In this document: in pieces, positions 1-58,676 of the stretch
Layout: each line of letters starts with the position of its first letter
Position numbering within the stretch: position 1 is the stretch's first letter
Origin: Thermoleophilia bacterium
GTDB lineage: Bacteria > Actinomycetota > Thermoleophilia > Miltoncostaeales > Miltoncostaeaceae
NCBI GenBank assembly: GCA_020438485.1
Contig: JAGQUM010000013.1
Coordinates: 1-58,676, forward strand
Length of the DNA: 58,676 bases
Direction of reading: 5' to 3'
Notes under the pieces: model-generated
Seen by the model: the letters and a program-made list of their open reading frames with translations, nothing else
Told to the model about the DNA's origin: nothing
Databases searched by the model: none
Program-made: the position numbers and the translations under genes

Positions 1-2
1 CG

Positions 3-170
3 CGCGCCGCGAAGCAACCCGCGAAGCCCGCGCCGGCGGCCGCGCCCAAGCGCGACGCGTCGCGTCCCGCGCCGCGGGGGACGGGCCAGAAGTCCGGTGA
101 CGGCGCCGGTGTGGTCGGGGGTGCCGCGGGCGGCGGCGCCCGGCGGCGCACCCGCCCGCCCGGCGCGTAG
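3..170 (+). CDS. C-terminal tail of a protein cut by the left edge
   Basis: An open frame enters from the left edge and stops at TAG 168-170. The 55 visible residues are rich in Ala, Lys, Pro, Gly and Arg, ending in an RRRTRPPGA tail. This looks like a disordered basic C-terminal extension, as found on actinobacterial RNA helicases, ribonucleases or DNA-binding proteins, but nothing visible identifies the family. It converges with the RlpA-like gene on the other strand, only 10 bp away. Because low-complexity GC-rich frames can stay open by chance, this is only a moderate call. Confidence 0.4.
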   Translation, partial: RAAKQPAKPAPAAAPKRDASRPAPRGTGQKSGDGAGVVGGAAGGGARRRTRPPGA

Positions 171-180
171 CCGACGCTGC

Positions 181-1191
181 TTAGCGGGCGACCTCGCCCA
201 TCACCTGGGTGGTCGCCGGCCCCATGCCGAGTGCCGTCGCCGCGGCGGGGGAGAGCTCCACGTCGCGATCCGTGCGGAACGGCCCACGGTCCACGATGCG
301 GACCACGACAGTGCGGTCGCCGTACCGCACCGCGAGCGCCGCACCCAGCGGCAGGCTGCGGTGCACGGCCACGAGCGACGCCGGGTCGTACGCGACGCCC
401 ACGGCGGTCCGGTAGCCCCGGGACGAGGCCAGCACGCCGGCCCGCAGGGCGATGCGACGGGGCCCCGCGTAGCGCTCGGACGGGCCGGGGATGACGGGTG
501 CGCCCGACGCGTCCACTGCGCCGGTGTCCGCGGGCGGTGCCGTGACGATGGGGCGGCCGGTCGTGGCGTCCACGGGGGCCGCGCCGGGCAGCCCGCGCTT
601 CGCGACGATCGCGGCGGGCAGGCCCTGGCCGGGCACGGGCGACACGGACGGCCCGCCCGCGGGGGCGACGGCCCGCGGGGCGGTGTCGTCGGAGGCGCGG
701 GCGGCCAGCTCGGCCCGTAGCCGGGCGCGCCGGGCCTCCACCAGGCGCAGCCGTCCGGCGAGCGCCTGCTTGCGGCGCACCACGTCGGCCTCGGTGGCGT
801 GGAGGTCGTCCAGCGTGGCCCGGAACGTCACCAGCAGGGCCGCGTCCGAGCGGGCCGCGGCCTCCCGGATCTCCGCCTCCGCCTCGGCCATCGAGAACTG
901 GCCGGTGATGAAGGCCAGCATCGGGCTGGGCGTGGGGTCGGCGTACTCGTCGCGCAGCCGGCGGGCAACGATGGCCACCTGGGCCTCGTAGCGGGCCCGG
1001 ACCGCCTCCTGGCGGGCGCGCGTGGCCGCCAGGGCCGCGCGCGCGGCGTCCAGGCGGACGTTCAGCGAACGATCCGCCGCGTCCAGCCGGCCCACGCGGC
1101 TCTCGAGAGGCGGGGCCGCGTGGGCCGGCCCGGTCGCGGCCAGGAGGGCGCAAGCGGCGGTGCTCACCAGGCGGCGGGGGGATGGGGTCAC
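181..1191 (-). CDS. Secreted coiled-coil protein with C-terminal RlpA-like double-psi beta-barrel domain
   Basis: 336 residues. The N-terminus is a Sec signal peptide (PRR basic start, hydrophobic core, AHA cleavage around residue 25). Residues about 30-170 form an Arg/Ala/Glu-rich coiled coil. A Pro/Gly/Val-rich linker follows, and the last 90 residues fit the RlpA/3D double-psi barrel (the stretch around SLPLGAALAVRYGDRTVVVRI, then VDRGPF, DVELSPAAATALGM). RlpA-type domains bind or cleave glycan strands; whether this one is catalytic is not clear, and it may be a wall-binding or lytic-transglycosylase-like protein. The start is GTG (CAC at 1189-1191) with no good Shine-Dalgarno. Coiled coil plus wall-enzyme domain is the same architecture as the Rpf-like protein at 39204. 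Confidence 0.8.
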   Translation of the reverse strand: MTPSPRRLVSTAACALLAATGPAHAAPPLESRVGRLDAADRSLNVRLDAARAALAATRARQEAVRARYEAQVAIVARRLRDEYADPTPSPMLAFITGQFSMAEAEAEIREAAARSDAALLVTFRATLDDLHATEADVVRRKQALAGRLRLVEARRARLRAELAARASDDTAPRAVAPAGGPSVSPVPGQGLPAAIVAKRGLPGAAPVDATTGRPIVTAPPADTGAVDASGAPVIPGPSERYAGPRRIALRAGVLASSRGYRTAVGVAYDPASLVAVHRSLPLGAALAVRYGDRTVVVRIVDRGPFRTDRDVELSPAAATALGMGPATTQVMGEVAR

Positions 1192-1243
1192 CCCGTGTTT
1201 ATCGGCGCGTTGCGCCCCGGCCTAAGGGGGACGCCACGCCGCG

Positions 1244-2731
1244 TCAGGCCAGAGAGGCGCCCGCGTGAAGGTGGCGGACGAGGGCGTCGGCCGAGAGCGG
1301 CACACCCGTGGCTCGCTCCATGAGCTGCGCCGTCGGCAGCAGGCTGCCGTGGCGGTGCACCCGGTCGCGCATGAACTCCAGCACGGCGGGGAAGTCGCCC
1401 CGGGCGATCCGCTCGCGCAGGCCCCCCAGCGTCGCGTCGGCCGCCTCGGCGAGCTGCGCCGCGTACACGCTGCCCAGCGTGTACGTCGGGAAGTAGCCGA
1501 AGAGCCCCTCGGGCCAGTGGACGTCCTGCATCACGCCGTCGGCGTCCGTCCCGGGCCGCACCCCGATGAGCTCCGCCATCTGCTCGTTCCAGGCCTCCGG
1601 CAGGTCGTCCACGTCGACCAGGCCGCGGAAGAGGCGCAGTTCCAGGTCGAAGCGCAGCGCGATGTGCAGGTTGTACGTGGCCTCGTCGGCGTCCACGCGG
1701 ATGAGTGACGGCGCCACGGCGTTGGCGGCCCGGACGGCGTCGTCGGGCGTCAGGCCGTCCGCGGCGGGTCCGACGGCGTCGCGCAGGGCCGGCATGATGC
1801 CCCGCCAGAACTCCGGGGTGCGGCCCACGTGGTTCTCCCAGAAGCGCGACTGCGACTCGTGGGCGCCCAGCGACGGGGCGTCGTGGACGGGGGTGCCGGT
1901 GTGCTCGCGCGGCAGGCCCTGCTCGTACAGGGCGTGCCCCGCCTCGTGCATGGCGATGAGGACGGCCTCGAGGGGGTCCCGCGCCGACGGGCGGGTGCTG
2001 AAACGGACGTCGTCGATGCCGAGCGTGGACGTGAACGGGTGGGACGTGAACGCCAGCGATCCGCGGTCGGTGTCGTAGCCGATGCGCCGCGCCACAACGC
2101 GCGTGAGCTCGAGGAGCGGCGCGCCCTCCAGGCGCGGCCCCGGGAGGCGATGCGCGGGGCGCCCGGCGCGCTCGGCCACGATCGGTGCCAGGCGCGCGCG
2201 CAGATCGGTGAACAGGGGCTCGAGCGCCGCCGCCGTCGCTCCCGGCTCGTAGTCGTGCAGCAACGCGTCGTACGGCTCGCCCCCGTCCGACAGCAGGCCC
2301 GCCACCTCGCGGCTGCGCGCCACGACCTCGCGGAACGGCTCACGGAACGCCGCGTAGTCGTTCGCGGGGCGCGCGGCCAGCCACGCCGACACGGACCGCG
2401 AGCGCGCCTCGGTGAGGCCCCGCACGACGTCCTCGGGCAGGCGCAGGGCGCGGTCGCGGTCGCGGACGGCCAGCTCGACGGCCCGGGCCCGGGGCGGCGG
2501 GAGATCGGCGCCGCGCAGGCGCTCCAGGCACTCGCCGGCGCCCGGGCGCGTCAGCTCGCGGTGGATGAGGGCCGACACGAGGCCCGCCTGGCGCGCCCGC
2601 TCGTCGGCCCCGGCCGGCCGGAGGGCCGTCTCGCGGTCCCACCCCAGCAGGTTCGCGACCGATGTGAGGTCGCGTATGGTTGCGCACCAATCGGCGAACG
2701 CTTGCCAAGAACCGTTAACGGCCGACTCCAC
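1244..2731 (-). CDS. M32-family metallocarboxypeptidase (Taq carboxypeptidase type)
   Basis: 495 residues, the usual M32 length of about 500. The zinc motif HEAGH followed by ALYEQGL is clear near residue 265, with the family signatures around DDVRFSTR before it and ESQSRFWENHVGR after it. M32 enzymes are cytoplasmic, broad-specificity carboxypeptidases that trim peptides from the C-terminus. The start is GTG, reading MESAVNG; a nearby ATG at 2740 is in another frame. It stands alone, divergent from the small membrane protein at 2797. Confidence 0.93.
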   Translation of the reverse strand: MESAVNGSWQAFADWCATIRDLTSVANLLGWDRETALRPAGADERARQAGLVSALIHRELTRPGAGECLERLRGADLPPPRARAVELAVRDRDRALRLPEDVVRGLTEARSRSVSAWLAARPANDYAAFREPFREVVARSREVAGLLSDGGEPYDALLHDYEPGATAAALEPLFTDLRARLAPIVAERAGRPAHRLPGPRLEGAPLLELTRVVARRIGYDTDRGSLAFTSHPFTSTLGIDDVRFSTRPSARDPLEAVLIAMHEAGHALYEQGLPREHTGTPVHDAPSLGAHESQSRFWENHVGRTPEFWRGIMPALRDAVGPAADGLTPDDAVRAANAVAPSLIRVDADEATYNLHIALRFDLELRLFRGLVDVDDLPEAWNEQMAELIGVRPGTDADGVMQDVHWPEGLFGYFPTYTLGSVYAAQLAEAADATLGGLRERIARGDFPAVLEFMRDRVHRHGSLLPTAQLMERATGVPLSADALVRHLHAGASLA

Positions 2732-2784
2732 CCGCCCATGTTACGGGGTCCGTCGCACCGGGACGTCCCGCTGCCGCCGCGGGT

Positions 2785-2790
2785 TATGCT
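2785..2790 (+). promoter_or_regulatory. -10 hexamer of a probable leaderless promoter
   Basis: TATGCT ends 6 nt before the GTG at 2797, so the expected transcription start falls on the start codon itself. No Shine-Dalgarno is present between them. This is one of a series of such placements in the window. Confidence 0.45.
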
Positions 2791-2796
2791 CGCCCG

Positions 2797-3084
2797 GTGC
2801 CGCGCGACACGCCGTCATCCCCGCCCCGGTTGCTCGCGTGGTGGGAGGGGCTGTCGCTGGGCATCCAGGCGGCCGTCGTCGCGCCCCTGTGCGTGGTGCT
2901 GCTGTCGTGGTTGCACGTCGCCGCCCTGGGGCAGCCGATGGGGCGGGGCATCGGGTACGGCATCTTCTGGGGGGCCATCGCCGCGTTCGCGATCATCGCG
3001 TCCACGCGCATCGAGCGGCAGAAGCGCGAGGCCCGACGAACCCATGACCACCCCGACGGGGACCCGCGCCGGCGGCGGTTGTAA
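2797..3084 (+). CDS. Small two-helix membrane protein, unknown function
   Basis: 95 residues. Two hydrophobic segments are visible at about 22-44 and 50-68, followed by a charged Arg/Asp/His-rich cytoplasmic tail ending in RRRRL. Start is GTG, supported by a TATGCT -10 box six bases upstream, which implies a leaderless transcript. It is divergent from the M32 peptidase and converges on the lipoprotein gene at 3135, with a strong hairpin between the stops. I do not recognise the family. Confidence 0.65.
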   Translation: MPRDTPSSPPRLLAWWEGLSLGIQAAVVAPLCVVLLSWLHVAALGQPMGRGIGYGIFWGAIAAFAIIASTRIERQKREARRTHDHPDGDPRRRRL

Positions 3085-3088
3085 CGCG

Positions 3089-3118
3089 CGGGGGAGACGG
3101 GCCGGGACCCGTCCCCCC
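3089..3118. terminator. Bidirectional hairpin between convergent genes
   Basis: GACGGG and CCCGTC pair around a short loop, extended by G-tract/C-tract pairing on the outside. It sits between the stops of the convergent genes ending at 3084 and 3135. There is no long T tract, as usual in GC-rich genomes. Confidence 0.55.
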
Positions 3119-3134
3119 GGTTTGGCGCGTGGCG

Positions 3135-4151
3135 TCAGCCGACGGCGGCGCTCGACAGGCGGCTGAGGGCCTGCGTGAACTGCGACCCGACCTCCGACAG
3201 CTTGGCCGTGTCGCCCGACTGCGCCGCGTCAAGCAGCTCGTTGCCGAGACGGGTCACGTCGGGGGCGGCGGCCACGATCTTCGCGCGCCGGGACTCCAGC
3301 TCGGGGCTGTCGACCGTGTAGCCCTTCATGCGCTCGGTGATCCGGTCGATGTCGTCGAGGTCCGCGCGCAGCTCCGAGGCCTTCGCGGCCACCGCGGACG
3401 TACCGCCCGGCGCGGCCTCCTGCAGGATGCGACCGAAGTCCTGCAGCTTCTGCCCGAACTCAAGCGTGTCCTTCGAGAACACGCTGGCGTCGACGGTGCC
3501 GGTGGGGGAGGCCGTCGTGTCGGTGTCGATCGGCGTCGTGGACGTCGTGTCGGTGGTGTACGGCGACGTGGACGTGTCGGTCGGCGGGTACGGCGTGGTG
3601 GACGTCGTGTCGAACGTGGTGTCGGTTGTCGGCGTCGTGGACGTCGTCGACGTCGAGTCCGACTTGTCGGTGGCGCACTCGGTCAGCCCGATGGCCTGCT
3701 GCTTGGCCTTGGCCTCGTCGTTCAGGGTGTTGATCTCGGGCGAGACCTCCTGGATGACGGTCATGGGGTCCTCGCCGCCCTTCACGCGGTCCCGTGCCTT
3801 GCCGATGAGGTCGAGCGACTTGCTCTGTGCGGTGATGGACGCGTCGAAGTCGGGCTTGAGCTCGACCGGCGGGGTGAGGGCCTTGAGCTTGGTCAGCTCC
3901 TCCTGCGCCATCGGGAGCATCTTGTCGAGGTACGCGGCGATCTCGGTGGGGCCCGTGGGCTCCGCCGTGGTCCTGTTCTGGTCGTTGAACGTCTTGCAGA
4001 TCGCGTTGGCCTGGGAGCGGAAGTCGTCGGCGCTGAGCGCGCCGGATGTCGAGCTGCCGGACTTGCTGTCACCGCCGCAGGCGGCGGCGCCGAACACGAC
4101 GGCCGCGCCGGCGGCGGCGGCGATCGTGGCGCGAAGGCGTGGGCTGAGCAC
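3135..4151 (-). CDS. Thr-rich lipoprotein, upstream paralogue of a tandem pair
   Basis: 338 residues. The GTG start (CAC 4149-4151) has GAGGAG eight bases upstream. Residues 1-25 are a lipoprotein signal with lipobox GAAAC, so the protein is probably anchored outside the membrane. Residues about 30-180 are a helical domain with two further Cys (ICKTF, TECAT). A Thr/Ser/Asp/Pro-rich linker of about 60 residues then leads to a C-terminal helical domain of about 105 residues. That last domain is clearly homologous to the neighbour at 4235: both have a GTVD start, a DFG/QFG block, ARRA/SRRA and PDV-RLG-ELLDAA. The open frame runs upstream to 4835 by chance; the lipobox and ribosome site fix the start here. 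Function unknown. Confidence 0.75.
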   Translation of the reverse strand: MLSPRLRATIAAAAGAAVVFGAAACGGDSKSGSSTSGALSADDFRSQANAICKTFNDQNRTTAEPTGPTEIAAYLDKMLPMAQEELTKLKALTPPVELKPDFDASITAQSKSLDLIGKARDRVKGGEDPMTVIQEVSPEINTLNDEAKAKQQAIGLTECATDKSDSTSTTSTTPTTDTTFDTTSTTPYPPTDTSTSPYTTDTTSTTPIDTDTTASPTGTVDASVFSKDTLEFGQKLQDFGRILQEAAPGGTSAVAAKASELRADLDDIDRITERMKGYTVDSPELESRRAKIVAAAPDVTRLGNELLDAAQSGDTAKLSEVGSQFTQALSRLSSAAVG

Positions 4152-4234
4152 GGATGGAACTCCTCGGGTGGCACGGGTCCCGCGGGGACCCGGGTGGACG
4201 AAATCGGGAAGACGTGCGGGATGGGCGATGGCCC

Positions 4235-4873
4235 CTACCCCTGGGCGGCGTCGCGCAGTCGCTCGATCGCCTTGATGAACCGCTGCGCGACGGACTGGAT
4301 ACGCGCGGCGTCGTTGGCCTCGGCGGCGTCCAGCAGCTCGCGCCCGAGGCGCGAGACATCCGGGGACGCGGCCACGATCGCCGCGCGGCGCGCGTCGAGC
4401 GACGGCATGTCGACCCGGTACGACCCCATCTTGGCGGTGATCTGGTCGAACCGGTCGAGCTGGGACCGCATCGTCGCGCTGCGGGCGCGCAACGCGGCGG
4501 GGCCCTCGGCCGCGGCCTGCAACGTCAGGCCGAACTGCGTGAGCGTCTGGGCGAAGTCCTGCAGGTCCGACACGAACGTCGCGACGTCCACGGTCCCGCC
4601 GGGCTGGACGGTGCCGGTGTCCGTCGTGGTGACGTCCGTCTGCGTGGTGCCGAACGTCGGCGTCGTGCCGGTGTCGGTGGTCGGCGTGGTGCCGAACGTC
4701 GGCGTCGTGCCGGTGTCGGTGTCGGTGGTCGGCGTGGTGCCGAACGTCGCTGTGGTGGGCGTCGTGGAGACGGTCGGGACGGTGGACGACGTCGTCGTCC
4801 CCTGAGCCGTCGTCTTGGCCTCGGTCGCCCCGCACCCCGCAGCAATGGCGGCGCCGGACACGGCGATCGCCAA
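4235..4873 (-). CDS. Thr-rich lipoprotein, shorter paralogue, start codon uncertain
   Basis: 212 residues from a TTG at 4873. It has a lipobox (AIAAGC), a Thr/Pro linker built from 42-48 bp DNA repeats, and the same C-terminal helical domain as the gene at 3135, but lacks that gene's first domain. From the TTG the signal peptide has no basic residues. In-frame codons just upstream encode HINRRRATA, a perfect basic n-region, but the only possible initiators there are ATT (4905-4907) or ATC. Either translation starts at a rare non-AUG codon or the signal is unusually neutral. An extracellular lipoprotein of unknown function, in an apparent operon with its paralogue (83 bp gap). Confidence 0.7.
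   Translation of the reverse strand: MAIAVSGAAIAAGCGATEAKTTAQGTTTSSTVPTVSTTPTTATFGTTPTTDTDTGTTPTFGTTPTTDTGTTPTFGTTQTDVTTTDTGTVQPGGTVDVATFVSDLQDFAQTLTQFGLTLQAAAEGPAALRARSATMRSQLDRFDQITAKMGSYRVDMPSLDARRAAIVAASPDVSRLGRELLDAAEANDAARIQSVAQRFIKAIERLRDAAQG
4643..4745. repeat. In-frame tandem repeat, 42 and 48 bp units
   Basis: The sequence starting CGTGGTGCCGAACG occurs at 4643, 4685 and 4733, giving units of 42 and 48 bp; the second unit holds one extra hexamer. The repeats encode the Thr/Pro/Gly linker (TTDTGTTPTFGTTP type) of the lipoprotein at 4235. All units are multiples of 3, so length changes keep the frame. Such repeats commonly expand and contract between strains. Confidence 0.85.
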
Positions 4874-5018
4874 TGCCGTCGCGCGCCGTCGGTTGATGTG
4901 GCTCGCAGGAATCTCGGATACCCCCCAGGGTTCAGCGTCGTTCGACGGTGAGTCTAGCCGGGCACAGGCGCCCGGCCACCTGCCCTTGTGGGGAGTTACC
5001 CGCGCGCGGGCGCCGGCG

Positions 5019-6479
5019 TTACCGGGCCGACCGGGTGGGGATCCTCACGACGACCGCCGTGCCCGATGCGGCACCGTCGTCCAGGGAGATCGAGCCGCCG
5101 TGGGCCTCGGCGATGTCGCGGCAGACCGCCAGTCCCAGGCCCGTGCCGCGGGTGCCCCGCGCCGTCGCCCCCCGGGCGAACGCGTCGAACACGCGCTCGC
5201 GCTCGCGCGCGGGGATGCCGGGCCCGTCGTCCGCGACGCGCACCTCGGCCCAGCCGCCGCCGGACCGCGCCGACACGGACACGGTGCTTCCCGCCGGGCA
5301 GTAGGCCAGAGCGTTGCCGACGAGGTTGTCGATGACCTGACCCATGCGCTCCGGGTCGAACGTGGCGGGAACGCCGTCGCCGTCCGGGCCGCGCAGCGTC
5401 ACGCCGCGGGCCAGCGCCGCCGGCGTCGCGCTCACGACGGCCTCGCGTGCGGCGCGTGCCAGGTCCCCGTCGGAGGGCAGCACCGCCATCCCGCCGGCCC
5501 GGGCGTGGGCCAGCGCCAGCAGGTCCCCCACGATCCTCCGCAGGCGCTCGGCGTTGCGCAGCGCGACGCCCACCATGGTGCGCTGGTCGTCGTGCAGGGG
5601 CCCGGCATCGCCCTCGGCCAGCGCGTCAAGGTAGCCCACCACGGACGTCAACGGCGTCCTCAGCTCGTGCGAGACCATGGCGAGGAACTCGTCGCGGGCC
5701 CGGGCCGCCTCGCGCTCGGCCGTGACGTCGCGATGCACCACGACGCGCCCGAGGCGCTCTCCGTCGGCCGTCACGACCGGTGCGGTGGTGCGGACCCACG
5801 ACCGCCCGGCGTGTTCGACGGGCACGCCCAGGGCGGCGGTCCCCTCGTCCGGCGCGGGAAGCCCGGCGGGGGACGCCTCGGCGGCGCGGTGACGGGCGTT
5901 CGTCACGAGGCGCGCGCCGTCGTCGGTCACGAGCGCGATGGCGTCCGGTGCGGCGTCGATGACGGCCTGCGCGATGGCCGCCTGGCGGCGGGCCGCCGCG
6001 AGAGCCGCGATGCGGGCGACCGCCCCGGCCGCGAGCCCCGCCAGCACCAGGAGGTCGTCGTCGGCGGGGGCGCGCCGGGGGCCCGGAGTGCCCCGCATCC
6101 ACAGGTGGCCCTCAAGGACGCCGGCCGCCACGAGGGGCGTCACGATGACGTCGTCGCCCGCCTGCTGCCACCCGTCCACGCGCGTTCCCGGTGACGCCGT
6201 TCGTCCCGCCCCCGGCCCGTCGCCGCGGACGGACGCCAGGGCGCCCGGCGGGGCGCCGACCAGGGTCACCCACGCGCCCGCGGCGCCCTCGAGGCCCATC
6301 GCCGCGTCGGCCAGGACCCCGCACGCGGTGGGGATGTCGTCGGCCCACATCAGGGCGCGGGTGGCCTCCAGCACCGCCTCGCCGCGGGCCCGCACGGCGT
6401 CCGCGGCGCGTAGGCGCCGCCGCAGGTCGCTCAACTCGGAGGGGCGGCGCACGGTGGGCGGCGGGGTAATGTTGCTCAC
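5019..6479 (-). CDS. Sensor histidine kinase with GAF-like and PAS-like input domains
   Basis: 486 residues, no membrane segment, so likely cytoplasmic. A GAF-like region covers about 40-165, a PAS-like region about 175-250, then HisKA with the phosphorylated His in SHELRTPLTS near residue 270, and a HATPase domain (N-box DNLVGNALAY, G1 DDGPGIP, G2 GTRGTGLGLAV). Start is GTG (CAC 6477-6479), preceded by a sigma-28-type promoter whose start site falls almost on the codon. No response regulator is adjacent: it is an orphan kinase. It is divergent from the PilZ gene, so the two may belong to one motility or surface-behaviour regulon. Confidence 0.88.
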   Translation of the reverse strand: MSNITPPPTVRRPSELSDLRRRLRAADAVRARGEAVLEATRALMWADDIPTACGVLADAAMGLEGAAGAWVTLVGAPPGALASVRGDGPGAGRTASPGTRVDGWQQAGDDVIVTPLVAAGVLEGHLWMRGTPGPRRAPADDDLLVLAGLAAGAVARIAALAAARRQAAIAQAVIDAAPDAIALVTDDGARLVTNARHRAAEASPAGLPAPDEGTAALGVPVEHAGRSWVRTTAPVVTADGERLGRVVVHRDVTAEREAARARDEFLAMVSHELRTPLTSVVGYLDALAEGDAGPLHDDQRTMVGVALRNAERLRRIVGDLLALAHARAGGMAVLPSDGDLARAAREAVVSATPAALARGVTLRGPDGDGVPATFDPERMGQVIDNLVGNALAYCPAGSTVSVSARSGGGWAEVRVADDGPGIPARERERVFDAFARGATARGTRGTGLGLAVCRDIAEAHGGSISLDDGAASGTAVVVRIPTRSAR

Positions 6480-6486
6480 GAGCGGA

Positions 6487-6513
6487 CGATCGGCGAGGGA
6501 GCGCCGATCTTGA
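6487..6513 (-). promoter_or_regulatory. Sigma-28 (FliA/SigD)-type promoter for the histidine kinase
   Basis: Read on the minus strand: TCAAGATC (6513-6506), 11 nt spacer, GCCGATCG (6494-6487). The enterobacterial FliA consensus is TAAAGTTT-N11-GCCGATAA. The predicted start lies at about 6480, next to the GTG at 6479, and no Shine-Dalgarno is visible, so the mRNA would be leaderless or nearly so. Confidence 0.6.
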
Positions 6514-6541
6514 GGCGAAACGCCGATCCCGGCTTCGGCCC

Positions 6542-6569
6542 TCAAGTTCTTGGGGCAATGTGCCGATCG
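6542..6569 (+). promoter_or_regulatory. Sigma-28 (FliA/SigD)-type promoter for the PilZ gene
   Basis: TCAAGTTC (6542-6549), 12 nt spacer, GCCGATCG (6562-6569). It faces the PilZ gene, whose GTG lies 69 nt downstream. Together with the kinase promoter it forms a back-to-back pair of the same promoter class in one 160-bp intergenic region. Confidence 0.6.
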
Positions 6570-6638
6570 CGCGTCCACATCGGCAGGTGACCCGCGTCCC
6601 TCAACCGGTGTATTGGGGAATCTTCCAGGAGGAAAACC

Positions 6639-7007
6639 GTGAACGAGACCGTCACCGAGGCCACGCACGGCACCGCTGAGCGCCGGCGCGCTGAGCGCCT
6701 GGCCGTGACCCTTCCGGCCCGCGTCGTGGGCGAGGACGGCGTCCGCTCCGCCGAGACCGTGGACATCAGCGAGGACGGCGTGTTGCTGAGCGCCGCCGAC
6801 TTCCCGCCCGGGACGCACGTCCGCCTGGAGATCGAGCTGGCCGAGGCCGGCTGGCGCAGCCTTGACGCCGAGGTTGTTCGCCGCGAGGAGGCCGAGAACG
6901 GCGACGACCGCTTGGCGGCCCGCTTCGCCCGCATCGCCACCGAGGGCGGCCGCGACGCCATCCAGGCGTTCTTCGAGGCCCGCCTGGGGGGCCCCACGGC
7001 CGCGTGA
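6639..7007 (+). CDS. PilZ-domain protein (probable c-di-GMP receptor)
   Basis: 122 residues forming a single PilZ domain. The Arg cluster (ERRRAERLAV) near residue 12-20 and the DISEDGVLL motif near residue 42 match the RxxxR and D/NxSxxG ligand-binding motifs. PilZ proteins bind cyclic di-GMP and modulate motility, exopolysaccharide or transcription. The start is GTG with a perfect AGGAGG (6627-6632) six bases upstream. It is transcribed from a sigma-28-type promoter and is divergent from the histidine kinase. No flagellar structural gene lies in the window. Confidence 0.87.
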   Translation: MNETVTEATHGTAERRRAERLAVTLPARVVGEDGVRSAETVDISEDGVLLSAADFPPGTHVRLEIELAEAGWRSLDAEVVRREEAENGDDRLAARFARIATEGGRDAIQAFFEARLGGPTAA

Positions 7008-7065
7008 GGGCGCGGGGCGGCCCCGCGGCCGCCGGGATGTGACAAGCTCAGGCGGTATCCACAAA

Positions 7066-7168
7066 GACAGGGGAGCACGCGTGGCGGCCACGCCGCGACG
7101 CGCGCTGAGAGTGCGGACACCCGCAGACCCTCCGAACCTGCTCCGGTTAGCACCGGCGAAGGGAGTCG
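7066..7168 (+). promoter_or_regulatory. TPP riboswitch (THI element)
   Basis: Canonical conserved blocks are present: CTGAGA at 7105-7110, ACCC-type pyrimidine-sensor junctions, GAACCTG near 7134-7140, and the CCGGTTAG-CACCGG hairpin followed by GCGAAGGGAG. The GGGAG at 7161-7165 is also the Shine-Dalgarno of thiB (ATG 7173), so ligand binding probably hides the ribosome site. The downstream genes import thiamine, which fits feedback by thiamine pyrophosphate. Confidence 0.95.
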
Positions 7169-7172
7169 ACAG

Positions 7173-8240
7173 ATGAAGCGAACCATCCCGTGCATCGCCG
7201 TGGCACTCGGCGTGGCCGTGGCCGCGTCGGGGTGCTCGCTGTCGGGCGGCGGCGACGGCGGCGAGGCCACGTCCACCGACGGCCGCCCGACCCGCGTGGT
7301 GCTGGTGACCCACGACTCGTTCGCGCTGCCCGCGCCCCTCGTCGCCGCGTGGGAGAAGCGCACCGGCTACCGGCTGGTGGTGCGCAGGGCGGGCGACGCC
7401 GGCGCGCTCACCAACAAGCTGGTGCTCACGAAGGACCGGCCCATCGGCGACGTCGCGTTCGGGGTGGACAACGCCTTCGCGTCGCGTGCGCTCGATGCCG
7501 GTGTGTTCGAGAAGACGGATGTCGAGTTGCCTGTGGGCGCGGAGCCGTTCCAGCTGCCCGGCGCGGACGGGAGGATCGCGCCCGTCGACAACGCCAACGT
7601 GTGCGTGAACGTCGACGCCGATTGGTTCTCCGCGCGCAAGCGGCGCCCACCGGCCTCGTTCGAGGACCTCACGAGGCCCGCGTACCGGAACCTGTTCGTG
7701 ACGCCGGGGGCCACGACCAGCTCGCCCGGCATGGCGTTCTTCCTCGCCACCGTCGCCCGCCACGGCGACGGGTGGAAGGGCTACTGGACCCGACTGATGG
7801 CGAACGGCACGAAGGTCACGTCCGGATGGTCCGACGCGTACGAGGTGGACTTCACGGCCGGGGGCGGCGGGGGAACGCGGCCGATCGTCGTCTCGTACGA
7901 CTCGTCGCCCGCGTTCACGGTCTCCAAGGACGGCACGCGCTCATCTACGAAGGCCCTCCTCGACACCTGCTTCCGGCAGGTCGAGTACGCCGGCGTCCTC
8001 GCCGGCGCCCGTAACCCGCGGGGCGGTGCGGCCGTCGTCGAGCTGCTGCTCAGCGCCGACGCCCAGGCCGCGCTTCCGACCAGCATGTACGTGTTCCCGG
8101 TGCGCAGCGGTGTGACCCTGCCGAAAGCGTGGGCAGCCTTCGCGAAGCAGCCCCCGCGGCCGGCGGCCCTGCCGCCGGCGACCATCACGGCGAACCGCGA
8201 GAAGTGGATGCGCGAGTGGACGGACGTGACCTCGCGCTGA
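7173..8240 (+). CDS. thiB: Thiamine ABC transporter substrate-binding lipoprotein
   Basis: 355 residues. A lipoprotein signal with lipobox AASGC (Cys about 21) is followed by a type 2 periplasmic-binding fold. Family features include VTHDSFALP at the start of the mature domain, the GDVAFGVDNAFASRALDAG block, and SPGMAF near the middle, as in ThiB/TbpA. It would capture thiamine (or its phosphates) outside the membrane and deliver it to ThiP. It is the first gene after the TPP riboswitch, with thiP overlapping its end by 25 bp. Confidence 0.93.
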   Translation: MKRTIPCIAVALGVAVAASGCSLSGGGDGGEATSTDGRPTRVVLVTHDSFALPAPLVAAWEKRTGYRLVVRRAGDAGALTNKLVLTKDRPIGDVAFGVDNAFASRALDAGVFEKTDVELPVGAEPFQLPGADGRIAPVDNANVCVNVDADWFSARKRRPPASFEDLTRPAYRNLFVTPGATTSSPGMAFFLATVARHGDGWKGYWTRLMANGTKVTSGWSDAYEVDFTAGGGGGTRPIVVSYDSSPAFTVSKDGTRSSTKALLDTCFRQVEYAGVLAGARNPRGGAAVVELLLSADAQAALPTSMYVFPVRSGVTLPKAWAAFAKQPPRPAALPPATITANREKWMREWTDVTSR

Positions 8241-9886
8241 GCGCGCGGCGGGCGCAGGGGCGGCGGCTGGCGACGCTCGCCGCCCTGGCCGCGCTGCCGC
8301 TGGCCGTGCTGTGCGTGTTCTTCGTGCTGCCCGTCGCGGGGATGCTGCGCCGCGGCGTGGTGGTCGACGGCCATGTCGACCTCGGGGCGGTGTGGGACGT
8401 GCTGGCCCGGCCACGCACGCGCCGCGTCGTGTGGTTCACGGCGTGGTCGGCCGCCGCCGGCACCGCCGCGTCGCTCGTGCTGGGCATCGCTGCGGCGCAC
8501 GCCCTGTACCGCCTGCGCACCCCCGGCCGGGCCGCCCTACGGGCGGCGCTGACCGTGCCGTTCGTGCTGCCCACGGTGGTCGTCGGCATCGCGTTTCGCG
8601 AGGTGATGGGACCCGCCGGCCCCCTGGCCTTCCTGGGGCTCGACGGCACGCCCGTCGCCATCTTGCTGGCCCTCGTGTTCTTCAACGCGTCCGTCGTGAT
8701 GCGCGGCGTCGGCAGCGCCTGGCAGTCGATGGATCCGCGGCCCGCGGAGGCCGCCGCGGCCCTCGGCGCCACGCCGTGGCGGGTGCTGCGCACCGTGACG
8801 CTGCCTGCGCTGGGGCCTGCCATCGCGTCGAGCGCCACCATCGTGTTTCTGTTCTGCGCCACGGCGTTCGGCGTCGTGCTGACGCTCGGCGGGCTGCGCT
8901 ACAGCACCGTCGAGACCGAGATCTACCTGCTCACCAACAACCTGCTGGACCTGCCCGCCGCGGCCGCCCTGTCCATCGTGCAACTGATGATGGTCACGAC
9001 GCTGCTGGCCGTGGCCGGACGGTCCCGGCGCCGGGTGGACGTCGCCCGCGTGCCGCCGCGGCCTCGCGGAGTGCGTCGCGGCGACGCGCCCGCCGTCGCG
9101 GCGACCCTGGTGCTGGCCGCGCTGGTGGCGTTGCCGCTGGTCACCCTGGTGCGGGGGGCGCTGCGCGTCGACGGGGGCTACGGGTTGGACAACTTCCGCG
9201 CGCTCCAGACCGCGGGCCCCGGCGACGCGCTGGCCGTCACCGCCACGGACGCCCTCGCGACATCCCTGCGCACGGCCGTGGACGCCACGTGGATGGCGCT
9301 ACTCATCGGCATCCCCATCGCGGTCGCCGTCACGCGGACGTCGCGGTCGGCCGCCGAGCGGCGGCTGCGGGGGGCCCTGGACGGGGCGTTCATGCTCCCG
9401 CTGGGGGTGTCTGCCGTGACGCTCGGGTTCGGCTTCCTCGTCACGCTCGACCGTCCGCCGCTGGACCTGCGCGACTCGCCCCTGCTGGTGCCCGTCGCCC
9501 AGGCCCTCGTGGCGCTGCCGTTGGTGGTGCGGGTGCTCACCCCCGTGCTGGGCGGCATCGACGAGCACCAGCGCCAGGCCGCGGCGTCGCTGGGGGCGGG
9601 ACCGCTCCGGGTACTGGCCACCGTCGACCTGCCGGTGGTGTGGCGCCCCCTGCTGGTGGCCGCGGGGTTTGCCATGGCCGTGTCGCTGGGCGAGTTCGGG
9701 GCCACGTCGTTCCTGGCCCGCGACGACCGGCCGACGCTGCCCGTGGTGGTCTACCAGCTCATCTCCCGTCCCGGCGCCGTCAATCATGGCATGGCCCTTG
9801 CTGCCAGCGTGGTGCTTGCCGCGGCCTGCGCCGTCGTGATCCTGGCGGTCGAGCGCCTGCGCGTGCCGGGGATGGACGCGCTGTGA
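8216..9886 (+). CDS. thiP: Thiamine ABC transporter permease, two fused permease halves
   Basis: 556 residues, close to ThiP (about 536 in E. coli). It contains two copies of the binding-protein-dependent permease domain with about 12 membrane segments. EAA-type loops are visible in both halves (EAAAALGATPWRVLRTVTLP and, later, AAASLGAGPLRVLATVDLP). The start is taken as GTG 8216, overlapping the end of thiB; the frame is open further upstream but that part runs inside thiB. It is the transmembrane channel of the importer, coupled to ThiQ. Confidence 0.92.
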   Translation: MDGRDLALSARRAQGRRLATLAALAALPLAVLCVFFVLPVAGMLRRGVVVDGHVDLGAVWDVLARPRTRRVVWFTAWSAAAGTAASLVLGIAAAHALYRLRTPGRAALRAALTVPFVLPTVVVGIAFREVMGPAGPLAFLGLDGTPVAILLALVFFNASVVMRGVGSAWQSMDPRPAEAAAALGATPWRVLRTVTLPALGPAIASSATIVFLFCATAFGVVLTLGGLRYSTVETEIYLLTNNLLDLPAAAALSIVQLMMVTTLLAVAGRSRRRVDVARVPPRPRGVRRGDAPAVAATLVLAALVALPLVTLVRGALRVDGGYGLDNFRALQTAGPGDALAVTATDALATSLRTAVDATWMALLIGIPIAVAVTRTSRSAAERRLRGALDGAFMLPLGVSAVTLGFGFLVTLDRPPLDLRDSPLLVPVAQALVALPLVVRVLTPVLGGIDEHQRQAAASLGAGPLRVLATVDLPVVWRPLLVAAGFAMAVSLGEFGATSFLARDDRPTLPVVVYQLISRPGAVNHGMALAASVVLAAACAVVILAVERLRVPGMDAL

Positions 9887-10893
9887 GTGCGCTCGCGTTC
9901 GAGCAGGTCGGCGTGCGCTACGGGGACGTCGCCGCCCTCGACGACGTCACGCTGGCCGTGCCCAACGGGGCGGTCATGGCGGTGCTCGGCCCGTCCGGGT
10001 GCGGCAAGAGCACGCTGCTGCGGGCCGCCGCCGGCCTGGAGCCCCTGGCGTCCGGGCGCGTGACGCTCGACGGGCGGGACCTCGCGGGCGTGCCCACCCA
10101 TCGGCGCGGCTTCGCGCTCATGTTCCAGGACGGGCAGTTGTTCGGGCACATGAACGTGGGCCGCAACGTGGGGTACGCCATGCGCGCCCGCCATGCGGGC
10201 CGGGCGGAGACGGCGCGGCGGGTGGCGGAGCTGCTGGAGGTCGTGGGCCTGGCGGGCTACGAGCACCGCGCGCCCGCGACGCTGTCCGGCGGCGAGCGCC
10301 AGCGGGTGGCGCTCGCGCGGGCGCTCGCGGTCTCGCCCAGGGTGCTGCTGCTGGACGAGCCGCTGTCGGCCCTCGACGCGGACCTCCGCGCCCGCCTCGC
10401 GGCCGACCTGCGTCGCATCCTGCGCGAGGCGGCCGTCACGTCCCTGCTGGTGACCCACGATCACGAGGAGGCGTTCGCCGTCGCCGACCGCCTCGCCGTG
10501 ATGCGCGACGGGCGCGTGGTGCAGGAGGGGGCCATCGCGGACGTCTGGGCCCACCCCGCCGACGCCGAGACCGCCCGCTTCCTCGGGTACGCCCGCGTGC
10601 TGGGCGGCGACGCGGCCGCGGCGGTGCTGCGGGCGGCGGGCACCGCGGGCGGCCCGTCGGCGGTCGCGCTGCGGCGATCCGCACTGCGGGTGGACGCCGG
10701 CGGCCCGCTCGCGGGCACGGTCCGCACGGCCCAGGCGGCGCCGGATCAGGTGCGCCTCACCGTCGACGTCGACGGCCTGGGCACGATGGACGCGGTGGCG
10801 GCGCGGGGCGCGGCCCCCGCGGTCGGCGACCGGGTGCGCCTGTCGGTGGACGCGTCCCGGACGGCCCGGGTGGGCGCGGGGGAGCCTGGTTAG
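9883..10893 (+). CDS. thiQ: Thiamine ABC transporter ATP-binding protein
   Basis: 336 residues. Walker A GPSGCGKST near residue 37, ABC signature LSGGERQR, Walker B VLLLDEP, and the switch His in VTHDH are all present. The ATPase domain ends at about residue 230; the remaining 100 residues look like a TOBE-type regulatory domain, longer than in E. coli ThiQ (about 232 residues). The GTG start overlaps the thiP stop (GTGA), so the two are translationally coupled. It powers thiamine uptake under TPP riboswitch control. Confidence 0.92.
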   Translation: MSALAFEQVGVRYGDVAALDDVTLAVPNGAVMAVLGPSGCGKSTLLRAAAGLEPLASGRVTLDGRDLAGVPTHRRGFALMFQDGQLFGHMNVGRNVGYAMRARHAGRAETARRVAELLEVVGLAGYEHRAPATLSGGERQRVALARALAVSPRVLLLDEPLSALDADLRARLAADLRRILREAAVTSLLVTHDHEEAFAVADRLAVMRDGRVVQEGAIADVWAHPADAETARFLGYARVLGGDAAAAVLRAAGTAGGPSAVALRRSALRVDAGGPLAGTVRTAQAAPDQVRLTVDVDGLGTMDAVAARGAAPAVGDRVRLSVDASRTARVGAGEPG

Positions 10894-11075
10894 GCGGCGG
10901 TCCGCGCGGCGGACGCGACGCGCTCGGCGGCCTGCAGGCGGTCCCACGCCAGTTCCTCGGCACGCCTGTGCTCGTCCTGGGACGCGAACAGGTGGCCGCC
11001 TCGCGAGACCGCGAGGTAATCCGACCGGGCGCGATCGAGGACGGCCTGGGGGTCCGTTTCGGTGTCCAGCGTCAT
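10890..11075 (-). CDS. Small hypothetical protein
   Basis: 61 residues, mainly helical, Ala/Arg/Glu-rich, with no signal peptide or membrane segment. ATG at 11075 has AAGGAG five bases upstream; an in-frame GTG six bases further up overlaps that site and is less likely. It converges on thiQ, overlapping by 4 bp at the stops. I do not recognise the family; the good ribosome site and codon use support a real gene. Confidence 0.6.
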   Translation of the reverse strand: MTLDTETDPQAVLDRARSDYLAVSRGGHLFASQDEHRRAEELAWDRLQAAERVASAARTAA

Positions 11076-11166
11076 CAGCACTCCTTACGCGTTCGCCGGC
11101 CGGGAGCCGGGATGCGGGAGGTATCGGCACGGGCGGGACGAACTTCACCCCTCGGCCGGGGCGGGC

Positions 11167-11661
11167 TCACGCCGCGTGCGAGATCACCCGCTTCGACTGC
11201 GGCCGCGGGGGCGCCACGCTCATCCGTCCGCACGCGGTGTGGGCCGCGCGACGGCCGCCCCGCAGCGCCAGGTCGGCCCGCACGCACACCCTGTACGCGC
11301 CCGGCGGCAGCGTGCCCGGGCGGAACTGCATGCGCACGGTGCCGCGCGTCCACGTGGGCAGGTCGCCCAGGTCCTGGCACGTGTCGGCCGAGACGGCGCC
11401 GTCCGCGGCCGACTTGTTCACGAGCCCGGCCGTCGACGCGCGGGCCATCACGCGGGGCACGGGGGTGCCCGCCGGCGCCCACGCCGCAAAGACGCGGGCC
11501 CGGCAGCCCGCGGCGGCGGGCGGGGCGTCGACGCGTGCCGTCACCTCCACCACGCCCGCGTCGTAGCGCGCGCCGACGCCGCCGACCGGGGCCGACACGG
11601 CCACGGAGGATCCGGCCGGGGCGGCGAGCACGCACGCGATGAGCAGGCGGACGGTGTTCAT
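11167..11661 (-). CDS. Secreted protein of unknown function
   Basis: 164 residues. A signal peptide is clear (MNTVRLL followed by a hydrophobic core and a VSA-type cleavage site near residue 25). The mature part contains four Cys spaced along a beta-rich domain (AGCRARVF, DTCQDL, YRVCVRAD, TACGRM), consistent with two disulphides and an Ig-like or sandwich fold. ATG at 11661 is preferred to an upstream ATG at 11697 because it puts the signal at the N-terminus. No family recognised. Divergent from the methyltransferase gene. Confidence 0.65.
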   Translation of the reverse strand: MNTVRLLIACVLAAPAGSSVAVSAPVGGVGARYDAGVVEVTARVDAPPAAAGCRARVFAAWAPAGTPVPRVMARASTAGLVNKSAADGAVSADTCQDLGDLPTWTRGTVRMQFRPGTLPPGAYRVCVRADLALRGGRRAAHTACGRMSVAPPRPQSKRVISHAA

Positions 11662-11783
11662 GCCCCGTGTATCGCCCGGCGGGCGGCGGCCGGCCACGCG
11701 CGATAGAGGAACATCGCGGCCGGCCCGGCCGGTCCACTAGTGTTGTCGCCGCATTCCCGCCGCCGCCACCGCCGGAGCCCGCA

Positions 11784-12590
11784 TTGGCCACCACCGCACC
11801 CGCGCCACCCGCACGTTCGCCGTTTCACAGCCTCGCGGGCGGCTGGCCCGCGGCGCGGCGCGCCCACCTGGGCAGCGTGCGGGCCGGCGGCGCGGCGATG
11901 ACCAGGCGGATGCTGGAGGGCGCGCGCGTCGGCGCGGGCACCCGCGTCGTCGACCTCGGCCCCGGGTACGGCGCCACCGCCGAGGCGCTGCGCGACGTCA
12001 ACCTGCACGCGTACACGGGGATCTGCCTCACCGATCGGCAGGCGCAGGCGGTGCGCCGCCGGGCCGCGGGCCCGGACCGCACGGGCGTGGTGGCGGCCCC
12101 CGACGCGACGGGCCTGCCGGCCGCGTCGGCCGGCGCGGTGATCGGCGAGGGCGTGCTGAGCGGCGTGTCCGACCCCACGAAGGTCGCGATCCTCGCCGAG
12201 GCCGCGCGCCTCGTGCGCCCCGGAGGTGCGGTGGCGTTCCACGAGCTGGTGGTGCCGGACGATCCGTGGGAGGGGCGCTCGGCACCCCTGCTCGACGAGC
12301 TGCGTACCGTGGGGCTGCGGCCCCTGGACGAGACCCGCTGGCGGGCCGCCCTGCGCGACGCCGGCCTGGAGCCGGTCGGGGTGCTTCTGGGCGCCCTCGA
12401 CGTCCCCGGTCTCGGCGACCTCGCGCGCGACGCCGACCTCGCGAACGCGTTCCCCGCGGCGCCGCCCCTGCTGTGCCCCGGCCGTGCGTCCCGCGTGCTG
12501 CGGCGTGCGGGGTTCCTGCTGGAGACCCACGCGGACCGCCTGGCGGCCGCCGTGGTGGTGGGCCGGCGGCCGGTGCTGGCCCGAGGATAG
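11784..12590 (+). CDS. Class I SAM-dependent methyltransferase
   Basis: 268 residues. Motif I VVDLGPGYGATAEAL lies near residue 55, with the acidic SAM-ribose region and post-motif LVRPGGAVAFHELVV near 150. The order matches ubiquinone/menaquinone- or sterol-type small-molecule methyltransferases, but the substrate cannot be read from sequence. The start is placed at TTG 11784, which has GGAG six bases upstream; the longer frame starting at 11667 encodes a Pro-rich stretch without a ribosome site. It stands alone between the secreted protein and the ECF sigma gene. Confidence 0.78.
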   Translation: MATTAPAPPARSPFHSLAGGWPAARRAHLGSVRAGGAAMTRRMLEGARVGAGTRVVDLGPGYGATAEALRDVNLHAYTGICLTDRQAQAVRRRAAGPDRTGVVAAPDATGLPAASAGAVIGEGVLSGVSDPTKVAILAEAARLVRPGGAVAFHELVVPDDPWEGRSAPLLDELRTVGLRPLDETRWRAALRDAGLEPVGVLLGALDVPGLGDLARDADLANAFPAAPPLLCPGRASRVLRRAGFLLETHADRLAAAVVVGRRPVLARG

Positions 12591-12612
12591 CCGCCGGGCC
12601 GACGTCGGCGCC

Positions 12613-13191
12613 TCAGGCCGCGATGCGGTCCTCAAGGTGCGCCTGGATGCGCTTGCGGGCGCGGTGGGTGCGAACGCGGGTCGCGCCCGGGGTCAGTTCC
12701 AGCACCTGGGCGATTTCGGCGGGCGACTCCCCGGCCAGGTCGCGGATCGCCACCTCGCGGTAGGTCTCCTCGAGGGCCATCACGGCGCCCATCAGGGCCT
12801 GGCGGATGTCCGCGGCGATCGCGGCCGACAGCGGGTCGGCGTCCGCGTCGCGCACGGGCGGGAGCTCCTCCACCGGGGTGGGCGCCTTGGAGCGCCGCAC
12901 GGCGAGGCGGTAGGCCTCGTTGCGGGCGATCGTGCACAGCCACGCGCCGAGGTCGTCGCCGCGGAAGCGCTCGATGTGGCGGAACACGCGCATCCACGTC
13001 TCCTGCGCGGCGTCCTGTGCGTCGTGGTGGTCGCGCAGCACGGCGCGGCACACGCGCATGACGCGCTGTTCGTGGGCGGACACCAGGGCGTCGGCGGCGG
13101 CGGGGTCGCCGGAGGCGATGCGCTGCAGCAACAGGGCGTCGGTGGTGGGGACCGGGCGGGACGGGCTGTGGGGGCGGGCGGTCGGGCTCAT
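12613..13191 (-). CDS. ECF-family RNA polymerase sigma factor
   Basis: 192 residues. Sigma-2 region with DAQDAAQETWMRVFRHIERF near residue 65, and sigma-4 helix-turn-helix with LAGESPAEIAQVLELTPGATRVRTHRARKRI at the end. ATG at 13191 has AAGGA seven bases upstream. A good ECF-type promoter lies in front of it, suggesting autoregulation. It is divergent from the zinc-finger anti-sigma gene at 13317, which could inhibit this factor, the one at 13571, or both. Confidence 0.9.
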   Translation of the reverse strand: MSPTARPHSPSRPVPTTDALLLQRIASGDPAAADALVSAHEQRVMRVCRAVLRDHHDAQDAAQETWMRVFRHIERFRGDDLGAWLCTIARNEAYRLAVRRSKAPTPVEELPPVRDADADPLSAAIAADIRQALMGAVMALEETYREVAIRDLAGESPAEIAQVLELTPGATRVRTHRARKRIQAHLEDRIAA

Positions 13192-13228
13192 CGTGGTGTC
13201 CTTGCGGGTTCGTGGACTTGCACCCGGT

Positions 13229-13256
13229 ACGACGCGATGACCCGGCCTACGATTCC
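13229..13256 (-). promoter_or_regulatory. ECF-type promoter, probably autoregulatory
   Basis: Minus strand: GGAATC (13256-13251), 16 nt spacer, CGTCGT (13234-13229). The general ECF pattern is GGAAC-N16/17-CGTC. The expected start near 13222 gives a leader of about 30 nt to the ECF gene at 13191. Confidence 0.5.
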
Positions 13257-13263
13257 TTCGGCG

Positions 13264-13279
13264 CGAGGGAATATTCTCG
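13264..13279. promoter_or_regulatory. AT-rich inverted repeat in the divergent sigma intergenic region
   Basis: CGAGGGAATATTCTCG is a near-perfect palindrome centred on GAATATTC, an AT-rich island in a very GC-rich intergenic region. It lies between the ECF promoter and the anti-sigma start at 13317 and could be an operator or part of the second promoter. Confidence 0.35.
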
Positions 13280-13316
13280 TGACCGCCGTCGTCACCCCCC
13301 GTCGCGGGAGCCACGT

Positions 13317-13574
13317 GTGCCGCCCCAATCCGCCGAGTGCCGCCGCCTCGACGCCCTGCTCGACCGCGAGCTGGACGGCGAGCTCAGCCGGGAACAGTCC
13401 GAGTTCATGCGTGCCCACCTGGCCGCGTGCGGCTCGTGCCGGGAACGTCGCGCGTTCCACTCCACCGTGCGCGGGGTGATCGACCACGCGCTGCGCGACG
13501 AGGCCATGCCCCAGGGGATGGCCTCGCGCATGCTGCGCAGGCTCGACGAGATCCAGGACGCGGAGGAGGTGTGA
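13317..13574 (+). CDS. Zinc-finger anti-sigma factor (ZAS type, soluble)
   Basis: 85 residues. The N-terminal half contains a Cys (SAEC), the helix LDALLDRELDGELS and the HLAACGSC motif, matching the HxxxCxxC zinc-binding anti-sigma domain. There is no membrane helix, so it would act as a cytoplasmic anti-sigma factor, possibly redox-sensitive like RsrA. GTG 13317 has GGGAG six bases upstream. Its stop overlaps the next start (GTGA), so it is translationally coupled to the sigma factor it most likely controls. Confidence 0.85.
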   Translation: MPPQSAECRRLDALLDRELDGELSREQSEFMRAHLAACGSCRERRAFHSTVRGVIDHALRDEAMPQGMASRMLRRLDEIQDAEEV

Positions 13575-14551
13575 GGGGGCGCAGCACCGTCCGGCGGCGT
13601 GCGTTCGAGGGCTTCTTCGTGGCCGAGATGCCGGGGCTGTACCGGGCGGCGCGTCGGCGTGTGCACAACGACGCGGACGCGGAGGACCTGGTTCAGGAGA
13701 CCATGCTGCGCGCGTACCGCGCGTTCGACGAGGCCCGTCCGCCCGACAACCCGGCCGCGTGGTGCCAGACGATCCTCTCGAACCTCATCACCGACAGGGC
13801 ACGGGCGCGGCAGCGCACGCCGGACACCATGTCCGTGGACGACAGCGGCGCCGGCCTTTACGACCGGCTCGAGGCGGGGCGCGAGACCGGCATGTTCAGC
13901 GACCCCCACCGTCTGATCGAGCGCTGGAGCAACCGCGACGAGGTGCGCGCGGCCCTCGCGACGCTGCCGGAGTGGGGCAGGGAGGTGCTGGTGCTGGCCC
14001 ACGTCGGGGGGTTGCGCTACCGCGAGATCGCCGAGCAGCTGGGCGTGCCCGAGGGCACGGTCATGAGCCGGCTGGCGCGGGCGCGCCGGGCTCTGGAACG
14101 GGCGATGGCCGAGCGGGCCGGCCTGCCCGACGCGGCACCACCCAAGCGCCTCGACGCGCCGGCTCCCGCCGCGAAGCCGCGGCTCGACAGCCTCAAGGAG
14201 AGCTGGGGCGAGGTGCCGCCCGCGTTCACCGCCATGGCCGCGGACCCGTCGCTGTTGGAGGCCGCGGCCCGGATGATGGGCTCCGTGGTCAACGACGGGG
14301 CGCTGTCGGCGTCGATCAAGCGTCACCTGCTGGCCGCCGTGGCGGGCGCGCCCGGGGAGGGCCTGGACGGCCCCACCGCCGCGTTGGCCGCGTTCGTGCG
14401 CAGCGCCGCGGCCAACCCCGCCGGCCTCACGCCCACCGACTACGACCTGCTGTACGCGGAGGGCTGGACGCAGGCGCAGGTGCTCGAGGCCCTGCACCTG
14501 TCCGCGTTCGCGCCCTATCTCAGCCACATGAACGCCGCCCTTGGCGGCTAG
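13571..14551 (+). CDS. ECF sigma factor fused to a degenerate AhpD/carboxymuconolactone-decarboxylase-like domain
   Basis: 326 residues, far longer than a plain ECF factor (about 190). Residues 10-80 hold sigma-2 (NDADAEDLVQETMLRAYRAF) and 125-180 hold sigma-4 (LRYREIAEQLGVPEGTVMSRL). After a Pro/Ala linker, residues about 210-326 resemble an AhpD/CMD-type helical domain: VPPAFTAMAADPSLLEA at its start and LTPTDYDLLYAEGWTQAQ then a final helix with HMNAALG at the end. The Cys-x-x-Cys of active AhpD-like peroxidases is absent, so the domain is probably a sensor or protein-interaction module. GTG start overlaps the anti-sigma stop; a GGAGG lies four bases upstream. The oxidoreductase follows with an 11-bp overlap. 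Confidence 0.85.
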   Translation: MRGRSTVRRRAFEGFFVAEMPGLYRAARRRVHNDADAEDLVQETMLRAYRAFDEARPPDNPAAWCQTILSNLITDRARARQRTPDTMSVDDSGAGLYDRLEAGRETGMFSDPHRLIERWSNRDEVRAALATLPEWGREVLVLAHVGGLRYREIAEQLGVPEGTVMSRLARARRALERAMAERAGLPDAAPPKRLDAPAPAAKPRLDSLKESWGEVPPAFTAMAADPSLLEAAARMMGSVVNDGALSASIKRHLLAAVAGAPGEGLDGPTAALAAFVRSAAANPAGLTPTDYDLLYAEGWTQAQVLEALHLSAFAPYLSHMNAALGG

Positions 14552-15857
14552 CCCCGCCGCCCCTCCGGCCGCCCGCGTCGCCATCGTCGGGGGCGGCCTC
14601 GGCGCGCTGCTCGCGCACTCGGCCCTGCGCTTCCTGGGGCTCGACGCCGGCGACGTCCTGGTGTTCGCGGAGCACGCGGATCCCGTCACCACGTACCGCG
14701 CCCACGCGTGGGGGGTGGGGCAGACCGTCGTGCAGACCGACCCGCTGGGGCACTTCCTGCCCGCCGACTGGCCCACGCCGCGCGTGCTCAACGCGCTCGC
14801 CCGTGGCGGCAGCGGGGGCACGGTGAGCGTCGCCGACATGGTCGCGCAGGCCCGGGCCGTGGCGCGGCGCAGCGGCTACGCCGGCAGCGTGGTGCCCGCC
14901 CGGGTGGGGGAGGTGGTGCGGGCCCGCGACGCCCACGGCGCGTACTTCGGGCTGTACGACGAGAACGGCGCACTGATGGGGCTGGCCCGCCACGTGCTCG
15001 TGGCCGTGGGCCACGGGCCGCAGGCCCTGCCCGAGGTGCTCTCGGCGGCCCGCACCCACCCGCTGCTGCGCGACCGCGTGGTGCACGCCTATGAGCCCAA
15101 GCGGTACGCGGCGGGCGGGCGGTACATCGTCGTGGGCGGGGGCCTCGCCGCCGTCAACGAGTGGGTCAACTGCCTGGACGCCGGCGCCGAGTGCATCGCG
15201 GTGCAGCGCACGGCGGCCGGCCAGGAGGACCTCACGGCGCCGCGATGCCTGTTCGAGGCGCTGGGAATCGACGCGTACCAGGGGGTCAGCGCGCCCGACC
15301 GCCTGCGCGTGCGCCAGCGCGTGCTGCGCAGCGCCACCGCGGCGTCCACCGGATGGCACCGGCGCATCTCCGAGGCCATCGCCGCGGGCCGCTTCCGCGA
15401 GGTGGTGGGGGAGATCACGCGCGTCGCGCCAGGCGGGGAGGGCGTCGTCGCCGCGTGCGACCTGCGCGGGGGCGGCTCGACAGGCGACCTGCACGTCACC
15501 GGCATCACGTCTGCCACGGGCTTCGACCCCGACCCCGCCCACGTACCCCTGCTGGCCCGGCTGATCGCCCGCTACGCTCCGCCACGCGTCGGCCCCAGGC
15601 TGGCGCTGGCGCCGAACTGCGGGGTACCGGGCGTCGACATGCCGGACTCCCGCCTGTGCGTGACCGGGTTCCACGCCGTGGTTGCCGTGCCACACGCCGA
15701 CACGCTGGCCGGCCTCAAGTACGTCGCCCGCCGGTTCGCCGAGGACGTGATGCGCGCGGAGGGTACGCCGCGTCGCGGGCCCCTGGGGCGCGTGCGCGCC
15801 CAGGCCGCGTGCGTGCGGGCCGCCGTGGACGAACTGCGCCGGACCCCGGCGGCCTGA
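14541..15857 (+). CDS. FAD/NAD(P)-dependent oxidoreductase
   Basis: 438 residues. A Rossmann dinucleotide motif (VAIVGGGLGALLA) stands near residue 15 and a second (YIVVGGGLAAVNEW) near residue 195, the two-fold layout of flavin monooxygenases and lysine N-hydroxylase-like enzymes. The C-terminal ATGFDPDP and LCVTGFHAVV blocks fit the FAD-binding end. The TTG start lies inside the end of the sigma gene. As the third gene of an anti-sigma/sigma operon it is a likely member of the sigma factor's redox response; the substrate is unknown. Confidence 0.75.
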   Translation: MAASPAAPPAARVAIVGGGLGALLAHSALRFLGLDAGDVLVFAEHADPVTTYRAHAWGVGQTVVQTDPLGHFLPADWPTPRVLNALARGGSGGTVSVADMVAQARAVARRSGYAGSVVPARVGEVVRARDAHGAYFGLYDENGALMGLARHVLVAVGHGPQALPEVLSAARTHPLLRDRVVHAYEPKRYAAGGRYIVVGGGLAAVNEWVNCLDAGAECIAVQRTAAGQEDLTAPRCLFEALGIDAYQGVSAPDRLRVRQRVLRSATAASTGWHRRISEAIAAGRFREVVGEITRVAPGGEGVVAACDLRGGGSTGDLHVTGITSATGFDPDPAHVPLLARLIARYAPPRVGPRLALAPNCGVPGVDMPDSRLCVTGFHAVVAVPHADTLAGLKYVARRFAEDVMRAEGTPRRGPLGRVRAQAACVRAAVDELRRTPAA

Positions 15858-15860
15858 AAC

Positions 15861-16442
15861 GTGTGCCCGACCCTGCTCGCCCGGCTCCAGACGCGCCTGG
15901 CAACGATGATCGTGCCGGGCCTCGTGGCGTGCGCATGGGGGCTTGCGACCCGCGACGCGGCGTGGCCCGCGTTCGTCGGCCTCATGCTGGTGTGCGGAGC
16001 CGCGCTTGACGCCGGGGTGTACCGGCCCCTGGTGCGATGGCAGCCGGCGTGGCTGGGCGTGGCCATGGCCGTGTTCGAGTGGGCGCTCGTGGTCGGCCTG
16101 GCCGAGATGCTGGGCTTCCCACGGGGGGAGGCCGCCACGACCGCGGCGTACTGGCTGGCGTGGACCGTCGCGCAGGGCGTGCGCGTGGCGCTGCTGCCGG
16201 TGCTGTTCGTCACCCGCCTCGAGGAGGGGGGAGAGCTCGGCCGCTCGCGGTGGTGGATCCCGGACGGCCAGCGCCAGCTGTCGGCCCACCCGGGCGACGG
16301 CGAGGCCCTGCCGGAGCGGTTGTCCGCGCTGTGGGCCCGCCCCGCCCACGACGACGGGCCGCTGGACGCCCCATCGCGCATCGCGCCGATCCCCCCCGAG
16401 TTCCTGGCGGTGCTGCGGCCGGGCAGACGCGACGAATCGTGA
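15861..16442 (+). CDS. Integral membrane protein, unknown function
   Basis: 193 residues with about four membrane helices in the first 125 residues (around TMIVPGLVACAWG, AFVGLMLVCGAAL, VAMAVFEWALVVGLAEML and WLAWTVAQGVRVALLPVLFV), then a soluble C-terminal tail. It starts 3 bp after the oxidoreductase stop (ATG or GTG alternatives nearby), so it is the fourth gene of the sigma operon. It could be a membrane target or a quinone-linked partner of the oxidoreductase; that is only a guess. Confidence 0.65.
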   Translation: MCPTLLARLQTRLATMIVPGLVACAWGLATRDAAWPAFVGLMLVCGAALDAGVYRPLVRWQPAWLGVAMAVFEWALVVGLAEMLGFPRGEAATTAAYWLAWTVAQGVRVALLPVLFVTRLEEGGELGRSRWWIPDGQRQLSAHPGDGEALPERLSALWARPAHDDGPLDAPSRIAPIPPEFLAVLRPGRRDES

Positions 16443-16480
16443 CGAGGGGGGTTGTGCGGTGCGACGGATGTGCCGATGAC

Positions 16481-16642
16481 ATGACCATGAACCCGATCTC
16501 CGCCGCGGGAAGTGGCTCCGACATCCTGTCGCTGACGATGCTGCGCAAGGCCATCGACATCACGGCCGCGCAGAACGCGCAGCTCCTTCAATCCCTGCCG
16601 GCGCCGTCCGTCGCGCCCGGCCGGGTCGACGCGTACGCCTGA
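16481..16642 (+). CDS. YjfB-like putative motility-associated peptide
   Basis: 53 residues. The pattern SLTMLRKAIDITAAQNAQLL followed by LP and Pro-rich residues matches the YjfB family (putative motility protein), small proteins usually made with flagellar genes under SigD in Bacillus. ATG 16481 (or 16487). No flagellar gene is adjacent. A GCCGATGA just upstream looks like a sigma-28 -10 box but has no matching -35. It converges with the FHA gene, with only 6 bp between stops. Confidence 0.6.
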   Translation: MTMNPISAAGSGSDILSLTMLRKAIDITAAQNAQLLQSLPAPSVAPGRVDAYA

Positions 16643-16648
16643 CCGCGG

Positions 16649-17170
16649 TCAGCGCGTCAGGAAGTACGCGGCGACCATCACCGCGACGGCGGCGATGAGC
16701 ACCACCGTCACCACGTAGGCGCGGGTGCGCGGCCCGGGCGACGGGGTCAGCGCGTGGATGGCCGACTCCGGGTCCCGGCGCCCCGGGATCTCGCTGAGCC
16801 GCGGCGGCGCGGCGCCGGGACCGTCCAGCGTCGTGCCGGGGGGAGGGGGCGGCGTGCGCGGGATGGGGCCCGCGGGCGTCCCCTGCAGCTCCACCACGGT
16901 CGCGCCTATCCGGATGCGGTCCCGGGGCATCAGGGGACTGCCGGCCTCCAGGCGGGCCTCGTTAAGGAACGTGCCGTTCGTGGAACCCAGGTCCTCCACC
17001 CGCGGGCCGGTGGGGGTGCTGACCACGCGGGCGTGGCGGCGCGAGCACTGCGGGTCGGCGATGCGCAGCGCGCACTCGCGATCGCGGCCGATGACCACGT
17101 CGCCCGCGTCCAGCGCGGCGTGTGCGCCCCGCGAGGGCCCCTCCACCACCATCAGCACCGCGTCGCGCAT
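16649..17170 (-). CDS. FHA-domain protein with C-terminal membrane anchor
   Basis: 173 residues. The FHA domain covers about 1-95: GRDRECALRI, CSRRHARV and DLGSTNGTFLN are the phosphothreonine-binding signatures (GR, SxxH, NG). A Pro-rich linker follows, then one hydrophobic helix at the very end (AYVVTVVLIAAVAVMVAAYF) as a tail anchor. It should recruit Thr-phosphorylated partners to the membrane, as in actinobacterial Ser/Thr kinase signalling; no kinase is in the window. ATG 17170 has a GGGGAG ribosome site. Confidence 0.88.
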   Translation of the reverse strand: MRDAVLMVVEGPSRGAHAALDAGDVVIGRDRECALRIADPQCSRRHARVVSTPTGPRVEDLGSTNGTFLNEARLEAGSPLMPRDRIRIGATVVELQGTPAGPIPRTPPPPPGTTLDGPGAAPPRLSEIPGRRDPESAIHALTPSPGPRTRAYVVTVVLIAAVAVMVAAYFLTR

Positions 17171-17239
17171 GGCCCTCCCCGGCCGGCGTCCCGGCGCCCA
17201 CGGTACCCGGTCGGCGGGCGGCCGTGCCACACTGGACCG

Positions 17240-17641
17240 ATGCCGGACGACCTCACGCGGGTGCGCATCGACAAGTGGCTGTGGGCCGCGCGGTTCTTCA
17301 AGACCCGGTCGCTGGCGACGGAGGCCATCAACGGGGGACGCGTGGAGGTGAACGGCGCTCACGCGAAGCCGTCGAAGGAGGTCCGCGTGGGAGACCAGGT
17401 CCGCCTGACCGCGGGGCGCGACGTGTGGGTGGTGGACGTCCGGGGCCTCAGCGATAAGCGCGGCCCCGCCAGCGTCGCCCAGACCCTGTACGACGAGACC
17501 GGCGATAGCCGCCGCGCGCGCGAGGCCGCCGCGGCGCAGCGCCGCGTTGCTCCGCCGCTGGGGGCCGACATGGGAGCGCGACCCACCAAACGTGACCGCC
17601 GCCGCATCGAGGACGTCCGCGGGCGCGCGCGCGGGCGCTGA
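17240..17641 (+). CDS. S4-domain RNA-binding protein (Hsp15/HslR-like)
   Basis: 133 residues. The S4 domain occupies about 7-70 (RIDKWLWAARFFKTRSLATE, INGGRVEVNG), followed by a basic C-terminal tail with KRDRRRIE, as in Hsp15. E. coli Hsp15 recycles stalled 50S subunits carrying nascent peptide; the same role is plausible here. ATG 17240, divergent from the FHA gene. Confidence 0.87.
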   Translation: MPDDLTRVRIDKWLWAARFFKTRSLATEAINGGRVEVNGAHAKPSKEVRVGDQVRLTAGRDVWVVDVRGLSDKRGPASVAQTLYDETGDSRRAREAAAAQRRVAPPLGADMGARPTKRDRRRIEDVRGRARGR

Positions 17642-17706
17642 CCGCCGGGGTCGTCCGGCCGCGTCACGGCGGGACACCCGTGCCCGCCCCCGGCCCGCCC
17701 GGGTCG

Positions 17707-17712
17707 TAGAGT
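17707..17712 (+). promoter_or_regulatory. -10 hexamer of a probable leaderless promoter (Sco1-type gene)
   Basis: TAGAGT ends 8 nt before ATG 17721. No Shine-Dalgarno is visible upstream of the ATG. Confidence 0.4.
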
Positions 17713-17720
17713 GCGTCCAG

Positions 17721-18326
17721 ATGCGCCGTGCGCCACTCATCGCCCTCGTCGCCGCCTGCCTGATCGCCGGCGCCGTCGTGGCCCTCCTCGCGACGGGCAG
17801 CGGGGACGACGTCCCCGCTTTGCACGCCACGTCCTATCCCGAGCCCCTGGCCAGCCCGCACACCACGGGTCGCGACCACCTCGGCCGGGACGTGGCGGTG
17901 CCCGTCGACGGACGCCCCGCGGTGGTGACGTTCCTGTTCGCCAACTGTCCCACCGTGTGTCCCCTCGTGGGCAGCGAGATCGCGGCGGCGCTCGATCGCC
18001 TGACGCCCGCGCAGCGCGACGGCGTCGACGTTGTGGCGATCAGTGTGGATCCGGCCGGCGACACCCGCGAGGCGGTCGCCGGTTTCCTGCGTAAGCACCA
18101 CCTGACGGGCCGGATGCGGTACATCGTCGGCACTCGCGACGAGCTGGCCCCGATGTGGGAGCAGTGGGGTGTGGAGGCCCAGCCGTCGTCGGATGCGACC
18201 CAGTCGCTGCACACGGCCCGCGTCGTCCTGGTCGACAAGCGCGGCCGGCAGGTGGGCAGCTACCCGGGCGGCCTGCCCATCAAGCCCGACGACCTCGCGG
18301 CCGACATCGTGGCGCTCGAGGGGTGA
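17721..18326 (+). CDS. SCO1/SenC-family copper/thiol protein
   Basis: 201 residues. An N-terminal membrane anchor (residues 5-25) is followed by a thioredoxin-like fold. The copper/redox motif CPTVCP lies near residue 77 and the partner His in QSLHT near residue 166. Sco proteins deliver copper to the CuA site of cytochrome c oxidase or keep its thiols reduced, on the outer face of the membrane. No oxidase genes are adjacent. Confidence 0.9.
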   Translation: MRRAPLIALVAACLIAGAVVALLATGSGDDVPALHATSYPEPLASPHTTGRDHLGRDVAVPVDGRPAVVTFLFANCPTVCPLVGSEIAAALDRLTPAQRDGVDVVAISVDPAGDTREAVAGFLRKHHLTGRMRYIVGTRDELAPMWEQWGVEAQPSSDATQSLHTARVVLVDKRGRQVGSYPGGLPIKPDDLAADIVALEG

Positions 18327-18345
18327 GGGCGCGGTCCCCTCTCGC

Positions 18346-18516
18346 GTGCGGGCCGCCCCGCTCGTGGCGGCGGCGCTGGTCGTGGACGGCGTCCTGGGTG
18401 TCACCCCCGGGTTCGCGATGAGCCGCGCCCACCGGGTGACCGCGACGGCCCCGTCGGCCCGGGTGTCCGGGGGCGTGCCGAGCACCGACCTGGTGCGGGG
18501 CGGGCGCTCCGGCTGA
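18346..18516 (+). CDS. Possible small exported peptide after the Sco1 gene
   Basis: 56 residues from GTG 18346, 19 bp after the Sco1 stop. It begins with RAAPLVAAALVVDGVLG, a weak hydrophobic segment, then a Ser/Gly/Arg-rich tail. There is no clear ribosome site. It could be a genuine small exported protein or a chance frame in GC-rich DNA. Confidence 0.22.
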   Translation: MRAAPLVAAALVVDGVLGVTPGFAMSRAHRVTATAPSARVSGGVPSTDLVRGGRSG

Positions 18517-18536
18517 CCCGTCGCGGGACGCCGGGC

Positions 18537-19415
18537 CTAGGCGCGGGCCGCGCGCAGGGCCTCGAGGCGGCCGGGCACGTCTTCGGCGTCGATCGCATGG
18601 CACGCCGCCCGGCCGGCGTCCCTGGGGCCCCGCCAGCGCCACTCGTCCACCGCGCCCACCGGGACGTCGGTGCGCAGGCGTGCCAGCGTGCGGTAGAGCA
18701 GCGCCTCGTCGCGCCGGGCGGCGAACGTGGCGGCGAGCCGCGCGGCTCCCCGCACGGATGCGCCCGACCAGCGCTGGGGGTCGTCCGCGACGCCGTCGAG
18801 CCCGCCGAAGTGGCGGACCACGGCGGCGGCGGACTTGGCCCCGAACCCGGGGAGGCCTGGGAAGCCGTCCGCGCTGTCGCCCATCAGTGCCAGCCAGTCC
18901 GGGATGAGCGCGGGCGGCACGCCGTACGCGTCCTCCACATCGGGCTCGGCCCGCAGTCTGCCGGCCCCGCGGCGGTCGAGCTGCACGACCCGGTCTCCCC
19001 GCACGCACTGGGCCAGGTCCTTATCGGGAGAGCACACGTAGACCCTGCCGACCGCGGGGTCGGCATCGGCGACGGCGGCCGCAGCCGCCAGCGCGTCGTC
19101 GGCCTCCACGTCCACCATTGGCCAGACCGTGAAGCCGGCGGCGGCCAGCGTGTCCTCGAGCAGCCCGAACTGCGACCGCAGGGCGGGGTCGATGCCCGCC
19201 CCCGTCTTGTAGCCGGGCCACAGGTCGTTGCGGAACGACTCGATCACGTGGTCGGTGGCGACCCCCACGTGTGTCGCTCCGCCCTCGAGCATCCCCACCA
19301 GGGACCGAAGGACGGCGCGCGTCGCGCCCACCTCGCGGCCGCCGGCGTCGTGCGCCGGGACCGCGTAGAAGTACCGGAATAGCTCGAACGTGCCGTCGAC
19401 GAGATGGACCTCCAC
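18537..19415 (-). CDS. 5'-3' exonuclease (DNA polymerase I N-terminal-type FEN nuclease)
   Basis: 292 residues, the size of a stand-alone PolA exonuclease domain. Metal-binding Asp residues are visible in HLVDGTFELFR, DVEADDALAA and SPDKDLAQ, with the helix-hairpin-helix GDSADGFPGLPGFGAKSAA. It would remove RNA primers or flaps. The start is GTG (CAC 19413-19415), preceded by TAGGGT seven bases upstream, so the transcript is probably leaderless. No polymerase domain is attached. Confidence 0.88.
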   Translation of the reverse strand: MEVHLVDGTFELFRYFYAVPAHDAGGREVGATRAVLRSLVGMLEGGATHVGVATDHVIESFRNDLWPGYKTGAGIDPALRSQFGLLEDTLAAAGFTVWPMVDVEADDALAAAAAVADADPAVGRVYVCSPDKDLAQCVRGDRVVQLDRRGAGRLRAEPDVEDAYGVPPALIPDWLALMGDSADGFPGLPGFGAKSAAAVVRHFGGLDGVADDPQRWSGASVRGAARLAATFAARRDEALLYRTLARLRTDVPVGAVDEWRWRGPRDAGRAACHAIDAEDVPGRLEALRAARA

Positions 19416-19599
19416 GCTGCGGACCCTACCGGCGGCGCCGCGCCGCGACGCCCGCGTCGTCGCCCGTCCTGAGGTCCCCGCGCAACACGTCCACGGGCGC
19501 GGCGTCGCCCCCCCCGCCACGAGATCCCCGGCCCCCGTGGCGAACACGGCGCCGCACCATCGGTCTCCGTTCGTCCGCCCGTCGCCGGTGGGCCAGCGG

Positions 19600-20340
19600 T
19601 TACCCGTGGCTGCGTGCCCGCGGCAGGAGCACCGCCGCCCGATCGGGCTGTCCGTGGGCCCGCCACCACGCCGCGGCCTCGGCCACGACCACGGGCTCCC
19701 ACCAGGCTGCCCGCGCCCAGGCGGCAGCGTCGTCGTAGCCGGCGGCGAGCGACGCACGAGCGGCGCCGGGCAGGAGGTTGACGCCCGCCAGGTACCCGAG
19801 GTCCTCCGCCGGGTCGGACGGCCGCGAGAACTCCCAGTCCACCAGGCCGGGGGCGTCGTCGTCCCACACGACGTTGCTCAGCACGAGGTCGCCGTGGATG
19901 CGACGGAACGGCCCGCCGAACGCCGGCGGGGGCGCGTCCGGGGGAGGGGGGAGCCCCGTCGCCAGGGCCGCCGTGGCGGCATCGCGCCGGCGTGCCCGGG
20001 CCAGCGCCACGCCATCGGCGTGGAGGGACCCGTCCGGCCGGCGCGCGGCGTCGAAGCCCTCACGCTCGTGCAGGGCGCGCAGCAGGGCACCCAGGCGGCG
20101 CCACGCGCCGTCGCCCACCGCGCCGGCCTCCCGCGGGGTGCCCGGCAGGCGGCGCGTCACGAGCAGGCCCGGGGCCCGGGCGAGCACGGCGGGTACGCCG
20201 GGCGCCCCGGTAAGCGCCCTCAGGGCGGTGGTCTCGCGCTCGAGGGCGTCGTCGTCGCCCCGTTTCTCCACCGCGTCGGCGCCGGCGAGTCGGAGGGCCC
20301 GCAGTGCGAACCGCCCTCCCCCCGCCGGCAAGGCGTCCAC
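19600..20340 (-). CDS. APH-family small-molecule kinase
   Basis: 246 residues. The catalytic loop HGDLVLSNVVW and metal motif LVDWEF place it in the aminoglycoside phosphotransferase / choline and fructosamine kinase superfamily. N-terminal EKRG and ERETTALRAL match the ATP-binding Lys and helix-C Glu. The substrate is unknown; nothing indicates antibiotic resistance. The GTG start directly abuts the stop of the DUF1501 gene, so it is the last gene of the cupredoxin-DUF1800-DUF1501 operon. Confidence 0.78.
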   Translation of the reverse strand: MDALPAGGGRFALRALRLAGADAVEKRGDDDALERETTALRALTGAPGVPAVLARAPGLLVTRRLPGTPREAGAVGDGAWRRLGALLRALHEREGFDAARRPDGSLHADGVALARARRRDAATAALATGLPPPPDAPPPAFGGPFRRIHGDLVLSNVVWDDDAPGLVDWEFSRPSDPAEDLGYLAGVNLLPGAARASLAAGYDDAAAWARAAWWEPVVVAEAAAWWRAHGQPDRAAVLLPRARSHG

Positions 20341-21717
20341 CTAGCGCACCAGCGGGATGCGCGCGCCGTCGATGGCGGGTAGGACGCGCCCCGCCTCCAC
20401 GCCCATGAACTGCTCGAGCAGGGACGAATACACCGTGCGGAACTCGGTGGTGACCAGCAGGTTGTCGTCGTCGTCCAGACGCGAGAGGCCCGGGAACTCG
20501 CTGCGGATGCCGCCGTTGGCGCGATTGCCCACCAGCATCAGCAGCCCGCCGGCGCCATGATCGGTGCCCGTGCCGTTGGCCTTCGGGCGGCGCCCGAACT
20601 CGCTCCAGATCATCACGAGGACCCGCTGGGCCAGCCCGCGGGCGTCGATGTCGGCCTGGAACGCCCACAGCGATTCGGACAGGTCGCTCAGCAGGTCGGC
20701 GTGCTCGGCCAGTTGGTCGTCGTGCGTGTCGTAACCGCCGGTGGAGACCGCGACCACCCGGGTGCCGAAGCCAGCGCCCATGATGCGCGCCGCGCTGCGC
20801 AGATCCCTGCCCAGGTCGGTGTCCGGGTACGCGACGGGGGTCGGGGGAAGCGGGTGCTCCTTGTCGACCTTCAGGGGCTGCAGCATGTCAACCATGCGGA
20901 ACGCGTTGGCGTACGCGTCGCGCGACGCCTTCATGCCGCCCTTGGCGCGGCCGCGGGAGGCCTCCCGGTACGCGGCGTCGAAGCCCTTGCCCCACACCTC
21001 GGGGATCCAGAAGTCGAACGCACCCGGGTCGTACACCGACCCGACCGGGGCCTTGCGCGAGCGCAGCACCGGGTCGAGGTCGCCCGAGATGCTGACCGCC
21101 TGCAGCGGGTTGTCGGGGGCCCCCAGCACATCCATGGTGCGTCCCAGCCAGCCCGTCAGCTCCTGGCTAGGGCCGACCACGCCGGTGCGCCAGTACGCAA
21201 CGGAGTTGAAGTGCGACTGGTCGGGGTTGGCGTAGTCCACGGCGGGCAGCACCGCGACCTTGCCCTGGTCGTACAGCTGGGCCAGCTTCCCCAGCGACGG
21301 GTGCCAGCGGAACTGGTTGGTGTCCTTCAGGGCCACCGTGCCGTCGCCCAGCGCGAGTGGACCGCGCAGGGCCCGGTACTGGGCGTCGGCCACGGGCACG
21401 AGGGTGTTGAGCCCGTCGTTGCCGCCGTCGAGGTACAGCGACACGAGGATCGGCGCGTCGGGCGCCTGCGCCTGCTGCGCCGCGGCGGCCTCCATCACGG
21501 AGCGGGGAGTGAGCGTCGCGGCCGCGGCGCACATCAGCACCATCCCGGCGCCGCCCTTCATGGCGTCCCTGCGGGTGAGGCCCCCGTCGCGGGCGAAACG
21601 ATCGAGGCCGTCGAGGGCCTCGGCGGGAATCGGGACGGCCTTGGCGGACGCACGCGCGAGGGCGCGGCGGGTGAACTTGTGGTCCTGGCAGCCACGGACC
21701 TGGCGGGGATCGGTCAT
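20341..21717 (-). CDS. DUF1501-family secreted protein (sulfatase-like fold)
   Basis: 458 residues. DUF1501 marks are the SLYLDGGNDGLNTLVP motif near residue 95, TGGYDTHDDQ near 315 and WSEFGRRPKANGTGTDHGAGG near 370, an alkaline-phosphatase-superfamily metal site. A twin-Arg pattern (TRRDAMKGG) with a hydrophobic segment at about 55-80 suggests Tat export. The ATG overlaps the DUF1800 stop (TGATG). DUF1800 and DUF1501 are always found as partners, but their biochemical role is unknown. Confidence 0.88.
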   Translation of the reverse strand: MTDPRQVRGCQDHKFTRRALARASAKAVPIPAEALDGLDRFARDGGLTRRDAMKGGAGMVLMCAAAATLTPRSVMEAAAAQQAQAPDAPILVSLYLDGGNDGLNTLVPVADAQYRALRGPLALGDGTVALKDTNQFRWHPSLGKLAQLYDQGKVAVLPAVDYANPDQSHFNSVAYWRTGVVGPSQELTGWLGRTMDVLGAPDNPLQAVSISGDLDPVLRSRKAPVGSVYDPGAFDFWIPEVWGKGFDAAYREASRGRAKGGMKASRDAYANAFRMVDMLQPLKVDKEHPLPPTPVAYPDTDLGRDLRSAARIMGAGFGTRVVAVSTGGYDTHDDQLAEHADLLSDLSESLWAFQADIDARGLAQRVLVMIWSEFGRRPKANGTGTDHGAGGLLMLVGNRANGGIRSEFPGLSRLDDDDNLLVTTEFRTVYSSLLEQFMGVEAGRVLPAIDGARIPLVR

Positions 21718-23033
21718 CAGCACACCTGGGCGTCGGGGCCGGCAAGGATGAGGTGGCGCAGTACGCGCTGCCGCTCGGGGAAGTAGTGCTTGATCTCCCA
21801 GTCGTCGGTGCGCCCGGCCACCGAGCGCACGGCGTAGCGGGCGAGCACGGCCGACGTCAGCGGCGTCAGCACCGGGTCGCCGCACGCCTTGCGGGCGGCG
21901 GCGAGCGCCGCCTTGGGGCTCTGCTTGGCCGACACCGAACCCTCCTTGACCCACCCCTCGATGACGTGCGAGCCGGCCTGGAAGCGGGCACGGGCCGACG
22001 CCGCCGACATCCACTCGGCGTTGCTGGGCCACCCGGCCACGTTCGGCGGGTAGAAGGGCACCTGGCCCATCTGGCCCATCATCCACGACCACGAGCCATC
22101 GGTGACGGTGCGGTTGAGCGAGCGCAGCATCCCCGCCACGAACACCACGGGCGGCTTCACGAAGTCGGGGCTGGATAGGTCCGCGTAGATCGCCGGGTGG
22201 TTCAGGATCATGCGCAGCACGGGACGCACGTCGGTGCGGGCGGCCCGGTACGTCCGGGCCATCTCGCGCACGAAGCGCCGCGACGGCGGGCGGGGCGTGA
22301 AGTACCCCCACAGTTTGGTCACCAGGAACGGGGCGTGGTGGGGGTCGTCGATGGCGATGTCGATGATGTCGTGCGGCTTCCACCGCCCCCGCTTGCCCAG
22401 CACGGTCTTCATCCCGTCGTCGTGGCGTGCCGTGTCGAACCCGAACTTCTTGCTGGGCCAGTCGCGCGTGAACCCGGTGAAGGCCCTGGCGGCCTCCCTG
22501 ATGTCCTTCTCGGTGTAACCGTTGTTCACGCCCAGCGTGAACAGCTCGAGCAGCTCGCGGGCGAAGTTCTCGTTGGGCGCGCTCTTCTCGCTGCCGGTGA
22601 GATCGAGCCACACCTGCATCGCGTGGTTGTCGAGCATGGCGTGGGCGAGGGTGCGGAAGCGGCCCAGGGAGTGCGTGCGCAGCGCCCAGTAGTACTGCAT
22701 CATCAGCTTCGTGTCGCCGACCTTCTGGTTGGACGTCGCCCAGTGGTCGTGCCAGTTCAGCGTCATGCGCTCGGCGAGCGGCTGGCGGGTGCGCACCGCC
22801 CGGTCGAGCCACCACAGGGCGTCGTGGCCCCAGCGGTTGACGGGGTCCAGCGGGGCGCCCTCCACGCGGGGCGGGCGGCCCCCCACCTGGCGGCCACGCG
22901 GCCGCAGCAGATCCTCGACGGTCGCCCGGCGCCCCCGGCGGGCCAGGTTGGCCGCCTCGTGCGGGCGCGGGCCGAACCCGGCCCGCCACAACAGGCGCTC
23001 GATCTCGCGCTGGGACTTGGTGATCCTGGCCAT
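21717..23033 (-). CDS. DUF1800-family protein
   Basis: 438 residues with the typical start ERLLWRAGFGPRPHEA and conserved blocks NWHDHWATSNQK, NENFARELLELFTLGVNNGYTE and GWPSNAEWMSA. No signal peptide is visible, which is common in this family. It is the obligate partner of DUF1501 and is coupled to it by a 1-bp overlap. The 5' neighbour ending at 23034 is a cupredoxin. Confidence 0.88.
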   Translation of the reverse strand: MARITKSQREIERLLWRAGFGPRPHEAANLARRGRRATVEDLLRPRGRQVGGRPPRVEGAPLDPVNRWGHDALWWLDRAVRTRQPLAERMTLNWHDHWATSNQKVGDTKLMMQYYWALRTHSLGRFRTLAHAMLDNHAMQVWLDLTGSEKSAPNENFARELLELFTLGVNNGYTEKDIREAARAFTGFTRDWPSKKFGFDTARHDDGMKTVLGKRGRWKPHDIIDIAIDDPHHAPFLVTKLWGYFTPRPPSRRFVREMARTYRAARTDVRPVLRMILNHPAIYADLSSPDFVKPPVVFVAGMLRSLNRTVTDGSWSWMMGQMGQVPFYPPNVAGWPSNAEWMSAASARARFQAGSHVIEGWVKEGSVSAKQSPKAALAAARKACGDPVLTPLTSAVLARYAVRSVAGRTDDWEIKHYFPERQRVLRHLILAGPDAQVC

Positions 23034-23462
23034 CTACGAGCGCCTCCGGGCGGGCTTCTTCACGACGAACGTGGCCGACATGCCGTGCTCAAGGTGCCGC
23101 GGCACCCGGCACCACAGGGTGTAGCGGCCGGCCCCCAGCCGCAGCGATAGCTGCGCCCGGCGCCCCGACCGGATCACGGGGGTGGCGGCGACGGTGCGCC
23201 CCCGGGCGTCCTTCACGGCGACGTCGTGCGGGTCCTCCCCGATGTTCTGCACCTGGATCACCACCCGGCCGGCGGGCACCACCCGCCGGGAGAGGTTGAG
23301 CGTGAACTCACGGGCGAAGACCAGCATGTACGCCGGAGGGGGACGGCGCACCGCCGTCTCGGAGGCCACCGCGTGGTGGGCCGGGGGCGGGGCCGGGGCA
23401 GGGGGCATGGCGAACAACGGCAACGTCGGGGGCACCTCCGCTCGTTTGCGCGATCCGATCAC
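23034..23462 (-). CDS. Cupredoxin-like copper protein
   Basis: 142 residues. The C-terminal 100 residues form a plastocyanin-like domain with type-1 copper ligands: His in DPHDVAVKD and the Cys-His-Met set in LWCRVPRHLEHGM. The N-terminal 40 residues are Pro/Ala-rich and not a typical signal. GTG 23462 is the longest start; a later one near residue 10 is possible. It ends one base before DUF1800 begins, so it leads that operon and may pass electrons or copper to the secreted partners. Confidence 0.75.
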   Translation of the reverse strand: MIGSRKRAEVPPTLPLFAMPPAPAPPPAHHAVASETAVRRPPPAYMLVFAREFTLNLSRRVVPAGRVVIQVQNIGEDPHDVAVKDARGRTVAATPVIRSGRRAQLSLRLGAGRYTLWCRVPRHLEHGMSATFVVKKPARRRS

Positions 23463-23597
23463 ATACCACGGGGCCGTGTCGACCTTTGTCGGCCGATCGC
23501 CCGCCGGGGTTGAGCCACCCCACGCGGAGGATGTGTGTAAACCGCAAAGGGGTCGTGAGATTCCCGTGGGCGGCGGCGTCTCTGGTGTTTCGCGGCG

Positions 23598-24560
23598 TTA
23601 TCCGGCCGCCGCGGCCCGCCGCAGACGGTCCGCCACGGCCAGCCCCAGGCCGGCGGGCGGGGGCGGTACCGCCACCACCACGTCGGCGCCACGGCGGTCG
23701 GCCTCGCGCAGCATCCTGTAGAGGTCGCGCGCGTAACCCGCGGCGCCGTCCGCGGGGCGCAGCGTCACGGTGCCCGGCACGTCGGGAACGTGACCCAGCA
23801 CGGCGACCCGGGCCCCTCGCGCGGCGTGGGCGGCGGCGGCCCGGGCGGCGGCGGCCGCGTCCGCGTGCACCTCCACCCGGGCGCGGGGGGCGTAGTGGGC
23901 CTCCAGCATCCCCGGGGCGCGAGCGGGCCCGCCCTCGCCGCGCCGCACATCGGCACCCACCAGCTCCCGCAGGGCCTCCAGCGGAACGCCGCCGGAGCGC
24001 AGCAGCACCGGCGCGGGCCCCGTCAGGTCGAGGATCGTGGACTCCACGCCCACGGCGGACGGCCCGCCGTCCAGCACGACGTCGACGGCGTCGCCGAGGT
24101 CGTCCTCCACGTGGGCGGCGGTGGTGGGGCTCGTGCGGCCGAACCGGTTGGCCGACGGCGCCGCCACCCCGCGGCCGAAGCGGGCCAGCATCGCGAGGGC
24201 AAGGGGATGCGCCGGCACCCGCAGGCCCACCGTGTCGCGGCCCCCGGTGGCCGCCGGGTCCACGCCCGGGCCGCGCCGCACGAGCAGCGTCAGCGGGCCG
24301 GGCCACAGCGCGTCCGCCAGCGTCCGCGCGACGCCGGGCGCGTCCCGGCCGTAGCGTTCGAGCACGCCCGCGTCGGCGCCGTGGACGATCAGCGGGTGGT
24401 CGGCGGGCCGCCCCTTGGCGGCGAACACGCGGGCCACGGCCCTGGCCGACTCGGCGTCCGCGCCGAGGCCGTACACCGTCTCGGTGGGAAAGGCCACGAG
24501 GCGCCCGGCGGCCAGCGCCCGGGCGGCGCGGTCGGGGTCGGTCGTGAGGCGCGTCGGCAT
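23598..24560 (-). CDS. sua5: L-threonylcarbamoyladenylate synthase (Sua5/YwlC type)
   Basis: 320 residues. The YrdC domain spans 1-195 (GRLVAFPTETVYGLGADA, KGRPADHPLIVH, LWPGPLTLLV, APSANRFGRTSPT, STILDL), followed by the C-terminal Sua5 domain (PGMLEAHYAPRA). It makes threonylcarbamoyl-AMP from Thr, bicarbonate and ATP for tRNA t6A. ATG 24560 is preceded by TACCCT nine bases upstream, another probable leaderless start. Confidence 0.92.
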   Translation of the reverse strand: MPTRLTTDPDRAARALAAGRLVAFPTETVYGLGADAESARAVARVFAAKGRPADHPLIVHGADAGVLERYGRDAPGVARTLADALWPGPLTLLVRRGPGVDPAATGGRDTVGLRVPAHPLALAMLARFGRGVAAPSANRFGRTSPTTAAHVEDDLGDAVDVVLDGGPSAVGVESTILDLTGPAPVLLRSGGVPLEALRELVGADVRRGEGGPARAPGMLEAHYAPRARVEVHADAAAAARAAAAHAARGARVAVLGHVPDVPGTVTLRPADGAAGYARDLYRMLREADRRGADVVVAVPPPPAGLGLAVADRLRRAAAAG

Positions 24561-24890
24561 GGCCGGCGGAGGGTAGCCGCACCGGCCCGCCGGGGCCCCC
24601 GACCGGACGAACAGACATGCTCGCATCCGCCACGCCTCGCCGGTTCACCGGACATTAACCGGGTGCCCATCGACAACGTGCGTGCGTTCCCGCACAATGA
24701 CTGCATCACACGTCGCGGGGCCGCCGCGGTGGGAGACGCGGAACACACCGTCGCCCACGCTCACGACGGCGCCGACGACTACTCCCCGGGCCGGTTCCAC
24801 ATATCGACGTCCGGCTCGGGAGGTGAGCGAACGCTGTCGGCGCGTACGGGGCACGTCGCGCCGGCGGCCCGCTCAACCCCCCGCCGGGTA
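24561..24890. other. 330-bp region without a secure gene
   Basis: The sua5 promoter lies at the left. The frame of the following membrane gene stays open upstream through most of this stretch (to a GTG at 24663), but the encoded peptide is hydrophilic and no ribosome site supports it. A GGGAGG at 24818-24823 precedes a possible in-frame CTG at 24834. Positions 24668-24685 carry an 18-bp sequence that recurs at 48113-48130. Confidence 0.4.
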
Positions 24891-25256
24891 GTGTGGGCGG
24901 CGTTGCTCGCCCCCGTGACCCTCACCATCGTCGCGTTCCTGGTGCTCGTCGGCCTGTGGGGCGTCGCGTCCGGCACGCGGGGCGGTGCGCCCGGCCGCCC
25001 GCTGCTGATGGCGGCGGCCCTCGCGGAGCTCGAGCTGGTGGTGCACGCCGTGGTGGCCCTCGCCGTGATGGCCGCCGGCCACCGCCCGGACTCGACCGGC
25101 GAGTTCCTGGGCTACGTGGTGGTGACGGTGGGCATGATCCCGTTCGCGTTGGCGCGCGCGCGGGGCCCGCACGCCACCCGTTTCGACGCCGTGGTGCTGG
25201 GCATCGTGTGCCTGGTCACCGCCGTCGCCGTCCTGCGACTCCTCTCCCTCTGGTAG
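24891..25256 (+). CDS. Four-helix membrane protein, start uncertain
   Basis: 121 residues from GTG 24891. Four hydrophobic helices are visible (PVTLTIVAFLVLVGLWGVA, LELVVHAVVALAVMAA, FLGYVVVTVGMIPFALA, VVLGIVCLVTAVAVLRLL). Upstream in-frame starts (GTG 24729, CTG 24834) would add a hydrophilic N-terminus. The next membrane gene begins 5 bp downstream and the two probably form one complex. No family recognised. Confidence 0.6.
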   Translation: MWAALLAPVTLTIVAFLVLVGLWGVASGTRGGAPGRPLLMAAALAELELVVHAVVALAVMAAGHRPDSTGEFLGYVVVTVGMIPFALARARGPHATRFDAVVLGIVCLVTAVAVLRLLSLW

Positions 25257-25261
25257 GCCCC

Positions 25262-25699
25262 GTGACGCCCGACACCACCCCCTCCGGACGCCGCGTCGAC
25301 GGCATGGGCAGCGTGTTCGTCGCCCTCTACGCCCTGTTCGCCCTCGCCGCGGGCGCGCGCTCGGCGTTCCAGCTCGCCACGAAGTTCGGCGACGCGCCGT
25401 TGGCGTACCTGCTGTCGGCGGCGGCCGCCGTGATCTACGCCGTCGCCGCGTACTGCTTCGCCCGGCCCAGCGCCACGTCGTACCGCACCGGGCGGGCGGC
25501 CCTGCTGGTGGAGCTGGCCGGGGTCGTCGGCGTGGGCGCGCTCAGCGTCGCGCAGCCGGACGACTTCCCCGACCAGACGGTGTGGTCCAACTTCGGGGAG
25601 GGATACGGGTTCATCCCCCTGATCCTCCCCGTGGTGGGGCTGTGGTGGCTGTCACGCTCGCGCACGCGCGAGGGGTTCGCCGAGGGCCGCCTGACGTAG
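25262..25699 (+). CDS. Integral membrane protein, partner of the preceding gene
   Basis: 145 residues with four predicted helices (VFVALYALFALAAGA, YLLSAAAAVIYAVAAYCFA, LLVELAGVVGVGALSVA, FIPLILPVVGLWWL). A conserved-looking PDDFPDQTVWSNFGEGYGF loop faces outward before the last helix. It sits 5 bp after the previous membrane gene. Function unknown. Confidence 0.7.
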   Translation: MTPDTTPSGRRVDGMGSVFVALYALFALAAGARSAFQLATKFGDAPLAYLLSAAAAVIYAVAAYCFARPSATSYRTGRAALLVELAGVVGVGALSVAQPDDFPDQTVWSNFGEGYGFIPLILPVVGLWWLSRSRTREGFAEGRLT

Positions 25700-25704
25700 G
25701 TCGC

Positions 25705-25983
25705 TCAGGCGGCCCGGGCGCCCCACCCGGCGTCGGCGCACAGCACCAGCAGACCCGCGCGCTCGTCGAGCCGCCCGGAAACGATCATCAGGCCGATCGC
25801 CGTCACCAGGTCGGCGGCCTCCGGGCGGGCGCGCCCGGAGGCCAACTCGCGCCGGGAGGCCTCCTCGATGAGACCGCGGACGGTGAGCCCGGCCGGGTGG
25901 GCGCACAGGGACTGCTCGATCGAGCGGGCCAGCGGGCGCCGGGAGGGGGACGGGGCGGGGAACACGTGCGGCACGGCGGTCAT
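25705..25983 (-). CDS. Small hypothetical protein, possibly winged-helix
   Basis: 92 residues. After a Pro/Ser-rich start, residues 20-85 form three or four helices (LARSIEQSLCAHP, LTVRGLIEEASRREL, AADLVTAIGLMIVSGRLDE), a pattern like a small helix-turn-helix. Two Cys are present. ATG 25983 has GGAAGGAA six bases upstream. It converges with the membrane gene at 25262 (5-bp gap). Family not recognised. Confidence 0.6.
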   Translation of the reverse strand: MTAVPHVFPAPSPSRRPLARSIEQSLCAHPAGLTVRGLIEEASRRELASGRARPEAADLVTAIGLMIVSGRLDERAGLLVLCADAGWGARAA

Positions 25984-26102
25984 TGGCGATTCCTTCCTCG
26001 GGCGTCTGGTGCGGCCGGTCCATGCTGGCAGCACCCTCGGACAGAACAGATGTTCGCCATCCGGGCCGGGGGACCTTCCGGACGCGCGAACAAATGTTCG
26101 GC

Positions 26103-27338
26103 CTACGCCAGGCCGAACCCCGCCGCGGCCTCCCACAGGGCGTCCTTGACGTCGGGGTGGGCGGCGTCGCGGATCATGTGTCGGGCCTGACGCCGCTGGT
26201 CGTACCCCCACAGCTCGGCGACGCCCTGCTCGGTGACGATGGCGCTCTGCTGGAACGACGTCACCTGCTCGTCGAGCTTCGGCACGATGGTGGAGCAGTT
26301 CGCCTTGGGGTGCCAGCTCTTCAGCGCGATGAACGCCTGACCGTGGGGGGCGTGCATCGCCCCGACGATGAAGTCGGTCTGCCCGCCGAAGCCGGAATAG
26401 ATGCGGTCGCCGATGCGCGACGCGTTGGCCTGGCCGAACAGGTCCACCTCGAGCGCCGTGTTCACCGACGTCATCGCCCGCTGACGCGCGATGGTCCCCG
26501 GGTCGTTCGTGTGCTCGGTGCGCATGAACCGGACGCGGTGGTTGTCGTGGATCCACTCGTACAACTCGGCCGTACCGAACGCGAAGGACGTGGTGATGGG
26601 GTGGTTGGGGTCGAGGGCGCCGGCCTGGTCGAGCCCGAGCACGCAGTCCGAGAACATCTCGGTCCAGATCCGCAGGTCTCGTTTGTCGCGCAGCGCTAGC
26701 ACCGTGGCGTCCGGCACGGCACCGATGCCCATCTGCAGTGTCACCCTGTCGTCCAGGCGGCTCACGACGAGCTCGCCGATGCGGCGGCTGTCGTCGTCCA
26801 GCTCACGCGCGGGGTGCTCGGGCAGCGGCTCGGACACCTCGATGGCCAGGTCCACGTGGGACGTGGGGATCAGCGCGTCGCCGAACGTGAACGGCATCCG
26901 GTCGTTGATGACCGCGACCACGCGGCCCGACCGGCCGCGGCAGCCGTCGATGGCCGCGGGGAGGATGTTGACCTCGACGCCCAGGCTCAGGTGGCCGTCG
27001 CGCGGGGGCGCGCACTGGATCACGACGATGTCCGGCGGTATCACGTGGTGCAGCAGCACCGGCACCATGGACAGACGGCACGGCAGGTATGACAGGCCCG
27101 GGTGGGACCGCATGCCCGGACCGACGAACGCCGTCTCGGCCACGACCCCATCGCGCGTGGGTATCCCGGCGGGCGCGTTGAGCATGTGCAGCGTGTACGC
27201 GGGGAATGCGGCGTCGACCGCCGCCATCCCCGCCGCGGGCATGGCGGCGTTGCCGCTCATCACGACGCGGGGCGCGCCGTCCAGCAGCGACAGCTGGGCG
27301 ACCAACTGGTCGGGGCTCACGATTCTCATGCTCGCCAT
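26103..27338 (-). CDS. Acetyl-CoA hydrolase/CoA-transferase family protein
   Basis: 411 residues. The family I CoA-transferase signatures are visible: QMGIGAVPDATVLAL, the Glu-containing WTEMFSDCVLGL, GFGGQTDFIVGA and the conserved C-terminal IVTEQGVAELWGYDQRRQA. It should move CoA between short acyl groups (for example acetate and succinyl- or butyryl-CoA); the substrate cannot be told from sequence. ATG 27338, with a second in-frame ATG at 27329. It is divergent from the DedA gene. Confidence 0.9.
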   Translation of the reverse strand: MASMRIVSPDQLVAQLSLLDGAPRVVMSGNAAMPAAGMAAVDAAFPAYTLHMLNAPAGIPTRDGVVAETAFVGPGMRSHPGLSYLPCRLSMVPVLLHHVIPPDIVVIQCAPPRDGHLSLGVEVNILPAAIDGCRGRSGRVVAVINDRMPFTFGDALIPTSHVDLAIEVSEPLPEHPARELDDDSRRIGELVVSRLDDRVTLQMGIGAVPDATVLALRDKRDLRIWTEMFSDCVLGLDQAGALDPNHPITTSFAFGTAELYEWIHDNHRVRFMRTEHTNDPGTIARQRAMTSVNTALEVDLFGQANASRIGDRIYSGFGGQTDFIVGAMHAPHGQAFIALKSWHPKANCSTIVPKLDEQVTSFQQSAIVTEQGVAELWGYDQRRQARHMIRDAAHPDVKDALWEAAAGFGLA

Positions 27339-27449
27339 GGTGGCGCACCGGCCCGGTCCGGGCCCGTTACAGGGCGGACACACGTCCCCGCAACCGCCCG
27401 CCGGGGGATGCGGGGCCGTCATCCTGGCAAGAACGGCGCGGGAGGGCGG

Positions 27450-28079
27450 GTGTCCGTCACGGACTGGGCGGTAGGAGTGATCGAGGCGATGGGCGGCCCG
27501 GGTGTCGCGCTCGTGTTGGCCCTCGAGTCGGTGTTCCCACCGGTCCCGGGTGAGGTGCTGCTGCCGTTCGTGGGGGTCACCGCGGCCGTGCACGGCCTGG
27601 GATGGTGGTGGGGGATCCTGTGGACGACGGCCGGCTCGCTGGCCGGCGCGCTGCTGCTGTACAGCGCCGGGCGTCTGCTGGGTGAGAGGCGAATGAGGGC
27701 GCTCGTCGCGCGCGTCCCCCTCATGGACGAGTCGGACGCCGACGCGGCCACGGTGTGGTTCGCCCGGTTCGGCCCGTGGGCCGTCCTGACGGCCCGGGTC
27801 GTGCCCGTCGTGCGGCACTTCATCTCGATCCCGGCGGGTACCCAGCGCATGCCGGTGGGGACGTTCGTCGCCGCCACGCTGGTGGGAAGCGGCGGATGGA
27901 ACGCCGTGTTCGTGCTGACCGGCTACTGGTTCGGGCGCCGCGGAGGGGACGCGCTGCAGGGCTTCGTGGCCGTGTACTCCGTCGTCCTGGGCCTGCTCGG
28001 CGCCCTCGTCGTCGTGGGGTTCGTGACCCGGCGGTTGCGGGCGCGCCGCCGGGCCCGCCCCGGTCAGACCTTGCGGTAG
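27450..28079 (+). CDS. DedA-family membrane protein
   Basis: 209 residues with the DedA signatures ESVFPPVPGEVLLPFVG near residue 25 and the conserved FGPWAVLTARVVPVVRHFISIPAGT block. About five helices or re-entrant loops are visible. Some DedA proteins flip lipid carriers such as undecaprenyl phosphate or phosphatidylethanolamine. GTG 27450 has GGAGG four bases upstream. Its 3' end overlaps the convergent DUF1206 gene by 16 bp. Confidence 0.9.
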   Translation: MSVTDWAVGVIEAMGGPGVALVLALESVFPPVPGEVLLPFVGVTAAVHGLGWWWGILWTTAGSLAGALLLYSAGRLLGERRMRALVARVPLMDESDADAATVWFARFGPWAVLTARVVPVVRHFISIPAGTQRMPVGTFVAATLVGSGGWNAVFVLTGYWFGRRGGDALQGFVAVYSVVLGLLGALVVVGFVTRRLRARRRARPGQTLR

Positions 28080-28876
28080 CGGGCGTCCATCACGGAGTAG
28101 ACGCCGAACAGCACCATCCCGATGCCGATGAGGCCCACCGTGATGCCGCCCCACGTGTGGTGCAGCACGCGCATGAGCGCGTCGTCGATGCCCACGGTCT
28201 CGCCCGCGTCGCGCAGGAAGGCGGTGCGCACGAGGAACACGCCGACCAGCGCGAAGATCACGGCGCGCGCGGCGTGGCCGATGCGCCCGAGCCAGAAGAA
28301 CGGCCGCTCGATGGATCGGGGCATCTCGTGGGTCTTGGAGTACTGCTCGAAGTCCCCGCTCAGCGCGAGCTTGGCCTGGTACGCGCCAACACCGACGAAG
28401 GCCGCACCGGCGAGGCCCACGAGGAACGGGCCCCCCGGCCACGACAGCAGGTCGGCCGTGATGCGGCGCGGCGGGGTCTTGCGGTCGCGCCCGAGGAACG
28501 CGCCGATCGCGAGCCAGCAGAACAGGCTGTACGTCACGCCGCTCGCGACCGCCGCGACGCGGTCCTTGGCGTCGTAGCGCCCCTGCTCGGGGGTCCGGCC
28601 CACGATCGCCTGCGTGAAGCGCCAGATGGCGTACCCCGCCAGCCCGACGGCGAGGGCGATCACCAGGAACCGGCCGAACGGCTGCTGCAGCAGTTCGTGA
28701 ATGGCGCCCTGCTGGTTGGGCGATTTCTCGCTTCCCTGGAGCCCGTTCGACAGGCGCAGGGCGAGGATGCCCATGAGGATGTAGATGAGGCCGCGGGCCG
28801 CGTACCCGGCGCGGGCCAGGCCCTCGAACGCCGTGGTGCGGGAGAAGTCCTCCAGGGGTTCGTCTACGTTCGCCAT
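28064..28876 (-). CDS. DUF1206-family membrane protein
   Basis: 270 residues arranged as three repeats of a two-helix unit, each starting with an (I/L)ARAGYAARGLIYILMG-like motif (near residues 20 and 205). About six membrane helices. DUF1206 is typical of actinobacteria and of unknown function. ATG 28876; divergent from the lipid kinase gene (63 bp apart). Confidence 0.9.
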   Translation of the reverse strand: MANVDEPLEDFSRTTAFEGLARAGYAARGLIYILMGILALRLSNGLQGSEKSPNQQGAIHELLQQPFGRFLVIALAVGLAGYAIWRFTQAIVGRTPEQGRYDAKDRVAAVASGVTYSLFCWLAIGAFLGRDRKTPPRRITADLLSWPGGPFLVGLAGAAFVGVGAYQAKLALSGDFEQYSKTHEMPRSIERPFFWLGRIGHAARAVIFALVGVFLVRTAFLRDAGETVGIDDALMRVLHHTWGGITVGLIGIGMVLFGVYSVMDARYRKV

Positions 28877-28939
28877 GGTGTGGGTAGCTTTCTGACGGGC
28901 CGGACGCATCGCCGGCGCGGTGACGGAACGGGGGTAGTC

Positions 28940-29836
28940 GTGGCGAGGATCGCGGTCGTGGGGCACTCGGGCAAGTCGTTCGGCGGCGGGCTGGACGAAC
29001 TGCGCGAGGAGCTGACCCGGCGGGGGGTGGGGGATCCACTGTGGCTCATCGTGGACGACGGCGCCGAGTTGGAGGCCAAGGCGCGCGAGGCTGTCGACGC
29101 GGGCGCCGAGACGGTGTTCTCGTGGGGCGGCGACGGCACCGTGCAGTGCTGCGTGAACGTGCTGGCGGGCACCGGCGTCGCCCTCGCGGTCCTGCCGGCC
29201 GGCACCGCGAACCTCCTCGCCGAGAACCTGGGGGTGCCGCAGGACCTCGCCGAGGCCGTGGAGATCGGCCTGCACGGCCCGCGGCGGCGCATGGACGTCG
29301 GGCGGGTCAACGACGAAGCATTCGCCGTCATGGCCGGGGCGGGCCTGGACGCGAGGATCATCGGCGACGCCGACGATGCCGTGAAGGCGCGCATCGGTCG
29401 CCTGGCGTACGTGATCTCGGCCGCCAAGAACGCCCAGACCAAGCCGTTCGGCGTCAAGGCCGAGGTGGACGGGGCCGAGCTGTACGACGGCCCCGCCACG
29501 TGCGTGCTCATCGGCAACGTGGGTGAGCTGTTCGCCGGGTTGGAGGCGTTCCAGGGCGCGGAGCCCGACGACGGCGTCATGGAGATCGGCGTCGTCACGG
29601 CGGAGGGGGCGCTGCAGTGGCTGGGGACGGCCATGCGGGCTGCGTTCGGGGATGTCGCCGACTCGCCGCACACGGAGGTGGGGGAGTTCCGTCGCGGGGG
29701 GATCATCACGTTCGACCGCGACGTGCCGTTCGAACTCGACGGCAACGAGCGCGGCGTGGTGGACCGCATGGAGCTGGAGGTCGCGGCCGGCGCCCTGACG
29801 GTCTGCGTGCCGCCGGAGGGCGACGCCGAGGGATGA
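28940..29836 (+). CDS. Diacylglycerol/sphingosine kinase-family lipid kinase
   Basis: 298 residues. The DAGK catalytic domain shows FSWGGDGTVQCCVNVLAGTG and VLPAGTANLLAENLGVP, the family's nucleotide site. It likely phosphorylates a membrane lipid or is a DgkB/YegS-type protein. GTG 28940. The C-terminal half is the usual beta-sandwich domain. The next genes on the other strand are PAP2 lipid phosphatases, so this region is enriched in lipid phosphate metabolism. Confidence 0.9.
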   Translation: MARIAVVGHSGKSFGGGLDELREELTRRGVGDPLWLIVDDGAELEAKAREAVDAGAETVFSWGGDGTVQCCVNVLAGTGVALAVLPAGTANLLAENLGVPQDLAEAVEIGLHGPRRRMDVGRVNDEAFAVMAGAGLDARIIGDADDAVKARIGRLAYVISAAKNAQTKPFGVKAEVDGAELYDGPATCVLIGNVGELFAGLEAFQGAEPDDGVMEIGVVTAEGALQWLGTAMRAAFGDVADSPHTEVGEFRRGGIITFDRDVPFELDGNERGVVDRMELEVAAGALTVCVPPEGDAEG

Positions 29837-29849
29837 CGGCCGCGGGGCA

Positions 29850-30599
29850 TCAGCTCTCCCGCCGCTCGCGCGCCGCGATGGCGGCGCGCGTGGCGACCAG
29901 CGCCAGCGCGATGCACCCCACGCCCACGAGCGCCCCCGCGATGGTGTCGATGGGGTGGTGCATGCCGCGGTACATTCGCGACAGCGCCACGATGACGGGC
30001 AGGGCGACGGCGATCGGCCACAGCACGCGCAGGCGCGGCCAGCGGGACGCGACCACGAGCATGATCGCGCAGTAGACGGCCACGGAGGCCCCCGTGTGGC
30101 CCGACGGGAAGCTCTGGTCGACCGGCAATTGGGGGTCCAGGCGGCCGGTGCCGGGGCGCTCGCGGTGCACGCTGAGCGTCGTGATCCGGTAGACGATGAG
30201 CTCGGCGACCCCGGCGCCGCCGAGGAACGCGGCCACTCGGCCCCGCTTGAGCGCCAGCGCGATGGCCATGCCGATCAGGATGAGGGCGGGGAGCACGGGG
30301 GAGTCGCCGATGAGCGACCCCCATTCGCTCCAGTCGGTGCGGCCGGGGGTGCGGTGCTCCGCGAGCCACCGGGGGAACCGCCCGTCGAGGTTCCGCAGGC
30401 CTTCGGGCAGCAGCACGTGAACCAGCAGCAGGCCCACGCCGATGGTCAGGAGGGTCAGCAGAACCAGGCCCGCCAGGTAGGTGATGGCGTACACGGCGGC
30501 GGGGTGCAGGTTCCCCAGCCGGTCGGCTGCGCGCCGGGCGACGCCGGTCGCTGCCGGCCTCAGGAGGGGGACGTCGTCGTGGGGGGCCGTCGGGCTCAT
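29850..30599 (-). CDS. PAP2-family membrane phosphatase, motif 1 Lys replaced
   Basis: 249 residues, about six helices. PAP2 motifs are HRERPG, FPSGHTGAS and SRMYRGMHHPID. In motif 1 (KxxxxxxRP) the Lys position is Thr here, so phosphate binding may be altered. Likely substrates are phosphatidic acid or undecaprenyl pyrophosphate. Its ATG overlaps the stop of the middle gene (ATGA), making it the last gene of a PAP2/membrane/PAP2 operon. Confidence 0.85.
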   Translation of the reverse strand: MSPTAPHDDVPLLRPAATGVARRAADRLGNLHPAAVYAITYLAGLVLLTLLTIGVGLLLVHVLLPEGLRNLDGRFPRWLAEHRTPGRTDWSEWGSLIGDSPVLPALILIGMAIALALKRGRVAAFLGGAGVAELIVYRITTLSVHRERPGTGRLDPQLPVDQSFPSGHTGASVAVYCAIMLVVASRWPRLRVLWPIAVALPVIVALSRMYRGMHHPIDTIAGALVGVGCIALALVATRAAIAARERRES

Positions 30600-31135
30600 G
30601 GGCGGGTCCGATCGTCGTTGCGGGTCGGGGATTCGCGCAGGCGGCGGCGATGCTCGGCCCTCCCGGCGATGTGGCGTATGAGGCCCTCGGCGCCCGCGAG
30701 ACGGGCGGCGAGCAGCAGGCAGAGCGCGGCGAGCGGCACCTCGAGGAGCGCCGCGGCGGCGACGGATCCCGCCCGGTCCCGTCCGGGCTGGGACGTCATC
30801 ACGTCGAACCAGGCGTCGATCAGCAGGAACGTCGCGGCCGAGACGGCGGCGGCCTGGGTCCATTCCGATCGCCGGTAGAGGCCGATCCCGGTGAGGGCGA
30901 GGACCACGGCGAGGCCCGCGTCGAACCCCGACCAGGCCACGTCGTAGTTGTGGGACCGGTACCGCTCGGGGAGGGTGATCGCCAGGTACACGGACCACGG
31001 CACCATGGCGACGGCCATCGCGACGAACACGCCGGGCAGCCATCCTCCGAGCGGGACGCGCGGGGTCAGCTTGGGCTCCCCGTCGGGGTCGAGCTCCACG
31101 GCGCCGGTGGGGTCGGGGGGTGCTGCCGGCGTCAC
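30596..31135 (-). CDS. Four-helix membrane protein between two PAP2 genes
   Basis: 179 residues. Four helices are visible (WLPGVFVAMAVAMVPWSVYLA, LAVVLALTGIGLY, AAAVSAATFLLIDAWFDVM, LLEVPLAALCLLLAARLA). Start GTG 31135 overlaps the stop of the upstream PAP2 gene, and its own stop overlaps the downstream PAP2 start. No family recognised; the coupling on both sides suggests a partner of the two phosphatases. Confidence 0.75.
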   Translation of the reverse strand: MTPAAPPDPTGAVELDPDGEPKLTPRVPLGGWLPGVFVAMAVAMVPWSVYLAITLPERYRSHNYDVAWSGFDAGLAVVLALTGIGLYRRSEWTQAAAVSAATFLLIDAWFDVMTSQPGRDRAGSVAAAALLEVPLAALCLLLAARLAGAEGLIRHIAGRAEHRRRLRESPTRNDDRTRP

Positions 31136-32043
31136 GGCGCGGCGTCCTTCGGGACGACGGCCGGCGCGTGCCGGTGGGCGGGGGTGCGCAGCAGCCACCG
31201 CCCCATGGCAATGCTCACGAGCGCCCACCACGTCCATCCGACGGAGAGCCCCGCCACGACGTCGGACACCCAGTGGACGCCGAGCAGCACGCGCGTCGAG
31301 GCCACGGCGACGGCGACGCCGGCCGCGGCTCCCGCGAGGGCCCGCACCGCCCGTGGCGACGACCCGCGGGCCAGCACCAGTGCGCACGCCGCGTAGAACG
31401 CCGCGGCCGTCGCGGAGTGCCCGCTGGGAAACGACGGGCCCAGCGTGGCCGCCTCCGGGTTCAGGACGGGACGCGCCCGGTCGGCCGCGTACTTGATGCT
31501 GGTGTTGATCGCCGTGGCCCCGAAAGGGACGATCAGCAGGTAGGCAGCCACCCACCAGTTGCGCCGTCGGGCCAGCTCGATGACCCCCACGATGACGCCG
31601 ACGATGACGGTGTCCCGGGTGTCGGCGAGGTCGGTGATGTGGTGGAGGATGCGGTCGGACGTCGCCGTGTCGTGGTCGGCGCCCCAGCGGTTGACGGCCC
31701 CGTCGAGCTCGCGGACCCACTCCCAGCGGCGCACGGCCAGCCACATCACGGCCACCACCGCGCCGCCGACCACCGCCCCGACCGCCGCCACGACGATCAG
31801 CGTCAGAGCGGCCTGGTCGGAGCGCACATGGTGGCCGGAGATGCGCCCGAGCGACCGCCGCGCCGGCTCCAGCAGGCGCCCGAGCGCGCCCGGCGACAGG
31901 ACATGGGGAAGCCGGGCCATCACCAGCCAACCGAGGGTAGCGGCGACGAGCGTGGCGACGATGAGGGCGACGTACGTCAGGGCGGCCTCTGAGGGGTCGG
32001 ATGTGACGGCCACTGTCACATACCCGGCGGCTGCCCCGTTCAC
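31132..32043 (-). CDS. PAP2-family membrane phosphatase, complete motifs
   Basis: 303 residues. All three PAP2 motifs are intact: KYAADRARP, FPSGHSATA and STRVLLGVHWVSD. About six to seven helices, with an extra N-terminal segment of 90 residues. GTG 32043 has an AGGGG about five bases upstream. First gene of the operon with two coupled membrane genes. Substrate probably a lipid or isoprenyl phosphate. Confidence 0.87.
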   Translation of the reverse strand: MNGAAAGYVTVAVTSDPSEAALTYVALIVATLVAATLGWLVMARLPHVLSPGALGRLLEPARRSLGRISGHHVRSDQAALTLIVVAAVGAVVGGAVVAVMWLAVRRWEWVRELDGAVNRWGADHDTATSDRILHHITDLADTRDTVIVGVIVGVIELARRRNWWVAAYLLIVPFGATAINTSIKYAADRARPVLNPEAATLGPSFPSGHSATAAAFYAACALVLARGSSPRAVRALAGAAAGVAVAVASTRVLLGVHWVSDVVAGLSVGWTWWALVSIAMGRWLLRTPAHRHAPAVVPKDAAP

Positions 32044-32314
32044 GCCGGCCCCTGGCCGCGCCGCTGCGTGGCGCGACGCCGCAGCGGTTCGGCGCCATCG
32101 CCGAGGGGACGGCCTTCGGTCTGCGGCGCCGCGTCGCCCAGGGGGCCTCGCGGACGTATGGAGGGATGCGTTTTGAGAGGGGTCGCCGCGCGTGGTCTAC
32201 GCGGTCGGGGGCGCCCGGGGAGTTTCGCTCGCGGTGCGTACCATCGCGGGCGACGCCCCCCGGGGGGTTCGCCGAGGATCTCCCGCGCCACGATCCCGTC
32301 GGGCGCGTGGCCGA

Positions 32315-32485
32315 CTACCCGCGCGCCGCTTGGGCGCGCAGGGCCACCGCGTGCATGGCGCCGAGCTCGCGCAGTCGCTCGGGGTTGCCCAGGCCGATGC
32401 GTTCGGCGATGGCCGCGGCCTCTCGGCAGCGCAGGCTCAGCGCGCGGCTCCGGGCGGCGATGAAGGTCGGACGGGTGTCGGGCAT
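32315..32485 (-). CDS. Small helical hypothetical protein
   Basis: 56 residues from ATG 32485. Sequence is a two-helix pattern (ARSRALSLRCREAAAIAERI, then NPERLRELGAMHAVALRAQ) with normal residue balance, unlike the surrounding chance frames. AAGGA lies about ten bases upstream. CTTCACG-type repeats sit 96-234 bp upstream. Function unknown. Confidence 0.5.
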   Translation of the reverse strand: MPDTRPTFIAARSRALSLRCREAAAIAERIGLGNPERLRELGAMHAVALRAQAARG

Positions 32486-32580
32486 GCGGGTGGCGTCCTT
32501 GGTCGGTCGGTCGGTCCATCGTTCGGGGCCCCACCGTCGGACGGCCCCTCGCCGTTAACAGCGGCATGCCGGGCGGATTC

Positions 32581-32718
32581 CTTCACGCTCAGCGGGGCGA
32601 CCTTCACGGCTTCTTCACAGTCGGCCCGCGAGGGCGGGGTCCACGGGGCGCGCAACGCGGGGAAACGGCGAACCACCGCCCGCGGCGCGTGGCAGACGCC
32701 GCGCCGCAGCGCTTCACG
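32581..32718. repeat. CTTCACG-type direct repeats
   Basis: CTTCACG at 32581-32587 and 32602-32608, CTTCACA at 32613-32619, CTTCACG at 32712-32718. The second and third are exactly 11 bp apart (7 bp plus 4 bp), the spacing used by PhoB/PhoP-type response regulators. They lie upstream of the small gene at 32485. Confidence 0.4.
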
Positions 32719-32937
32719 GCACGGACGGGGCCGCGAGAGCACCGGCGTGAGCCACGTCGCAGGCAGCCAGCCCCCGGCCGATAAAACGCGACTGAGCCGC
32801 CTGCCGACGCCGCGCACAGCAGGCTCTTGATGTCGACCGCGCGATGACGGAGCACCGCGCCAGGGCGAAAGCCGACAAGGGAAGCGTCTGAGTGCCCTCG
32901 GGCAACATCTGTTGGCGCGGCGGAGTTGGCAACCGTC

Positions 32938-32963
32938 CTACCGGCCGGGGCGCAGCCCGGTAG
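32938..32963. other. Hairpin in possible structured RNA
   Basis: CTACCGG (32938-32944) pairs with CCGGTAG (32957-32963), enclosing a further CCGG/CCGG-type pairing. It stands in the gene-free region upstream of the Rrf2 gene. No T tract follows, so it is not a typical terminator. Confidence 0.3.
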
Positions 32964-33129
32964 AGGAGGCGGTGGCTTGAGGCCGTGTGCGACATAACAT
33001 CCATTCCCGTGCGCAGGCCGACGTGCTTCGGTGACGCGGCCGCGCCGCTCCCGGTCGCCGACATGCGACCCCGGCGGGTGACCGCTCGACCCGGCCGCCG
33101 GCGTGGTCGGTGCGCTACCCGCTTCTTGG

Positions 33130-33144
33130 CTGAACGTGGTTCAG
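33130..33144. promoter_or_regulatory. Perfect palindrome upstream of the Rrf2 gene
   Basis: CTGAAC-GTG-GTTCAG, a 15-bp dyad with 6-bp arms, 134 bp before the Rrf2 ATG. A weak promoter-like pair (TTGGTC, 16 nt, GATACT) follows directly. It is a candidate operator, perhaps for autoregulation. Confidence 0.4.
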
Positions 33145-33277
33145 TTGGTCGCGGCGACGACGGGACGATACTCCCGCGTTTCGGGCGACGTGTCGCGGTC
33201 GCCGTGCGGTCTCGTCCGGCGTACCGCACCGCGCTCGGGGCTCCGCCGTCCGGGGCGATCTGGCACCATCGCGGGCC

Positions 33278-33733
33278 ATGCGCATCTCCGCCAAGGCCGA
33301 TTACGCCGTGCGGGCCGCCGTCGAGCTGGCCGCGGCCGGCGAGGGCCCCGTGAAGGGCGACGCCATCGCGCGCGCCCAGGAGATCCCGTTGAACTTCCTG
33401 GAGAACATCCTGCGCGACCTGCGGACGGCCGGCATCGTCGCCAGCCGCCGCGGACAGGACGGCGGCTACTGGCTGGCCCGGCCGGGCAGCGAGGTCTCGG
33501 TGGCCGACATCATCCGCGCGGTCGAGGGACCGCTGGCAGCCGTTCGCGGTTCCCACCCGGAGGACACCGTCTACCCCGGAGTCGCGGCGCCCCTGCAGCG
33601 GGTGTGGATCGCCGTGCGCACCAACCTGCGGGCCGTCGCCGAGAACGTGTCGGTGGCCGACATCGCGGCGAGCGCGCTGCCGGCCGACATCGACCGCCTC
33701 GCCGACGACCCGGAGTCGTGGGAGACCCGCTGA
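33278..33733 (+). CDS. Rrf2-family transcriptional regulator
   Basis: 151 residues. The winged-helix start MRISAKADYAVRAAVEL and recognition region PLNFLENILRDLRTAGIVASRRGQDGGYWLAR are diagnostic. The three-Cys cluster of iron-sulphur Rrf2 proteins (IscR, NsrR) is absent; no Cys occurs in the protein. That resembles CymR, the sulphur regulator of Firmicutes. It converges on cysA and probably controls the sulfate importer genes. Confidence 0.88.
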   Translation: MRISAKADYAVRAAVELAAAGEGPVKGDAIARAQEIPLNFLENILRDLRTAGIVASRRGQDGGYWLARPGSEVSVADIIRAVEGPLAAVRGSHPEDTVYPGVAAPLQRVWIAVRTNLRAVAENVSVADIAASALPADIDRLADDPESWETR

Positions 33734-33737
33734 TCCC

Positions 33738-34721
33738 CTAGACCCGCACGAGGTCCTCCTCGGTATCCGGCTCCGCCGGCCGAGGGGCGTGCGGAGCCCG
33801 CACGTAGACGATCTGGCCCGGCTCCAGCTCGAGGGCGTCGGCCTCCGCCCTGGGCAGCTGGGCGGTGATGCGCGAGCCGTCGCCGCTCTCCATCTCGGCC
33901 CGCACCTCGAAGCCGAGGTGGACGATGCGCGCCACCTGGGCCTCGGTGGCGTCGGGCTCCGGGACGGCCGACACCACCAGCTCGTGGGGACGCACCAGGC
34001 CCCGGGGAGTCTCCGTGACCGGGCCGAGGAAGCGCATCACGAAGTCGGACGCCGGGGCGTCGTACAGCTCGCGCGGCCCGCCCACCTGCTCCACGCGGCC
34101 GTGGTTCAGGACCACCAGCGAGTCGGCCAGCTCCATCGCCTCCTCTTGGTCGTGGGTGACGAGGATCGTCGTGACGTGCACCTCGTCGTGCAGGCGGCGC
34201 AGCCACGCGCGCAGTTCGTTGCGCACGTTGCGGTCAAGCGCGCCGAACGGTTCGTCCAGCAACAGCACCGACGGCTCCACGGCCAGCGCGCGGGCCAGGG
34301 CCATACGCTGACGCTGCCCGCCGGACAGCTGATGGGGATAGCGATGCTGGAACCCGGTCAGCCCCACGACGTCCAGCAGGCGGTCGACCGTGGCGGCGGC
34401 CTTCTCCCTGGGCTCCTTGCGCACCGTGAGGCCGAACGCCACGTTCTGGCGCACCGTCATGTGGGTGAACGCCGCGTAATGCTGGAACACGAAGCCCACC
34501 CCGCGGTGGCGCGGCGACACGTGGGTCACGTCCTCGCCGGCCAGCGTGACGGTGCCCGCGTCGGGCACCTCCAGCCCCGCGATGATGCGCAGCAGCGTCG
34601 ACTTCCCCGACCCGGAGGGACCCAGCAGCGCGGTAAGGGCCCCGGGCGTGACGTGCACCGACACCTCGTCGAGGGCCTGGAAGTCGCCGTAGCGCTTGCT
34701 CACGCCGGTGACCGAGATCAT
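33738..34721 (-). CDS. cysA: Sulfate ABC transporter ATP-binding protein
   Basis: 327 residues. Walker [10 protein letters not shown] (near residue 35), Q-loop VFQHYAAF, signature [15 protein letters not shown], Walker [14 protein letters not shown] and switch His in [14 protein letters not shown] domain follows (about 240-327). It drives sulfate/thiosulfate import with CysT and CysW. ATG overlaps the cysW stop (ATGA). Last gene of sbp-cysT-cysW-cysA. Confidence 0.94.
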
Positions 34722-35512
34722 GCGGTGTCCTTTCGCCGTTGCAGCAGTGCCATCAGGCCGAGGGTCGCCAGGGCGATCACGGCCAGGAGTGCCGACGCGG
34801 CGTAGGCGCCGGCCATGTCGAAGTTCGTGTACCGCTTCTCCACCAGCAGGGTCAGCGTCTCGGTCTGGCCCGAGATCTTTCCCGAGACGATGCTGACCGC
34901 CCCGAACTCGCCGACCGCCCGGGCGGTGGACAACACGACGCCGTAGGCCAGACCCCAGCGGATGGCGGGCAGCGTGACGCGCCAGAACGTCTGCCACCCC
35001 GACGCGCCCAGCGTCGAGGCGGCCTGCTCCTGTTCGGTGCCGATCTCCCGCAACACGGGCACGACCTCGCGGGCCACGAACGGCAGGCACACGAACATGG
35101 TCGCGATGACGATGCCCGGCACCGAGAAGATGATGCGGATGCCGGCGTCGGCGAGCCAGCCGCCCAGCCACCCGTCGCGGCCGTAGACGAGGATCATCGC
35201 GAGGCCGACGACCACCGGCGACACGGCGAACGGGAGGTCGACCATCACGTCGAGCACCGGTCGCAACCGGCTGCGGCCCCTCACGAGCACGAGGGCCGCC
35301 AGCACGCCGAAGACCGCGTTCAGCGGCACCGCCACGGCCGTAACGAGCAGGGTCAGCCAGAACGCGTGCAGCGCGGCGGGTGTCGTGACGGCCTGCCACA
35401 CGGCCACGGGACCCGGCTCGAACGTCTTGACCATCACCATCCCCACGGGGACGGCCAGCAGGACGCCGAGGTACGCCAGCGCGATGCCGCGCATGACCAG
35501 GCGACCGGCCAT
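34718..35512 (-). CDS. cysW: Sulfate ABC transporter permease CysW
   Basis: 264 residues, six helices, and the EAA-like loop [22 protein letters not shown] near residue 180, followed by [15 protein letters not shown], a signature of CysW/CysT. Forms the channel with CysT. ATG 35512 overlaps the cysT stop (TGATG). Confidence 0.93.
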
Positions 35513-36330
35513 CAGGCCTCCCCCCGGTGGTCGCGCAGCCGCTCGAACAGCCGCAGCGCGAACAGCACGGCGAGCGCGGCTGCCAGCAGCGTCACCGACA
35601 CGGCGGACGCGCCGCGGATGTTGTCGGACTCGATCTGCTTGAACGCGTAGACGGCCGACACCTGCGTGTCGAACGGGATGTTGCCCGAAATCAGCACGAC
35701 CGATCCGAACTCGCCCACGGCGCGGGCGAACGCTAGGGCGCACCCGGAGACGAGCGCGGGCACCAGGTGCGGCAGGATCACCCGCCGGAAGATCACCGGT
35801 CCGGAGGCGCCCAGGGACGCCGCGGCCTCCTCGGCCTCGCGGTCGAGTTCACGCAGGACCGGCTGCACGGCCCGCACGCAGAACGGTAGCGTCACGAACA
35901 GCAGGGCCATCACCACGGCCCACTTCGTGTACGCGATGGCATCCCCGTACAGGGCCAGCAGCGTCAGCCCCGTGACCACCGTCGGCAGCGCGAACGGCAG
36001 GTCGATCACCGCGTTGAGCGCCCGCTTGCCGGGGAACCGGTCGCGCTCGAGCACCCAGGCCACGAGGAGGCCGAAGACCGCGTTCACGCCCGTGACGGCG
36101 AGCGACACGCCGAGCGTGAACCACAGCGCCGACAGCGCCTGCGGGGCCGTCGCCGAGCGCCAGAACGCGCCCCACCCGTCCTCGAACGCGCGGGACCCCA
36201 CGGCCGCCAGGGGCAGCGCGACCATCAGGCTGAGCCACAGCGTGACGACGCCGACCGACAGTGAGGGAGTACGACGCCGCGCTGCCCGCCCCAGCGGGCG
36301 GGCCTGCGGACGGACGGCCAGGCCCGTCAC
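35512..36330 (-). CDS. cysT: Sulfate ABC transporter permease CysT (CysU)
   Basis: 272 residues, six helices; EAA loop [21 protein letters not shown] and [19 protein letters not shown] near the C-terminus. GTG 36330 overlaps the stop of sbp (GTGA). A longer frame upstream only covers antisense of the sbp end and has no signal. Pairs with CysW. Confidence 0.93.
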
Positions 36331-37352
36331 TTCGCGGTCGAGACGCCGGCGTCGGCCTCGATCTGGGCGATCGAGCCCTTCTCCGGGTCGAAGAGCTCGT
36401 CGTTGACCTTCTTCCATCCGCCGAGGTCATCGATGGTCTTGAGGGTCGCGGGTGTGGGGAACCTGTCCGCGTTCTCCTTGAGCACGCTCTCGTCCACCGG
36501 CCGGTACCCCCACTCGGCGAACACCCTCTGGGCCGGCGGGCTCAGCACGTAATCCACGAACGCCTTCGCGGCCGGCGGCGCATTCTTGGTGGTGGCGATG
36601 TCGATGTCGATGCGCACGGTGTCGGGCGGGATCACGTAGTCGACGCTCTCCCCCTTCTTCTGCGCCGTCGTGGCCTCGTACTCGTACGACAGCAGCACGT
36701 CGCCCCGGCCCCCGGTGAACGTCTGCAGCGCCTCGCGGCCGGACTTGGGCTGCACCTTCACGTGGTCGTGAATGAGCGACTTCACGTACGGCAGCCCGCC
36801 GTGTGCGTACGCGCCGAGCAGGTTCCACTTCGCCGCACCGGAGGTGAACGGGTTCGGCGTGACGACCTCGACGCCGGGCTTCAGCAGGTCCTGCCACGTC
36901 CTGATGTGCTTGGGGTTGCCCTTGCGCACGATGAAGCTCACCACGGAGGTCGTGACCCTCCCCTTGTGCGGGCCCGCGTTCCAGTCGGCGTTCACCAGGC
37001 CCGCGTCGACCAGGCGGGTCACGTCCGGCTCGGTCGAGAACGTCACCACGTCCGCCGGCAGGCCGGCGGCGACGGCTCGGCTCTGCTCGCCGGACGCGCC
37101 GAACGATGTCGTGACCTTCACACCCTTGCCCGCGGTCGTCTTGTTGAACGCGGGGATCACGGTGTCGTAAACCACCTGCGGCGTCGAGTACGCCACCAGC
37201 GCGACGGTGCCGCCGGACCCGTCGGCCTCCGCGGCCGCCGCCCCCCCGCGCTCGTCGGACGATCCCCCGCACCCCGCCACGACGGCCCCCATGACCACGA
37301 GGGCCGCGAACGCGGGGACGTGGTGGGAAGCGCGGAACCGGCTCTTGGGCAT
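36327..37352 (-). CDS. sbp: Sulfate-binding lipoprotein
   Basis: 341 residues. Lipoprotein signal with lipobox AVVAGC (Cys about 28). Sulfate-binding family marks are ASGEQSRAVAAGLPADVVTFS near residue 85 and FTSGAAKWNLLGAYAHGG near 165. ATG 37352 has AAGGAG five bases upstream. It captures sulfate (or thiosulfate) for CysTWA. First gene of the operon, behind a strong promoter with an operator-like palindrome. Confidence 0.93.
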   Translation of the reverse strand: MPKSRFRASHHVPAFAALVVMGAVVAGCGGSSDERGGAAAAEADGSGGTVALVAYSTPQVVYDTVIPAFNKTTAGKGVKVTTSFGASGEQSRAVAAGLPADVVTFSTEPDVTRLVDAGLVNADWNAGPHKGRVTTSVVSFIVRKGNPKHIRTWQDLLKPGVEVVTPNPFTSGAAKWNLLGAYAHGGLPYVKSLIHDHVKVQPKSGREALQTFTGGRGDVLLSYEYEATTAQKKGESVDYVIPPDTVRIDIDIATTKNAPPAAKAFVDYVLSPPAQRVFAEWGYRPVDESVLKENADRFPTPATLKTIDDLGGWKKVNDELFDPEKGSIAQIEADAGVSTAK

Positions 37353-37386
37353 GCGTACTCCTTATACGAGTGATCGAACGGCGTTA

Positions 37387-37415
37387 TTTCTAGAGTGCCT
37401 TTCCCTCTTTGTCAA
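37387..37415 (-). promoter_or_regulatory. Sigma-70-type promoter of the sbp-cysTWA operon
   Basis: Minus strand: TTGACA (37415-37410), 17 nt spacer, TAGAAA (37392-37387). A perfect -35, rare in this window. Expected start near 37380, giving a leader of about 28 nt with AAGGAG before the ATG. Confidence 0.75.
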
Positions 37416-37427
37416 GTGTTTAGCTTG
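37413..37427. promoter_or_regulatory. Operator-like palindrome over the -35 of the sulfate operon
   Basis: CAAG-N7-CTTG (37413-37427) overlaps the TTGACA box, so a bound repressor would block RNA polymerase. The Rrf2/CymR-like protein at 33278 is the obvious candidate. Confidence 0.5.
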
Positions 37428-37485
37428 CCAAATGTCGCGCCCGGTGGCGAGGGCCATCCCCGGTGACGCCGGTAGGCTTGGGCTC

Positions 37486-38550
37486 ATGTCCACGTACGCC
37501 CTCATCGCGGACCTGCCCGTGGTCATCGAGGGACGGTCCCATGTGCGCCTTCAGCGCCCGACGTCAAGCGGCTGGGACCGGGTGACGACCGAGATCCGCC
37601 TCACGGGCGGGGGCCACGAGGGCCGCGGCGAGGACGTCTGGACCGATCCCGAGCGCCACGATGACTACGCGGCCGGCCGCGTCCCCGACCTCACCGGACG
37701 CTGGACGATCGCGTCGCTTGGGGAGCGCCTGCAACGCGACGACGTGTTCCCCGGGGCGGCCGACCCGGGGGGACCCCTGTTTCGCCGGTGGGGCCTCGAG
37801 ACGGCCGCCCTGGACCTGGCGCTGCGACAGGCCGGCCGCTCACTCGCCGATGCGCTCGGCCGCGCACCTCGGCCCATCCGCTTCGCCCAGTCCGTGCGTC
37901 TCGGAGAACCGTCGACGGTCGCGCCCGTGCGCGAGCGCCTGGCGCTCGACCCGGGCGCGCGGTTCAAGCTGGATCCCGTGGACGACTGGGACGACACCCT
38001 GCTGACGCAGCTCGTCGCGGAGGGCCCGGAACTGGTCCAGGTGCTCGACTTCAAGGCCCACTATCGCGGCACGGCCGTCGACCAGCACGCCGGCCCCGAC
38101 CTGTACGCGCGATGCATCGCCGCGTTCCCCGCGGCGCTGATCGAGGATCCCGCGATGACTCCCGCCGTCCTGCCCGTGCTGCGGCCACACATGGACCGCG
38201 TCACCTGGGATGCGCCCATCCACGCCGTGGCCGACGTCACGGCCCTCGCCCACCCGCCGCGCGTCCTGAACTGCAAGCCATGCCGGTTCGGCGGCCTCCG
38301 GGCGCTCATGGACTTCTACGACCACTGCGACGCGCACGGGATCGCCCTGTACGGAGGCGGGTTCTTCGAGCTGGGCGTCGGGCGGGGACAGATCCAGTAC
38401 CTCGCGTCCCTGTTCCACCCGGATGGCCCCAACGACGTGGCACCGCGCGGATACCACCCGCTCCATCCCCGTCCGGGCCTGCCCACCAGCCCCCTCGCGC
38501 CGCCCGACCCCGCCGTGCCCGGCTTCCGCCTGGCGGACGCCGACGCGTAG
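37486..38550 (+). CDS. Enolase-superfamily protein (muconate lactonizing/dipeptide epimerase-like)
   Basis: 354 residues. An N-terminal capping region and a C-terminal barrel are visible: FKLDPVDDWD, QVLDFKAHYRG (metal Asp and Lys), ALIEDPAM (metal Glu), and LNCKPCRFGGL (Lys). The metal ligands D, E, D-type are largely in place, but the substrate is unclear. TAGGCT lies seven bases before ATG 37486, so the transcript is probably leaderless. Divergent from sbp. Confidence 0.75.
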   Translation: MSTYALIADLPVVIEGRSHVRLQRPTSSGWDRVTTEIRLTGGGHEGRGEDVWTDPERHDDYAAGRVPDLTGRWTIASLGERLQRDDVFPGAADPGGPLFRRWGLETAALDLALRQAGRSLADALGRAPRPIRFAQSVRLGEPSTVAPVRERLALDPGARFKLDPVDDWDDTLLTQLVAEGPELVQVLDFKAHYRGTAVDQHAGPDLYARCIAAFPAALIEDPAMTPAVLPVLRPHMDRVTWDAPIHAVADVTALAHPPRVLNCKPCRFGGLRALMDFYDHCDAHGIALYGGGFFELGVGRGQIQYLASLFHPDGPNDVAPRGYHPLHPRPGLPTSPLAPPDPAVPGFRLADADA

Positions 38551-38664
38551 GGGCGCGATTCGGCACGGGGCTGTGACAGCGCCGTGACACCCGGGTGGTG
38601 TTTCGCGACGGGGTCAGGTCATAGCGTGGTCGCAGCCCCCCGTCGACCTCGCGAGCCCTGCCAC

Positions 38665-39096
38665 ATGCCCCGCCCCCTGTGTCAGCCCCCACGCGTCGCC
38701 CTCCGCCCGGCCCGCCTGCACGCCGCCGTGGCCCGCGGTGACGGCCCGTCCAGCGAGGTGGTGTGGGACGGATCGTCCTTGGTCTATCGCGCGTGGCGGG
38801 CGGATCGCCCGGGTCCACCCCTGCCCGCCGTCGTCCACCCCACCGACGCCGACTGGGACGACTTCTGGGCCGATCTCGACGCCGCAGGCGCGTGGAAGTG
38901 GCGCGGCCGGTACGACGCCCCGCACCACCGCCCGGATGCCCCCGGGTGGCTCATCCGCGTCCACCTGGGCGCCCGACTCCTCGACGCCTCGGGCCTCGCC
39001 GCATTCCCCGACGGGGCCGGGGGGATCCCCGGCCCGGGTTTTCGCCGTGTGTGCCAGGCGTTGGCGCGCTTGGCCGGAGGGCGCGCGTTGGGCTGA
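38665..39096 (+). CDS. Conserved-looking hypothetical protein
   Basis: 143 residues. Trp-rich middle (ADWDDFWADLDAAGAWKWRGRY) followed by LIRVHLGARLLDASG and a final helix with RRVCQALARLAGG. No signal peptide or membrane helix. In-frame GTG 38626 is an alternative start. TAGCGT at 38622 is a possible -10. Function unknown. Confidence 0.65.
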   Translation: MPRPLCQPPRVALRPARLHAAVARGDGPSSEVVWDGSSLVYRAWRADRPGPPLPAVVHPTDADWDDFWADLDAAGAWKWRGRYDAPHHRPDAPGWLIRVHLGARLLDASGLAAFPDGAGGIPGPGFRRVCQALARLAGGRALG

Positions 39097-39120
39097 CGCG
39101 ACCACCGAGGCCCGTGGGGT

Positions 39121-39140
39121 GCCGAAACGAATATGTTCGG
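39121..39140. promoter_or_regulatory. Inverted repeat upstream of the Rpf-like gene
   Basis: GCCGAA (39121-39126) and TTCGGC (39135-39140) around an AT-rich 8-bp loop. It may terminate the preceding gene or act as an operator for the wall-hydrolase gene at 39204. Confidence 0.35.
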
Positions 39141-39203
39141 CGCCCGTGGTACCGTTCCCTTTCGTTTCAGCGATGCCTCGTCGACGGGAGTGCGCGCGAA
39201 CAC

Positions 39204-40244
39204 ATGGAAGACCCCATCTCACATGCCATCGGCGGCCGTCGCGCGAAAGCGCTGATCGCCGCCGTCATCGCCGCCCCGGCCGCCGCCTTCCTGGTCGCGC
39301 CCGGCGCACAGGGCCAGGGAGGAACCCCGCTCGATTCACAGCGGGCGCAGGTGCGCGCGCTGGAGGCCAGCCTCATGGAGGTCGACGCGCAGGCCCAGGA
39401 CGCGGGGGCCGCCTACTCGCAGGCCGACGCCCGCGTGAAGCAGCTCCAGGGACGCATCGCACGCAACACAAAGGAGCGCGCGGTGGCGCGGGTGAGGTTC
39501 TCGAAGGCGCAGGGCGTCCTGGCCCAGCGCCTCAAGGACCTGTACGAAACCGGCGAGCCGAGCACGGTCGAGTTGCTGGTGTCGTCCGGCAGCCTGACGG
39601 ACGCCATCGACAACGTCGAGATCATGCGGCGCATCGAGCGGCAAGACCAGGCGGTGCTGCGCGAGGCTCTGCGCGAGAAGCAGCGCCTCACGCGCCTGCG
39701 CGCGGAGTTGGTGTCCGACAGGGCCGACGCGGCCCGCACGCGCCGCGAGATGCAGGCGCGCGTGCGCAGCCTGCAGAGCCTCGCCGCCCAGCGGGCGCGC
39801 CTGCTGTCGTCGGCGCGCACCACGCTGGTGTCGATGGAGCGTGCCGAGGCAGATCGCCAGGCGCGCGCGGCGGCCGCGGCCCAGGCGGAGGCCGTCGCCC
39901 GCGCGCAGCGCCAGGCCAGCGCCGTCGCCAGCGGTGAGGCGCCCCCGTCGACGGGCGCCCCCTCCCCCGACTCGCCACCCGCCCCGCAGACGTCCACGCC
40001 CAGCACCGGGGGCGCGCCGTCCCACCTGCAGCGCATCGCCCAGTGCGAGTCCGGCGGCAACCCGCAGGCCGTCTCGCCGGGCGGTCAGTACCGCGGCAAG
40101 TACCAGTTCGACCCGTCCACGTGGAAGGCGGTCGGCGGCAGCGGCGACCCCGCGGCCGCGCCCGAGGCCGAGCAGGATCGCCGTGCGGCGATCCTGTACA
40201 GCCGGACGGGCCCCTCGTCCTGGCCGGTGTGCGGCGCTCAGTAG
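39204..40244 (+). CDS. Secreted coiled-coil protein with C-terminal Rpf/transglycosylase-like domain
   Basis: 346 residues. Signal peptide at 10-38 (AKALIAAVIAAPAAAFLVAP). Residues 45-245 form a long coiled coil like PcsB/EnvC-type hydrolase regulators (LKDLYETGEPSTVELLVSSG). A Pro/Ser linker leads to a 70-residue C-terminal domain with IAQCESGGNPQAVSPGGQYR, GKYQFDPSTWKAVGGSGDPA and SSWPVCG, the resuscitation-promoting-factor-like lysozyme fold with its catalytic Glu in CESGG and two Cys. It should cut peptidoglycan during growth or revival. Located just upstream of the principal sigma factor gene. Confidence 0.85.
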   Translation: MEDPISHAIGGRRAKALIAAVIAAPAAAFLVAPGAQGQGGTPLDSQRAQVRALEASLMEVDAQAQDAGAAYSQADARVKQLQGRIARNTKERAVARVRFSKAQGVLAQRLKDLYETGEPSTVELLVSSGSLTDAIDNVEIMRRIERQDQAVLREALREKQRLTRLRAELVSDRADAARTRREMQARVRSLQSLAAQRARLLSSARTTLVSMERAEADRQARAAAAAQAEAVARAQRQASAVASGEAPPSTGAPSPDSPPAPQTSTPSTGGAPSHLQRIAQCESGGNPQAVSPGGQYRGKYQFDPSTWKAVGGSGDPAAAPEAEQDRRAAILYSRTGPSSWPVCGAQ

Positions 40245-40249
40245 CGAAA

Positions 40250-40267
40250 ACTCCTTGACTGAGGAGT
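40250..40267. promoter_or_regulatory. Inverted repeat over the -35 of the principal sigma gene
   Basis: ACTCCT (40250-40255) and AGGAGT (40262-40267) flank and overlap the TTGACT box. It could bind a regulator at this promoter. Confidence 0.4.
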
Positions 40268-40283
40268 GACAACCGCGGATAGT
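40255..40283 (+). promoter_or_regulatory. Promoter of the principal sigma factor gene
   Basis: TTGACT (40255-40260), 17 nt spacer, GATAGT (40278-40283). Expected start near 40290, giving an unusually long leader of about 180 nt before rpoD. Confidence 0.65.
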
Positions 40284-40308
40284 GCGGAAGTCGACGGGAG
40301 GAGTTGCC

Positions 40309-40449
40309 GTGACCGCGTGGGTGCGGGGCGGACGCCGTCGTGTGGGGTGGTCCGGCCCAGCGGGTACGTTGGGTCGAGCGAGTAGGCAGAGACGTGGTTA
40401 CCGGTGCCCGGGGGGACGCACAATGCGGAGCCCTGCACCGATGCGGTGA
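40309..40449 (+). CDS. Arg-rich leader ORF upstream of rpoD
   Basis: 46 residues from GTG 40309, with a very strong GGGAGGAG (40296-40303) five bases upstream. The peptide is rich in Arg, Gly, Pro and Ser (VRGGRRRVGWSG at its start) and resembles no known family. It lies fully within the rpoD leader and ends 21 nt before the rpoD ATG. Its ribosome site is better than that of rpoD itself, so it may control rpoD translation rather than work as a protein. Confidence 0.45.
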   Translation: MTAWVRGGRRRVGWSGPAGTLGRASRQRRGYRCPGGRTMRSPAPMR

Positions 40450-40470
40450 CGACACTGGGAATGGAGGCGG

Positions 40471-41550
40471 ATGTCCACGCAGCTCGGGGTCATGAAGAAC
40501 GACGGTGAGCTTCGCGCGCTGATCGTGCGCGGCCAGGAACTGGGTTTCCTCGGTCTGGAGGAGGTCGCGGAGGTCCTCGATGGGCTGGGTCTCGACACGG
40601 AGGCCGCCGAGGAGGTCTATCAGCAGCTGGAGGAGGCCGGCATCGACCTGCTGGAGCAGGCCGACGCCAACGCCCGCGCCGCCGAGCACGCCGACGAGTC
40701 CGAGAGGCCCCGCCGCTCCAACACCGTCGTCGAGCAGACCACCGACGCTCTGCAGCTGTTCCTCAAGGACATCGGCCGCGTGCCGCTGCTGACCGCCGCT
40801 GACGAGGTCCGCCTCGCCAAGCGGATCGAGGCCGGAGACCAGGAGGCCAAGCGCCAGATGGTCGAGGCCAACCTGCGCCTCGTGGTGTCGATCGCGAAGG
40901 GGTACCGGGGCCGCGGCCTGCCGTTCCTGGACCTCATCCAGGAGGGCACGCTGGGTTTGGTGCGCGCGGTCGAGAAGTTCGACTGGCGCCGGGGTTTCAA
41001 GTTCTCCACGTACGCGACGTGGTGGATCCGCCAGGCCGTCACCCGCGCCCTGGCCGACAAGGGCCGCACCATCCGCATCCCCGTGCACGTCGTGGAGAAG
41101 CTCAACCAGATCAGCCGCGCCGAGCGCGTGCTCATCGGTCAGCTGGGCCGCGAGCCCACGGTCGCCGAGATCGGCGAGGCCGCCGGCCTGCCGCCGGACG
41201 AGGTCGAGGAGATCCTGCGCAGCGCGCAGCCCACCGTCTCGCTCGAGAAGCCGGTCGGCGAGGAGGAGGAGTCCGAGCTGGGTCGCTTCCTGGCCGACGA
41301 CTCCACGGTGGCCCCCGAGGTGTCGGCCGAGGTCTCCCTTCGCGAGCAGGCCCTGCGCGAGCTGCTGGACCAGCTGAGCTACCGCGAGCGCCGCGTGCTG
41401 GAGCTCCGCTACGGCCTGAGCGGCGAGAAGCCCCGCACGCTCGACGAACTGGGCCGGATGTTCAACGTCACGCGCGAGCGCATCCGCCAGGTCGAGAGCC
41501 AGTCGCTGCAGAAGCTGGCCTCCCTGCCGGACTCGTCCCGGCTGGGGTAG
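40471..41550 (+). CDS. rpoD: Principal RNA polymerase sigma factor (RpoD/SigA, group 1-2)
   Basis: 359 residues. Sigma-1.1-like N-terminus, then region 1.2 ([21 protein letters not shown]), region 2 ([47 protein letters not shown]), region 3 and region 4 ([19 protein letters not shown]). It directs housekeeping transcription. The N-terminus has no long Lys/Ala-rich extension as in many actinobacterial SigA (about 500 residues), so it is short. GGAGG precedes the ATG. Confidence 0.93.
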
Positions 41551-41555
41551 AGCCC

Positions 41556-41592
41556 CGAGGGGGAGTGGCGCAGATCGCGCCCCTCCCCCTCG
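41556..41592. terminator. Strong bidirectional hairpin after rpoD
   Basis: CGAGGGGGAG (41556-41565) pairs with CTCCCCCTCG (41583-41592), with further GGCGC/GCGCC pairing in the loop. Lies between the convergent stops of rpoD and yqgE. Confidence 0.8.
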
Positions 41593-41595
41593 CCG

Positions 41596-42207
41596 TCAGT
41601 TGAGCGCGGGATCGTCCGGCATCAGGGCGATCAGCGCGAACGCTCCCCCCTTGCGCGCCACGACGCGGCGCCACAGGCCGTCGTGGTCGGTCGCGAACAC
41701 GTCGTCAGGCTCGGCCTCCACGTCGATCCACGCTCCCTCGGCGATCTCGCCCTCCAGCTGGCCGGCACCCCACCCCGCGTAGCCGCCGAACGCCCGCGCG
41801 CGGCGCAGCATGGTGGGCAATCCCTCCTCGGGGGTGCGGGGATCCACGATGCCGACGGTGTGCACCACCAGCGTCGACGCCTCCTCGGGCATCAGGTAGT
41901 CGGCCAGCAGGATCACGGCCTCGGGCTGCACGGGGCCGCCCGAGTGGATCACCTCGTCTTCCGCCGTGAGGGACGACAGGGGCTCGGGCACCGCGTCCCG
42001 CACCCGCAGCGTGGTGGGCCGGTTCAGCACCAGGCCCAGCGCCCCCTCCTCGGAGTGCTCGAGCATCAGCACAACGGTGCGGAAGAAGTTCGGATCCAGC
42101 AACTGCGGCCCGGCCACCAGCAGCCTGCCGCGCCGGAAACGCGGCCCGTCGTCGGACGGTGGGACGCTGAGGTCGGGACCGTCAGCCACAACCGCCGCCG
42201 GGGACAA
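41596..42207 (-). CDS. yqgE: YqgE/AlgH-family protein
   Basis: 203 residues. Family marks: RRGRLLVAGPQLLDPNFFRTVVLMLEHSEEGALGLVLNRP and HSGGPVQPE. YqgE proteins are cytoplasmic and of uncertain role. The extra 25 N-terminal residues are Pro/Asp-rich; TTG 42207 is one possible start and a GTG a few codons in is another. Convergent with rpoD. Confidence 0.85.
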   Translation of the reverse strand: MSPAAVVADGPDLSVPPSDDGPRFRRGRLLVAGPQLLDPNFFRTVVLMLEHSEEGALGLVLNRPTTLRVRDAVPEPLSSLTAEDEVIHSGGPVQPEAVILLADYLMPEEASTLVVHTVGIVDPRTPEEGLPTMLRRARAFGGYAGWGAGQLEGEIAEGAWIDVEAEPDDVFATDHDGLWRRVVARKGGAFALIALMPDDPALN

Positions 42208-42260
42208 CCGCCGCCGCGCGGCGGCGGTTCATCGCACGCACGCCGGGCGACGGGTGCGCG

Positions 42261-42518
42261 TTACTCCTGGGCGATGGCCGCCTGCCGGCGCCGCGACTGG
42301 GCCATGTTGATGATGCCGCCCAGCACGCACAGAACGAACGCGACGGCCAGCAGCAGCCAGAACACGTTCATGTGATTCCACAGCCGCTCCTCGGGGCCGA
42401 GGTCGCGGATGCCCCATCCGGTGCAGAACCACACCACGGCGGCGATGACGACGGTGCCCGCCGCCCGGAAGGGCCACGTGATGGGCAGGTAGTACGGGCC
42501 GTCGTTGTGCGAGGCCAT
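42261..42518 (-). CDS. Small two-helix membrane protein
   Basis: 85 residues with two helices (AGTVVIAAVVWFCTGWGI and NVFWLLLAVAFVLCVLGGI). ATG 42518 has AAAGGA six bases upstream. No recognised family. Separated from yqgE by 54 bp. Confidence 0.7.
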   Translation of the reverse strand: MASHNDGPYYLPITWPFRAAGTVVIAAVVWFCTGWGIRDLGPEERLWNHMNVFWLLLAVAFVLCVLGGIINMAQSRRRQAAIAQE

Positions 42519-42648
42519 GCGGGTCCTTTCGGGTCTGCGCAAGAAGAGGTGCTGCTCAGCGCAAGGTACCACGCGCGCCGGAGGTCTCCGGGCCCGCCCA
42601 CCCCTCCGGGCCGGGACGCCTCTCCCGCCTGGCGGGTGACCTGGGTCC

Positions 42649-43569
42649 CTATTCGCGCGGAGGCGGCGGGTTGACCTGCCGGTCGGCCCAGGCCGCGAGG
42701 CCGTCGAGGTTGTCGCGGTGCCAGCCGAGCCAGTCCCACAGCTCCCGGGCGGGACCCTCCGAGACGGCCGACTCCATCGGCACCTCGGCAACCACGCGCG
42801 CCGCGGCCCCCTGGGCGCCGCCCTCGCGGAAGCCCGCCAGCGCGGCCTCCCCCATGCGCGCCCACAGGGAGTCGGCGACGTCGAACACGCCGCGCCCGGC
42901 CGAAGGCGCGCCGAAGTGCGACACCCCCACGATCGCCGGGTCCAGCCCCCGCAGGCGGGCGATGCTGGCGCGGGCGGCCTCCACGTCGATGTCGGCCGGC
43001 GGCGTGCTGGGATACAGGCCCGCGCCGCGCAGCTCGACGCCCAGCGCATCGCCGGCCATCAGCGTGCCCTCACCGGCCTCGAGCACCGACATGTGGTGCT
43101 TGGCGTGACCCGGCGTCTCGTACATCACCAGCCGCACCCCGCCGCCTAGGTCCACCTCGTGCCCGTCGGGCGCCTCCACGATGCGCTCGGCGGGGGTCGG
43201 GGCCAGGCCCCCGTACACGGGGGCCATGTCGCCGTAGACCACGTGGGACGCGGTGACCAGCCGCTGGGGGTCGGCCAAGTGGCGCACGCCGCGCCGGTGC
43301 ACGTGCACGCGCGCGCGGGGAAAGGCCGCGGCCAGGTCGCCCGTGCCGCCGCAGTGGTCCAGGTGGATATGGGTCAGCACGATCTCGGCGAGGTCGTCGG
43401 GGCCGACGCCCGCGGCGTGGAGCGCGTCTCTCACCGTCGCGGCGCTCGTCTGGGCCCCGGGGTCCACGATCGCCACGCGGTCGCCCCGGACGACGCAGCA
43501 CCCGGTGAGGCCCTCCCTCCCGGCCAGCAACGTGTCGATGATGCCGATGTGCGGCGCGAACTCGATCAT
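42649..43569 (-). CDS. Metallo-beta-lactamase-fold hydrolase
   Basis: 306 residues. The zinc motif THIHLDHCGG near residue 70, then GHAKHHMSV (third His), AGDALGVEL (bridging Asp) and SHFGAPSAG (last His) are all in place. A glyoxalase II/quorum-lactonase-like hydrolase; substrate unknown. The C-terminal helices are typical of the subgroup. ATG 43569 is only 27 bp from rpiA on the other strand. Confidence 0.88.
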   Translation of the reverse strand: MIEFAPHIGIIDTLLAGREGLTGCCVVRGDRVAIVDPGAQTSAATVRDALHAAGVGPDDLAEIVLTHIHLDHCGGTGDLAAAFPRARVHVHRRGVRHLADPQRLVTASHVVYGDMAPVYGGLAPTPAERIVEAPDGHEVDLGGGVRLVMYETPGHAKHHMSVLEAGEGTLMAGDALGVELRGAGLYPSTPPADIDVEAARASIARLRGLDPAIVGVSHFGAPSAGRGVFDVADSLWARMGEAALAGFREGGAQGAAARVVAEVPMESAVSEGPARELWDWLGWHRDNLDGLAAWADRQVNPPPPRE

Positions 43570-43584
43570 GGGCCGAGTTTCGCA

Positions 43585-43590
43585 TACGCT
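43585..43590 (+). promoter_or_regulatory. -10 hexamer of a probable leaderless promoter (rpiA)
   Basis: TACGCT ends 6 nt before ATG 43597, within the 27-bp gap from the divergent metallo-hydrolase. Confidence 0.45.
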
Positions 43591-43596
43591 CCGGTC

Positions 43597-44289
43597 ATGG
43601 ACGACGCCACGAGACAGAGGGCCTGGGACGCCGCGGGGGCCGCGGCGGCCGCGCTGGTCGAGGACGGAATGCAGGTGGGGCTGGGCACCGGTCGGGCCGC
43701 CGCCGCGGGCGTGCGGGCGCTGGCGCGACGCGTGACCGATGAGGGCCTATCGGTGACGACGGTGGCCACGTCGCTGCAGACCGAGGCCCTGGCGCGGGAG
43801 CTCGGCCTCACGCTGGCGCCCCTCTCGCGCGCGTGCGAGATCGCGTTCGACGGCGCTGACGTCGTCACCCCCACGGGCCTGGTCATCAAGGGCGCGGGCG
43901 GCGCGCTGGTGCGCGAGCGCGTGGTCGACGACACGGCCGGGCGCTTCATCGTGCTGGTCGACGAACCCAAGGTGGCGAGCCACCCCTCGTCGTGGGGAAC
44001 GCTGCCCGTCGCCGTGCTGCCGTTCGCGGCCGACTATGTGGCGGCGCAGCTGGCCGACCTGGCGCCCACCCGAAGGCCCGACCACAGCGACGACAACCTG
44101 GTGGTGCTCGACCTGCGGCCGCCGCAGGGGGCCGCATGGCATCCCATCATGGCCCGCGTCCGGGCGCTGCCGGGCGTGGTCGACGCCGGCCTGTTCGACG
44201 TGGCAACGGAGGACGTGTTCGTGGGCGAGCCCGACGGCACGTGCCGGACGCTGGCCGAGCTCATCGCGGAGGGGCACACGTTCGGCTGA
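43597..44289 (+). CDS. rpiA: Ribose-5-phosphate isomerase A
   Basis: 230 residues. RpiA marks: QVGLGTGRAAAAGVRAL, AFDGADVVTPTGLVIKGAGGALVREKVV-type block, and DEPKVASHP. Interconverts ribose-5-phosphate and ribulose-5-phosphate in the pentose-phosphate pathway. The usual GTGST is GTGRA here. A hairpin at 44298-44315 follows. Confidence 0.9.
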   Translation: MDDATRQRAWDAAGAAAAALVEDGMQVGLGTGRAAAAGVRALARRVTDEGLSVTTVATSLQTEALARELGLTLAPLSRACEIAFDGADVVTPTGLVIKGAGGALVRERVVDDTAGRFIVLVDEPKVASHPSSWGTLPVAVLPFAADYVAAQLADLAPTRRPDHSDDNLVVLDLRPPQGAAWHPIMARVRALPGVVDAGLFDVATEDVFVGEPDGTCRTLAELIAEGHTFG

Positions 44290-44297
44290 CGTCCCCC

Positions 44298-44315
44298 GGG
44301 GCCGCAACCGGCCCT
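44298..44315 (+). terminator. Hairpin after rpiA
   Basis: GGGGCCG-CAAC-CGGCCCT, a 7-bp stem with a 4-base loop, 8 bp after the rpiA stop. No T tract. Confidence 0.4.
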
Positions 44316-44339
44316 CGACCCGCGACCCCGTGCAGCGGA

Positions 44340-44345
44340 TAGCGT
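44340..44345 (+). promoter_or_regulatory. -10 hexamer of a probable leaderless promoter (murT operon)
   Basis: TAGCGT ends 8 nt before ATG 44354 of murT; no Shine-Dalgarno is visible. Confidence 0.4.
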
Positions 44346-44353
44346 TGGACCCG

Positions 44354-45730
44354 ATGCGCCACGCCCTCGCCGTCCCGATCGCCCGCGCCGCGGGGACGCT
44401 GTCGCGCCGCCTGGGCCGTGGGGGCGGCACCGCGCTTCCCGGCAAGGTCGTGCTGCGCCTCAGCCCGCGCGCCGTGGAGCACCTCGGGGCGGGCCTGCGT
44501 GGCGGCACGGTGTGCGTGTCGGCCACCAACGGCAAGACCACGACGTGCCGACTGCTGGCGGCCGCGCTGACCTGCGACGGGTCGGCATTGGTGGCGAACC
44601 CCGCGGGTGCGAACCTGATGAGCGGCGTGGCCGCCGCGCTGATGGCCGGCCGGCGCGGGCGGCCGCGACCGGACCGGGCGCTATTCGAGGTGGACGAGGC
44701 GGCGTTGCCCGAGGTGGTGCGCCAGCTCCGGCCCCACGCCCTGGTGCTGATGAACCTGTTCCGCGACCAGCTGGACCGCTACGGCGAGCTCGAGACCGTC
44801 GCGGCGGCGTGGCGCAGGATGGTCGACGACCTCCCGCCACAGACCACGCTGGTGCTGAACGCCGACGACCCCGCCGTCGCCGACCTGGGCCGCAGGCGAT
44901 CGAGCGTCGTGTACTTCGGGGTGGACGACCCCACCGTCGCGACCCGCGAGGTTTCCCACGCATCCGACTCCACCCGGTGCCTCGTGTGTGCCCAGCCCCT
45001 CGAGTACGCGCGGGTCACGCTGGGCCACATGGGCGCGTGGCGCTGCCCCTCGTGCGGCGACGCGCGCCCCGCCCCGACGGTGCGGGCCACGCGGGTGAGC
45101 ATCGACTCCACCCGCGGCCAGAGCATCGAATGGGCGACGCCGCGCGGCACGGCGTCAGCCACCCTGACGCTGCCGGGTGTGCACAACGCGTACAACGCGA
45201 CGGCCGCTCTGGCGGCGGCGCTGACCCTCGGCGTGGCGCCCGCCGCGGCGGCCACGGCGATGGGCCGCGCCGGGGCCGCGTTCGGCCGGGGCGAGCGCAT
45301 CCGCGTGCACGGGCGCGACCTGGTGATGCTGCTGGCCAAGAACCCGGCGGGTGCCAACACCACGGTGCGGACGCTGCTGGGCGACCGCGACCCGCTGCAC
45401 CTGCTGGTGGCGCTCAACGATCGCACGGCCGACGGGCAGGACGTCAGCTGGATCTGGGACGTGGACTACGAGCCACTGCTGGACCACATCGACGTGCTCA
45501 CCGTGACGGGCGACCGCGCACACGACATGGCCCTGCGGTTCGTCTACGCGGGCCTGCCCCGGGAGCGGGTGCGGGTGGTCGAGAACCCGTCGCGGGCGCT
45601 GGACGCCGCTCTCGCGGGGGTGCCGGACGACCGTCCGCTGTACGTGCTGCCGACGTACACGGCGATGCTGAGCCTGCGGGCCGAGCTGGTGCGCCGCGGC
45701 GTGGCGCGGGAGTTCTGGCGCGATGCGTGA
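44354..45730 (+). CDS. murT: Lipid II isoglutaminyl synthase subunit MurT
   Basis: 458 residues. Mur-ligase fold with the ATP motif VSATNGKTTTCRLLA, FEVDEAALPEV and KNPAGANTTVRTLL. A four-Cys zinc ribbon (CLVCAQP and CPSCGDA) is typical of MurT. With GatD it amidates the D-Glu of lipid II to D-isoglutamine. Leaderless-type start. Overlaps the next gene by 8 bp. Confidence 0.93.
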   Translation: MRHALAVPIARAAGTLSRRLGRGGGTALPGKVVLRLSPRAVEHLGAGLRGGTVCVSATNGKTTTCRLLAAALTCDGSALVANPAGANLMSGVAAALMAGRRGRPRPDRALFEVDEAALPEVVRQLRPHALVLMNLFRDQLDRYGELETVAAAWRRMVDDLPPQTTLVLNADDPAVADLGRRRSSVVYFGVDDPTVATREVSHASDSTRCLVCAQPLEYARVTLGHMGAWRCPSCGDARPAPTVRATRVSIDSTRGQSIEWATPRGTASATLTLPGVHNAYNATAALAAALTLGVAPAAAATAMGRAGAAFGRGERIRVHGRDLVMLLAKNPAGANTTVRTLLGDRDPLHLLVALNDRTADGQDVSWIWDVDYEPLLDHIDVLTVTGDRAHDMALRFVYAGLPRERVRVVENPSRALDAALAGVPDDRPLYVLPTYTAMLSLRAELVRRGVAREFWRDA

Positions 45731-46493
45731 CGCCGACGCGGCCCGGGCGTTCGCGGCCGAGCACGCCCACTACACCGACGACCTGCCGCTGTGGCGGGCC
45801 GTAGCCCGCGAGCGCGGCGGCCCCGTGCTGGACCTCGGGTGCGCCACGGGCCGTGTCGCGGTCGAGTTGGCGGGCGACGGCGCCGACGTGTGGGCGCTCG
45901 ACGGCGACCCGCACATGCTTTCCGAGCTCCGCCGTTTGGCCGGGGCACGCGGAGCGCACGTCGCCGCCCGCATCCACGCCGTCGCCGGCGACATGCGGGA
46001 CTTCTCCCTCGACGTGCGCTTCCCCCTGGCGATCTGCGCCATGAACACGCTGCAGGTGCTCACGGAGCCCGCCGACCAGCTGGCCTGCCTGGAGCGCGTG
46101 CGCGCCCATCTGGCCGACGGCGGCGAGTTCTGGTTCGACGTATCCATGCCCGACGTGGCCGACATCCTCGACGCCATGGGCCTGGTGCGTGCCGACGCCG
46201 AGCACGCCGACCCGTCCATGGGCGAGCGATGGCTGCATTCGTCCTGGTACGAGGCGTACGACCCGGTGACCCAGACGGCCGCGTACTGCCTGAGGGTCGA
46301 CCACGTGGCCGCCGACGGCATCACGCGCACGTCCGTGCGCCGCCACGAGGTGCACCTCTACACGCCGTCCGAGCTGGCGCACCTGCTGGCCCGGGCGGGG
46401 TTCGGCGTGCTCGAGGCGTGGGGCGGGTTCGCGGGCGAGCCGCTGGGCGACGGTGCCGGGCACCAGGTTTACCGCTGCGGGGTGGCCGAGTGA
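45723..46493 (+). CDS. SAM-dependent methyltransferase inserted between murT and gatD
   Basis: 256 residues. Class I methyltransferase: motif I PVLDLGCATGRVAVELAGDG near residue 38, acidic ALDGDPHML, and the MNTLQVL region. Starts inside the murT end and its stop overlaps the gatD start, so the three are a single coupled unit. MurT and GatD are normally adjacent; a methyltransferase between them might modify the wall precursor or lipid carrier, but that is a guess. Confidence 0.85.
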   Translation: MRDADAARAFAAEHAHYTDDLPLWRAVARERGGPVLDLGCATGRVAVELAGDGADVWALDGDPHMLSELRRLAGARGAHVAARIHAVAGDMRDFSLDVRFPLAICAMNTLQVLTEPADQLACLERVRAHLADGGEFWFDVSMPDVADILDAMGLVRADAEHADPSMGERWLHSSWYEAYDPVTQTAAYCLRVDHVAADGITRTSVRRHEVHLYTPSELAHLLARAGFGVLEAWGGFAGEPLGDGAGHQVYRCGVAE

Positions 46494-47227
46494 GCACCGT
46501 CCGTCTGTGCCACCTCTACCCCGCCGAGATGAGCATCTACGCCGACCGCGGAAACATCGCCGTGCTGCGCCGGCGCCTGGAGTGGCGTGGCATGACCCTC
46601 GAGGTCACCGGGGCGGGCCTGGGCGAGCCGATCGACGACACGTTCGACGTCTACTACCTGGGAGGCGGCCAGGATCGTGACCAGGAGGTCGTCGCGGCCG
46701 ACCTGGGCCCCACGAAGGCCGACGCGCTGCGCAGCGCCACGGACGACGGTGCCGTGTTCCTGGCGGTCTGCGGCGGGTACCAGCTCGCCGGCCACGGGTA
46801 CACCGGCGTGGACGGATCGCGCATGCCGGGCATCGGGCTCCTCGACGTCGACACCGTCGCGTCCACCGGGCCGCGCCTCATCGGCGACGTCATCATCGAC
46901 GCCGAGCTGGACGGCGTCCATCGGCGGCTCGTGGGGTTCGAGAACCACGCCGGCCGCACGTCGCTGGGCGACGTCCGTCCCCTCGGGAGGGTGGTGCACG
47001 GCCACGGCAACGACGGGGCGAGCGGCGGCGAGGGCGCGACCCGCGACCACATCATCGGCACGTACCTCCACGGGCCGCTGCTTCCGAAGAACCCGGCGCT
47101 GGCCGACGCGGTGCTCGGCTGGGCGCTGGGCCACGCGGGCCACGACGCGGCGCTGGAGCCCCTGGACGACGCGCTGGAGACCCGCGCCCACGCCGTGGCC
47201 GCCTCCCGCGCCGGGGTGCGGCGCTAG
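46490..47227 (+). CDS. gatD: Lipid II isoglutaminyl synthase glutaminase subunit GatD
   Basis: 245 residues. CobB/CobQ-type amidotransferase: HLYPAEMSIYADRGNI at the start, the nucleophile Cys in AVCGGYQLAGHGY, and the His in GTYLHGPLLPKNP. Releases ammonia from Gln for MurT. GTG overlaps the methyltransferase stop (GTGA). Confidence 0.93.
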   Translation: MSTVRLCHLYPAEMSIYADRGNIAVLRRRLEWRGMTLEVTGAGLGEPIDDTFDVYYLGGGQDRDQEVVAADLGPTKADALRSATDDGAVFLAVCGGYQLAGHGYTGVDGSRMPGIGLLDVDTVASTGPRLIGDVIIDAELDGVHRRLVGFENHAGRTSLGDVRPLGRVVHGHGNDGASGGEGATRDHIIGTYLHGPLLPKNPALADAVLGWALGHAGHDAALEPLDDALETRAHAVAASRAGVRR

Positions 47228-47521
47228 GCACCCCCGCGGGGTCATCAGCCCGTCAGGATCTGCGCCACGCGGACGGACGGCGCGGGCCGTGCCGGGGGTG
47301 CGAGCGCGTCGTCGCAGGTGTGGGTGGGGGTTTCGTCCCACGTCCCGTACGGCCGGGGCCGCGGTGGGGATCACGCTCGGCGGGGCCACCGGCACCCACG
47401 GGGTACCCGGGCACGCCGGCCGCCGCGTGGATGCCCCCGGGCGGCTCCATGGCGCCGCCCGGGAAGGGGTCGTTCCGGACGTCGACCGGCACGGGAGCGG
47501 TCCTCCCGCACCCCTGCTTCC
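47228..47521. other. 294-bp region without a gene
   Basis: Between gatD and the dut stop. Frames on both strands are open but Pro/Gly/Arg-rich and lack starts or ribosome sites. One minus-strand frame ends in a natural-looking PSVRVAQILTG but has no initiator; it could be a remnant. Confidence 0.5.
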
Positions 47522-47962
47522 TCATGAGGTGCCGCTCGACCCGAAGCCACCCTCGCCCCGGCTGTCCGAGCCGGGCAGGACGTCGACCTCCACCGCGTCC
47601 CCCGCCCACACCGGCACCAGCACGAGCTGGGCGACGCGCGAGCCCGCCTCCAGCACCACGTCCTCGTCGCCGTGGTTGACGAGCAGCACGATCACCTCGC
47701 CGCGGTATCCCGCGTCGATGAGGCCGGGGGCGTTCGTGACGGTGACGCCGTGCTTTCGCGCCAGGCCCGAACGCGGCATGACCAGCCCACCCCACCCCTC
47801 CGGAACGGCGATCCCCAGGCCGGTGCCGGCCTCCGCGCGGCCCCGCGCCGGCACCGTCACCGCCCGCGTGCACGCCAGGTCGAGCCCCGCGTCCCACGGG
47901 TGGGCGCGTACCGGGACCCGGGCGTCCGGGTGCAGGCGGCGGACCGGCAGCGGCGGCGTCAT
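47522..47962 (-). CDS. dut: Deoxyuridine 5'-triphosphate nucleotidohydrolase
   Basis: 146 residues. The five trimeric dUTPase motifs are present: DAGLDLAC, PRSGLARKHG, NAPGLIDAGYRGE, GSRVAQLVLVPV and the C-terminal RGEGGFGSSG. Turns dUTP into dUMP and pyrophosphate. TACGCT lies seven bases before ATG 47962, a leaderless-type start. Confidence 0.95.
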   Translation of the reverse strand: MTPPLPVRRLHPDARVPVRAHPWDAGLDLACTRAVTVPARGRAEAGTGLGIAVPEGWGGLVMPRSGLARKHGVTVTNAPGLIDAGYRGEVIVLLVNHGDEDVVLEAGSRVAQLVLVPVWAGDAVEVDVLPGSDSRGEGGFGSSGTS

Positions 47963-48169
47963 CGGCGGGAGCGTACCCGCCGACGGCGCCGCCGGGCCTG
48001 GCCCCGCGAGCCCTCGTCACCCGGCGGGCCGGTGACGCGGCTGACGGATGGGGCGCCGATGGTGGTCCGGTGGCGGCCAACGGCGAGGACCGAGCCGGTG
48101 CCGGCCGGACCACCATCGACAACGTGCGTGGTCAGTGCACCCCGCGTCGCGAGTCGGAGGCCCGCGGCA
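47963..48169. other. Intergenic region between dut and the efflux gene
   Basis: Holds the dut -10 box (47970-47975) and the second copy of an 18-bp sequence (CCATCGACAACGTGCGTG, 48113-48130). No convincing gene. Confidence 0.4.
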
Positions 48170-49735
48170 CTAGTGGACCATCACCGGCTCGCCGGCCTGC
48201 TCGTCGTCCTCGCCGACGACGCGCACGTGGTGGGACTCCGGCCTGCGGGGCAGCATCAGCGCCGGTATGAGCGCGAATGCCACGAGCGCCAGCGCCACCC
48301 AGAACGTGGTGCCGAACGCGGACGCTGCCTGCGATAGCCCCTCCATCATCCCGCGGGGGCCCAGCTGCTGCGCCACCGCGGGGTCGCGCTGGGCCGCGAT
48401 GGCCGGCAGCGCCAGGTCGGCGTCCTTCAGGTGGCTGGTGAGGATCACCGACATCAGTGCCACGCCGACCGAGCTGGCGATCTGCTGGTTGATGTTCAGC
48501 AGGGTCGACCCGCGGGCCACCTGGTGGGGCTTCAGCGCCCGCATCGCCGACGTGAACAGCGGCATCGTGACGCAGCCCATGCCGAGACCGATCAGGAAGA
48601 GCGTGCCCATGATCTGCCAGTACGGAGTGCCCGCGCCGACGTGGGCCAGCAGGAAGATGCCGACGCACACCACGCCGATACCGACGGGGACGATGCGACC
48701 GATGGGCATCCGGTCGCTGAGCCGCCCGACCAGCGGCATGGTCAGCATCGCGCCGATGCCCTGGGGCGCCACCAGCAGGCCCGCGTGCAGCGTGGACTCG
48801 CCGCGCACCTCCTGGAAGTACGTCGGCACCAGCAGCAGGCCGCCGAAGAACGCCGAGATGTAGGCGAACAGCGTGATCATCGGCACGGTCAGCGTCCGCT
48901 CGCGCAGCATCCGCAGATCCAGCAGCGGGTGGTCGGCGCGCAGGGCGTGGACCACGAACAGCGCCATGAGCGCCAGCCCGATACCGGCGGGGACCCACAC
49001 CCACGGATCGGCCGCCGTGCCCTTCTCGGGGATGGACGAGACGCCGAACAGGAACGACGCGAGGCCGGGAGACAGCAGCGCCATGCCCAGGAAGTCGAAC
49101 GACTCGGACGGCTTCGCCTCGTCGGCGGGCAGCGCCCACCAGGCGTACGCCAGCGCGATGATGCCGACGGGCAGGTTCACCAGGAAGATCCAGTGCCACG
49201 AGACGGCCTCGATGAGCCAGCCGCCCAGCACCGGCCCGAGGATGGGGCCCAGCAGGATCGGGATGCCGAGGATCGCCATCAGGCGGCCCATGCGGTACGG
49301 GCCCGCGGCGCGCGTCAGGATGGTCATGCCCAGGGGCATCAGCATGCCGCCGCCGAGGCCCTGGACCACGCGGAACGCGATCAGCGCGTTCATGTCCCAG
49401 GCGGTGGCGCACAGCACGGAGCCGACGGTGAACATGGCGATGGCGGCGATGTAGAGGCGCTTCGTGCCGAACCGGTCGGCCGCCCACCCCGTGAGCGGGA
49501 TCACCGTGGCAAGGGCCAGCGTGTACGCCGTGACGCTCCACGCGGCGTGCGAATACGTCAGCGGGGCGCCGGGATCCCCGAACACCTGCTGGAACGTGGG
49601 GAGCGCAACGTTCACGATGGTCATGTCGAGGATCGACATGATGATGCCCAGGACGACGACGCCGGCGATCCTCAGCACGGCCGCGTCGATGCCCCGGTCC
49701 TCGGGGGGATGGGTCGCCCCCGTCTCCTGGCTCAT
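48170..49735 (-). CDS. DHA2-family drug efflux transporter (MFS, 14 helices)
   Basis: 521 residues. MFS marks are LDMTIVNVALPTF near residue 37, GWAADRFGTKRLYI (motif A), and RVVQGLGGGMLMPLGMTIL; the 14-helix layout matches EmrB/QacA-type transporters. It would export hydrophobic compounds by proton exchange. The ATG overlaps the MarR stop (ATGA), so the two are one operon. Confidence 0.9.
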   Translation of the reverse strand: MSQETGATHPPEDRGIDAAVLRIAGVVVLGIIMSILDMTIVNVALPTFQQVFGDPGAPLTYSHAAWSVTAYTLALATVIPLTGWAADRFGTKRLYIAAIAMFTVGSVLCATAWDMNALIAFRVVQGLGGGMLMPLGMTILTRAAGPYRMGRLMAILGIPILLGPILGPVLGGWLIEAVSWHWIFLVNLPVGIIALAYAWWALPADEAKPSESFDFLGMALLSPGLASFLFGVSSIPEKGTAADPWVWVPAGIGLALMALFVVHALRADHPLLDLRMLRERTLTVPMITLFAYISAFFGGLLLVPTYFQEVRGESTLHAGLLVAPQGIGAMLTMPLVGRLSDRMPIGRIVPVGIGVVCVGIFLLAHVGAGTPYWQIMGTLFLIGLGMGCVTMPLFTSAMRALKPHQVARGSTLLNINQQIASSVGVALMSVILTSHLKDADLALPAIAAQRDPAVAQQLGPRGMMEGLSQAASAFGTTFWVALALVAFALIPALMLPRRPESHHVRVVGEDDEQAGEPVMVH

Positions 49736-50208
49736 TCGGTGTCCTTCCGGTGGTACGTGGGGTGGTGCGAGAGCGCCGCGCCGAGCGCGGACTCGAGGTC
49801 GGCGGCGACGTCGGCGGGAAGCCGCTCGGCCACCGTCCGCATGGCGCCGCGCCAGATGTCGCGCTTGCCGGTGACATGGCCGAGCCCCTCGGCCGTGGCC
49901 GAGACCAGCCGCACGCGGCGGTCCTCGGCGCACTCCACGCGCCGGACGAGGCCCTTGCGCACGAGGTGGTCGACGTTGCGGCCCGCCGCGGCCACCGACA
50001 GGTCGAGGCGCTCGGCGATCTGCCCGATGGGCAGGGGCTTCGGCGACTCCCCCACCAGCAGGAGCACACGCGCCTCGGAGAAGTGCAGGCCCACGTCCGC
50101 GATGCGGTCGAGGGCGTCGTTGTCGACGACGGTACGCAGCGTGCCGAGGAACTCCTCCAGGCGGGCCACGAGCGCGTCGATGCGGGATGTGGTTGCGGCG
50201 TCGGTCAT
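49732..50208 (-). CDS. MarR-family transcriptional regulator
   Basis: 158 residues. Winged helix with IGQIAERLDLSVAAAGRNVDHLVRKGLVRR and the wing ECAEDRRVRLVSAT. Likely represses its own operon and the efflux pump until a ligand binds. ATG 50208 is 14 nt after a TATCAT -10 box, so the leader is at most 8 nt. Confidence 0.9.
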   Translation of the reverse strand: MTDAATTSRIDALVARLEEFLGTLRTVVDNDALDRIADVGLHFSEARVLLLVGESPKPLPIGQIAERLDLSVAAAGRNVDHLVRKGLVRRVECAEDRRVRLVSATAEGLGHVTGKRDIWRGAMRTVAERLPADVAADLESALGAALSHHPTYHRKDTE

Positions 50209-50222
50209 GTCGCTCGGGCGCA

Positions 50223-50251
50223 ATGATAGCGTCTGTGCAACTATCGCGCAA
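50223..50251 (-). promoter_or_regulatory. Promoter and built-in operator of the MarR/efflux operon
   Basis: Minus strand: TTGCGC (50251-50246), 17 nt spacer, TATCAT (50228-50223). The dyad GATAG-N11-CTATC (50225-50245) fills the spacer and touches the -10, an ideal site for MarR autorepression. Confidence 0.6.
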
Positions 50252-50286
50252 ACGCGTCCATTGCTTGAGCGCAGGGGCAGGTCTCC

Positions 50287-50310
50287 GGGGACGGCCTCCC
50301 GGAGGTCCCC
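50287..50310 (+). promoter_or_regulatory. Hairpin just upstream of the dap operon
   Basis: GGGGAC (50287-50292) pairs with GTCCCC (50305-50310); inside, CCTC and GAGG pair. It precedes the TAGAGT -10 box and thus may terminate readthrough rather than act in the leader. Confidence 0.4.
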
Positions 50311-50312
50311 GC

Positions 50313-50318
50313 TAGAGT
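50313..50318 (+). promoter_or_regulatory. -10 hexamer of a probable leaderless promoter (dapE operon)
   Basis: TAGAGT ends 8 nt before GTG 50327 of dapE. No Shine-Dalgarno is seen. Confidence 0.4.
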
Positions 50319-50326
50319 CCCCCGTC

Positions 50327-51409
50327 GTGAACGACGCCGCCCGCCGCCTCGCCGACCGCACGCTCGCGCTGGTCGACATCCCGTCCGTCAGCCGTGACGA
50401 GGCCGCCGTCGCCGCCTACGTGCGGGGCGAGATGGACGCCACGGGTCTGGAGCGCCGCCACGACGACGGCGAGGGTTTCTACTGGGCCACACCCCGGCGC
50501 GACGGCGTGCCCCTCGTGCTGTTCGCCGGGCACCTCGACACCGTCCCCGTGCAGGGCAACCTGCCGGGCCGCGTCGAGGGCGGCGACGTGGTCGGCCTGG
50601 GGGCCAGCGACATGAAGGGCGGCCTTGCGGTGATGATGGAGCTCGCCGCCTGGATCGGCGAGGCCTCCCCCGCCCTCGCCGTCGACGTGGGCATGCTGTT
50701 CTTCACCCGCGAGGAACTGCCGGTGGCCGAGAGCCCCGTGCCGGCGATCTTCGCGGCGTGCCCCGAGCTGCGCGACGCCGACCTGGGCATCGTCATGGAA
50801 CCGACCGACAACACCGTGCAGGCGGGCTGCATGGGCAACCTCATGGCCACCGTGACATTCACCGGCGTCAGCGCCCACTCCGCGCGCCCATGGACCGGCG
50901 AGAACGCCATCACCAGGGCGGTCCACGGCCTGTCCGCCGTGGTGGACACCCCTCCCCGCCCGGTCGTCATCGAGGGCATGGGGTTCACGGAGGTGTTGAG
51001 CGTCACCCGCATCCAGGGCGGCATCGCCGACAACGTCATCCCCGACCTGGTGGAGGCCCGGGTGAACTTCCGGTTCGCCCCCGACCGCGACGCCGCGTCG
51101 GCCGAGGCCCGCCTGCGGGAGCTGGTCGGCGACGCCGGGGAGGTGACCGTCACCAGCGTCGCGCCCGCGGGCCGGGTGCACGTCGACACCGCCCTGGTGC
51201 GGGCCCTCGTCGCCTCGGGAGGCTTCGCGCTCGAGCCCAAGCAGGCGTGGACCCCCGTGGCGCAGCTCACCGACGAGGGGGTCGACGCCGTCAACCTGGG
51301 CCCCGGCGCGACCCGCTACGCCCACAAGCGCGACGAGCGGATCGCCGTGGCCGACCTGGAGCGCTGCTTCGCGGCGTTGCGGCGGTTCCTGGCCGGGGAC
51401 GCCGCGTGA
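50327..51409 (+). CDS. dapE: Succinyl-diaminopimelate desuccinylase
   Basis: 360 residues. M20 metallopeptidase fold: FAGHLDTVPVQGN (metal His and Asp), LGASDMKGGLAVMMEL, the Glu pair in FTREELP, and the final His in RYAHKRDERIA. Removes succinate from N-succinyl-LL-diaminopimelate. First gene of dapE-dapC-dapD, next gene overlapping by 4 bp. Confidence 0.9.
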   Translation: MNDAARRLADRTLALVDIPSVSRDEAAVAAYVRGEMDATGLERRHDDGEGFYWATPRRDGVPLVLFAGHLDTVPVQGNLPGRVEGGDVVGLGASDMKGGLAVMMELAAWIGEASPALAVDVGMLFFTREELPVAESPVPAIFAACPELRDADLGIVMEPTDNTVQAGCMGNLMATVTFTGVSAHSARPWTGENAITRAVHGLSAVVDTPPRPVVIEGMGFTEVLSVTRIQGGIADNVIPDLVEARVNFRFAPDRDAASAEARLRELVGDAGEVTVTSVAPAGRVHVDTALVRALVASGGFALEPKQAWTPVAQLTDEGVDAVNLGPGATRYAHKRDERIAVADLERCFAALRRFLAGDAA

Positions 51410-52578
51410 GCGGGCCCGGCTTCCCCTTGAACCCCGTCCTGGCCGAGGTGGGCGAGTACCCGTTCCTGCGCCTCGACGCGGCCAAGCGACGCGTGGCCGC
51501 GCGCGGCGTGGAGATCATCGACTTCGGCGTCGGCGACCCGCGGGAGGCCACCGCGCCGTTCATCCGTGAGGCGCTGGCCGCCGGAATCCGCGAGACGATG
51601 GAGTACCCGAAGGCCGTCGGGATGCCCGAGCTGCGCGCGGCCATCGCGGACTGGATCGCCCGCCGCTTCGGCGTGCGTCTGGACCCTGATCGCGAGGTGG
51701 TCCCGACGCTGGGCTCCAAGGAGGCCGTGTTCTCGCTGGCGCAGGTGGTCGTTGACCCGCCGTCCGGCCGCGACCTGGTGATCACGACAGAGCCCGGCTA
51801 CCCCGTTCCGGCTCGCGGCGCGCGGTTCGCCGGCGGGCGGGCCATGGCGCTGCCGCTGCACGAGTCCAACGGGTTCCTGCCCGACATCGACGCCGTGAGC
51901 GCGGCCGACTGGGCGCGGACGGCGATCGTGTGGGTGAACTATCCCAACAACCCCACGGGGGCGGTCGCACCCCTGGCGTTCTACGAACGCCTGACGGAGC
52001 TGGCAGCGACGCACGGGTTCCTGATCGCCTCCGACGAGGCGTACAGCGAACTCGGTCTGGACGACGCGAACCCCGTGCCGTCGGCCCTGCAGGTGCGCGA
52101 CCGCAGCCGGGTGTGCGTCATCAACACCCTCAGCAAGCGCTCGTCCATGACGGGCTACCGCTCCGGGTTCGTCGCCGGGCCCCCGGCGCTGATCGACGCG
52201 CACCGGGTGTTCCGCCCCACCGTCGGCACTGCGCCGCAGGAGTTCGTGCAGCGCGCCGCCGTCGCCGCGTGGGGCGACGAGGCCCACGTGCGTGAGGCCG
52301 TCGCGCGCTACCGCGCCAAGCGCGAACTGCTGGTGCCCGTCCTGGAGGCGCGCGGGTTGCGCGTGGCCGCCAGCGACGCCGCGATGTACCTGTGGCTCCG
52401 CGTCCCCGAGGGCACCATGTCGGAGGCCTTCGCCACCGACCTGCTGGAGCGCGCCGGGCTGGTCCTGGCCCCCGGGTCCTTCCTGGGGCCCTCGGGCGAG
52501 GGATACGTGCGGATGGCCCTGGTGCCCACCATCGAACAATGCCGCCGCGCCGCGGCCCTACTGGAGGATCTCCCATGA
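51406..52578 (+). CDS. dapC: Succinyldiaminopimelate aminotransferase (class I/II PLP)
   Basis: 390 residues. PLP-enzyme marks: NYPNNPTGAVAP, SDEAYSEL and the Lys in NTLSKRSSMTGYRSGF. Context between dapE and dapD strongly supports the DapC role (amination of N-succinyl-2-amino-6-ketopimelate). GTG overlaps the dapE stop; its own stop overlaps the dapD start. Confidence 0.88.
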   Translation: MSGPGFPLNPVLAEVGEYPFLRLDAAKRRVAARGVEIIDFGVGDPREATAPFIREALAAGIRETMEYPKAVGMPELRAAIADWIARRFGVRLDPDREVVPTLGSKEAVFSLAQVVVDPPSGRDLVITTEPGYPVPARGARFAGGRAMALPLHESNGFLPDIDAVSAADWARTAIVWVNYPNNPTGAVAPLAFYERLTELAATHGFLIASDEAYSELGLDDANPVPSALQVRDRSRVCVINTLSKRSSMTGYRSGFVAGPPALIDAHRVFRPTVGTAPQEFVQRAAVAAWGDEAHVREAVARYRAKRELLVPVLEARGLRVAASDAAMYLWLRVPEGTMSEAFATDLLERAGLVLAPGSFLGPSGEGYVRMALVPTIEQCRRAAALLEDLP

Positions 52579-53399
52579 GCATGGACGACCTGGCCGCGGA
52601 CATCGACCGCCTGTACGAGATGCCCGCCGAGCGGGCGGCCGCCGAGGGGCGCGACCGCGTCGACGAGGCCGTCGCGGCCCTCGACCGTGGCGAGGTGCGG
52701 GTGGCCGCCCCCACGGCCGGCGGCGAGTGGGTGGTCAACGAGTGGGTGAAGAAGGCGATCCTCGTCTACTTCCGCATCCGCACCAACGAACCCATCGAGG
52801 TGGGCCCGTACACGTACTACGACAAGGTGCCGCTGAAGCGCGTGACCCCCGACGACGGCGTGCGCGTGGTGCCCCCCGCGGTGGCCCGCTACGGCTCGTA
52901 CCTGGAGCCCGGCGCGGTGATGATGCCGTCCTACGTCAACATCGGCGCGTGGGTCGGCGCGGGCACGATGGTCGACACGTGGGCGACCGTGGGCTCGTGC
53001 GCCCAGGTGGGCCGCGACGTGCACCTGTCGGGCGGCGTGGGCATCGGCGGCGTGCTGGAGCCCCCGCAGGCCACGCCCGTGATCATCGGCGACGGCGCGT
53101 TCCTGGGCTCCCGCGCCATCGTGGTGGAGGGCGTCACCATCGGCCCCGAGGCCGTGCTCGGCGCCAACGTGGTGATCACGGCGTCCACGCCGATCATCGA
53201 CGTGACGGGCGAGGAGCCGGTGGAGTACCGCGGCGAGGTGCCCGCCCGGAGCGTCGTGGTGCCCGGCACGCGCGCGAAGTCGTTCCCCGCCGGCGACTAC
53301 CAGCTGCCGGCGGCCCTGATCATCGGCACGCGCTCCGAGTCGACCGACCGCAAGACCAGCCTGAACGACGCGCTGCGCACCCACGGGGTGGCGGTGTAG
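52575..53399 (+). CDS. dapD: Tetrahydrodipicolinate N-succinyltransferase
   Basis: 274 residues. N-terminal helical domain (WVVNEWVKKAILVYFRI) and a left-handed beta-helix of hexapeptide repeats (VNIGAWVGAGTMVDTWATVG, IGGVLEPPQATPVIIGDGAF). This is the shorter DapD class with GGVLEP. Third gene of the operon. Confidence 0.94.
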   Translation: MSMDDLAADIDRLYEMPAERAAAEGRDRVDEAVAALDRGEVRVAAPTAGGEWVVNEWVKKAILVYFRIRTNEPIEVGPYTYYDKVPLKRVTPDDGVRVVPPAVARYGSYLEPGAVMMPSYVNIGAWVGAGTMVDTWATVGSCAQVGRDVHLSGGVGIGGVLEPPQATPVIIGDGAFLGSRAIVVEGVTIGPEAVLGANVVITASTPIIDVTGEEPVEYRGEVPARSVVVPGTRAKSFPAGDYQLPAALIIGTRSESTDRKTSLNDALRTHGVAV

Positions 53400-53405
53400 C
53401 GGCGC

Positions 53406-53439
53406 GGCGCCCGGCCGCCGTCACCGGTCGCCGGGCGCC
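53406..53439. terminator. Hairpin between dapD and the GNAT gene
   Basis: GGCGCCCGGC (53406-53415) pairs with GCCGGGCGCC (53430-53439). The second arm lies in the last codons of the GNAT gene, so it can end both convergent transcripts. Confidence 0.6.
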
Positions 53440-53915
53440 CCCAGAGGGAGCTCCATCACCACGTGCGCGCCGACCGTCGGGATGTCGAACCGGGGGCCGA
53501 CGACGCTCCATCCCTGGGCCTCGTAGAAGCCGACGGCGCCCGTGCGCGCGTTGCACCACGCCCACGTGCCGCCGTGGGCGCCGGCGTGGTCCAGACACGC
53601 GGCCAGCGTGGCGGCGCCGACGCCCCGGCCGCGCAGGCCGTCGGCGGTGGCCATGCCGCGCACCTGCCAGGCCGTCTCGCGGTGTGCCTCAGGGATGGGC
53701 GGCGCCCCGCCCGGCGCACCCGCGTCGCGCCCCCTGTGGAGGATCGTGGCGACCCCCACCACCCGCCCGTCGAGCGTCGCCGCGGCGTGAAACGCGTCGG
53801 GGTCGTCATCGCCGTCGAACACGGCGTCCTGGAGCGGGCGGCCGGCGCGCAGCACCGCGCGGCGTAGCTCGAGGACGTCTCGCGACGAGACGCGCCGGAT
53901 CGCGCAGCCGCTCAT
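53421..53915 (-). CDS. GNAT-family N-acetyltransferase
   Basis: 164 residues. Acetyl-CoA motif A around VRGMATADGLRGRGVGAATL and motif B near WCNARTGAVGFYEAQGW. Substrate unknown. ATG overlaps the stop of the DUF1697 gene (ATGA). Last gene of recA-to-GNAT run. Confidence 0.85.
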   Translation of the reverse strand: MSGCAIRRVSSRDVLELRRAVLRAGRPLQDAVFDGDDDPDAFHAAATLDGRVVGVATILHRGRDAGAPGGAPPIPEAHRETAWQVRGMATADGLRGRGVGAATLAACLDHAGAHGGTWAWCNARTGAVGFYEAQGWSVVGPRFDIPTVGAHVVMELPLGAPGDR

Positions 53916-54466
53916 CCGCCCTCGACGGCGCCGAGGATCTTCGCCACCGTGTTGCGGTTTCGCACGGTCACGACCGCGCCCTTGGGGAAGCGCACGAGGC
54001 GCTCGAGCGGCGGCGCCTTGCTGAGCCCGTCCGGGCACCACTGGTGCGTGAGCCCGAGGCCCGAGGCGCTCGCGACGTGGACCGCGCCGCCGCCGAGGCG
54101 CGGCAGGCCGCCCGTCGGCGCGTCGATGGGCGCGGCGGGTTCGGACGAGAACGCCGTGGCCATGCGGGCACCGTCCTTTCCGGCGGTCCACAGCGGGTTG
54201 TCGTCGAGCGCGGCACGCAGCGCCGCGCGGGGGACCGCCAGGGCCCTCACATCGCCGCCCGTCAGCCGCGAGGCCGCGTCGGCCACGCGCCGGGCCGCGG
54301 CGCCGGCCTGTGCGGCGGGAACCTCGACGACGACGTTCCCGCTCTGCAGGATCGTCTGTACGACGTCCATCCCGTCGTCCTCCAGGGAGGCGCGCAGGTC
54401 GGCCATCGCGACGCGGGCCGCGGCTCCCACGTTGACGCCGCGCAGGAGGACGGCAACGCGCGTCAC
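53912..54466 (-). CDS. DUF1697-family protein
   Basis: 184 residues. DUF1697 marks: VAVLLRGVNVGAAARVAMADL and TILQSGNVVVEV, later VTVRNRNTVAKI. Cytoplasmic, function unknown. GTG overlaps the dapF stop by 4 bp; coupled also to the GNAT gene. Confidence 0.88.
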   Translation of the reverse strand: MTRVAVLLRGVNVGAAARVAMADLRASLEDDGMDVVQTILQSGNVVVEVPAAQAGAAARRVADAASRLTGGDVRALAVPRAALRAALDDNPLWTAGKDGARMATAFSSEPAAPIDAPTGGLPRLGGGAVHVASASGLGLTHQWCPDGLSKAPPLERLVRFPKGAVVTVRNRNTVAKILGAVEGG

Positions 54467-55269
54467 GGCGGCGGGGTCGCCCCGTCGTCGAGCTCGCCGC
54501 GGTAGACGCGCTCGGCGGGTCCCGTCATGACCACGTTCAGGTCGTCGTCCACCGCGATCGTGAGGTCGCCGCCCGGCAGCGAGATGGTCATGGGGCTCAC
54601 GCCCGCGCGGGTGCGCACGAGGGCGGCGGCCACGGCGCACGCGCCCGTGCCGCACGCCATCGTCGGGCCCACCCCCCGCTCCCAGACCCACACGGTGGCG
54701 TGGTCGGGGGCGTCCACCCGCACGAACTCAGCGTTGACGCGCTCCGCGAAGCGGGGGTCACCCTCGACCCTGGCCCCATGCTCGTACAGGGCGGTCTCGG
54801 GATCCTCCCCCGCCGCGACCTCGATCACGGCGTGAGGGTTGCCCATCGACACCTCCACGAACGCCAGCGTCTCGCCGCCGCCGGCCAGGGTCTCGCGTCG
54901 TTCGCCCGCGGGGAACGACGCACGGCCCATGTGGACAGCGACCGTGCCGTCGCCGCGCACGTCGACGCGCGTGGTCTGCTCACCCGTCAGGACGATGCCG
55001 TCGTCCGGCAGGTGGCCCCGGCCGGCCAGATAGCGCGCCACGATGCGGATGCCGTTGCCGCAGTTCTCCGCGATGCTGCCGTCGGCGTTCCACACCGTCA
55101 TACGGGGGTGCCCGGCGTCCCACGAGACCTCCAGCACGCCGTCGGCGCCCACGCCGAAGTGCGGCTCGCACAGGCGACGGGCCCAGTCGGCGTCCATCGG
55201 GCGCGGCAGGTTGTCACGCTCGACCACGACGTGATGGTTGCCGGTGCCCTGCCACTTCTCGAACCTCAT
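54463..55269 (-). CDS. dapF: Diaminopimelate epimerase
   Basis: 268 residues. The catalytic Cys pair is in ENCGNGIRIVARYL and GPTMACGTGACAVAAA; FEKWQGTGNHHVVV is the N-terminal signature (usually KMHGxGNDF, here GTGNHH). Converts LL- to meso-diaminopimelate, linking to dapE-C-D across the locus. TACCCT six bases before ATG 55269 suggests a leaderless start. Confidence 0.92.
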   Translation of the reverse strand: MRFEKWQGTGNHHVVVERDNLPRPMDADWARRLCEPHFGVGADGVLEVSWDAGHPRMTVWNADGSIAENCGNGIRIVARYLAGRGHLPDDGIVLTGEQTTRVDVRGDGTVAVHMGRASFPAGERRETLAGGGETLAFVEVSMGNPHAVIEVAAGEDPETALYEHGARVEGDPRFAERVNAEFVRVDAPDHATVWVWERGVGPTMACGTGACAVAAALVRTRAGVSPMTISLPGGDLTIAVDDDLNVVMTGPAERVYRGELDDGATPPP

Positions 55270-55275
55270 GGCCCC

Positions 55276-55281
55276 AGGGTA
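55276..55281 (-). promoter_or_regulatory. -10 hexamer of a probable leaderless promoter (dapF operon)
   Basis: TACCCT (minus strand) ends 6 nt before ATG 55269, separating dapF from miaA transcription. Confidence 0.4.
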
Positions 55282-55475
55282 GAGGTTGAGGGTTGGCCGG
55301 TGGCGCCCGGCCGGGCATGCCGCCTCCCACGGGCCCGGCGGTGGCAGCCGCCCCCGCCCCGCTCGTCGCGGCGGCCGCGTCTCGGGGGAGGACGCCGCAA
55401 TGCGGCGGCCCAGCGGCCGCCGGGACCCTCGTCCGCGGCCCGGCCGCCCACCGTCGCGACGCCCCCGCCGCGGCG

Positions 55476-56438
55476 TCAGGGTGCTGCGGGCACGGCGCCG
55501 GGCGGCATCGTGACCGCCGCGTGCCACATCCGCTCGATCACGGCGACGGCCGACTCCGCGGGTGCGTCGCCCAACGGCACGGGGGCCGCGTCCGGCATGC
55601 GCCGCAGCCACTGCAGCTGGCGGCGCGCGAGCCGCCGGGTGCGGGCCGCCAAGCGCTCGGGCAGGTCGTCCGGGTCGAGCGTGCCGCCGCGCATCGCGGC
55701 CACCTCCGCGGCCCCGATGACCTGCAGCGGTTCGCGCGCCACGCCCGGGGTTCTGAGCGCGGCCTCCAGCTCGGCCACGAGGCCCTCGTCGAGCTCGCGG
55801 CGCACGCGCCGGGCGATGAGCGCGTCGATGACCGCCCGCGGCCGCTCCAGGGCCACGAGCAGGGTCGGCAGCCGGTGCGGGGCGGTGAAGAGGTCCGTTG
55901 CGGTGGGCTGGCCCGACGCGGCCCGCTCGAGAGCGCGGGCAAGCCGCCGGGGGTTGGCGACGTCGACGGCCGCGTGCGCCGCGGGGTCGCGCCGGCGAAG
56001 CTCGTCCGCGGCGGCCTCAGGGTCCGCGGCCACCAGGCCGTCCGCCCACGCCCGCACCGCCTCGTCCGGCGGGGACGGAAAGGCGAGGTCGCACAGGGCG
56101 GCGCGCAGGTAGAGCCCTGTGCCGCCCGCGACGATCGGCACGCGCCCCCGTGCGAGGATGTCGTCCACGGCGGCGTGTGCCGCGACGGCGAACGCTCCGG
56201 CCGACGACGACCGCGTCAGGTCGAGGTCGCCCACCACGTGGTAGGGGACCTCCGCCCGCTCGGCCGGCCGGGGCGAGTCGGCCGCGATCTCGAGCCCCCG
56301 GTAGCGCTGAAACGGATCGCACACCACGATCTCGCCGTCCAGCCGCAGCGCCAGCCCGTGGGCGACGGCGCTCTTGCCGGTGGCGGTGGGCCCGAAGACG
56401 CCCAGCACCCGGGGTGCGGCGGGGACCGTCGCGCCCAC
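55476..56438 (-). CDS. miaA: tRNA dimethylallyltransferase
   Basis: 320 residues. P-loop GPTATGKSAVAHGLA, then CDPFQRYRGLEI (usually DSxQVYRGMDI), VAGGTGLYLRAAL and the later QVIGAAEVA. Adds a dimethylallyl group to A37 of tRNAs. The Ser after the catalytic Asp is Pro here and the usual TAKP is replaced by ADSP. GTG 56438 is 5 bp after the miaB stop. Confidence 0.9.
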   Translation of the reverse strand: MGATVPAAPRVLGVFGPTATGKSAVAHGLALRLDGEIVVCDPFQRYRGLEIAADSPRPAERAEVPYHVVGDLDLTRSSSAGAFAVAAHAAVDDILARGRVPIVAGGTGLYLRAALCDLAFPSPPDEAVRAWADGLVAADPEAAADELRRRDPAAHAAVDVANPRRLARALERAASGQPTATDLFTAPHRLPTLLVALERPRAVIDALIARRVRRELDEGLVAELEAALRTPGVAREPLQVIGAAEVAAMRGGTLDPDDLPERLAARTRRLARRQLQWLRRMPDAAPVPLGDAPAESAVAVIERMWHAAVTMPPGAVPAAP

Positions 56439-56443
56439 CGCGG

Positions 56444-57763
56444 CTACGCGGTGACGTGGGCGGCCATCCGGCCGGCGAGCGTCGTGGACGTGGCGTCCGT
56501 GATCTCCACGGGCACTGTCGCCCCCGGCGTGGCATCGCCGGTGAAGTTGACCGCGATGTTCTGCTCGAGGCGCCCGCGCAGGCGCTGCGGGTCGGTGCGC
56601 GACGGGCCCTCCACCAGCACGTCGCGGGTGGAGCCCACGAAGCGCCGGGCCCGCTCGCGCGCGTGGTCCTGGACGTCGGCGATGAGCTCCTGGATGCGCT
56701 CGCGCTTGACCTCGGCGGGCACGTCGTCGTCCATCGACTCGCCCGCCTCCGTGCCCGGCCGGGGCGAGTACAGGAACGTGTACGCGCCGTCGTAGCGCAC
56801 CTCGTCCACCAGCGACAGCGTGTCCGCGAAGTCGGCGTCGGTCTCGCCGGGGAACCCCACGATCAGGTCGGTGGTCAGCGACACGTCGGGGATGCCGTCG
56901 CGGATGCGCTGGACCAGCTCCAGGTAACGCTCGCGGGAGTACGTGCGCCGCATGGCCTTGAGGACCCGGGTGGACCCGCTCTGGGCCGGCAGGTGGACGT
57001 GCGCGCACACCTCGGGGGTTTCGGCCATGGCGGCAATGACGTCGCCGCGCATGTCCTTGGGGTGCGGGCTGGTGTACCGCACGCGGCGAATGCCGTCGAC
57101 GGCCCCCACGGCGCGCAGCACCTCGGCGAACGTGGCGCGCTCCGCGGCCGGCAGGTCGCGACCGTACGAGTTGACGTTCTGCCCGAGCAGCGTCACCTCG
57201 ACGACGCCGTCGGCGGCGAGGGCCTCGACCTCGCCCACGATCTCGGCGAGCGGCCGGCTGCGTTCGCGGCCGCGGACCCTCGGCACGATGCAGTACGAGC
57301 ACACGCAGTTGCAGCCCACGGAGATCTGGACCCACGCCTGGAACGAACGCTCGCGTTTGGCGGGCAGCTGCCCCGAGAACGCTCCGTCGAGGCTGAACGC
57401 ACCGACCGCCTCGATTCGCTCGCGGGCGATGAGCTCGCCCAGTCGGGCGACCTCTCCGGGGCCGAACGCGATGTCGACGAACGGGTAGTCGGTGAAGATC
57501 GCGTCCTTCTGGGACTGCGCCCAGCAGCCGCCCACCGCCACCACCGCGTCGGGCCGCTCACGCTTGATGCGGCGGGCGTCACCCAGGTTGCCCATGAAGC
57601 GGTCGTCGGCCGACCCGCGGATGGTGCACGTGTTGAACATGATGAGGTCGGCGCCGTCACGGTCAGCCGACGCCTCGTACCCGAGACCCTCCAGGACCCC
57701 GCGCATCCGCTCGGAGTCGTGGTCGTTCATCTGGCAGCCGAAGCTCGTGAGGTGGTATTTCAC
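56444..57763 (-). CDS. miaB: tRNA-2-methylthio-N6-dimethylallyladenosine synthase
   Basis: 439 residues. UPF0004 domain with Cys in TSFGCQMN, FNTCTIR and VGGCWAQ; radical-SAM cluster in GCNCVCSYCIVPRVRGRE; TRAM domain at the end. Adds the methylthio group to the product of MiaA, its downstream neighbour. GTG start, with TACACT seven bases upstream (57771-57776), so probably leaderless. Confidence 0.95.
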   Translation of the reverse strand: MKYHLTSFGCQMNDHDSERMRGVLEGLGYEASADRDGADLIMFNTCTIRGSADDRFMGNLGDARRIKRERPDAVVAVGGCWAQSQKDAIFTDYPFVDIAFGPGEVARLGELIARERIEAVGAFSLDGAFSGQLPAKRERSFQAWVQISVGCNCVCSYCIVPRVRGRERSRPLAEIVGEVEALAADGVVEVTLLGQNVNSYGRDLPAAERATFAEVLRAVGAVDGIRRVRYTSPHPKDMRGDVIAAMAETPEVCAHVHLPAQSGSTRVLKAMRRTYSRERYLELVQRIRDGIPDVSLTTDLIVGFPGETDADFADTLSLVDEVRYDGAYTFLYSPRPGTEAGESMDDDVPAEVKRERIQELIADVQDHARERARRFVGSTRDVLVEGPSRTDPQRLRGRLEQNIAVNFTGDATPGATVPVEITDATSTTLAGRMAAHVTA

Positions 57764-57800
57764 GGGCGGGAGTGTAGCGCCGGCCGCCCCGGGGGCGGTG

Positions 57801-58061
57801 TCAGGACGGCGGGCGGCCGGCCGCGCCGGGATGACTTGGGGCCGGGTGGCTGCCGCGCCACGCGAGGTAGCCGAGGGCCGCGAAGACCGCGGCGGTGACG
57901 AAGGCGTACACCGCCCCGCGCGTGTTTCCGACGGCGACGTCGTACACCCCCCACCCCACCATCAGTGCCGCCACGAACGCGGCCCCCCACACGAGCATGA
58001 CCGCGATGCGGCGCTGGATCTCGTTCGCCAGCTCGACGCGCTGCTCGTGCGGGGTGGGCAT
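57801..58061 (-). CDS. Small two-helix membrane protein between recA and miaB
   Basis: 86 residues. Two helices (IAVMLVWGAAFVAALMVGWGVYD and AVYAFVTAAVFAALGYLAW) and a Pro/Ser/Gly tail. GGAG lies directly before ATG 58061, 12 bp after the recA stop. It occupies the place where recX often stands. Function unknown. Confidence 0.7.
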   Translation of the reverse strand: MPTPHEQRVELANEIQRRIAVMLVWGAAFVAALMVGWGVYDVAVGNTRGAVYAFVTAAVFAALGYLAWRGSHPAPSHPGAAGRPPS

Positions 58062-58073
58062 CTCCGGCGCGGG

Positions 58074-58676
58074 CTACTTGCGGGCGGCCGCGTCGGCACT
58101 GTCGAGCACCTCACCGGTCTCGGGGTCCACCGTGAGGCCCGTCGGGGTGCCGGCCGTGGCGTTGAGGCCGGCGTCCTCGCGGATGCGTGCGTCGATCTGG
58201 TCGGCGATGTCCGTGTGCTCGTGCAGGAACGCCCGCGCCGCGTTCTTGCCCTGCCCCAGGCGGTCCTCGCCGAACGAGAAGTACGCGCCGCTCTTGTTGA
58301 CCACGCCGCGCTCGACGCCGAGGTCGAGGAGGCTGCCCTCGTACGAGATGCCCTCGCCGTAAATGACGTCGAACTCGACCTGCCGGAACGGCGGGGCAAC
58401 CTTGTTCTTGACGACCTTGACGCGCACCCGGTTGCCGATGCTCTCGGTGCCCTCCTTGAGGGTCTCGATGCGGCGGATGTCGAGGCGCACCGACGCGTAG
58501 AACTTGAGCGCGCGGCCGCCGGGCGTGGTCTCGGGCGAGCCGAACATGACGCCGATCTTCTCACGCAGCTGGTTGGTGAACACGCAGATGGTGCCGGTCT
58601 TGTTGAGCGTGCCGGCGAGCTTGCGCAGCGCCTGCGACATGAGGCGGGCCTGGAGGCCGACGTGGCTGTCGCCCAT
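58074..58676 (-). CDS. recA: RecA recombinase, C-terminal part
   Basis: 201 residues visible; the gene continues beyond the right edge, as the first Met ([20 protein letters not shown]) is internal. Loop L2 region [20 protein letters not shown] and [16 protein letters not shown] are standard. It polymerises on single-stranded DNA for strand exchange and SOS induction. Visible part appears intact, ending in an acidic-basic DSADAAARK tail. Confidence 0.96.

Follow-up and report, generated by a model that had tools for sequence, protein, structure and literature searches.

An ECF sigma factor with a degenerate AhpD-like tail, encoded beside a zinc anti-sigma factor in one family of Thermoleophilia

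How is a sigma factor regulated when a domain of enzymatic fold is fused to it and an anti-sigma factor is encoded at its side? ECF sigma factors are usually controlled by an anti-sigma factor or by a fused domain, and the sigma factor described here has both, its fused domain stemming from an antioxidant enzyme that has lost its active site. It is encoded in a window of 58,676 nucleotides, by which we mean the whole stretch of DNA analysed (contig JAGQUM010000013.1, assembly GCA_020438485.1), from a Thermoleophilia bacterium whose genome comprises 2.58 Mb in 91 contigs. A preliminary description proposed that a peroxidase-like domain had been captured as a sensor inside the sigma factor, giving double control by the fused domain and a zinc anti-sigma factor (ZAS). 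The features of the locus are as follows.

12613..13191, minus strand: second ECF sigma factor, 192 aa (Sigma70_r2, 8.9e-18; Sigma70_r4_2, 2.7e-8)
13231..13256, minus strand: promoter-like GGAAT-N17-CGTC facing the divergent ECF gene, kept in 4 genomes as GGAA(T/G)-N17-CGTC
13268..13293, plus strand: promoter-like GGAATA-N16-CGTC facing the anti-sigma/sigma operon, kept in four genomes
13317..13574, plus strand: soluble ZAS anti-sigma factor of the CHCC type, 85 aa (zf-HC2, 3.2e-8)
13571-14551, plus strand: fused ECF sigma factor, 326 aa, whole gene
13571..14119, plus strand: ECF sigma regions 2 and 4, residues 1-183, SigH/SigR-like by sequence (TIGR02937, 3.6e-31)
14177..14548, plus strand: C-terminal AhpD/peroxidase-related domain, residues 203-326, active-site segment absent
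14541..15857, plus strand: probable FAD/NAD(P)-dependent oxidoreductase, 438 aa
15861..16442, plus strand: small membrane protein, 193 aa, of the MCPTLLxRLQTR family, partner of the oxidoreductase, with hydrophobic segments; the protein is conserved

The genes for the anti-sigma factor, the ECF sigma factor, the oxidoreductase and the membrane protein are co-oriented on the plus strand, and a 125-bp divergent intergenic region separates this operon, led by the anti-sigma gene, from the second ECF gene on the minus strand. The first three genes overlap, the fused sigma gene sharing 4 nt with the anti-sigma gene and 11 nt with the oxidoreductase gene; these overlaps, together with the coordinates and lengths of the three products (open reading frames of 85, 326 and 438 aa), agree with the preliminary description. 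The five-gene block, divergent ECF included, is kept in 4 genomes of 2 genera, and this identical structure rules out a sequencing or frameshift artefact.

The N-terminal part of the fused protein (residues 1-183) is a normal ECF sigma factor, and its closest solved structure is Mycobacterium tuberculosis SigH (E 1e-22). The SigH_actino model TIGR02947 gives this core 105.9-107.6 bits against a cut-off of 251.6 bits, which is reached in none of the 41 relatives' genomes, and the fused sigma factor is the only match to the model at E <= 1e-20 in the host genome. Because its bit score is far under the cut-off, the core is named, on the strength of its sequence, SigH/SigR-like and is not filed as ECF12. 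The ECF12 pairs SigR-RsrA of Streptomyces and SigH-RshA of Mycobacterium resemble the present system in having a core nearest to SigH, a soluble CHCC-type ZAS protein and a GGAAT -35 element, but the sigma factor here falls below the SigH cut-off, its anti-sigma gene lies upstream (downstream in ECF12), an AhpD tail is attached, and the -10 element is CGTC and not GTT.

What is the C-terminal tail? Its approximately 124 residues (~203-326) have no Pfam match, and the isolated tail matches the NCBIfam peroxidase-related enzyme model TIGR01926 with E 1.1e-4 and 22.1 bits, below the cut-off of 81.8 bits. When a profile built from the tails of the four homologues was compared with the PDB at E values up to 10, all seven matches were AhpD-type proteins, peroxidase-related proteins or the debrominase Bmp8, with a best value of 0.0012. 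Profile-profile alignment (hhalign) with the standalone AhpD-like proteins found in relatives gave E 4.2e-9 over 111 columns, and a second AhpD-like set, in which in-frame TGA was written as Cys, gave 7e-9 over 113 columns; pairwise tail scores stand 5-10 standard deviations over those of shuffled tails. Modelled alone, the tail reached a mean pLDDT of 75.7 and a pTM of 0.63, and AhpD/CMD structures occupy the top of both the Foldseek and the VIA-align lists for this model (against 3c1l, Foldseek E 2.5e-4 with probability 1.00, and VIA-align Z 12.4 over 113 residues with rmsd 5.6). A Z of about 12 is by itself weak for a helical fold, and it is the match with the sequence evidence that decides. 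A chance match between helical bundles is ruled out: only AhpD proteins are found when sequence profiles are used by themselves, and the gap at the active site, described below, has the same position in the alignments to two AhpD sets. With sequence profile, profile-profile and fold comparisons in accord, the tail is an AhpD/peroxidase-related domain of the CMD superfamily, as had been claimed beforehand from its helical pattern, and its model does match AhpD folds. The full-length model of the fused sigma factor is poor (pTM 0.33), and contacts between its domains are therefore unreadable from it.

The domain appears to be catalytically dead. A gap of ~30 residues in both alignments deletes the CxxC pair together with the His that comes after it; both halves of AhpD are retained. 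At the Glu position, 12 residues ahead of the first Cys and corresponding to AhpD Glu118, the four tails have His, Ala or Arg. No Cys is found in the tail of any of the 4 homologues. Thus the lack of Cys-x-x-Cys noted in the preliminary description was correct, and the degeneration exceeds what was described there, since the entire segment bearing the motif is absent. Compared with the peroxidase-related AhpD proteins (TIGR01926; PDB 3c1l, 2oyo, 2prr and 6k40), the tail is alike in fold and in sequence across both halves, but it is fused to a sigma factor, lacks the CxxC/His segment, has its Glu replaced and remains at 22.1 bits where 81.8 are called for. Judged from the alignments, the AhpD domain is without any catalytic residue, its active-site segment having been excised. 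The absence of Cys across the four homologues rules out that the tail is a thiol peroxidase or a redox sensor of the CxxC type, and the loss of Glu, of both Cys and of His excludes any peroxide or thiol sensing through the AhpD active site. The proposal of a captured sensor with double control is borne out in part, as to the captured AhpD fold and the presence of a ZAS anti-sigma factor; any sensing by the tail would have to go through ligand or protein binding.

Is the tail, then, simply a remnant? Its dN/dS is 0.20-0.39 (0.06-0.41 for the sigma domains), its identity across the two genera is ~61%, no stops interrupt it in four genomes, and several of its motifs are invariant: the tail is under purifying selection. 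These values speak against a neutral leftover, that is, a tolerated and decaying read-through fusion, which we consider highly improbable even though the fusion is confined to two genera and the tail is less conserved than the sigma core. The tail keeps the AhpD core helices, and its C-terminal helix is almost invariant; together with the oligomeric nature of AhpD-family enzymes, this would suit a structural or oligomerisation add-on that stabilises the sigma factor or its complex and receives no signal. Such an add-on leaves the constraint beyond folding without a reason, and we think it improbable.

A third alternative is that a small molecule, bound by the dead AhpD domain, gates the sigma factor independently of the ZAS protein. 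In favour of such a pseudo-enzyme sensor, the fold is kept and constrained, and the fold matches of the tail include the dual-sensor-bound GATOR2 entry 9lwf (Z 8.3), whose chain Y is presumably Sestrin2. A precedent within the AhpD fold exists in the leucine site of Sestrin2, which lies in an AhpD-like C-terminal domain (PMC6530209), although leucine sensing by Sestrin2 is debated across settings (PMC6530209), and in the tail the deleted segment sits at the very place of the former active site. Ligand gating of this kind is accordingly a tentative idea that we hold to be unlikely.

The redox sensor of the module is far more likely to be the CHCC-type ZAS anti-sigma factor than the tail. The HxxxCxxC motif reported for this protein in the preliminary description is present and conserved, and extends to C8, H34, C38 and C41, forming C-x25-H-x3-C-x2-C in all four homologues. 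Against the RsrA model TIGR03988 the protein scores 2.8e-10 and 40.1 bits, below the cut-off of 62.5 bits. The zinc ligands of RsrA are C11, H37, C41 and C44 (PMC4960319), so that the spacing is exactly that of RsrA, a type of anti-sigma factor known as a sensor of disulfide stress, and sigma release from RsrA on oxidation requires the N-terminal Cys ligand (PMC4960319); the identical spacing and this requirement are the reasons for regarding the ZAS protein as the likely sensor. Its gene lies upstream of the fused sigma gene in 4/4 genomes.

Which promoters would the released sigma factor read? In 5000 dinucleotide shuffles per region, sites never arose on both strands as they do here. The -35 element on the divergent side reads GGAAG in two of the four genomes, and the exact GGAAT-N17-CGTC occurs at 13 sites across the host genome, among them the one facing the divergent ECF gene (two for the reversed control). 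SigH-type factors prefer GGAAT as -35 (PMC10012870). When the autoregulated ECF12-type promoter GGAAT-N18-19-GTT was set against GGAAT-N18-GTC in the four genomes, the -35 element fitted and the -10 element differed. Because the predicted promoters form a divergent pair, the arrangement suggests that one sigma factor drives both operons, and either of the two ECFs may be the one that reads the motif. A wider conserved regulon was considered and rejected: other GGAAT-N17-CGTC sites in the four genomes do not stand before obviously orthologous genes, and the claim is for this reason limited to the divergent pair at the present locus. Of the few further sites in the host genome, one (L169, G000:C8:2697-2722) is found 45 nt ahead of a probable Ser/Thr protein kinase gene, which may be an additional target. 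The divergent ECF (12613-13191) has no adjoining anti-sigma factor of its own; it might be controlled by the same ZAS protein or take a later place in a cascade.

Gene anatomy, AhpD ancestry, loss of the active site, conservation and promoter motifs, as set out above, are computational findings; as an account of how the parts work together, we lean slightly towards a self-contained stress-response module, in which a ZAS redox lock and the module's own and divergent promoters are combined with a dead AhpD domain of regulatory or docking function. By analogy with RsrA/SigR, the CHCC-type zinc anti-sigma factor would keep the SigH/SigR-like sigma factor inactive in a reduced cytoplasm; because the genes overlap with the anti-sigma gene first, the lock would be made together with the sigma factor. 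Thiol oxidation would then form a disulfide, expel zinc and release the sigma factor, again as in RsrA/SigR, and the released protein might, on the same model, read the back-to-back GGAA(T/G)-N17-CGTC promoters of its own operon and of the divergent ECF. Transcription of the former would yield anti-sigma factor, sigma factor, FAD oxidoreductase and membrane protein. The dead AhpD domain could serve as a built-in regulatory or docking part, tuning activity through the sigma core, the anti-sigma factor or another partner, as the SnoaL domain of ECF41 and the selective constraint on the tail would suggest. Against this module speak the SigH score far under its cut-off, the CGTC in place of GTT at the -10 element and, in the two closest pairs, a tail that outpaces the sigma domains in its evolution. 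A stronger version, in which the dead AhpD domain is a ligand-sensing module and transcription requires both thiol oxidation and a metabolite as two independent inputs, strikes us as doubtful; if true, this two-input sigma factor would be a bacterial counterpart of Sestrin and would represent a new class of control for ECF sigma factors.

How does this arrangement compare with known systems? In ECF41, a fused domain controls the sigma factor (PMC3426412), and oxidoreductase or CMD genes are found as neighbours (PMC3426412). Members such as SigJ and Ecf41Bli are alike in having a domain of enzyme fold at the ECF C-terminus and a small local target set, but ECF41 has a SnoaL domain, no anti-sigma factor and CxxC-bearing CMD enzymes as separate genes, in place of an AhpD-like tail and a ZAS protein. 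Membership in ECF41 is ruled out, with SnoaL absent and an anti-sigma factor present, its gene overlapping the sigma gene. Sestrin2 is likewise an AhpD-fold protein reused in signalling, and differs in being eukaryotic, in having other partners and in its known leucine site (PMC6530209). A review describes no fewer than 26 extension-bearing ECF groups as being without anti-sigma factors, and the types it names include SnoaL, TPR, WD40, YCII and Cys-rich (PMC8999054); neither AhpD nor CMD is mentioned in it. By this description, a ZAS anti-sigma factor beside an extension-bearing ECF is unusual. In the full-text literature searched, ECF and AhpD/CMD were reported together only as neighbouring genes, and no ECF group already known to carry an AhpD fusion was found, the groups being compared through this review. 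The locus combines known parts in a new arrangement, which suggests that a dead enzyme has been put to use in the control of genes. The fused sigma factor offers a clean natural case in which to ask how an enzyme fold turns into a regulator, with tail-less relatives for comparison, and the two short promoters make a ready reporter.

The fusion is narrowly distributed. Within one Thermoleophilia family, full-length matches to the tail profile occur in 4 of 42 genomes, which belong to 2 of its 12 genera; the same four genomes are the only matches among 299 class genomes, and 396 phylum genomes yielded no match beyond the family, both sets being incomplete samples. An alignment search returned only two fused homologues (Actinomycetota bacterium KLAP93 and Thermoleophilia bacterium SJ49) in addition to tail-less sigma factors, and a single-protein pattern search of genome contigs gave zero matches. 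None of 18 sigma relatives examined from other lineages has more than 35 residues past the matched part, and the CHCC ZAS motif found beside 11 of these 18 is always downstream; the fused lineage is therefore set apart from its tail-less relatives by gene order as well as by the tail. Among the AhpD-like genes of class relatives, four (L036, L042, L045 and L046) carry a TGA codon, in frame, at the active site, C-H-Y-(TGA) corresponding to C-x-x-U, and are probably selenocysteine proteins. L059/L040 (G026:C1:310254-310778) is probably also such a gene.

The remaining two genes of the operon appear to have a history of their own. The earlier label of the oxidoreductase as an FAD enzyme is founded on two glycine-rich dinucleotide-binding motifs together with weak matches, below cut-off, of its homologues to Lys_Orn_oxgnase and Pyr_redox_2 (best 0.0082). 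It is 51-63% identical to the copies in the other three genomes, and the search for a solved structural relative found none. The oxidoreductase and membrane protein are a conserved pair also in three further genomes of the class (G010, G028 and G061; L196, L197 and L198), where the tail profile detects no fused sigma factor, and for this reason the two genes seem to have been paired before they became associated with the fused sigma factor. No clear family emerges for either the oxidoreductase or the MCPTLLxRLQTR membrane protein. The pair in G010 is directly preceded by a protein kinase gene.
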